From a virus: a DNA stretch of 28,961 bases. This document shows, in pieces, positions 1 to 28,961 of this stretch. Position numbers and translations under genes: made by a program. The stretch is taken from the IMG/VR virus record IMGVR_UViG_3300028008_000081, positions 1 to 28,961 of that record; one strand, given 5' to 3'. The notes below the pieces were generated by a model that was not told the origin of the DNA, did no database searches, and saw only the letters and a program-made list of their open reading frames with translations. How positions within the stretch are numbered: position 1 is the stretch's first letter; every line of letters begins with the position of its first letter.

Positions 1-88
1 TTAAGGAACTTGCATAAGGGGAAGCTATGGGTCCGCCTCTGGCATAAGTTTGAACGATTTCACCATTTTCGTATCGTATATCTGCCAT
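1..88 (-). CDS. 5' end of an unknown phage gene, cut by the left window edge
   Basis: An ATG at position 88 (minus strand) opens a frame of 29 codons with no stop before the window edge. It reads MADIRYENGEIV, then QTYARGGPIASPYASSL. An AGGAG ribosome site lies about 8 bases upstream, inside the last codons of the 1231-aa gene, so the two genes are probably translated together. The short ARGGPI segment resembles the GG-x-[V/I] motif seen in several other proteins of this window. The function is unknown. Its place directly after the large ejection-type proteins suggests another virion or late protein. Confidence 0.7.
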   Translation of the reverse strand, partial: MADIRYENGEIVQTYARGGPIASPYASSL

Positions 89-91
89 GTT

Positions 92-3000
92 TTATGCTCC
101 TAAACTACCAATGCCGCTTTTAATTAATTGTGTTGCTGAATCGTTTGGAAACAGTGCGGCGTACCTAGTTCTATCCACTGGGCCAGAAGGTTGTACGGGT
201 GCCTGATTAACAGGCGAAACGTTCTGTGGGACAAAACTAGGTGCCGTAACCGTAGCAGTACGGGTGGGAGTTTCCTCTACTACAGTATTCAAAGACCCTT
301 GTTGGTTTGAGGGTGGTACAACTATTGTTTCTTTTTCTATCTCGTCGTCAATCTCACGAGGAACGGCAGGTAATTCTCTTCTCAATGGAGAGAAGCCAAG
401 GTCTTTCAACATATCTCCTACGCGAGAAGCCAGCCTGATCCGTTCTTTGTCATTACGGGGTTTGCGCATCATGGCCGCCAACAGTTTTGGATTGGACATA
501 AGTTCTGACATAACGTCTGTTTGTAGCGCCGCAGGAATGTCATTGAATATGCGTCGCATTGTTTCCGCACCTTGTCCTGCCGCAATAAGAGCGCCGGGTC
601 CACTTTGACCTCCAGTAAAAATTCGTTGAGCGCGAGTACCTAAAGCAGACCCTGTAATTCCTAAGTAGAAATCTAATATCGGTCCCGCACGATCTACTAG
701 CTCTCCTATATTTCCTGCTTTTTCAGAAGCTTCAAACCGTACCATTTCAGATAAATAAATTTTGAGGTTAGCAAGTTCGGCCTCGTTCATGACCTTATTT
801 TTTTGCATCCAATCTACTAAAGATACACGGCCTTTCGATCCTTTCATAGGACCGAACATATCATCATACAAAGAACTAGGGCTAAATGTTCCAGAGTGGC
901 TACCGCCTGCTTTTGTTGAAGCCCATTCTAAAATAGAAGATTTTAAACCTGTCATAGCTTGCTCTTGCATATCTTCGGGAGCGCCTTTGACTACATCTAA
1001 AAGTCTATCTAGCCCTTTAACCGGAGCCTTTGTATTTATAGCTCGTGCGATAGCGGTGGTTGGGCTTTCTGTGCCATAAATTCTTCTACCCGTATCACTA
1101 GATACAGGGTTCATAAGATCATAGAAACTTAATTGAGCTAACTCTTCAGCTTGGTTCTTCTTGTTTATAACAGACGTTTCTTTTAAAAGTACATTTGCAG
1201 TTGCCGCATCTTGAAGATCATACTTTAAGGAGGGGAACTGACTTAACACGTCTTCATTTTTTGAAACCCATTTAGCTAAAGCGTCTGGATTGACCGTGCC
1301 GGTGTTTGGATCAAAGGCCTCGGATCGTGCATTACGAAGAATTTGCTCCGTAACTCCACGCAAGGTTCCTATAGTAGTCTCGGCGTCTGCCAATCCTTCT
1401 TCTACTGCAAACATGCCAATGTCATTTATTTGTTCTAAACGTAGGTATGTTGGGTCGTTACCGCCTTGCAATATGCGACGAGCCAATAGCTCTGGTCCCA
1501 TGCTCGCGGCTCCCGAGCCTTTTGTCTTTGTAGCTTCGCCCGCAAAAGCACGGGTAAACGTGTTATTTAAAGAACGAGAATAGGCTCTAGCCGTGTCATA
1601 CTGGAACCGGTAGTTCTCTGCGGCTGATGATCCTAATGAAGCACCGCCAAGATCGTCGAGCATAGCACTTGCCATTTCATTTGCAATGCGGGCTGAATTG
1701 TAGTCAGGGTTTTCTCCGGAAGCAAACTGACGTGCATAATTTAAAGCAATCCCGCGTAGTTCAGTAAGTTCTTTTGTAGTCAAAGGTTCTGTTACTGCGC
1801 CTGCCCCGTCGTCCGTGGCCTGCTTTCCTTGTAATACCATCAAGTCCGCAGTTTGATCTAAAGCGTTTGCTAACTGCCGTGTTCTAGGAGTGGACATGCG
1901 CCCTCGTGCGGAACTGGCTTCTTGTCTTAACCTTGCTAGTATATCAGCTTGAGATGCGCCTTCCGCGGTCATTGTGTCAATAATACTACTTACACGGTTT
2001 TCATAAGACGTGCCTGCAAGTTTATTTACTGCATCTGACGCTCGGCGTTGCGCAGTGCGTAGTTCGCCAGACACGGGAGCTGCACCGCCTAATCCTAACT
2101 CATCTGTCTTTCTTGTGACGAAAGCTTCAAGTAAAGGCATATCTTTAGACAGTTTTGCTTGAAGTTCTGGAGATACCCCGCGTAATCTTTTCCAAGCCGT
2201 AATGAAGCTAGGTGTGTTGGTAGCTTCTCCGGCGGCATCAGTAAAAGAAGTGAGATCGATGTCAGGTACGGCTGACCACAAAGCTTTTTCTTTTCCCCGC
2301 GCTTGACCCAATTGATTTGTAATCACGTCAAATAACTTTTCAGAAAGTTGTATGTTACTACTGCCGTCCCCTGAAACTGTATCAAAAGCTTTGAGTACGT
2401 TATCTGTTGCAAACGCCATGCGTTCATTTAATTGCGCACTAAACACGCCTTCAGCTAGATCAGCGGCGGTTTGTAAAGCGTCTTGGTCTCCACTCTGAGC
2501 CAGTTTAAAAATCGCTTTTCTAAGTGCTTTAATAGAAGCCTTTGATCCGGCTGTTCGTTCAGCGGATAAACCGCTACCCAATTGTTCTAACGATGCTTCA
2601 ATAGACAAAAGGGCGGCCGACCCACCTTTATTTCCGGCAGTTAATGCGATAGGCTTTCCATCTTCTCCAACGAGAAGTTCCCCTAAATCATCTCCGGCCA
2701 AACGTGCAATAACTTCTTCTACGTTTTCGCCTTCTTTTTCTATAATATCAATAATAGTCTCAACGGCTCTTCTCTGTCGTGCATTCTTCAGTGGTGACAA
2801 AACAGCATTAGCACCACCTTGTTTATATGTGGTCTTAACGTTTCTCATAGCCGTTAAAATTTTGTCTTTATTTTTTAGAGCAGGCAGTAAAGGGCTACCA
2901 GCAACGGTTGTACCTACGCCTCCTACTGTTTCAAATAAGATACGCGCCAAAGGGTCGCCTTGAAAGTATTCTTCAGAAAAACCTGCACCTAACGTTTGAC

Positions 3001-3787
3001 CGCCTGCTGCAATTGTTTCTCCCGCAAGAAAAACGGTAGGAGCCCCGCGAGCCGCGGTTCCTGTTTTACTTAACAGATTTTGTGCGCCTTGTAGCAAACG
3101 TGTGCTTCTACTAGGACTAAGGCCTCTGTCGGCTAAGTTTTTTATAAATTCAGCAGTGCCAACGCCTACATTTTTAGAGATCATAAATGGAAAAGGTAAC
3201 CAAGCTAATGCGCCAGCCGCAGTTTTACCAGATTCGTAAGCAGAAGTTTGTCCGGGAAGCATAGGGCTTTCTTTTCCTATAAGCTCATCCGTTAACAACT
3301 CGCCACCTTTATAACCGGCTAAAGAGCCCACAATACCCGAGCCTAAGACAAAAGCGCCTTTTGCTATAGGATGAACAATAGGAACCTTAGAACCAGCTTT
3401 TATTCCTGTCATAAATCCGCCAAAAGCGGTGGCTGACGGTGCAACCTCTCTTTTAAAACCTTCTAGGAAAGTACCCGCCTCAATAGGATTACCTTCTGTA
3501 TCAACTGCAAGTAAGCTTATAATTTGATTGTTTGTTAAAGCTCTTTGCGCACTTGGCTTGCCTCTTAAAGGTTCAAAAGTGTCAAACAATGTTGATTGTC
3601 CACTTACTAGCCCGTCGTAAGAGCCTGTACCTAAAACTTCTTCCGCAAGCATTTCGGCTATTATTTTTGAAGAGTCTTGACCCTCCGCTGAAAAACCTTG
3701 CACGTAAGCATCAAACTGAGGTTTGTCAAAAACTACAGGAGTATAATTTGGGCCACTACTATCAGCAGTTACAATTTCTGGTTCCAT
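92..3787 (-). CDS. Large internal virion / ejection-type protein (1231 aa)
   Basis: This is the fourth and largest of a run of giant late proteins. An AGGAGG site 8 bases before the ATG fixes the start. Residues about 121-165 are Gly-rich and hydrophobic, and another hydrophobic patch lies at about 190-203, so the N-terminal part could insert in a membrane. The middle (about 330-1100) is long, mostly helical-looking and rich in Ala, Glu, Lys and Leu. The C-terminal 100 residues are Pro/Thr/Val-rich and end with RYAALFPND followed by SGIGSLGA, a tail style I recall from marine phage virion proteins. There is no enzymatic motif I can defend; in particular I see no convincing transglycosylase motif of the T7 gp16 type. 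Size and position after the tail hub gene fit an internal protein that is ejected with the DNA. A tail-associated structural protein is the alternative. Confidence 0.72.
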   Translation of the reverse strand: MEPEIVTADSSGPNYTPVVFDKPQFDAYVQGFSAEGQDSSKIIAEMLAEEVLGTGSYDGLVSGQSTLFDTFEPLRGKPSAQRALTNNQIISLLAVDTEGNPIEAGTFLEGFKREVAPSATAFGGFMTGIKAGSKVPIVHPIAKGAFVLGSGIVGSLAGYKGGELLTDELIGKESPMLPGQTSAYESGKTAAGALAWLPFPFMISKNVGVGTAEFIKNLADRGLSPSRSTRLLQGAQNLLSKTGTAARGAPTVFLAGETIAAGGQTLGAGFSEEYFQGDPLARILFETVGGVGTTVAGSPLLPALKNKDKILTAMRNVKTTYKQGGANAVLSPLKNARQRRAVETIIDIIEKEGENVEEVIARLAGDDLGELLVGEDGKPIALTAGNKGGSAALLSIEASLEQLGSGLSAERTAGSKASIKALRKAIFKLAQSGDQDALQTAADLAEGVFSAQLNERMAFATDNVLKAFDTVSGDGSSNIQLSEKLFDVITNQLGQARGKEKALWSAVPDIDLTSFTDAAGEATNTPSFITAWKRLRGVSPELQAKLSKDMPLLEAFVTRKTDELGLGGAAPVSGELRTAQRRASDAVNKLAGTSYENRVSSIIDTMTAEGASQADILARLRQEASSARGRMSTPRTRQLANALDQTADLMVLQGKQATDDGAGAVTEPLTTKELTELRGIALNYARQFASGENPDYNSARIANEMASAMLDDLGGASLGSSAAENYRFQYDTARAYSRSLNNTFTRAFAGEATKTKGSGAASMGPELLARRILQGGNDPTYLRLEQINDIGMFAVEEGLADAETTIGTLRGVTEQILRNARSEAFDPNTGTVNPDALAKWVSKNEDVLSQFPSLKYDLQDAATANVLLKETSVINKKNQAEELAQLSFYDLMNPVSSDTGRRIYGTESPTTAIARAINTKAPVKGLDRLLDVVKGAPEDMQEQAMTGLKSSILEWASTKAGGSHSGTFSPSSLYDDMFGPMKGSKGRVSLVDWMQKNKVMNEAELANLKIYLSEMVRFEASEKAGNIGELVDRAGPILDFYLGITGSALGTRAQRIFTGGQSGPGALIAAGQGAETMRRIFNDIPAALQTDVMSELMSNPKLLAAMMRKPRNDKERIRLASRVGDMLKDLGFSPLRRELPAVPREIDDEIEKETIVVPPSNQQGSLNTVVEETPTRTATVTAPSFVPQNVSPVNQAPVQPSGPVDRTRYAALFPNDSATQLIKSGIGSLGA

Positions 3788-3799
3788 TGATTTAGCCTC

Positions 3800-6679
3800 C
3801 TATTTCTGTTGATTTTGAATAAAGCTTCGTAAACCTTCTAAGGTATCACTGTCTACGTTTCCTCCAACACTACTTGGGACTGTAGCCAACATTCCTAACA
3901 AACGATTGATTTCAAAGTTGTTTGCTTGAACTGCCTGCCGCGTTTTATCATCCTGAATACCGTCGTTTAACGCTTGTAAGTTAGCACGTTTTTGTTGAAT
4001 AGCTAAAGCTTTCATTTCTACAAGTTTGTTAGCTTCTGTTTCAGGGTTGCCAAAGAAAGTATCTGGATTAGGGAACAATGCCCCCACTTTTTCCATCTCA
4101 GCTACTGGGAACCTTGGGTTAACCACTAACGCAGACCGCCCCAAGATGGTTAAACCGCGCAAGAACTGTCTATTTGCTTGAGTGTCTTGGTATCTTTGTC
4201 GAGCCGCAGGGACGAAACCACCAAACACGTTATCTAAGAATACTGCAAATCCAGCATATGGACCTGTACCACCACGAGCCGAGGCCATTGCATCGCGCAT
4301 TAATCCGGCTTCTTCCGATGAAAGAGACGTAGGATTTTCGCGGGTTCCACCTTTGGAAATGATGCCCAACTGCTCGTCCATTAGGTCTAGGTCTTTACCC
4401 GCTGTTAGAGCAATTCGTTGTTTAGCCGCAATGTCGTAAGCAATAGTATCACTTAGTGGGTTAACACCAGTGGTAGGCATACTTACGGATTGACCCGAAG
4501 CATCTAAGTATGTTCGTCCCCCATCGTAGCTTAGTACGTTTCCTAAACCTTGGATTGCAAAAGCTTTGGCCGTAGGCGCAGAATCCGCTCCCATGTTGGA
4601 AACAGTAAACATTTGTGTACCGCCTACGTTTGCTTGGTTAGCCGCTTCCACTGCCGCAAGTCCCGGAGCAGTGGTAACATCTACCACGCGAGTGGTTTGA
4701 TTGTTCATATCACGAATAACCTTAAAGATAGGTTTAGTAGGCGCACCTTCCGCTTTAAATACAGAAGTTGCTGAGTTATCCGCAGGATTAAATAGAACTA
4801 AATCGTCATTGATTACTTTCAATGATGGAGCAAGTCTATCGGCTTTAGCTTCAGCCTCTTCAAACGCTTGTTTACGCAGAGCTAAACTCTCACTAGCGGC
4901 TTGTGTAAGCGTTGCTAGATCAAGGTTGCCTTGTGATATATCAAGGCCGCGCTCTTTAAGTGTGTTCATTACTTCGTTTTGTAGTTGCGTAAGTAAACGA
5001 TCTTTTTCTGCTTCACTACCTGTAAACTCTTGCATGTCATCTTGTAGCAATTGTTTAAAGTTTTGCGCATTAATTTGAAGACCTTCGCGAGCCGCTCTAT
5101 CAAGGGCGTTTTCAGCCGCTGTTGCAAGTTGTTGATTTTGTGCCGCCGCCGCGGCAATTGTGCCTTTATGGTCAGCCAAGGCAACATTAAAGCCATGACC
5201 TTTGTCCATTTGAGCCAACTCATAGCCGTTTTTCACGCCCGCTATTTCTAAAGTATTATCTAAATCAACGGCTTTTTCTGTGATACGAAGTTCACTTCTT
5301 AGCGCGGCTAACTCTTTATCCAATTCACCACGTTGCGCAATAGTTTTTGCATCGTTAGCAAAGCCAAGCGCCTGACGAGAAGCTTTCGCCGAATCAATTG
5401 CATTTTGCAACTCAGACTTGAAGTCTTGCGAAGACAGACGTTCTTTTGTTGTAAAGTCAAATTTGTTGCTTTGAATAACAAGATCGTGAGCTTCAGACAG
5501 TCTTGCCGCTTTAGCTTCTAATTCACTACGAAGTTCAATTTGTTCAGAGGTGAGATCGCCTTTTAAATTCTCAAGAACAAGTTTGCTCTCCGCCAAGTCG
5601 TTAGCTAAACGTAAAGCATAAACTTGCTCGGTTTCATTTTGTTTCTTTTCGAAAGAAAATTTGTTGCCTTGAAGTAGTAACTCTTGAGCGCGTTTTGCGT
5701 TTTGCTCTACCAACTTAGATTGTGCCAGAGCGGATGCCGCCTCGGCATCAATTGCCGCTTGCGTTTCTACGCCTAATTTAGTTTGAGAGGACTGCAACGC
5801 GGCTAGATCAAGCGCTCGTTTTTCAGAATCCTGCCCTTGTTTAAATTTCAATAATTCGCCTGACCGTGCGCCGATGTTACCTAACACAGGTTGAGCTACT
5901 TCTGCCAAACGTTCAGCAGGGCTCATTTGACGATCACCGGGAGTAGCAAAAGCCAAGGCCCCTTGTGCAATGTCAAATAACATTTGGGCTTGAGTCATTC
6001 TTTTCTGTTCGTCGTAAGCCGCTTGTTGATCGTCACTACCTAATAGTTGGTTATATAAAGCCTTATCTTGCTCAAAAAGTTCTAACGCCCGTGGGTTTGG
6101 GGTACCGGCGACACCACCCGGAGCCATATACTGGACCGCGCCGCCTTGATTAAAATTTACAGGAACAGGTGCCTCCTCGGCACCCATATCTACTGTAGAC
6201 ATGATGCCTCCGGCCATGTTTCCTTGTATAGGAGTATCCATTGCTTCAGGAGCCAAGCTCCCTATGCCTTCGTCAACCGCCGCCATTTGCATCACGGGTT
6301 GAACCAAAGTTAGCACAGAGTCTGGTGTACGTTGAGCATCTTCCTCTCCGACCATCTCCGCTAATTCCATCCGGCGCTCTTGCAAAGGCATCTGATCGCC
6401 GCGGATGGAGTTGATTACACCCTCGTAATCTTCATTCTCAGCGGCGGCATCTATACCTTGAAAGTTTCCTGCGGCCTGACCCAACATTTGTTCTAAAATG
6501 GCGGGATCAAGCCCTGCTTGGTTTGCCATATCAGAGGCTTGCGCCATGCTTTCTATTTCCGGAGGTGCCATTGTTTGTTGTGGTGCGGCCGGCATCATCG
6601 GTGACCCACCTGCTTGCATCCGACGTACTTGTCCACCATTAGCAAACATTTGTCGGCTCATTACGCCTCTATCCATCAT
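3800..6679 (-). CDS. Internal virion / ejection-type protein with long coiled coil (959 aa)
   Basis: The start is ATGATG directly after the stop of the upstream gene (TAAATGATG); either Met could be used, and a GGGG stretch about 9 bases upstream may serve as ribosome site. Residues 12-18 (FANGGQV) and 177-192 (NQGGAV, then APGGVAG) carry the GG-x-[V/I]-type motif shared with other proteins here. Residues about 196-300 hold a helical segment of a type I recall from marine phages. Residues about 290-620 are Glu/Lys/Ala/Leu-rich and look like a long coiled coil. The C-terminal part (about 800-959) has the patch FGGFVPAARQRYQD and the phrase NPRFPVAEMEKVGALFP. No enzyme motif is seen. Position between two other giant proteins suggests an internal or ejection protein; the function is inferred from context only. 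Confidence 0.7.
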   Translation of the reverse strand: MMDRGVMSRQMFANGGQVRRMQAGGSPMMPAAPQQTMAPPEIESMAQASDMANQAGLDPAILEQMLGQAAGNFQGIDAAAENEDYEGVINSIRGDQMPLQERRMELAEMVGEEDAQRTPDSVLTLVQPVMQMAAVDEGIGSLAPEAMDTPIQGNMAGGIMSTVDMGAEEAPVPVNFNQGGAVQYMAPGGVAGTPNPRALELFEQDKALYNQLLGSDDQQAAYDEQKRMTQAQMLFDIAQGALAFATPGDRQMSPAERLAEVAQPVLGNIGARSGELLKFKQGQDSEKRALDLAALQSSQTKLGVETQAAIDAEAASALAQSKLVEQNAKRAQELLLQGNKFSFEKKQNETEQVYALRLANDLAESKLVLENLKGDLTSEQIELRSELEAKAARLSEAHDLVIQSNKFDFTTKERLSSQDFKSELQNAIDSAKASRQALGFANDAKTIAQRGELDKELAALRSELRITEKAVDLDNTLEIAGVKNGYELAQMDKGHGFNVALADHKGTIAAAAAQNQQLATAAENALDRAAREGLQINAQNFKQLLQDDMQEFTGSEAEKDRLLTQLQNEVMNTLKERGLDISQGNLDLATLTQAASESLALRKQAFEEAEAKADRLAPSLKVINDDLVLFNPADNSATSVFKAEGAPTKPIFKVIRDMNNQTTRVVDVTTAPGLAAVEAANQANVGGTQMFTVSNMGADSAPTAKAFAIQGLGNVLSYDGGRTYLDASGQSVSMPTTGVNPLSDTIAYDIAAKQRIALTAGKDLDLMDEQLGIISKGGTRENPTSLSSEEAGLMRDAMASARGGTGPYAGFAVFLDNVFGGFVPAARQRYQDTQANRQFLRGLTILGRSALVVNPRFPVAEMEKVGALFPNPDTFFGNPETEANKLVEMKALAIQQKRANLQALNDGIQDDKTRQAVQANNFEINRLLGMLATVPSSVGGNVDSDTLEGLRSFIQNQQK

Positions 6680-8962
6680 TTAAAATAACCCCGCTTGTTT
6701 TGCGCCGCCGTAAGCCGACAGACCTGCTACGCCAAGTCCCAAAATACTTTGAGCGGGCGATACTGAAGGTGCCGTAGTTGCCGATATACTTTGTTGAGAC
6801 GACGGAGCGCCCTTATAAATATCTGACAAAAACGAGACCCGTTGATATGGTTCGTATGCTTGTTGTAATTCTGTTTGCCGTTTAGCTTCCAATTCGGCTT
6901 GGTTTTGCGCTTGATATTGTTTTCCTATATCGAACAAGAACCCAGTTTCTTTTTGACCCATGTTTTGACCTAACTCACCAAGAGATGCTTGTTTTATACC
7001 TAGATTACTAAGTGCATCGCCTTGTGCCAAGCCCAATTGTCCATATTGTGCGCCAAGCCCACCAAGACCTTCGCCCAACCGGCCTTGTAACTCTGAACCT
7101 TGTAGTCCTAAACCGCCTGCCGCTTGCGCACCTTGCATTCCCATGTTTGCTTGCGCTTGACCAAGTTGTCCTTGTTGCGCGGCCATTTGACCGGCAAACT
7201 GTTCTCCTGCAAGCGCGGTTTGACCGGCTTGCGCGGCAATACCCGCTTGCGCTTGCGCGCCCTGCAAGCCTAATTGACCCTGTTGACCGGCCATCTGACC
7301 CGCTAATTGAGCCGCGTTCATTCCGGTTTGTGCAGAAAGTTGTTGTAAGCTCATGCCTGTTTGAGCCAAGGCTTGAGCGTTTGCCGAAGCCATCTGCTCG
7401 GCCGACATACCTAATTGCGCGGCCTGACCTGCGGTCTGACCTTGTAGTTGTGCCGCTGACATACCCAATTGACCCGCCAACTGTTCGGCAGATTGACCTA
7501 ATTGACCCGCCGTGCCTAAGTTTTGCGAGGCAAGTTGTTCTGCGGCCATACCTTGCTGACCCGCCGCAGTTTGTGCAGACAAACCTAGCTGACCTAGCTG
7601 ACCCGCTTGCGCGGCCGCCAATTGCTCGGCAGAAAGCCCCAGTTGAGCCGCTGAAGTTGCCGCTTGCGTTCCTGCTTGTGCGCCTTGTGCGCCGAGGGCA
7701 CCGGTAAGTTGAGCCGCTTGCTGGCCTCGTCCTTGTTGTGCCTCATATGCCGCTTGCGCTCTTTGCGCCGCACTCTCAAAGCCTGCTTGACGCATTCCTG
7801 CGGCAGTTCTGCCTTGTTGTTCCAAAACGTTTCTTGCCATTTCGGCTTCTTGTACACCTTGACGTGATCCACCAAAAGCGCCTGCGCCAATAGCTTGTGC
7901 CCGCTGGCTTTGAGCCGCGATGTCACCTTGGCGTTGAATGTCTGATAAAGCTTGTTGAACGGCCGCATCCTCATACTGGTTCATAAATGCGCCAGTAGAA
8001 TTGGGGTCAAAAGCCCCTGTTGTTCCGCCTAAAGCGGCAATTCCTTGTTGTGCCGATTGTGTTCCTAATGCGCCCGCTTGCTGTAAAGCTGAAGCGGCTT
8101 CACCAGTAATACCTCGGGCACCTTGTACGGCTTGTTGACTTCCCGCCACCGCGCTTTCATACGCGCCAATACCACCCACACCGGCTTGTTGCGCCGCGAT
8201 CCGCGCTGCATCAGAAGCAGCCCCTAACCCCGAAGCTGTACCTGCGGCGCCTAAACGAGCCCCTAGTCCGGCGTCTGCGGCGCTTTGTGCGCCCATACCT
8301 GCGGCGGCACCTAAAGCTTGGGCTCCACCGGCGGCAATTGTGCGCCCTTGATCTACGGATTGTCCTAATTGACCCGCCAAAGTACCTTGAACGTTTGCAC
8401 CTCCGAGTCTGGTATCACGAGCAACCTGACCTGCTGTGCCGGCGGCACCGCTCATACCTTGTTGTGCCGCGCTAACTTGTCCCGGAATAGCGTCATATCC
8501 GGCTAATTGGTCTGCAACAGACTGTCCTGCCGCTAATCTTGCGGTATCAGCGGCCGTTCCAAGCCCTAAAGTAGCGGTATCGGTTGCAACCTGTCCGGCT
8601 CCAATAGCGTTAGCAATGCCTTGTTGCGCCGCGCTGACCTGTCCCGGCACAGCATCTGCGCCAGCGCGCATGTATTCAGCGGCATCTCTTTGAAAAGGTT
8701 GAGCGCCCGCCATAACCCCGCCAATAGCGGTTTGAGCATCACCAAGAGTGTACCCCGCCTCAGTTAAGTAAGGCTGATACCCTCCAATTCCTGCTTGTGC
8801 AAGTTCACCCGCTTGGATTTGTAGGTTGCTCATCTCCGCAACCATTTGCGGCGGTATTTCTACGCCTTCGTCAGAAAGTGCTTTAGCGGATTTTAACAGC
8901 CCAATTTTGTAGGCTTCAATATCGGGGGCTTCGCGGACTATCTGTTCTGTTGTTTCGACCAT
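6680..8962 (-). CDS. Ala/Gln/Gly-rich repeat virion protein, likely internal/ejection protein (760 aa)
   Basis: The composition is extreme, with Ala, Gln and Gly making up much of the protein and almost no Cys, Trp or His. Two copies of PGQVSAAQQG lie exactly 54 residues apart (from residues 106 and 160). Residues about 440-600 contain amphipathic units such as QLGMSAAQLQG and QTGMNAAQLAG in 11-residue steps, interrupted by 7-residue units. The C-terminal about 90 residues are more ordinary, with YEPYQRVSFLSDIYKGAPSS, and end in AYGGAKQAGLF. That ending and the GAFGGSRQGVQEAE segment (360-373) are of a type I recall from marine phage structural proteins. The start overlaps the upstream stop (TAATG). 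I infer a helix-forming protein packed in the virion; the exact role is unknown. The opposite strand shows long open frames here because of the biased composition. Confidence 0.7.
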   Translation of the reverse strand: MVETTEQIVREAPDIEAYKIGLLKSAKALSDEGVEIPPQMVAEMSNLQIQAGELAQAGIGGYQPYLTEAGYTLGDAQTAIGGVMAGAQPFQRDAAEYMRAGADAVPGQVSAAQQGIANAIGAGQVATDTATLGLGTAADTARLAAGQSVADQLAGYDAIPGQVSAAQQGMSGAAGTAGQVARDTRLGGANVQGTLAGQLGQSVDQGRTIAAGGAQALGAAAGMGAQSAADAGLGARLGAAGTASGLGAASDAARIAAQQAGVGGIGAYESAVAGSQQAVQGARGITGEAASALQQAGALGTQSAQQGIAALGGTTGAFDPNSTGAFMNQYEDAAVQQALSDIQRQGDIAAQSQRAQAIGAGAFGGSRQGVQEAEMARNVLEQQGRTAAGMRQAGFESAAQRAQAAYEAQQGRGQQAAQLTGALGAQGAQAGTQAATSAAQLGLSAEQLAAAQAGQLGQLGLSAQTAAGQQGMAAEQLASQNLGTAGQLGQSAEQLAGQLGMSAAQLQGQTAGQAAQLGMSAEQMASANAQALAQTGMSLQQLSAQTGMNAAQLAGQMAGQQGQLGLQGAQAQAGIAAQAGQTALAGEQFAGQMAAQQGQLGQAQANMGMQGAQAAGGLGLQGSELQGRLGEGLGGLGAQYGQLGLAQGDALSNLGIKQASLGELGQNMGQKETGFLFDIGKQYQAQNQAELEAKRQTELQQAYEPYQRVSFLSDIYKGAPSSQQSISATTAPSVSPAQSILGLGVAGLSAYGGAKQAGLF
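7163..7645 (-). repeat. Mixed 11- and 7-residue amphipathic repeats inside the 760-aa protein
   Basis: Translated, the segment parses as QLGQSAEQLAG (11), QLGMSAAQLQG (11), QTAGQAA (7), QLGMSAEQMAS (11), ANAQALA (7), QTGMSLQQLSA (11), QTGMNAAQLAG (11), QMAGQQG (7). Less regular copies flank it. Units of 11 and 7 residues equal three and two helical turns, so the same face stays hydrophobic along a continuous helix. At DNA level the copies are diverged, so this is a protein repeat more than an exact DNA repeat. Confidence 0.7.
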
Positions 8963-10767
8963 TACGCTGTTGCCCTTCCACGATTTTCAAGGTTACGCAT
9001 TACTGAATACATGTTTTTTATACCTTGGTTCATACTTCCGTTACCTAAACCTTTTACTGCGTCGGTAGTCATTACAAACTCTCCGGGCATAAGCATGGCA
9101 CGAACACTGTCTTGATTAGGAATGCCTTCATCCGGCATAATTCCGCCGTTTCTACGAGGGAATACTTGACCGCCGTCAGCCAAGGTTTGACCCACAAAAG
9201 GTCTAGCAAAGACACCGCTTGGAGCGCTTCCCTGTAGGAAATAGGCGTTTGGATCAAGGCCCGCAAGTTGTTGTTGTGCGGGTGCGACAGGGGATGTAGT
9301 CAATTCGGGAGCTTGATATGTACTTAAACTGGCTAATCCGCTTTGAGAAGCTTCCGCCGCTCTGCGTTCAGCCTCGGCTCTACTAATATACTGACCAGTT
9401 TCAGGGTCTAAAACACGGTTTCCAAGGTCTTTGATCATATATTGATTTGGATCAGCATTTACTAAATCTGTGCCGGTAGTTACACTTCCGTCTTCATTGC
9501 GATCAACAAGTCCGGGGTCTTCTTGAGGTGGTTTTTCAAAGCCCCCCATTGCCGCAAAAGATGCAGTTCCGAGTGCGGCCGCAGGGCCGTATGTACGCAT
9601 AAGGCCTGCGCCTAAACTCTTGGCGGCTTCATTAGCGGCTGTTCGTTGTGCCCCACTGGCTAGAGCATTACTGGTGCCCTGTGCTGTTAAGAAGTCAGTC
9701 GCTGTTGGCGCGCCTGCATTTGGCATGAAGGCGTTTTGCATAGACTCCCCAAACCCTTTACCGCCCGGAGTAAAGGCGTCTTTAACGCTCTCACCAAATT
9801 TAGGGGCTTCATAAGTGTTTATTTTGTCTGCCGCAATTTGTTGATCGGTACCTAAAGTAGAAGAATCCGCAGTTTTTAAAATTTCAGATGAATTTGTTCC
9901 AGCATTAGTAGCAGAAGAAACTTCAGGAGGTTGGTAGCCTTCAACGGCCGTAGGATCAAAGTTAGAAAACAACGTTTGTTTACCAGCGTTTGCGGCTTTC
10001 GCGGCTTCTCCGCCAAAAACATTACCAAAAGTAGTTTTAGCGCCGGATATTGTTTGTCCAAAACGAGCCGCTGGGTTTGCCAAAGAATCGGTAAACCCGC
10101 TCATAAAGGTACCACTACCCGACATAACGTTACCAACGCCTTTCATAGCGCCGCCTGTAACACCTGCAATGACAGCAGATTTAAGGGCATCTTTTATTGA
10201 ACCGCCTTGAATGAGCGTTCCAATACCAGAGCCTAAAGCGGCCCCATAAATAGCCCCAAGAGGCGTCATCGCCAAAACCATAGGCAGAACTATTGGAGCA
10301 ATCTTTTTGACTACTTTAACTACTTTTTTAACTACTTTTTTGACGCCACTAACTACTTTCTTAAAAGCCTTTTTAATTTTCTTAAAGAAAAACTCGGCCG
10401 CGCCCGTGTCGGGGTTAATGCTGTTGGCCTTAGAACCCACAACGTAGCGTTCGGGGTCTTCTACACCTTGTTGTTCTAGGAACGCAAAGATCGTTTCTTT
10501 CATTTCAGGGTTTTCTTCGATGAATGCCGCGGGAATAACTAATTCACCGGTTTGTACGTGAGCCATTGTATCATCGCCCTCGCGCCCCATAGCCGCCATC
10601 TTTTTGGTTAAGGCTGGGAACTGTGCAATACCTTCATCGCCAAACTCTTCTGTTCCGTCATCATCAGGTCCGTAAACTTCGTCCGCGTCTTTGTCTGACA
10701 TTACAAAGTCTGCAATCCCACCTTCAGGAACGTCCATTGTGTCGATTTTTTTTGCCGCTGTTGCCAT
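8962..10767 (-). CDS. Virion protein with cationic membrane-active segment, tape-measure-like ends (601 aa)
   Basis: The N-terminus is acidic (residues about 10-45). Residues 70-78 (VQTGELVIP) resemble the PGEFV motif found near the C-terminus. After NSINPDTG (116-123) comes a strongly cationic helix (about 126-156, FFFKKIKKAFKKVV then repeated KKVVKKVV), followed by a hydrophobic stretch (157-187) with APIVLPMVLAM and Gly-rich sequence. This layout fits membrane insertion. The C-terminus holds LADGGQV (529-535), RNGGIM and MLMPGEFVMTTDAVKGLG (558-575), a motif I know from tail tape-measure and related proteins. The start overlaps the upstream stop (TAATG). It begins the block of four giant proteins. 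A role in DNA ejection across the host envelope is likely but inferred; a short tape-measure-like protein is the alternative. Confidence 0.72.
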   Translation of the reverse strand: MATAAKKIDTMDVPEGGIADFVMSDKDADEVYGPDDDGTEEFGDEGIAQFPALTKKMAAMGREGDDTMAHVQTGELVIPAAFIEENPEMKETIFAFLEQQGVEDPERYVVGSKANSINPDTGAAEFFFKKIKKAFKKVVSGVKKVVKKVVKVVKKIAPIVLPMVLAMTPLGAIYGAALGSGIGTLIQGGSIKDALKSAVIAGVTGGAMKGVGNVMSGSGTFMSGFTDSLANPAARFGQTISGAKTTFGNVFGGEAAKAANAGKQTLFSNFDPTAVEGYQPPEVSSATNAGTNSSEILKTADSSTLGTDQQIAADKINTYEAPKFGESVKDAFTPGGKGFGESMQNAFMPNAGAPTATDFLTAQGTSNALASGAQRTAANEAAKSLGAGLMRTYGPAAALGTASFAAMGGFEKPPQEDPGLVDRNEDGSVTTGTDLVNADPNQYMIKDLGNRVLDPETGQYISRAEAERRAAEASQSGLASLSTYQAPELTTSPVAPAQQQLAGLDPNAYFLQGSAPSGVFARPFVGQTLADGGQVFPRRNGGIMPDEGIPNQDSVRAMLMPGEFVMTTDAVKGLGNGSMNQGIKNMYSVMRNLENRGRATA

Positions 10768-11000
10768 TATCCCGCTCCACCTGTGATACTGTCAGGCATA
10801 GTTACCTGAATCATTGTACTTCTATTTTCTTCTCCAGTCCATACAGAACCGCAATTAGGGCAATTACCGTCTGGATAAGAAGCAATCTCTTCAGGGGTAT
10901 CTACCTCATTATCACATGTAACACATTTTACCACCTCTCGGCTAGTGGCAGGACGCCATTTTGAGCCGTCGGACATTATAATTATTGTTTCAGTCGTCAT
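10767..11000 (-). CDS. Small zinc-ribbon protein (77 aa)
   Basis: Four cysteines form two CxxC pairs, C26-VT-C29 and C47-PN-C50, spaced by 17 residues with the local pattern CPNCGSVW. This is the classic zinc-ribbon or rubredoxin-like knuckle arrangement, so a bound zinc is likely. There are no other recognisable domains. The gene overlaps its upstream neighbour by four bases (ATGA) and its stop overlaps the start of the 601-aa gene, so it is translated within the virion gene block. A structural zinc protein of the tail or an assembly factor is possible; the function is unknown. Confidence 0.7.
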   Translation of the reverse strand: MTTETIIIMSDGSKWRPATSREVVKCVTCDNEVDTPEEIASYPDGNCPNCGSVWTGEENRSTMIQVTMPDSITGGAG

Positions 11001-11293
11001 GTTATTGTTACCGCGACATTACCCACGGCCCCCGATGCTGTTGAACCTCGCAAATAAGGCTTATTTTCAACAGTAATACGAAGCTCGTCGCCATACTGAA
11101 ATACGCCTCCTAAAGGTAGATTATAGTTGTCTGTCTGCAAATTAGGCAGAGTTAAGGCCGAGGCCTGCCAAGGTCCCGGATTGTTTATTTGACCTAAGAA
11201 CACTGAAAAAGATCGCATTATTTCCATTTGGTAAGCCTGATTGTAGTCAGTTGGAGCTACCGGAAAAAAAGGAAGAACTAGACCTCTACTCAT
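10997..11293 (-). CDS. Small conserved virion-region protein (98 aa)
   Basis: This is a compact protein starting MSRGLVLPFFPV, with a Pro/Leu-rich middle and a beta-rich C-terminal half (GDELRITVENKPYLRG). There is no signal peptide or clear membrane segment. It overlaps the tail hub gene upstream and the zinc-ribbon gene downstream by ATGA overlaps, which links it to tail assembly. I do not recognise a named family; similar small proteins next to hub genes are, as I recall, common in marine phages. Confidence 0.65.
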   Translation of the reverse strand: MSRGLVLPFFPVAPTDYNQAYQMEIMRSFSVFLGQINNPGPWQASALTLPNLQTDNYNLPLGGVFQYGDELRITVENKPYLRGSTASGAVGNVAVTIT

Positions 11294-13215
11294 CTGCGCC
11301 CATCCGGTCTTACGTCAATTCGAGGCGTACCCAAACGCCATCCCACTCCAGTGTCATCGGAGGCTATCTTAAATGCAAAAGATCGTCCCCGTAATCGCAA
11401 ATTAACTTGGTTTGTAAATTGTTCAATTGGAACGGTAGATGTGCGAGCAATGTTATTTGTACTTACCGTGTGGTAGTTAGCCCCCGGAAAATTACGTGTT
11501 TCAAAAGTAAAATCAACTACAGGGGAAGGAGACGTAGATGTTGAAAACGTAACATCTGGTATCATTTTGCTTAGTAAGACAAAGTTGTCTCCCGATCCCA
11601 TCGACATTTGACTGCTTTCTATATACGCATTGATTGCCGCGGGCGGATTAACACTTCCGTCATCTACGCCAAACTCATGAAAATATAGGTATCCATCGGT
11701 AGAAGCAGAGATTGGGTACTGCGCAATACCACGATCAATCCACGCTGTACGTGATAACTGACCATAATACCAAACTTTTTCCTGATAGTTGTACACAACG
11801 TACCGATCCACGGTATCGGAATTAGCCGAAGGGTAAAACCACCATACTTCTGAATAAGAAGAATTAATCGAGGCCGTAACTTTTTCTTGTTGTTGCGTGT
11901 TAAAATCTTCAAACACATATGCCCTTACTGAGCATGGGAGCTTTTGAACACCCCCGCCATACATGTAAAATTCTTCTTCACCCATCCAAAATACCATATC
12001 GTCCACCGCAACGGCAGACAAAGGACTAGCAATTGTAATATTTTCAGAAATAAGGTTGATACCAAAAGTGAAGGGAGGCCCTAAATACTGCATCGCGTGA
12101 AGCGATTTATCGGTAAACACCAAGATTTGTTGGCGTGTTTCGAGGGCCGTGATTATTTCAGAGCCTGTCCCGATCCTTAGATCACCGGCCGTGTTGGTTG
12201 CTTGCGCCGACCACGTAAGAGGGTTTTCTTGGTCTGAAAAACGGATCAAAAGAGGGTCTTGAACGCCTATATTTGTCTCGGAATCACATCCAAACACAAT
12301 AACGTGTCGATCTCGATCCGAAATCATAACTTGTTTTGCAATAGTGGGGGTTGTAGCGTCCGCGCCTGCAAGGCTAGAAAGCTCGACCGCGGGTAAAAAT
12401 GGCGCAGAACTGGTGGATTTATCCCAATAATAAATGCCGCCGTTGCGAACATTAATGATTAAGTCTTCGCCAAAGTTATCGTGGCTCCAAATACGGAGCG
12501 TATCTCCAACCGCAGTTAAAGTAGCGCCCGAGCCCCACGTTCCGCGAGCCCATGTACCCGCACCCCAGCCTGTTCCTGCCACGGTGGTGTCCAAACCCAC
12601 TGTAATTTGATATTTACCCACGACGCTAGAACCACCGTTACCACTATCCGATCCACTGGCCACGACTAATGTGGGAGAATAATTACCGTCAACTGTAATT
12701 TCACTGACCGTCGCCACTTCTCTAGCTTTAATTTCATAAGTATTAGCGTTTACCACATTAAAAATTTGGTATTCTTGGTTTAAAACAGCCGCGGTTACAT
12801 TTCCGCCTAACGTTGCGGCACCTGAAAACGTAACAAAATCGTTGTCAGCCGCCCCGTGGTTTGTATCAGTTACGGTAAGCACTGAAGAGCCGTTTGCCGC
12901 GGAGAACGTAACGTCCCCCGCGGCAGTTGTTACTCGAATAGGGGTAATATCGTTATATCCACCCCCTTCGTTTATGTAGTATTTAAGGTGCGTTCCTACA
13001 CCTAAATAGCTTGTTCCATCTAAAGCGACAAATGGTTTGAGCGCCCGACAAGTGCCTAAAAAGCTTTTGCCTGAATACTTTTCCCATCCGCCCATTTTTT
13101 CAGGAGTGCCAAAACGAAAACGTACCATGTCACAGTCAAACCAACCCCCCTCATTGGTGTAGGAGGTGGTTTCCCTATTTACTCCGGGACGAAACTGTAA
13201 CTTGGTAAATGCCAT
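11290..13215 (-). CDS. Tail hub/nozzle protein, P22 gp10 or T7 gp12 type (641 aa)
   Basis: A long beta-rich protein with no membrane segment. The N-terminus (KLQFRPGVNRETTSYTNEGG, then WFDCDMVRFRFG) and later blades such as FWMGEEEFYMYGGG and the aromatic stretch VWWFYPSANSD, then VVYNYQEKVWYYG resemble the beta-propeller-like packaged-DNA stabilization and tail-nozzle proteins of short-tailed phages (P22 gp10 group, Phage_stabilise-like). In such phages this protein closes the tail below the adaptor. Residues 216-228 (GWGAGTWARGTWG) share a Trp-rich motif with the 257-aa repeat protein. The start has AAGGC upstream. It sits between the fiber group and the ejection-type proteins, as expected for a tail hub. 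The family call is by resemblance, not search. Confidence 0.72.
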   Translation of the reverse strand: MAFTKLQFRPGVNRETTSYTNEGGWFDCDMVRFRFGTPEKMGGWEKYSGKSFLGTCRALKPFVALDGTSYLGVGTHLKYYINEGGGYNDITPIRVTTAAGDVTFSAANGSSVLTVTDTNHGAADNDFVTFSGAATLGGNVTAAVLNQEYQIFNVVNANTYEIKAREVATVSEITVDGNYSPTLVVASGSDSGNGGSSVVGKYQITVGLDTTVAGTGWGAGTWARGTWGSGATLTAVGDTLRIWSHDNFGEDLIINVRNGGIYYWDKSTSSAPFLPAVELSSLAGADATTPTIAKQVMISDRDRHVIVFGCDSETNIGVQDPLLIRFSDQENPLTWSAQATNTAGDLRIGTGSEIITALETRQQILVFTDKSLHAMQYLGPPFTFGINLISENITIASPLSAVAVDDMVFWMGEEEFYMYGGGVQKLPCSVRAYVFEDFNTQQQEKVTASINSSYSEVWWFYPSANSDTVDRYVVYNYQEKVWYYGQLSRTAWIDRGIAQYPISASTDGYLYFHEFGVDDGSVNPPAAINAYIESSQMSMGSGDNFVLLSKMIPDVTFSTSTSPSPVVDFTFETRNFPGANYHTVSTNNIARTSTVPIEQFTNQVNLRLRGRSFAFKIASDDTGVGWRLGTPRIDVRPDGRR

Positions 13216-13228
13216 TTCATAGCCTTAT

Positions 13229-13456
13229 CTATTCAGGTGTTTCTTCAGCTTCTTCTGGGTTCTCCAGAGAGTCAGCCAAACGTGCAACAAAAGCGTCACG
13301 ACCTACGGCAAGTTGATCTAAGTTAAATCGAGCATTGTCCATTTTACGCCCTAGATCATTAACGTGATTAAGCAAAGCCTTTTGCCCGTCTGTCATGTCT
13401 TCGATAATGTATTCTTTATCGTTGACTGTAATTGGGGTCTTTTCATTTTTTCCCAT
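13229..13456 (-). CDS. Small acidic protein of the fiber cluster (75 aa), possible assembly factor
   Basis: It begins MGKNEKTPITVNDKEYIIEDMTDGQKALLNHVNDL. The pattern ITV-x-x-K-E-Y, then ED-[ML]-[ST]-[DE] and a helix, is one I recall from a family of short phage proteins encoded next to tail fiber genes (DUF6447-like; the name is from memory). The C-terminus is very acidic (NPEEAEETPE). An AAAGGAG site precedes the ATG. Position two genes after a giant fiber suggests a fiber assembly or folding helper, but this is context inference. Confidence 0.65.
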   Translation of the reverse strand: MGKNEKTPITVNDKEYIIEDMTDGQKALLNHVNDLGRKMDNARFNLDQLAVGRDAFVARLADSLENPEEAEETPE

Positions 13457-13482
13457 TTTAGTCTCCTTTGGTTAAGGTTAAT

Positions 13483-13728
13483 TTAGGAAGCGGTGTATCC
13501 GTTCCCTGCTGTGATAGCCGCATTAGCCGCTGTCATACTTTCGTCTGTCCAGTAATCTTTAGCAACCATTAGTTCTAGGTGCTGAGTATTACGATCCACA
13601 CAGTCTTGTCGATCTTCTGCATCATCATCTGCCATAGCATTACCTGCTATCACGTCATTGATAAGTGCAACTGAGTCACCCATTGCTGAGTAATTCTGTG
13701 CGATTTGTTCTGTTGTTAATTCATCCAT
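13483..13728 (-). CDS. Small acidic unknown protein after the fiber gene (81 aa)
   Basis: Starts MDELTTEQIAQNYSAMGDSVALINDVIAG; it is strongly acidic, with one Cys and a DDDAEDRQDC stretch. It is likely helical. The ATG lies 4 bases after the fiber stop, and an AAGGAT site overlaps the fiber's last codons, so expression is coupled to the fiber. I do not recognise the family. A fiber chaperone or regulator is possible from position alone. Confidence 0.6.
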   Translation of the reverse strand: MDELTTEQIAQNYSAMGDSVALINDVIAGNAMADDDAEDRQDCVDRNTQHLELMVAKDYWTDESMTAANAAITAGNGYTAS

Positions 13729-13732
13729 TGTT

Positions 13733-16700
13733 TTATCCTTCTAGGGTTGCGATACGTGCTTCTAGTGCATCGTTCTTTGCTGATAATTCTTGTATTGCTT
13801 TGACTAACATTGGTATCATTTTTGTTGTAGAAAGTGACTTGAAGTCATCAACTTCAACATCGTCTATTGTTTGAGTATCTAGTGAAACATATTGACTTGC
13901 TACAGCCATAACCTCATCAGCAACAAATCCATATCTAGTTCTGTTGTCATCTAGTGTAGTAGCTTTACCATTAAACTTAAAAGTACGAGGTCTTAACTGT
14001 TTAACTAAATCTAAACCATCTGTTAAGTCAGCAATATCTTTCTTTACTCTACTATCAGATAAACTGTGAACAGTTCCATCATTAGTATAAAAATCTCCAT
14101 TTGACCTAAACTCCCCTGCTAAAGAAGTATTGTCTACATAAAATTGTAGTTTGGTTACGCCACTACTACCTGCTTTTATATAAGGCCCAGAGGTAGCATG
14201 ATACCCGATCTCAACTTTTCTATTATTATTACCCTCACCACTAGCTCTTATTGCCGCTGAAGTGCTTCCACTCGCTGCGTGAATTAACTCTTGTGGGTCA
14301 CCTGTTCCAACGCCCATGTTGCCACTACTATCTACAACAACCCTAGGATTACCATCCCCATCAGACAGCACAATGTGGTTGCTTGAGGTGCGGATGTCTA
14401 GGCCGCCTTGGTTGCCTGTGTAGCGTCCAAGGATGGTGTTCTTTTGACCTGTTGTTACAAGGTGTCCTGACTGCTGCCCATAAAATGTGTTACTGTTACC
14501 CGTTGATGCCCTTCCAGAATACTCGCCAAAGAAGCTGCTACTTGAACCTGTGGTATTACTAAGACCTGCGTCTTTACCAACAAAGGTGTTATATGTTCCA
14601 GTAGTATTATTATACCCTGCCTGATACCCAACCGCCGTGTTGCTGGATGCGGTGGTGTTAAAACGTAGTGCTTCTTTACCTAAAGCTACATTATAGTTAC
14701 CTGTTGTATTAGCGTATAGTGCAGTATACCCAAAAGCATTATTATCACGTCCTGTAGTATTTAAAGCAAGTGCAGATCGACCAAAGGCACTATTGTCTAC
14801 ACCTGTTGTATTAGCCCATAATGATTGATAACCAAGTGCAGAGTTATCTATACCTGTATTAGCATAAAGGGATTGATGCCCAACGGCTGTGTTGTTGGAA
14901 GCGGTGATGTTTGAACGAAGGGCTTGAGTACCAACTGCTACATTTGTACCGCCTGTAGTAGTGTTTTCACCAGTCTCTTGCCCTATAAATGTGTTAGATG
15001 TACCTGTAGTCATATCTTGACCAGCATTAAAACCTACCGCAGTATTTCTACCTGTAGTTTGTGAGGTCAAAGCCCTGTGTCCAACAGCTACACTTTCCGT
15101 ACCCGTAGTATTTGCATACATTGCCTCCCTACCGATTGCTGTGTTGTAGCTTGCGGTGGTGTTTGAACGTAGTGCATTCACTCCTACAGATACGTTATAT
15201 AATCCAGTGGTTAAAAATCTACATGCGTCAGCACCTATAGATACGGTACTGCTTGCTGTAGTAGCATTAGGCATAGAGTTATGACCTAAAGCGGTGTTAT
15301 CATTACCTGATGTACCACTGTAAGCGGCTTTCCACCCCAAAGCTGTGTTAAATTGACCAGAAGAATTACTATGCCCAGCCTGATAACCTACAGCAGTAAG
15401 GTAATTTGCGGTAGAGCTTGTGTGTAAGGCTTGATAACCTAAAACAGTATTATATGTACCTGTAGTGTTATTATACCCAGCTTGATACCCAACCGCTGTG
15501 TTGTTGCTTGCGGTGGTGTTTGAGAGTAAAGCGCCACGACCAAGTGCCGTGTTGCTAGAGCCTGTGGTATTATCCCCTAAGGCTTCTGAACCGAGTGCTA
15601 CATTACTAGCACCCGTTGTATTTGAACTTAACGCCGCATTAGAGCCTCCTGTCCAAGAGCCTATAGCAATATTAGTAGAACCGCTTGTAATGGCGTCGAG
15701 TGCTTGAACGCCGATAGCAATATTAGAGTTGCCAGTTGTACTTCCAGAAACGCCTAACCCTGCTTCTGCACCGAGAAAAGTATTGTAGAACCCCGTTGCA
15801 TGGCGTCCAGCTTGAGTACCAACGGCTGTGTTGCGATTTGAACTAACCACAGATTGTAACGCAAGATAGCCTACTGCTGTTTGAGAGTAACCAACAGTAT
15901 TATTATACACTGACTGATAACCAACAGCTACGTTGTTGGATGCGGTGGTGTTGTTGAATAAAGCAGTTCTCCCCACTGCCGTATTGGAACCTCCAGTAGT
16001 ATTGGAGGCAAGAGCAGTATGCCCCAAAGCGGTGTTAAGATTACCAGTAGTATTAGCCAAAAGAGCTTGCAAGCCAACAGCCGTGTTATCGTAACCTGTT
16101 GTATTTCCATACAAAGCCTTTTGCCCAAATGCAGTAACACCCCCTGTAGTATTATTAAAGGCCGTTTGAAACCCAACTGCCGTGTTGTTATTTCCGGTGG
16201 TGTTGTTGACAAGAGCATGTCGCCCTACTGCAACATTATTTGCACCAGTAGTATTTGTGTATAAAGAGGCTTGCCCAATAGCAACGTTATCATTTGATGT
16301 AGTGGTATTGAATAGTGCGTGATAACCCAAAGACGTGTTTCTAGTACCAGTAGTATTTTGATACCCAGCTTGATACCCAACGGCTGTGTTTTCGCTTGCG
16401 GTGGTGTTGTTACCTAAAGCATCTCTACCAACAGCTACATTGTTACCGCCAGTAGTATTATCAGCTAAAGAGTTTGAGCCTACAGAAATATTGCTTGTTC
16501 CTGTAGTGTTTAGGTACAAAGCTCCATTACCAATGGCTGTATTTACACTACCAGTAGTATTAGTATAAAGAGACTGATAGCCAACCGCAGTGTTGTAACT
16601 TGCGGTGGTGTTTGCGCCTAGTGCGTCACGTCCAACGGCTACGTTGCTTGAGCCTGTAGTCGTAACATCTAATGCGCTAGTACCTACTGCTACGTTGTGA

Positions 16701-18352
16701 CTTCCTGTTGTTAAAGTAGTCATAGCATATGCACCAACGGAAGTGTTTGACCCACCTGTCGTAATTGCATCACCAGAAAGCCCACCTATTAGGGTGTTGT
16801 TTGTGCCTGTGGTTACTAAGAGACCTGCATAATACCCTACGGCTGTGTTGTACATATCAGTATCATTTGTAGTATTTTGAGAGTTAAGTGCGGCATGCCC
16901 TATAGCTGTACTAAAGTTACCTCTTGTATCAGAGCCTAACGCTGATGATCCTACTGCTACGTTATAATCTCCATCTGTAAGTGCATCTCCAGACTTACCA
17001 CCAATGAGGGTGTTGTTTATGCCTGTTGTTACTGCATTACCTGCTAAATGCCCAACTGCGGTGTTGTAAGTATCTGTAGCAGATGTAAAGTTTTGAAACG
17101 CTAATGCTTGATAACCCACAGCAACCGACCTACTACCTAAAGTGTCGGACGTTAGCGCACTTCTTCCTATTGCCACGTTATAGTCAGCATCAGTGAGGGC
17201 ATCACCTGCATTATAACCTAATGCCGTGTTCCCTGCACCTGTAGTAATCGCAGTACCTGCACTTGAACCTATAGCTACGTTGTTACTACCAGAAGTTAAG
17301 CTATCTAACGCAGTATTACCCAACGCCACATTGTCTGTACCAACAGGATAGTTTCCGTCTAGCTTGATTGTGCCGCCATCTACTGAAACATTACCTGCAA
17401 CTGTAAGGCCGTCTGTTACGGCTGTACCTGTAACGTCTATACCTGTTGATGTTGTGGCTAGTTTTTCTGAGCCATTGTAGAACAACTTAACAAAGGCATT
17501 TGATGCGGCTTGAATAAATGTTTCATCTGTTCCTTGAGACTGCACATAAAAATCAGCATTAGCCTTTAAATATAGGCCTCCTGTGCCAGTATCTTGAATA
17601 TAACTATTAGACCCATCATGGTAAATCTGAAGGTCAGACCCAGCACCGAATAGGGCTTTTGAAGAGTCCGCAAATGTAATGTCGTCGCCTGTAGATACCG
17701 CAAGGTCAGTACCGCCAGTCGTGTTGCCGTTAGCAAGAATCTCGGCAAGTGTGTCAACAGTGCCAACCTGACTATCTACATACGCCTTGATTGACTGTTG
17801 TGTAGCGAGTTTTGTAGCGCTATTTGACGCCATGTTGTCTTCGTCTTTAATGCCTGTAACAGTCGCGCCGTCTCCCGCAATGTTTAAGGCCTCCGTGCGA
17901 AGCTGTTGAAAAACATTGGTCGTGGTAGCGGTCGCTCCACCGCCATCAAACTTAACCACCATGTCCATTCCAGCCGGAATTTCTAAATCTCGGCCCGCAT
18001 CATAGGTGCCTTGAAATAGAATTACCGATTGACTGCCGCCTAAACTGTTTCTTACAAACACAATCTTTTCAGCATCGTTGGGGTCTAATTGAACAAAAAC
18101 ATTGCCACCAAGATCGCCCGAACTATAAAACTCAACCCATTTGTTGCGCCCATCGGAAGTAGCGCCATTTGTGATAGCCAAGGTGTTTGGTGACCCCGAA
18201 GACCCCGCAGAGGTAAGCGTGACCCGGGCCGCGCCGTTAATAGCTTGGTCTAAAATGTCGAAGTTGACGTTAGTGGTATCGCCCCATGTGCCCGACTGTT
18301 CGCCCGTGGCTGGCTTCTCGATCCCGAGGTTTACTGTATATGTACTAGGCAT
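13733..18352 (-). CDS. Giant tail fiber with 17-residue repeats and C-terminal S74 self-cleaving chaperone (1539 aa)
   Basis: The N-terminal about 45 residues (YTVNLGIEKPATGEQSGTWG, then NVNFDILD) resemble a virion-anchoring head seen in marine phage fibers. Residues about 45-340 are beta-rich linker. Residues 341-1317 are 57 copies of a 17-residue unit of the form N-[TV]-A-[VIL]-G-x(3)-A-L-x(2)-NTTG-x(2), similar in style to the beta-roll repeats of trimeric adhesins. Residues about 1318-1431 form a second beta domain. From Ser1432 the sequence SDSRVKKDI starts an intramolecular chaperone (peptidase S74) domain. Ser1432 and Lys1437 match the S-x(4)-K dyad known from endosialidase chaperones, so cleavage just before Ser1432 is expected after trimerisation. 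The end is a coiled coil (IQELSAKNDALEARIATLEG). The start has an AAGGAT site. It likely binds the host surface; the receptor is unknown. Confidence 0.9.
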   Translation of the reverse strand: MPSTYTVNLGIEKPATGEQSGTWGDTTNVNFDILDQAINGAARVTLTSAGSSGSPNTLAITNGATSDGRNKWVEFYSSGDLGGNVFVQLDPNDAEKIVFVRNSLGGSQSVILFQGTYDAGRDLEIPAGMDMVVKFDGGGATATTTNVFQQLRTEALNIAGDGATVTGIKDEDNMASNSATKLATQQSIKAYVDSQVGTVDTLAEILANGNTTGGTDLAVSTGDDITFADSSKALFGAGSDLQIYHDGSNSYIQDTGTGGLYLKANADFYVQSQGTDETFIQAASNAFVKLFYNGSEKLATTSTGIDVTGTAVTDGLTVAGNVSVDGGTIKLDGNYPVGTDNVALGNTALDSLTSGSNNVAIGSSAGTAITTGAGNTALGYNAGDALTDADYNVAIGRSALTSDTLGSRSVAVGYQALAFQNFTSATDTYNTAVGHLAGNAVTTGINNTLIGGKSGDALTDGDYNVAVGSSALGSDTRGNFSTAIGHAALNSQNTTNDTDMYNTAVGYYAGLLVTTGTNNTLIGGLSGDAITTGGSNTSVGAYAMTTLTTGSHNVAVGTSALDVTTTGSSNVAVGRDALGANTTASYNTAVGYQSLYTNTTGSVNTAIGNGALYLNTTGTSNISVGSNSLADNTTGGNNVAVGRDALGNNTTASENTAVGYQAGYQNTTGTRNTSLGYHALFNTTTSNDNVAIGQASLYTNTTGANNVAVGRHALVNNTTGNNNTAVGFQTAFNNTTGGVTAFGQKALYGNTTGYDNTAVGLQALLANTTGNLNTALGHTALASNTTGGSNTAVGRTALFNNTTASNNVAVGYQSVYNNTVGYSQTAVGYLALQSVVSSNRNTAVGTQAGRHATGFYNTFLGAEAGLGVSGSTTGNSNIAIGVQALDAITSGSTNIAIGSWTGGSNAALSSNTTGASNVALGSEALGDNTTGSSNTALGRGALLSNTTASNNTAVGYQAGYNNTTGTYNTVLGYQALHTSSTANYLTAVGYQAGHSNSSGQFNTALGWKAAYSGTSGNDNTALGHNSMPNATTASSTVSIGADACRFLTTGLYNVSVGVNALRSNTTASYNTAIGREAMYANTTGTESVAVGHRALTSQTTGRNTAVGFNAGQDMTTGTSNTFIGQETGENTTTGGTNVAVGTQALRSNITASNNTAVGHQSLYANTGIDNSALGYQSLWANTTGVDNSAFGRSALALNTTGRDNNAFGYTALYANTTGNYNVALGKEALRFNTTASSNTAVGYQAGYNNTTGTYNTFVGKDAGLSNTTGSSSSFFGEYSGRASTGNSNTFYGQQSGHLVTTGQKNTILGRYTGNQGGLDIRTSSNHIVLSDGDGNPRVVVDSSGNMGVGTGDPQELIHAASGSTSAAIRASGEGNNNRKVEIGYHATSGPYIKAGSSGVTKLQFYVDNTSLAGEFRSNGDFYTNDGTVHSLSDSRVKKDIADLTDGLDLVKQLRPRTFKFNGKATTLDDNRTRYGFVADEVMAVASQYVSLDTQTIDDVEVDDFKSLSTTKMIPMLVKAIQELSAKNDALEARIATLEG
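14402..17332 (-). repeat. 57 tandem 17-aa (51-bp) repeats in the tail fiber gene
   Basis: I counted 57 units by the N-x-[AS]-[VILF]-G core; 977 residues over 57 units gives 17.1 per unit. Most are exactly 17 residues; a few have insertions (20-22) or one-residue deletions. Units with TTAS instead of TTG recur (units 14, 18, 27, 35, 42, 47, 52) and are nearly always followed by N-[TV]-A-V-G-[YH]-Q. At DNA level these share a well conserved stretch reading ttgcggtggtgtt on the plus strand. The repeat is imperfect DNA, so it was not made by very recent expansion as a whole. Confidence 0.9.
16748..17179 (-). repeat. Two tandem 72-aa (216-bp) super-repeats inside the fiber
   Basis: Residues 392-463 and 464-535 have the same order of unit lengths, 17, 21, 17 and 17. 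Both have the longer unit ending in T-x-D-x-Y and then the units NTAVG and NTLIGG-x-SGDA. The two copies span 16964-17179 and 16748-16963. This shows that blocks of four units, not only single units, have been duplicated. Confidence 0.8.
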
Positions 18353-18363
18353 CTTTTATATCC

Positions 18364-19137
18364 TTACGCTGCTATCCGCGTCCAACTAGCGTTTTGAGAC
18401 GGTATGCTCTCTGACCACGCAGGCTCTTGACTTGGGGTTTCATTAGTATAACCCGGATTTTGATCCGGGACAATAGTTCCGTAAACTAAAGCTCCCGATA
18501 CAGACCCAGTGGCCGAAACTCCGGTTACATTAACATTTACGTGGATTTGTGTTTCCACACCTCCTACCTGCCCTAAAGCAGAGTTTGGCGCCGTTACGGG
18601 TACCGTGACAAAAATACCGACGTCTACAGAGCCTACACCACCTGTCGCCGTTAATCCCGTGGGTAAAACTGAGGCATCTGCGGTGACCGTAACCGATCCC
18701 ATAGACGATACAGCCTCTAGTCCGGTAACGGGGGTTATTGCGTCAGCCGTAACGGTTACACCGTTAACTTGACCCGTACCCTCGACCCCTGTCGCGTTAA
18801 CTACCGCTGTGCCTATTACAGTGCTTGCGCCCGGAGAACCTGTGGCCGCAAGCCCTGACACATTAATGGTAACGCCTGTGCCTTCGATTACCGTTACAGA
18901 CCCCGGAGAGCCTGTGGCCGAAACGCCCGTCACAACCGAATTAGCATCCGCGGTAACAAGAACGGACCCTACTGAACCCGCCGACTGCAACCCTGTAACC
19001 GGAACATTGGCTTCTGCAATGACAGTAACAGAGCCCGAAACGCCTGTACCCGCAACGCCCGTGACCGTAACCGGAATAGCCACGCCCCACGGTCCTTCAG
19101 ACCATGACCCTCGACCCCATCCCGTAATCACTGACAT
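18364..19137 (-). CDS. Beta-repeat virion protein with Trp-rich N-terminus (257 aa)
   Basis: The N-terminus has GWGRGSWSEGPWG (residues 6-18). Residues 23-220 are nine repeats of about 22 residues of the form V-x-VTG-[VL]-x-x-x-G-x-x-GSV-x-V-x-A-x-A, rich in Val, Thr, Gly and Ala and likely all beta. The C-terminal 37 residues contain three 11-residue steps with PDQNPGYT, PSQEPAWS and PSQNASWT. The start has AGAGGT upstream and the stop is 11 bases before the fiber gene. The layout suggests a fibrous or adhesin-like tail component with a docking tail that interacts with the fiber or hub, but no named family is recognised. Confidence 0.68.
   Translation of the reverse strand: MSVITGWGRGSWSEGPWGVAIPVTVTGVAGTGVSGSVTVIAEANVPVTGLQSAGSVGSVLVTADANSVVTGVSATGSPGSVTVIEGTGVTINVSGLAATGSPGASTVIGTAVVNATGVEGTGQVNGVTVTADAITPVTGLEAVSSMGSVTVTADASVLPTGLTATGGVGSVDVGIFVTVPVTAPNSALGQVGGVETQIHVNVNVTGVSATGSVSGALVYGTIVPDQNPGYTNETPSQEPAWSESIPSQNASWTRIAA
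18478..19071 (-). repeat. Nine about 22-residue (66-bp) repeats in the 257-aa protein
   Basis: The 198 residues from 23 to 220 divide into nine units of 21-23 residues. The most alike units contain VTGVSATGS-[PV]-GSVTV. The eighth unit (TVPVTAPNSALGQVGG) is the most diverged. The DNA copies are clearly related (for example gtaacggttac and gtaaccgtaac words) but not identical. Confidence 0.75.
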
Positions 19138-19150
19138 CGGATTTTACCTC

Positions 19151-19585
19151 TTACGCAATGCGTATGATGGCGTTAGAAGCATCTGCCGTTGGGAATACTA
19201 CTGTAAAGTCACCATTCGTTGATGTTTTATCAGCACCAAAGTCTAAGATAACAACTGCCGGATTACCTGAAGCGGAATCATTATAAATCATAGCTCCACG
19301 AGCCGTGATAGTTGAAGACGACCAAGTGGTGTCTGCAAAATCAGTTAAAGCTGTAGTTCCAGACGTTGTTGGATCAACCCGCGTTAAGGTGTTTCCGCCC
19401 GCGGTGTATCCCGTTCCAGATACCTCGTTAGACGTGGTATAAGCGGTGGTTGCCGCGTTAAACGACGCACTATTTGTGTAGAGAGCAATTTTAAAAGTGC
19501 TTCCACCTGAGTTTTTAAAGTTATGCACGGCCTCAAGAATTTCTTTCTTGAAGCTTGTACACATGAAATTTCCTGAAAAGGCCAT
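19151..19585 (-). CDS. Beta-rich virion-region protein (144 aa)
   Basis: Starts MAFSGNFMCTSFKKEILEAVHNF, followed by FKIALYTNSASF and a Ser/Thr/Gly-rich beta region with SNEVSGTGYTAGG. This pattern is familiar from marine phage structural gene clusters, where it is usually left unnamed. An AAGGAG site lies 10 bases before the ATG. It lies between the neck proteins and the repeat/fiber proteins, so a tail or fiber-base component is likely. There is no enzyme motif. Confidence 0.68.
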   Translation of the reverse strand: MAFSGNFMCTSFKKEILEAVHNFKNSGGSTFKIALYTNSASFNAATTAYTTSNEVSGTGYTAGGNTLTRVDPTTSGTTALTDFADTTWSSSTITARGAMIYNDSASGNPAVVILDFGADKTSTNGDFTVVFPTADASNAIIRIA

Positions 19586-19619
19586 GCCTATGTCTCCTTA
19601 TGTGTTACAAGTTCAGATT

Positions 19620-20270
19620 TCATTGTTTCGGCCTAATTAACATGCCGGTTCGATATTCGTCGGTAACTTCTTTAGACTCACCGAACATTTTCATGCCGCT
19701 GATTGCTTCTGTAAACCGTTTTTCGTAAACGGCCATAACGTCCGCTTCACCTTTCATAAATATGTATGCTTCCATTAAAGCTCCGTAAAGTAACGCCATT
19801 TCAGCGTTTTCACTCAACCAAGTCGTACCACTGTCTGCTCCCGAGGTTAGGCTGGCCGGACGATAAAAGTAATGTAACTCTACAGCGTATGCACTATTCG
19901 GGGTTGGACCCAAAATAAAGTTATCCACGTCAAAAACAGCGTAGTATCGTGGTTTTCCTGTAGTCGAGGCATCTGGATTAAAAGATTGTACAAAATCCAC
20001 GTCTTTAAAGTCTAAAAATACGTGATCTCCGTCAGAATCTACAAAAGAAAGGGCAAAAGGTGCCAAATAATCGCTAGGACAGGCTAAATACTTGTTTGAA
20101 GCCGTCATTCCGCCGGTAACATTTTTTTTAAAAAAACTTAACTGCACGTTTTTAAGAATACGTTCTTCTGCTTGACGAATAAATAAGGGTAAATTACTTA
20201 CAAACGTTGTTTCATCGTTTTCCGTGTAATCCTGAACAGCTTGTTTTAGTTGCGCATATGTAAAGCTCAT
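19620..20270 (-). CDS. Neck/adaptor protein, T7 gp11-like tail tubular A type (216 aa)
   Basis: The N-terminal pattern (FTYAQLKQAVQDYTENDETT, then FVSNLPLFIRQAEERILKNV) and the later YRPASLT and ENAEMALLYGALMEAYIFM match the general style of head-to-tail adaptor or tail tubular A proteins. These are helical N-terminally, with a beta middle and helices that include an LLYGALMEA segment. Such proteins form the dodecameric ring under the portal. The start overlaps the upstream stop (ATGA). A second adaptor-like protein is encoded two genes upstream, and which one contacts the portal cannot be told from sequence alone. Confidence 0.65.
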   Translation of the reverse strand: MSFTYAQLKQAVQDYTENDETTFVSNLPLFIRQAEERILKNVQLSFFKKNVTGGMTASNKYLACPSDYLAPFALSFVDSDGDHVFLDFKDVDFVQSFNPDASTTGKPRYYAVFDVDNFILGPTPNSAYAVELHYFYRPASLTSGADSGTTWLSENAEMALLYGALMEAYIFMKGEADVMAVYEKRFTEAISGMKMFGESKEVTDEYRTGMLIRPKQ

Positions 20271-20569
20271 GTCACCACCGTCACTATTCCAACTTGTCCA
20301 AACCCTGTAGCAGGGCGTAAGTTAGGGTTTTCAATTAAAGGAAGTCCAACATAAACATCCATAGGCTCTATTCGATCGGGTCGTGCGTTTTGCAACGCTT
20401 CTGGGTCCACAACTTTTCTAAAAGGACCAAGTTGCGGATGTTTAGGTTCAAACTCGTCAGGGCCGACAAGAAGACCATTCCATTCCCGGCGCATTAAACG
20501 ATACTTGTATCGTTGCCCAGAACGGTCAGATATAGCCCATGAATTTTTACCAGATGCGAACTTAGACAT
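20267..20569 (-). CDS. Small unknown protein between two neck genes (100 aa)
   Basis: Contains a basic N-terminal part (SDRSGQRYKYRLMRREWNGLLVG), then PDEFEPKHPQLGPFRKVVDP and a C-terminal part rich in Pro and Val. There are no Cys or membrane segments. The start is a TAATG overlap with the upstream adaptor gene, and it is coupled by ATGA to the downstream one, so it probably works in the same neck assembly. No family name can be given. Confidence 0.65.
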   Translation of the reverse strand: MSKFASGKNSWAISDRSGQRYKYRLMRREWNGLLVGPDEFEPKHPQLGPFRKVVDPEALQNARPDRIEPMDVYVGLPLIENPNLRPATGFGQVGIVTVVT

Positions 20570-21237
20570 TACCCCACCCTGTAATTGTCGTATTTTGGTA
20601 CGACGTTAAAAGAAGATCGGTCTCGATCTTCGGTTGCCGCACGATCAAACTCTTCTTCATACACTGATTTGAGTAGCTGAATACGGTTGGGTGCGCGTTT
20701 TAATGCTATATAATACGCTAAACCCGCGGCTAGACAAGGGTAAAACCTGAAAGGCATGTCCATTGTGTTGGTGTAAATGTCCGCATCATCCATGCGAGTA
20801 AGTGCATCGTAATAAATTACATCAGTGCCGTTGTCTGGTACGGGCCACAGCTTCAAAACAGGCGTGACCTGCCGATCTAAGAAAAACTGATTGACGCGGC
20901 TTTGAGTAGATTTATTCGGGATACTTAAAAAGCCATCTCGGCTTAACCGTTGTAGAGAATAATCAGTGCCGTTGCGTTTCACAACAACCGAAAGTATGTC
21001 TATTACATCTTTAGATAGATCATAATCTCCATCTCCAGCTACAGTAGTAATGGTGCGTTGCTTGATTGTCCATTGGTTCAATCCGCGGTTAGCCCAATCT
21101 GCAAGCATAAGATTTAAAGACCTTTTAGCCGTTTTAAGGTCGTAACCGGTGCGCACCTCTAGTCCGCAACGCTCAAACGCTTCTTCAACGTAGTCAGCAA
21201 CGTCTAGTTCAAAATCTTTGCTTCCAGAAACTGTCAT
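20569..21237 (-). CDS. Neck / head-completion protein, P22 gp4-like (222 aa)
   Basis: Starts MTVSGSKDFELDVADYVEEAFERCG and continues with AKRSLNLMLADWANRGLNQW, TVAGDGDYDLSKDVIDI and LKLWPVPDNG, then YYDALTRMDDADIY. The order helix, LNLML-x-x-WANRG, beta strands with DYDL and LWPVPD is what I recall from the P22 gp4 type tail accessory (packaged DNA stabilization) proteins in marine phages. P22 gp4 binds the portal, but the murein-hydrolase activity reported for gp4 is not shown by any motif here. The ribosome site is weak (GAAGAAG inside the previous gene's Lys codons), which may mean coupling to the 47-aa gene. Confidence 0.65.
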   Translation of the reverse strand: MTVSGSKDFELDVADYVEEAFERCGLEVRTGYDLKTAKRSLNLMLADWANRGLNQWTIKQRTITTVAGDGDYDLSKDVIDILSVVVKRNGTDYSLQRLSRDGFLSIPNKSTQSRVNQFFLDRQVTPVLKLWPVPDNGTDVIYYDALTRMDDADIYTNTMDMPFRFYPCLAAGLAYYIALKRAPNRIQLLKSVYEEEFDRAATEDRDRSSFNVVPKYDNYRVG

Positions 21238-21238
21238 T

Positions 21239-21382
21239 TTACTTCTTCTTTACTGCTCCGCCTCGACGCATTTTCTTAACCATGCCGCCGCCGCGCATTT
21301 TTTTAACCATGCCGCCGCTACGCATTTTTTTAACCATGCCGCCTTTGCGCATTTTCTTTACTTTACGAGGTTTCATCGCCAT
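21239..21382 (-). CDS. 47-aa very basic protein made of KKMRxGGMV repeats
   Basis: The short frame opens at ATG 21382, with an AGGAG site 8 bases upstream, and ends at TAA 21239-21241, one base before the next ATG. After MAMKPRKV it consists of four 9-residue units, KKMR-x-GG-[MA]-V, and a final KKK. Twenty of 47 residues are Lys or Arg and none are acidic. It overlaps the 3' end of the 190-aa gene by 20 bases. A KMRLGGEV segment in the 125-aa protein encoded just upstream matches the unit. The ribosome site, gene order and frame-keeping 27-base repeat argue that it is translated. The function is unknown; nucleic-acid binding or a virion assembly tag is possible. Confidence 0.75.
   Translation of the reverse strand: MAMKPRKVKKMRKGGMVKKMRSGGMVKKMRGGGMVKKMRRGGAVKKK
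21251..21358 (-). repeat. Four tandem 27-bp repeats encoding KKMRxGGMV
   Basis: Four direct copies of about 27 bases, seen on the plus strand as variants of gcgcatttttttaaccatgccgcc. The copies differ at a few positions, mostly in the codon for the variable residue (Lys, Ser, Gly, Arg) and in synonymous sites, so the reading frame and protein unit are kept. Confidence 0.85.
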
Positions 21383-21935
21383 TTTTTAATCTCCTGTAAA
21401 ATTTTTTACGTTTTTCGTAGATTTCGAGTGCATTGTACTCAGGATCATAAATACCATAATAACCCTTTTTGTCCAACTTGTCTGCCGATTCCTGCAATTT
21501 AGACAATCTTTGTATAAAAATCATAGCATAAGGCGTGTCCGTCTCTGCTTCAAACTCTGTTTCTTCCACAAATTCGTTTTGTTCATCATCTGGATGAAAG
21601 CCCATTAACCAGATGTCTTTGTCGATAAACGCCCCAGTAGAAATAAATTCGTTTAAGTCATCTAAATACTCGTGAAAAGCTTCCGGGGGCTTATCGTTAG
21701 ACAGGTCCGCTAATATAGCTAATTCAAATTTGTCGTCAAATTGAGATATACAAGAATACAAACTTTGGTAGTTTTCTTCATGTTTAAATAAGATAGCTAC
21801 CTTATCTTCCGCCCACGCTTGGCGAGCATAAGGACAAGGAGGAACGCCATTAAAGTGAGGGCTGGGTATTTCCAACACCTCTTTAGACCAACGCCTAATT
21901 TCTTTTTGAATGCTACCCTCTAAAGCTATAGTCAT
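21363..21935 (-). CDS. Unknown cytoplasmic-type protein with CPYA motif (190 aa)
   Basis: I chose ATG 21935 (ATGA overlap with the upstream stop) over the longer frame that starts at 21992, since the extra 19 residues overlap the real upstream gene. The protein reads TIALEGSIQKEIRRWSKEVL, then HFNGVPPCPYARQAWAEDKV near residues 27-46. The centre (about 60-130) is acidic, with WLMGFHPDDEQNEFVEE, and the C-terminal half is helical. The NG-x-PPCPYA-[RK] motif is one I recall in phage and bacterial unknown proteins, with a CPFAR-like flavour of DUF1415, but homology to that is uncertain. Unlike its neighbours it is acidic and has no repeats, so it may be an enzyme or regulator. Confidence 0.68.
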   Translation of the reverse strand: MTIALEGSIQKEIRRWSKEVLEIPSPHFNGVPPCPYARQAWAEDKVAILFKHEENYQSLYSCISQFDDKFELAILADLSNDKPPEAFHEYLDDLNEFISTGAFIDKDIWLMGFHPDDEQNEFVEETEFEAETDTPYAMIFIQRLSKLQESADKLDKKGYYGIYDPEYNALEIYEKRKKFYRRLKNGDETS

Positions 21936-22309
21936 GATTGTGTAACCGATCCCTTGGTTCTTTTTCGTCTTTCGCTCATAATTGCACCGCACCCACGAGC
22001 CACGGCTGTTCCGGGGACGGATTTGCCGTTAAATTTTCGTTTAGGCTTTGTTACTTCTCCACCGAGCCTCATTTTTCTCACTTTGGCCGCCTTTGTGTTG
22101 GAAACCACTTGCTTACCTTTAGAACCTTCACGCTTTTTTTTGCGCGCAGTCGAAGCCCTTTCAGACTTGCTGAGACTTTCCGCTTTAGCCCGAGGCAAAC
22201 ATCGGTCAGGGTTCTTTTTATTTTTAGAAGTACCGCACTTACCTGCAATGTTACCTTGGCTATCAATTCTGACCCAATCTTCATTTACCCAGTCCTTTAA
22301 TTTTCCCAT
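21932..22309 (-). CDS. Very basic Cys-containing small protein with GGEV motif (125 aa)
   Basis: Starts MGKLKDWVNEDWVRIDSQGN, then GKCGTSKNKKNPDRCLPRAK (Cys25 and Cys37). A Lys/Arg/Ser-rich middle, KMRLGGEV (79-86) and a C-terminal part, ARGCGAIMSERRKRTKG, follow. The N-terminal W-[VF]-x-E-x-WV, then C-G-x-x-K...C-x-P pattern is one I recall from a family of small phage proteins (DUF5872-like flavour, uncertain). The ARGCGA-x-M-x-x-RRK end also occurs in marine phages as I remember. The upstream site is weak (AAAGGGAAAA). It is likely a nucleic-acid or capsid-associated small protein; the role is unknown. Confidence 0.7.
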   Translation of the reverse strand: MGKLKDWVNEDWVRIDSQGNIAGKCGTSKNKKNPDRCLPRAKAESLSKSERASTARKKKREGSKGKQVVSNTKAAKVRKMRLGGEVTKPKRKFNGKSVPGTAVARGCGAIMSERRKRTKGSVTQS

Positions 22310-22311
22310 TA

Positions 22312-22494
22312 TTACTTTTTCCCTTTACTCTTCTTAGCGTAATTAGGGTCTTTACAATATTTTGAGGCCGCCATATTCGCATACGCGCTTGGATACGTGT
22401 CAAAAGTGCGTTCCGCCCAAGCTTTTCCTTTGGGGCAAATCTTACTCCCTTTACTTTTTGGCGCGGATTTCTTTGATTTACGCGAATAAGACAT
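22312..22494 (-). CDS. Basic two-cysteine small protein (60 aa)
   Basis: Contains KICPKGKAWAERTFDTYPSA and then YANMAASKYCKDP (Cys20 and Cys47), flanked by Lys/Ser-rich ends; 17 of 60 residues are Lys or Arg. The CPKGK-x-x-A-x-x-x-F, then YPSAYAN motif followed by a second Cys is one I recall from T4-like cyanophage and marine phage unknowns. Two Cys spaced 26 apart could bind a metal together with other residues, but no full zinc finger is seen. A GGGG stretch lies before the ATG. An alternative longer frame (22281-22556) overlaps and lacks these motifs. Confidence 0.75.
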   Translation of the reverse strand: MSYSRKSKKSAPKSKGSKICPKGKAWAERTFDTYPSAYANMAASKYCKDPNYAKKSKGKK

Positions 22495-22498
22495 AGTT

Positions 22499-22681
22499 CT
22501 ACCCCATTAACTTTCCTACAAAAGGTGCAATTAAAATTAAAACAGCTAGACCCCAAAGTTTCACATCAAACGCTTTTAAAGCACTTTTGTTTTCAGTTAG
22601 CTTTTCTTCAATACGTTGATAACGAAGATTACACTCCGCTTCATGTTTTTCTAGTTTACTTAGAACATCTACGACCTTCAT
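22499..22681 (-). CDS. Small coiled-coil plus single-TM protein (60 aa)
   Basis: I start at ATG 22681, eight bases after the stop of the 94-aa gene. The longer frame to 22918 runs through that gene in another frame and looks like a shadow. The protein is a charged helix (LSKLEKHEAECNLRYQRIEE, then KLTENKSALKAF) followed by one membrane segment (LWGLAVLILIAPFVGKLMG). This layout is like XhlA-type hemolysin/holin accessory proteins or other small phage membrane proteins. It lies well away from the holin/lysin pair. The ribosome site is weak, so translation may be coupled to the upstream gene. Confidence 0.6.
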   Translation of the reverse strand: MKVVDVLSKLEKHEAECNLRYQRIEEKLTENKSALKAFDVKLWGLAVLILIAPFVGKLMG

Positions 22682-22688
22682 TTTTTCG

Positions 22689-22973
22689 TTACCACGCTTT
22701 GCAAGACCAGTATCTGGCACTAAATTTATCTTTTGCGGTGTCACACGAGTGACGCGCTCTAAAGTTTTTTCTACGTCCCGGTTGATCTTTTTTGATGGAC
22801 ATTTTTTGGTCCCCAAACCGAACAAGTTTAATTTCAGAGCCTTTTTTGGCCAAAACCGCACTTTTCTTTGATTTTCCGGGTGTTCTCTTTGGCTTATTGT
22901 ACCCTGCAAAAGTTTCACCCCTATACTTTATGCGACCCGACGGGGTTCTAGTTACATTTTTAGTTGTTGCCAT
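22689..22973 (-). CDS. Basic conserved phage protein with C-terminal RHxCD...YWSCKAW motif (94 aa)
   Basis: The N-terminus is NVTRTPSGRIKYRGETFAGYN, then KPKRTPGKSKKSAVLAKKG and IKLVRFGDQKMSIKKDQP. The last 25 residues (NFRARHSCDTA, KDKFSARYWSCKAW) hold His75, Cys77 and Cys91, which I recall as a well conserved ending of small proteins in T4-like cyanophages and other marine phages. 27 of 94 residues are Lys or Arg. The ATG follows a GAGGA site. The His/Cys ending may be a metal site. Function unknown; presence with structural genes suggests a virion or assembly role. Confidence 0.8.
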   Translation of the reverse strand: MATTKNVTRTPSGRIKYRGETFAGYNKPKRTPGKSKKSAVLAKKGSEIKLVRFGDQKMSIKKDQPGRRKNFRARHSCDTAKDKFSARYWSCKAW

Positions 22974-22979
22974 GAATCC

Positions 22980-23255
22980 TCACTTGTAAAAAAATGCCGC
23001 GCTAGTAACATTTGTAAAATCAACATATATACCAGCATCAAACTTAACCCCTTCTTCAGGTATGGTTAAATCACCAGAGTCATTAGATTTTACGTGTAAC
23101 GTAAAAACGGTTGTTCCACCAGAACCCCCGTTTTTAAACGCAATAACGCCTGTAGAGGTGTGGCCCATGTAATGAACTGCAACTAATCTAGCGGGACCCT
23201 CAGAAACTACGCCGCTGGATGTTAAAGTTTTTGCTCGTATGTCAGACCCTGCCAT
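22980..23255 (-). CDS. Small beta-rich virion-region protein, paralogue B (91 aa)
   Basis: Starts MAGSDIRAKTLTSSGVVSEG and contains PARLVAVHYMGHTSTG, GGTTVFTLHV and EEGVKFDAGIYVDF. It is clearly related to the protein encoded just upstream: both begin MAGSD-[VI]-R-x-K-x-LT and share PAR, GG-x-GGTTV and IP-[DE]-EG in the same order. It is likely all beta. An AAGGAG site precedes the ATG. It could be a decoration or minor virion protein. Confidence 0.7.
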   Translation of the reverse strand: MAGSDIRAKTLTSSGVVSEGPARLVAVHYMGHTSTGVIAFKNGGSGGTTVFTLHVKSNDSGDLTIPEEGVKFDAGIYVDFTNVTSAAFFYK

Positions 23256-23267
23256 GACTGCGCTCCT

Positions 23268-23540
23268 TTAGCTGTAAAATACAGTTACCGAAGTACATGC
23301 AGTAAAAGTTGATATATAAATATCACTTACACGCATACCCTCGTCTGGAATATTTACCGAATGAGTGTCTGACGCATCTAAATCCATGTCCAAAACAGTT
23401 GTGCCACCATTGCCGTCTGTGAATGTAAGACGAGGGCTACCTGTAGTGGTTTTTACCTGAATTTGTCTAATACGCGCAGGACCTACAGCCGCAGACCCTG
23501 TTGCGGTCAATCTTTTTGTTCTTACATCAGAACCTGCCAT
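23268..23540 (-). CDS. Small beta-rich virion-region protein, paralogue A (90 aa)
   Basis: Starts MAGSDVRTKRLTATGSAAVG, then PARIRQIQVKTTTGSPRLTF, GNGGTTVLDMDL and IPDEGMRVSDIYIS. It is the tandem partner of the 91-aa gene that follows. An AAGGAAT site lies upstream. The two copies differ across most of their length apart from the shared anchor motifs, so the duplication is old. The role is unknown. Confidence 0.7.
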   Translation of the reverse strand: MAGSDVRTKRLTATGSAAVGPARIRQIQVKTTTGSPRLTFTDGNGGTTVLDMDLDASDTHSVNIPDEGMRVSDIYISTFTACTSVTVFYS

Positions 23541-23543
23541 GAT

Positions 23544-23732
23544 TTATTCCTTTGCTTTCGCGGGACGCCCGCGTTTTTTCTTTACAGGGGCATCCTCCCA
23601 CGCCTCATTAATATCAGGAGTGGAGGGATCATCTGCTTTGAGAGTTCCGTTTTTATTACGAGCGCGAACTTGAGCGGGCTTGATTCCTCGAGCCGCTAGT
23701 TCTTCTTCGGTGGGAGGTGCAAATCTACTCAT
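23544..23732 (-). CDS. Small protein with AT-hook-like tail (62 aa)
   Basis: Reads MSRFAPPTEEELAARGIKPA, then NKNGTLKADDPSTPDINEAW and the C-terminus VKKKRGRPAKAKE. KRGRPAK resembles the AT-hook core (RGRP) that binds the minor groove of AT-rich DNA. The KADDPSTPD-[VI]-NEAW phrase is one I recall from several marine phages. An AGAGGTG site precedes the ATG. It could bind phage DNA or just be a charged tail; no experimental parallel can be shown from sequence. Confidence 0.72.
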   Translation of the reverse strand: MSRFAPPTEEELAARGIKPAQVRARNKNGTLKADDPSTPDINEAWEDAPVKKKRGRPAKAKE

Positions 23733-23742
23733 AGATCACCTC

Positions 23743-23967
23743 TTATGACGCTGCTATTGTGCCGCCTGTGTCAGAACGCTTCCAGTTTGTTCCGTCAGAG
23801 AAAGCCAAGATTGCAGAACCGCCTGCGCCATTTGAAACAAATACAACAGTACCTGCGCCAGCGGCTGAAGCTGAAGGTGCGTTTGCTACTGTGTAAGTTG
23901 GGACGACGATGTCGCCGATAAAGCCAGCAGTTGAAGTCACTGGACCTGAAAATGTAGTCGATGCCAT
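23743..23967 (-). CDS. Small fiber-like or decoration-type protein (74 aa)
   Basis: A Gly/Ala/Thr/Ser-rich beta-type sequence: FSGPVTSTAGFIGDIVVPTY, then ASAAGAGTVVFVSNGAGG and FSDGTNWKRSDTGG. The FSGPVTST-x-GF and FSDGTNW phrases occur at the ends of many phage fiber and decoration proteins. It is the first gene after the terminator behind the capsid gene. The ribosome site is weak (AAAGGG, 7 bases), with a possible hairpin just upstream. Confidence 0.65.
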   Translation of the reverse strand: MASTTFSGPVTSTAGFIGDIVVPTYTVANAPSASAAGAGTVVFVSNGAGGSAILAFSDGTNWKRSDTGGTIAAS

Positions 23968-23978
23968 TTCTATACCCT

Positions 23979-24010
23979 TTGCATAAGGATTCGCCTTGTA
24001 GTCTATGCAA
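23979..24010. repeat. Short inverted repeat before the 74-aa gene
   Basis: TTGCATA (23979-23985) pairs with TATGCAA (24004-24010), leaving an 18-base loop. It lies directly upstream of the ribosome site of the 74-aa gene and downstream of the main terminator. It could be an mRNA 5' hairpin or a protein-binding site; it could also be chance. Confidence 0.35.
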
Positions 24011-24075
24011 CGTCAGGAGGGCGGGTACCTGTCTACAAAGCTAATATGTTGCCCTAGAAAAACTATAGACCAAAA

Positions 24076-24114
24076 TAAAACAAAAAGAAAGAGGCCTTTC
24101 GCAAGGCCTCTTTC
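24076..24114 (-). terminator. Intrinsic terminator after the major capsid gene
   Basis: A perfect 12-bp stem (24087-24098 with 24103-24114) closes a 4-base loop that reads GCGA on the minus strand, a GNRA-type tetraloop. In the minus direction it is followed by CTTTTTGTTTTATTTT, a good U tract. It sits 25 bases after the capsid stop codon and before the next gene, so it would cap the mRNA of the head genes and lower readthrough into the small-gene block. Confidence 0.88.
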
Positions 24115-24139
24115 GTAAGACAGAATGAGGATTCCGTTC

Positions 24140-25051
24140 TTATGCTGCGCCGGGTGTTCCGTAAACGCTACGCCAATCGGATACACCGAAAGAATAACGC
24201 TCACGCGCTTTAAAGCGCATGTTACCCGTGTCAAAGTCTCCTTCCATTGCCGTTTTAATTGGCGAACGGTTGAAGTATTTGAAACCATTTGGTGCATCAG
24301 TTTTGATGAAGAATGCGTCTGAGTCTGTTAAGAAGTGGTTTACAACCGCTCCCTCTGGAATCATACCCATGTTTTTCATCGCATTGTTGTCGTTGTCAGC
24401 AGTGCCTGAACGTAGGTTTGAGTTGATAACCCGCTCTGCAATGAATTGCAGTTCTTTTGGGATAATCAATTTCATACCACGTACAGCAATCTTTAGACCA
24501 CGCTCATCAGTTAAACCAGCAATATCAATCAACATCTGCTCTAACGAAGTTTCGTTAAGGTCGGCAGCAACTGCCAAGACGTTAGTCTGATTACCAGAAA
24601 GTGATGGGTGTGCCGCTGAACAAAGCGCTGCACCGTCGCCGATCGCAGAAGCACCTGCCGTGAACGCATTGTTCAAGATAGAAGCCGCTTTGATTTGCTT
24701 TGTCTGAGCCATAGAACGAGCCAGAGCTTTAGTGTAGCGAGATGCTAAACGATCATAAAGGTTGTCTTCGACAGCCTCCTCAGTGATCGAAAACGCCAAC
24801 GCAATAGTTTCGTGAGTGTAACGAGCAGTATATGTTTCTTGTGCATCGTCATAAGTAAGGGCACCGCCCTCGCTTTTAACTGGTGCAGTTGAAAAACCAC
24901 CGAGCATGACTTCTTCTTCGAATGCTCGATCTGAGCTTTCTTCTTCAAAGATTTCACCATGTTCGTTTTCGTAACGATTGTATTCAAGGCCGAACAAGGC
25001 GTTAAGGCCGGGTTCTAGCTCTTTCGCTAATTGTGCGCGAGAAATAGCCAT
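24140..25051 (-). CDS. Major capsid protein (303 aa)
   Basis: HK97-fold-type major capsid protein by sequence style and position. After an N-terminal helix (AQLAKELEPGLNALFGLEYN), residues about 68-110 have YTARYTHETIALAFSITEEA, then VEDNLYDRLASRYTKALARSMAQTK, a spine-helix-like region. AAHPSLSG occurs at about residue 150 and LKIAVRGMKLIIPKELQF at about 185-202. The C-terminus holds RSPIKTAMEGDFDTGNMRFK, then RERYSFGVSDWRSVYG. This pattern matches capsid proteins I know from marine phages and is loosely like Mu gpT. A strong AAGGAGGG site precedes the ATG and a strong terminator follows the stop, as expected for the most highly made late protein. Its upstream neighbours are a probable decoration protein, a 162-aa protein and a scaffold. 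Confidence 0.88.
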   Translation of the reverse strand: MAISRAQLAKELEPGLNALFGLEYNRYENEHGEIFEEESSDRAFEEEVMLGGFSTAPVKSEGGALTYDDAQETYTARYTHETIALAFSITEEAVEDNLYDRLASRYTKALARSMAQTKQIKAASILNNAFTAGASAIGDGAALCSAAHPSLSGNQTNVLAVAADLNETSLEQMLIDIAGLTDERGLKIAVRGMKLIIPKELQFIAERVINSNLRSGTADNDNNAMKNMGMIPEGAVVNHFLTDSDAFFIKTDAPNGFKYFNRSPIKTAMEGDFDTGNMRFKARERYSFGVSDWRSVYGTPGAA

Positions 25052-25065
25052 TTATTAAGCCCTCC

Positions 25066-25716
25066 TTATAGACCAGTTGATGTCGCGGTAGTCTGCGAAT
25101 CAAAACGGCTGGTTGGTGCATTGTAATGAGCGTTTAAACGGACAATTAACGGGATACCAGCGGCTGCGTAGTCACTGTTTCCTGCGTCATCCATGATGCC
25201 CACAATACGCAATGGCAAAGTAGCCGTTGCCGCAATTGTAGAAACGCCCAAAGCGGAATTGGAACTACCTGTATCAGTAGAACCTGTGCGTGCAGATGTT
25301 CCTAACGACGCGTTTGCAAATACATGCGCAAGAGCCGTTGCACGGTTAGTCAATGTCGCGTCAGACGCTACTTTGAATAACTGATTTGGGTTATCTGCTA
25401 CAAACGCCTTTACAGGGTGGTTTGTATCAACACTTACTGATCCGGAACCGGGCCAGTAATTAATGAAGACTGGTTTCTTTGAAACCGAATCAACGTACTC
25501 AACGCCCATCAGGACACCTAATGCTTGCGTAGTACCACCATTAGTAGCACCTGCTTGATCAATAACACCAGCGCTCGTAGGAACGCAGATAGAGTATTGA
25601 AAGATAGCATTTGTGTTGTTGGAAGCGATTTCATACTGGGTTACGCCAGTAGTATTAGCCGCAGCGCCAACTAGCCCGATAGGACGAAGACCATAGGCAG
25701 TATTAGAATTTGCCAT
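25066..25716 (-). CDS. Probable capsid decoration / head-associated protein (216 aa)
   Basis: Starts MANSNTAYGLRPIGLVGAAA and includes GVTQYEIASNNTNAIFQYS, GGTTQALGVLMGVEYVD, FINYWPGSGS and ADNPNQLFKVASDATLT. It is beta-rich, Ser/Thr/Ala-rich and lacks Lys clusters. It is encoded directly upstream of the capsid gene, where decoration proteins often lie, and I recall it as a common companion of capsid genes in marine phages. AGGAG lies before the ATG. A head fiber or minor capsid protein is possible. Confidence 0.72.
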   Translation of the reverse strand: MANSNTAYGLRPIGLVGAAANTTGVTQYEIASNNTNAIFQYSICVPTSAGVIDQAGATNGGTTQALGVLMGVEYVDSVSKKPVFINYWPGSGSVSVDTNHPVKAFVADNPNQLFKVASDATLTNRATALAHVFANASLGTSARTGSTDTGSSNSALGVSTIAATATLPLRIVGIMDDAGNSDYAAAGIPLIVRLNAHYNAPTSRFDSQTTATSTGL

Positions 25717-25742
25717 AAGATATTACTCCTATTGAGGTAGCC

Positions 25743-26231
25743 CTATTTCTTGGGGCCACCGAAGGTTACACGAGATTGACGATCAGGTTTAGCGATCGTC
25801 ATGGTTGAATGTGCATTCTCACGCATCATGTCGTGATCGACAGCTTGCATCTGATCCATATTTCTTTTTGAGAAATATTCAGTTCGTTCTGCAATTGTTT
25901 CGACCGGAATACGAGCGAGAAGCAGTCCGCCAACTCCAAACACACCTTCATGTTTACCTGATTCAACGACAGGGGATTCAAAGTCAGGGTATTCATCCTT
26001 ACGAACAAGTTCCCAACCTTCCCTCATTTTTGCACTAATGTTCTTCGTATCATCAAAGCCACGCGTTTCGGCGCGTATCCAACGATGCTTAAATCCATCA
26101 GGGGCAGGTGGTGCGTCTAGCATAGACGGTGGAGCCCAAGGCTTACGAACAGCCTGTTTCTCCCGGGTTTGGTTAGCGCGAGAAGTACGGTTGATTGCCG
26201 AACCACTTTTTTGATTGTTTTCATCAGTCAT
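25743..26231 (-). CDS. Conserved head-cluster protein of unknown role (162 aa)
   Basis: The basic N-terminus (RTSRANQTREKQAVR) is followed by KPWAPPSMLDAPPAPDGFKH, RWIRAETRGFDDTKNISAKM and REGWELVRKDEYP, then a hydrophobic VFGVGGLLLARIPVE and a helical C-terminal half. The segment around WIRAETRG is one I recall from marine phage genomes, always near scaffold and capsid genes. AAGGAG lies before the ATG, four bases after the scaffold stop. It may be an assembly or minor head protein. Confidence 0.68.
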   Translation of the reverse strand: MTDENNQKSGSAINRTSRANQTREKQAVRKPWAPPSMLDAPPAPDGFKHRWIRAETRGFDDTKNISAKMREGWELVRKDEYPDFESPVVESGKHEGVFGVGGLLLARIPVETIAERTEYFSKRNMDQMQAVDHDMMRENAHSTMTIAKPDRQSRVTFGGPKK

Positions 26232-26235
26232 TTTA

Positions 26236-27099
26236 TTACTCCTTCACGTATTTCGCATATTCTTCTAGCGGCACACCCAATTTCTTCGCTATTGCGACTT
26301 GGCTCGGGGTGAGACGAACCTTTTTCCCACTGCGCCCAGTTGATGTTCTTGATGCGCCAACAACCGTCTGAGCGGGCCGTTTGTTCGCGGAATTTCCGGC
26401 ATTTACGAACTTACTCGAAATGCGACGGTCAAGTTCAGTATAGTAGTCATCGCTCGTGGGGTCAAACCCTTCTTCTTCTACGAGCTTTTTATGTATACCA
26501 AAGGCCGCGTAAGTCATGGCCTCATCTTGACCAAACCAGCTATTTTTCATAGCCCAAGTCTCAGCTTTGGGGTCTGGACGTTTAGGGGCTTGAGCCGGCA
26601 TAGGTTGTCTGGATTGATGCTCTGCCGCGGCCTGTTGTTGCTGTTGCGCTCGATCTTGTTGCGCTTTTGCTTGATTTGCACGGTCTTGCTGAATAGCTAG
26701 ATTTGTAAGGGTGCGTTGCGCTTCAACAGTCGCCTTACTATCCCCTATCTCTATTGCGCGGGCAAGAGAGCTTTCAGCTTGTTCCATCTGAGTATTAACG
26801 CGGTTAGTGTACTCGTTGACGTAGTTCGTGTCCAAACTGGTCATTCTTTGCTTTAACGTTTGAGACTCGGTTTGAACAGCTTGAGCGTACTTAACCGCTT
26901 CTTGCTCACGCCTCTCGGCTTCACGCATTTTTTTGGTTAAACGGTCGATCCTTTTTTGAGTGGATGTCTCTGCTTTAGCAAATTGATCCTCCGATCCGCT
27001 GTCTTCCGACGCGGATGTTTCTTCCTGTTCAACCTCGATTTCAGTTTCTTGGTTTTCACCAACGTCTAATTCGACTTGGTTTTCTTCATTATCAGCCAT
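26236..27099 (-). CDS. Scaffold-like head assembly protein (287 aa)
   Basis: Residues about 1-45 are very acidic (DNEENQVELDVGENQETEIE). Residues about 47-165 are Gln/Ala/Glu/Arg-rich and look like a long coiled coil. The last about 30 residues (VRLTPSQVAIAKKLGVPLEEY) resemble the capsid-binding helix-turn-helix tail of phage scaffold proteins. No protease motif is seen, so if capsid maturation needs a protease it is not fused here. A GAGGT site lies before the ATG. Lying upstream of the decoration and capsid genes is the expected scaffold position. Confidence 0.8.
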   Translation of the reverse strand: MADNEENQVELDVGENQETEIEVEQEETSASEDSGSEDQFAKAETSTQKRIDRLTKKMREAERREQEAVKYAQAVQTESQTLKQRMTSLDTNYVNEYTNRVNTQMEQAESSLARAIEIGDSKATVEAQRTLTNLAIQQDRANQAKAQQDRAQQQQQAAAEHQSRQPMPAQAPKRPDPKAETWAMKNSWFGQDEAMTYAAFGIHKKLVEEEGFDPTSDDYYTELDRRISSKFVNAGNSANKRPAQTVVGASRTSTGRSGKKVRLTPSQVAIAKKLGVPLEEYAKYVKE

Positions 27100-27111
27100 A
27101 TCTTACCTCGT

Positions 27112-27597
27112 TTATAAATGCTGTATGTCTTCAGGGTCCAAAATAGTCGCAAGTATCTCATCGTCATTGAGAATGCGGACTTCTCCCCCATCGATTTGTA
27201 GGCGTGAGCCAGCATAGCGGGCAAATAATACCCACTGCTTCTCCTCGCACCACGCGCCTTCAGGGAATTTGTCACGGTCCTTGTAAGCAAGAGGACCGAC
27301 TTTTAGGACATAACCTACCTGTGTGGATATTTGACTTTTCTCTTGGACTTCGTTGGGGATAAATATACCACCAGCAGTCTTTGCCTTACCCTGATAAGGT
27401 AAGATGAGAATACGCCATCCAGTAGGGGCAGGCATTCTTTCCAGAAGACTTGCGTCTAATGCTTCTGGGTTTAAACGGGGGTTTTCGACGTAAGCGTCGG
27501 CAAGATTAGCTTTTTCAGCTTTTGCATTTGCCTCTGTAATAGCAGCCACACCTTCGGCGGCGGCGGACAAATCAATTTTAGTAGACTGTTTAGTCAT
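27112..27597 (-). CDS. Phage GroES-like co-chaperonin (161 aa)
   Basis: Residues about 52-155 match the Cpn10/GroES fold: PTGWRILILPYQGKAKTAGG, IFIPNEVQEKSQISTQ, VGYVLKVGPLAYKD and later ILNDDEILATIL. The GGIFIP segment (76-81) is the mobile loop with the hydrophobic triplet IFI (78-80) that contacts GroEL. It is longer than bacterial GroES (about 95 aa) by a 50-residue Ala/Glu-rich N-terminus and an insert around residues 103-117. T4 gp31 is the known case of a phage GroES analogue that helps fold its capsid protein. Its place right before scaffold and capsid genes supports that role. No GroEL is seen, so it would have to use the host GroEL. It overlaps the upstream gene by 8 bases. Confidence 0.85.
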   Translation of the reverse strand: MTKQSTKIDLSAAAEGVAAITEANAKAEKANLADAYVENPRLNPEALDASLLERMPAPTGWRILILPYQGKAKTAGGIFIPNEVQEKSQISTQVGYVLKVGPLAYKDRDKFPEGAWCEEKQWVLFARYAGSRLQIDGGEVRILNDDEILATILDPEDIQHL

Positions 27598-27787
27598 TGG
27601 ATCGCTCCTGTTTATCTAGCAGGCCCTTGAGTTCCTGTTCCACGTGATTTAGACACTCCATGTTGCCCATAAGCTCACGATATTGCTCCATTGATTTGAC
27701 ATTTCCGTAGATCATCAAATCCGTAACCCCTTGCCGTCTTTCTCTCAAGATACGAAAAACAGCCTCGGCCACATAAATCTCATCCAT
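27590..27787 (-). CDS. Small conserved protein before the GroES gene (65 aa)
   Basis: I start at ATG 27787 (MDEIYVAEAVFRILRERRQG) and not at GTG 27793, since the GAGG site is 5 bases from the ATG but too close to the GTG. It is mostly helical, with VTDLMIYGNVKSMEQYRELMG and VEQELKGLLDKQE. It is probably cytoplasmic. I recall similar short proteins next to marine phage GroES-like genes. No function can be given. Confidence 0.68.
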   Translation of the reverse strand: MDEIYVAEAVFRILRERRQGVTDLMIYGNVKSMEQYRELMGNMECLNHVEQELKGLLDKQERSND

Positions 27788-27824
27788 TCCCACCTCTTAT
27801 ATTATCGAATAATGTACTATATTA

Positions 27825-27856
27825 TCCTAGCACAACTTATATGAGATATGCTAGGA
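27825..27856. repeat. Inverted repeat in the 93-base AT-rich gap after the endolysin gene
   Basis: TCCTAGCA (27825-27832) pairs with TGCTAGGA (27849-27856) around a 16-base loop that itself contains a weak stem. In the minus direction it is followed by AT-rich sequence with TAATAT words but no run of T, so it is not a clear intrinsic terminator. The region from 27788 to 27880 is the largest gap besides the one after the capsid gene and is a natural place for a promoter or operator; I cannot pick a convincing -35/-10 pair. Confidence 0.45.
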
Positions 27857-27880
27857 CTATCTGTATATTTATGCGATTAA

Positions 27881-28501
27881 TTAAGAAGCACTAAGCCAAT
27901 CGTATATTTTTTTAGTTTGCTCCATACGATCATCTAGTCCGTGATACCCGCCATTCACACGTTTACTAATACGTTTAATGGTGTCATCTGTTACGCCTTC
28001 GTCAGCGATGTTAAAAAGTTTATTCTTCTTAAAAAACCATAAAGCAGTTTCAAAAGCGTAATCTGTAGCCGCTAGATCAGGGTCAGTCATTACTTCGGGT
28101 AAACCCATATCACTAGAGAAAGAGCGGTAATTTGCCTTACCGGTTAATTGTAAAAATCCTCGACCGATAAAATCTTTAGCATCTTGCTCCGTGAGGTTTC
28201 CAAGTGATTCTCGTAAATATACTTTACCTGCGATCTTACTTGGCTGTCTTTCGTACTCTTTAGCTTCCTCTTCCGTAAACCTGCTAGGCCAAGTCCGCAT
28301 AAGAGCTTCCCAACCGTAGTTTAGGTTTTCTCGGCAAAGTCTAAATCCGCCGCTTTCGTGAGCAGCTTGCCCCAGTAGGTGCGCCCCATGTTCAGGAGAC
28401 AACTCGTAGTGAGATACAACAGCACGAGCCGTATTTGGTCCGAAGCCTCCGTCGGGCGTAACCCCACATCTTTCTTGCAGTAGTTTTAAAGAGTCACTCA
28501 T
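27881..28501 (-). CDS. Endolysin, GH19 (chitinase/lysozyme-like) family (206 aa)
   Basis: Cleaves the glycan strands of peptidoglycan. The N-terminal part (LLQERCGVTPDGGFGPNTARAV) resembles a short peptidoglycan-binding motif. The catalytic domain has AAHESGGF with Glu49 as the likely acid, CRENLNYG with Glu58 as the likely second acid, then FIGRGFLQLTGKANY (residues about 111-125), a hallmark of GH19 phage lysins. The C-terminal RVNGGYHGLDDRM is also typical of the family. There is no signal peptide, so it depends on the holin encoded just upstream, with which it overlaps by four bases (ATGA). Confidence 0.92.
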   Translation of the reverse strand: MSDSLKLLQERCGVTPDGGFGPNTARAVVSHYELSPEHGAHLLGQAAHESGGFRLCRENLNYGWEALMRTWPSRFTEEEAKEYERQPSKIAGKVYLRESLGNLTEQDAKDFIGRGFLQLTGKANYRSFSSDMGLPEVMTDPDLAATDYAFETALWFFKKNKLFNIADEGVTDDTIKRISKRVNGGYHGLDDRMEQTKKIYDWLSAS

Positions 28502-28902
28502 TTTGTAATTCCTTGTTTCTTTTCGTAGCTACGGAGTCCGCCCAAACCGAGCATACCCATCATAACAGTCATCAAGCTACCCATGTCAAACTCTGGTAGC
28601 GCTGGTATGTCAACTCCAGCGGCAGTTACACCAAACACAATCAATGGCTGTAAGACAAAGTGATATGCAAAAGCAACGCCACATACCCAACCTATGAACG
28701 GTCGCCATCCACCTTTGAATAAAGAACCCGATGCAGCTTCGGCTTTGTTTATTTCTAACTGCCCCATTAGCGCCTGCTGGGCATGATTGTCGGACATTGT
28801 GGCGATCTCATGGGCTAACTTGGCCTTTTGATCTTTGTCCTCAATAACTTTGTCTAGTAGCCCACTAACAGGCCCTATCAAATTACTTACTAAACTCATC
28901 AT
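28498..28902 (-). CDS. Holin of the GTA three-TM type (134 aa)
   Basis: Forms the membrane lesion that lets the endolysin reach the wall. The motif WRPFIGWVCGVAFAYHFVLQ and the following LIVFGV make one hydrophobic hairpin (residues about 67-95), and SLMTVMMGMLGLGGLRSYEK near the end makes the last segment. This W-R-P-x-x-G-W pattern with a central charged helix (DKDQKAKLAHEIATMSDNHA) is typical of the GTA_holin_3TM family found in gene transfer agents and phages, especially of alphaproteobacteria. The ATG overlaps the upstream stop (TAATG), with AAGGA nearby. Confidence 0.85.
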   Translation of the reverse strand: MMSLVSNLIGPVSGLLDKVIEDKDQKAKLAHEIATMSDNHAQQALMGQLEINKAEAASGSLFKGGWRPFIGWVCGVAFAYHFVLQPLIVFGVTAAGVDIPALPEFDMGSLMTVMMGMLGLGGLRSYEKKQGITK

Positions 28903-28961
28903 TATTTATTTTCCTTCCCTTTTGTGTAGGCTTCCTTGCCATAAAAGGCGGCAACTATAGC
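28902..28961 (-). CDS. 3' end of an unknown gene, cut by the right window edge
   Basis: The last 19 codons read AIVAAFYGKEAYTKGKENK and then TAA, which overlaps the holin ATG by one base. The hydrophobic AIVAAFY followed by a charged tail suggests the end of a small membrane protein, possibly a third lysis component, but too little is seen to name it. Confidence 0.6.
   Translation of the reverse strand, partial: AIVAAFYGKEAYTKGKENK

Follow-up and report, generated by a model that had tools for sequence, protein, structure and literature searches.

The mini-gene described here encodes a small basic peptide of Arg-Gly repeats, and comparison of related sequences indicates that this peptide and an acidic, possibly enzymatic protein of 190 residues are an obligate pair in major marine phage groups. 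The pairing goes beyond what had been noticed in a single sequence and is not visible from the window alone. The window, that is the whole stretch of DNA analyzed (28,961 bases), corresponds to a virus record in IMG/VR. By capsid, its closest sequenced relatives (about 70-73% identity) are the cultured pelagiphages HTVC023P and HTVC027P and the metagenome-assembled phage DSL-LC04 (PMC10611076).

The mini-gene is on the minus strand, with its ATG at 21382 and its stop ending at 21239, and encodes the 47-residue polypeptide MAMKPRKVKKMRKGGMVKKMRSGGMVKKMRGGGMVKKMRRGGAVKKK. The initial annotation gave no strand, and the plus-strand reading of 21239-21382 was rejected as noise. The protein consists of an N-terminal MAMKPRKV, four KKMRxGG[MA]V units, and a terminal KKK. 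The units, all on the minus strand, are KKMRKGGMV (21332-21358), KKMRSGGMV (21305-21331), KKMRGGGMV (21278-21304), and KKMRRGGAV (21251-21277). They had been described as four KKMRxGGMV repeats; there are indeed four in-frame units of 27 bp, but the last one ends in AV instead of MV. The variation is mainly at one residue (K, S, G, or R), as had been proposed, and changes elsewhere are mostly synonymous, the other exception being the M-to-A replacement in unit 4. The composition also agrees with the earlier account, with Lys and Arg making up 20 of the 47 residues (42.6%) and Asp and Glu absent. No other tandem array in the window scores as high as the 27-bp array (21258-21358), whose TRF score is 139; the top score among 60 first-order Markov windows used as a random control was 98. 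A structure model of the mini-protein has a pLDDT of 61 and a pTM of 0.20, and the chain is predicted to be disordered.

The AGGAG ribosome-binding site attributed to the mini-gene was located at 21395-21391 on the minus strand, 8 nt ahead of the ATG. The 20-nt overlap with the upstream gene (21363-21382) was likewise confirmed, and a 1-nt spacer separates the stop from the ATG of the downstream adaptor gene at 21237. Relatives were collected by the downstream adaptor protein alone, which gave 80 loci, 70 of them with at least 300 nt of upstream sequence. A gene starting with MA[MI]xP was present near the adaptor in 52 of these 70, and the whole set contains 38 distinct proteins. No stops or frameshifts were seen, and the loci that lack the mini-gene carry unrelated genes at this place, not broken copies. 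A Shine-Dalgarno-like site precedes 51 of 53 mini-gene starts in the relatives, compared with 192 of 1100 control ATGs (17%). For the same 40 pairs of an unbiased set, pN/pS was 0.185 for the mini-gene and 0.117 for the adaptor. The number of units shifts in frame and ranges from 1 to 6 with a mode of 3, in a set that was selected by motif and is hence biased toward conservation. Different tails, for instance SVAELRAKAKAKGYKLVKAT or GCAVRNA, are seen in some variants. The Shine-Dalgarno-like sites, the pN/pS, and the in-frame changes of the units support the original proposal of a translated mini-gene, and on these sequence criteria it is a genuine conserved gene.

Searches of Pfam, PHROGs, and NCBIfam gave no significant match to the mini-protein. 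Directly applied to phages, tblastn gave none either, probably because the low-complexity filter masks the query. The motif KKMRGGG gave no hits in the literature, and no virion proteomics were found for these phages. When bacterial genomes were searched with the pattern KKMRxGGMVKK, the phage version was found on one Maricaulis MAG contig. The 17 SAR11 matches, all in one protein of 140-155 residues that we take to be the cytochrome-c maturation protein CcmE, were rejected as a chance resemblance.

Gene order across the relatives identifies the upstream 190-residue gene, and not the downstream adaptor, as the constant partner of the mini-gene. The partner gene (21363-21935, minus strand) encodes an acidic protein (MTIALEGS...NGDETS) of phrog_28122 that is distantly DUF1415-like. 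In loci picked by the 190-residue protein alone, a basic GG-repeat mini-gene lies directly downstream in 80 of 80 loci of the window type, 77 of 77 of the HMO-2011 type, and 15 of 15 of the CRP-345 type; these contain 51, 38, and 11 distinct mini-proteins, respectively. In the reverse test, the 190-residue gene was found upstream in all 102 repeat-selected loci with enough upstream sequence. Among the adaptor-anchored loci, it is present in 46 of 46 with the mini-gene and in 2 of 14 without a recognized mini-gene. One of these two exceptions (L038) has a partner match that is a 28-residue remnant, and the other (L028) has a degenerate partner gene followed by a variant mini-gene without MRGG. 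The loci in the pairing tests are top-ranked, related, and partly redundant, so the counts do not represent independent events. As read from these neighborhoods, the pairing holds across two phage groups and down to a partner identity of about 34%. Since the mini-gene is always directly behind the 190-residue gene in two groups of ocean phages, the two proteins very probably work as a pair.

The head-to-tail adaptor gene (20569-21237, minus strand; SU10_adaptor, PF24175) is the downstream neighbor in this lineage only. As a general functional partner the adaptor was rejected, because the pair occurs without it in HMO-2011-type phages; neither in HMO-2011 nor in CRP-345 is the gene after the pair an adaptor. 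The window contains a separate gene at 19620-20270 that matches the SU10 adaptor family PF24175 as well. Some relatives (L005, L012, L015, and L039) have a further small gene for a basic protein (GLYANIHAKRKRIAAGSGEKMRKPG..., phrog_16028) between the mini-gene and the adaptor; many T7-like cyanophages and pelagiphages carry this gene.

Within the 20-nt overlap on the minus strand (21363-21382), the end of the partner, NGDETS-stop, and the start of the mini-protein, MAMKPR, occupy two frames. An overlap of at least 17 nt occurs in 83 of 99 window-type pairs, NGDETS and MAMKPR being two readings of the same DNA. Among the 12 mini-proteins whose genes have a shortened overlap or none, 7 still begin with MAMKPR, and most of their partners lack the NGDET end. 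The retention of MAMKPR in these cases suggests that the start of the peptide is under conservation.

Relatives of the partner in the phage collection are those of HMO-2011, CRP-345, and CRP-810, which are 34-38% identical to it. The Roseobacter phage CRP-345 has the same gene pair as the window, gp77 (UAW59163.1) and gp78 (UAW59164.1). It differs in that both proteins are annotated as hypothetical, the partner is 38% identical, and the downstream gene is of another kind. The start of gp77 (L247:2605-2748, MZ892990.1) is annotated 7 codons late. When the reading is extended to MAMKPRA, it has a 29-nt overlap with gp78; the likely true reading, MAMKPRAMTKKKTPMRGGGM..., has the MAMKPR start and the overlap seen in the window. 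In the Puniceispirillum phage HMO-2011, a basic MRGG-repeat ORF of 44 residues, MASKKMMRGGMAAKTSPKRMRGGGMMKAASKKKMMRGGMAKKKK (L248:3030-3164, GU557055.1), lies between phage1322_66 and phage1322_65, directly after phage1322_66, the relative of the 190-residue protein. Here the units are KKMMRGGMA and KRMRGGGMM, and the partner is 34% identical. The mini-gene had been thought too short for gene callers, which applies to the unannotated HMO-2011 copy but not to gp77 of CRP-345, which was called, albeit from the late start. CRP-810 has a relative of the 190-residue protein with no obvious GG-repeat gene adjoining it; the start of this relative lies in an overlap with a 2OG-Fe(II) oxygenase gene (L249:1935-3043). 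Small basic proteins with GG-V/M motifs also occur in the structural gene regions of the related phages DSL-LC04 (WJZ48052.1), HTVC027P (gp47, QGZ17828.1), and HTVC104P (gp77, QGZ18031.1). They resemble the mini-protein in these respects, but their sequences are different, and these records contain no match to the 190-residue partner.

The repeat is conserved most clearly around its arginine. Among peptides located by way of the partner, MR stands ahead of the glycine run at 129 of 138 places in the HMO type and at 31 of 34 places in the CRP-345 type. Among the window-type proteins, [ML]R(x)GG is retained in 50 of 51 distinct sequences. Arg is kept before the glycines although Lys is the commoner residue (Lys:Arg about 3 to 3.5 : 1 in the mini-proteins). 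Conservation of one particular residue in this way speaks for recognition of the unit and against a tail of bulk charge.

The explanation that we prefer, and that we hold to have about an even chance of being correct, is an obligate two-gene module of marine tailed phages in which the MR(x)GG units are recognized one by one by the 190-residue protein. The mini-gene and the overlapping 190-residue gene would form this module in the structural region of the genome, and the mini-protein would be a disordered, cationic, multivalent peptide. The 190-residue protein would dock on each MR(x)GG unit and would then hold or neutralize the peptide, or might chemically modify the unit arginine. The peptide would subsequently act in head or neck assembly. 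A module kept in phages of this kind, with one half of it overlooked or annotated wrongly, probably matters to them.

The main rival to unit-wise recognition is condensation based on charge combined with chaperoning. The mini-protein would be a protamine-like internal virion protein whose bulk charge condenses or neutralizes the packaged DNA, and the acidic 190-residue protein would be its chaperone before packaging. We regard this as possible but on balance doubtful. The mini-protein has the high Lys/Arg content and the predicted disorder that such a role implies, most of its versions contain no acidic residues, and this strongly basic chain is matched by a partner with an average net charge of about -17. 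The location of the mini-gene, with capsid genes on one side, connector genes on the other, and several other small basic proteins nearby, would also suit this role. However, Lys and Arg are not exchangeable in the mini-proteins, as charge alone would allow; Arg is found before the glycines and Lys elsewhere, and the M and GG positions are retained as well. The absence of the mini-gene from part of the adaptor-selected relatives is a further point against a protamine-like role.

In the PHROGs search the partner was entered as a 199-residue reading (p199), which starts 9 codons ahead of the probable ATG and matches phrog_28122 over most of its length (residues 16-186, E = 2.1e-28). Trp-16, Cys-34, Ala-37, Asn-95, Tyr-136, Gln-142, Tyr-159, Tyr-160, and Arg-176 are invariant in 174 aligned partner sequences, and Asp-107 and His-114 are nearly so. 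Of the 67 members of the partner family, 33 match DUF1415 weakly (best 1.3e-4) and 5 match DUF6875 weakly (best 0.017), and pairwise hhalign comparison with the two families gave E values of 6e-4 and 1e-3; no homology to a known peptide-modifying enzyme was found, these weak matches being the only ones. The bacterial DUF1415 (PF07209) and DUF6875 (PF21780) proteins share a CP[FY]-type motif with the partner, followed in DUF1415 by HP, and in a profile comparison the CPYA and FHP motifs of the partner align with DUF1415. The partner of the window scores 14.4 bits against PF07209, below the curated cut-off of 26, and is not counted as a member. We know of no function for DUF1415. No MRGG peptide was found beside DUF1415 or DUF6875 genes in the bacterial genes sampled.

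The structure model of the partner is a confident one (pLDDT 87, pTM 0.84). Using Foldseek, only three close viral relatives were found, none of which has a named function; in the Protein Data Bank, no match with E < 0.001 was obtained. When the candidates were realigned, five entries of AglA came first, with Z scores of 6.8-7.0 over 148-154 residues, followed by a next score of 4.7; since the tool warns that best Z scores of 7-8 are common for unrelated folds, the likeness is only suggestive. AglA is an enzyme of argolaphos biosynthesis that acts on free arginine, and the top entries include complexes with Arg. The best structural match is AglA from Streptomyces monomycini (Protein Data Bank code 9ub5 and others; Z about 7), solved with arginine. 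It differs from the partner in having about 10% identity and no sequence match, and a profile search of the Protein Data Bank sequences did not return AglA. The weak DUF1415 similarity, the likeness to the AglA fold, and the conserved residues make an enzyme acting on the unit arginine a live hypothesis, and the 190-residue protein is possibly such an enzyme.

Stated separately, this enzymatic half of the preferred explanation is that the 190-residue protein covalently modifies each MR(x)GG arginine, for example by hydroxylation, in the manner of ribosomally synthesized and modified peptides that have repeated cores. We consider it unlikely, since every link to an enzyme is weak. What speaks for it is the obligate pairing and the Arg specificity of the units, together with the conserved C, N, Q, Y, R, D, and H residues of the partner, its fold likeness to AglA, its weak similarity to DUF1415 and DUF6875, and the oxygenase gene that overlaps its relative in CRP-810. 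The arrangement of a small precursor-like gene beside a conserved partner gene also resembles RiPP-type pairs. In its full form, which is a little more doubtful still, a DUF1415/AglA-like enzyme of abundant ocean phages would modify the MR(x)GG arginines to yield a modified, multivalent peptide with a structural or DNA-binding role. Should the arginine prove to be modified, the pair would represent a system for peptide modification in abundant marine phages; otherwise it would point to an acidic chaperone whose cargo is a repeat peptide. Small partner-peptide systems exist, and no described family fits the pair of the window by test.

A toxin-antitoxin-like or host-directed pair, in which the basic peptide attacks some target in the host and is neutralized by the acidic protein, appears improbable. 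The two overlapping genes are always inherited together with the acidic gene first, as in such systems, but the pair is located among the structural genes, a simple repeat predicted to be disordered makes up the peptide, and Pfam, PHROGs, and NCBIfam gave no toxin family match. Even less probable is a polyprotein-like substrate that a phage protease cuts at the GG sites into nonapeptides: GG recurs regularly every nine residues in the window, but the spacing is irregular in many versions of the mini-protein, and no head protease was among the 25 Pfam families listed, of 31 in all, for the 53 proteins of a near-complete relative. That the tandem 27-bp repeat acts as DNA or RNA, or is a spurious ORF without a protein product, is scarcely credible given the conserved frame, the ribosome-binding site, and the pN/pS of 0.19. 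An RNA structure at the mini-gene was rejected on a fold z-score of +0.56.

Motifs similar to the repeat unit are also found once each in two other proteins of the window: KVRKMRLGGEV in a basic protein of 125 residues (21932-22309), and MFANGGQVRRMQAGG at the N terminus of a protein of 959 residues (3800-6679). In relatives, these single copies are at constant places, in a 107-125-residue protein and at the N terminus of a protein of roughly 1000 residues. There is only weak support for the GG motif as a tag common to virion proteins, and several other matches, such as the one in GroES, are due to chance. Two repeat proteins (L143:10866-11240 and L187:4047-4418) contain an EF-hand/dockerin-like stretch, LSGDNKVTKKDVL, which is also present near the N terminus of the structural-region protein of roughly 1000 residues in relatives (L208:3520-6711). 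In L131, L138, L156, L179, and other loci, the repeat protein has an alternative C-terminal tail, (S/T)VA(E/D)LR..AK.KGYKLVK. This tail weakly resembles part of phrog_10541 (E = 0.006, with a hybrid of two variants as the query).
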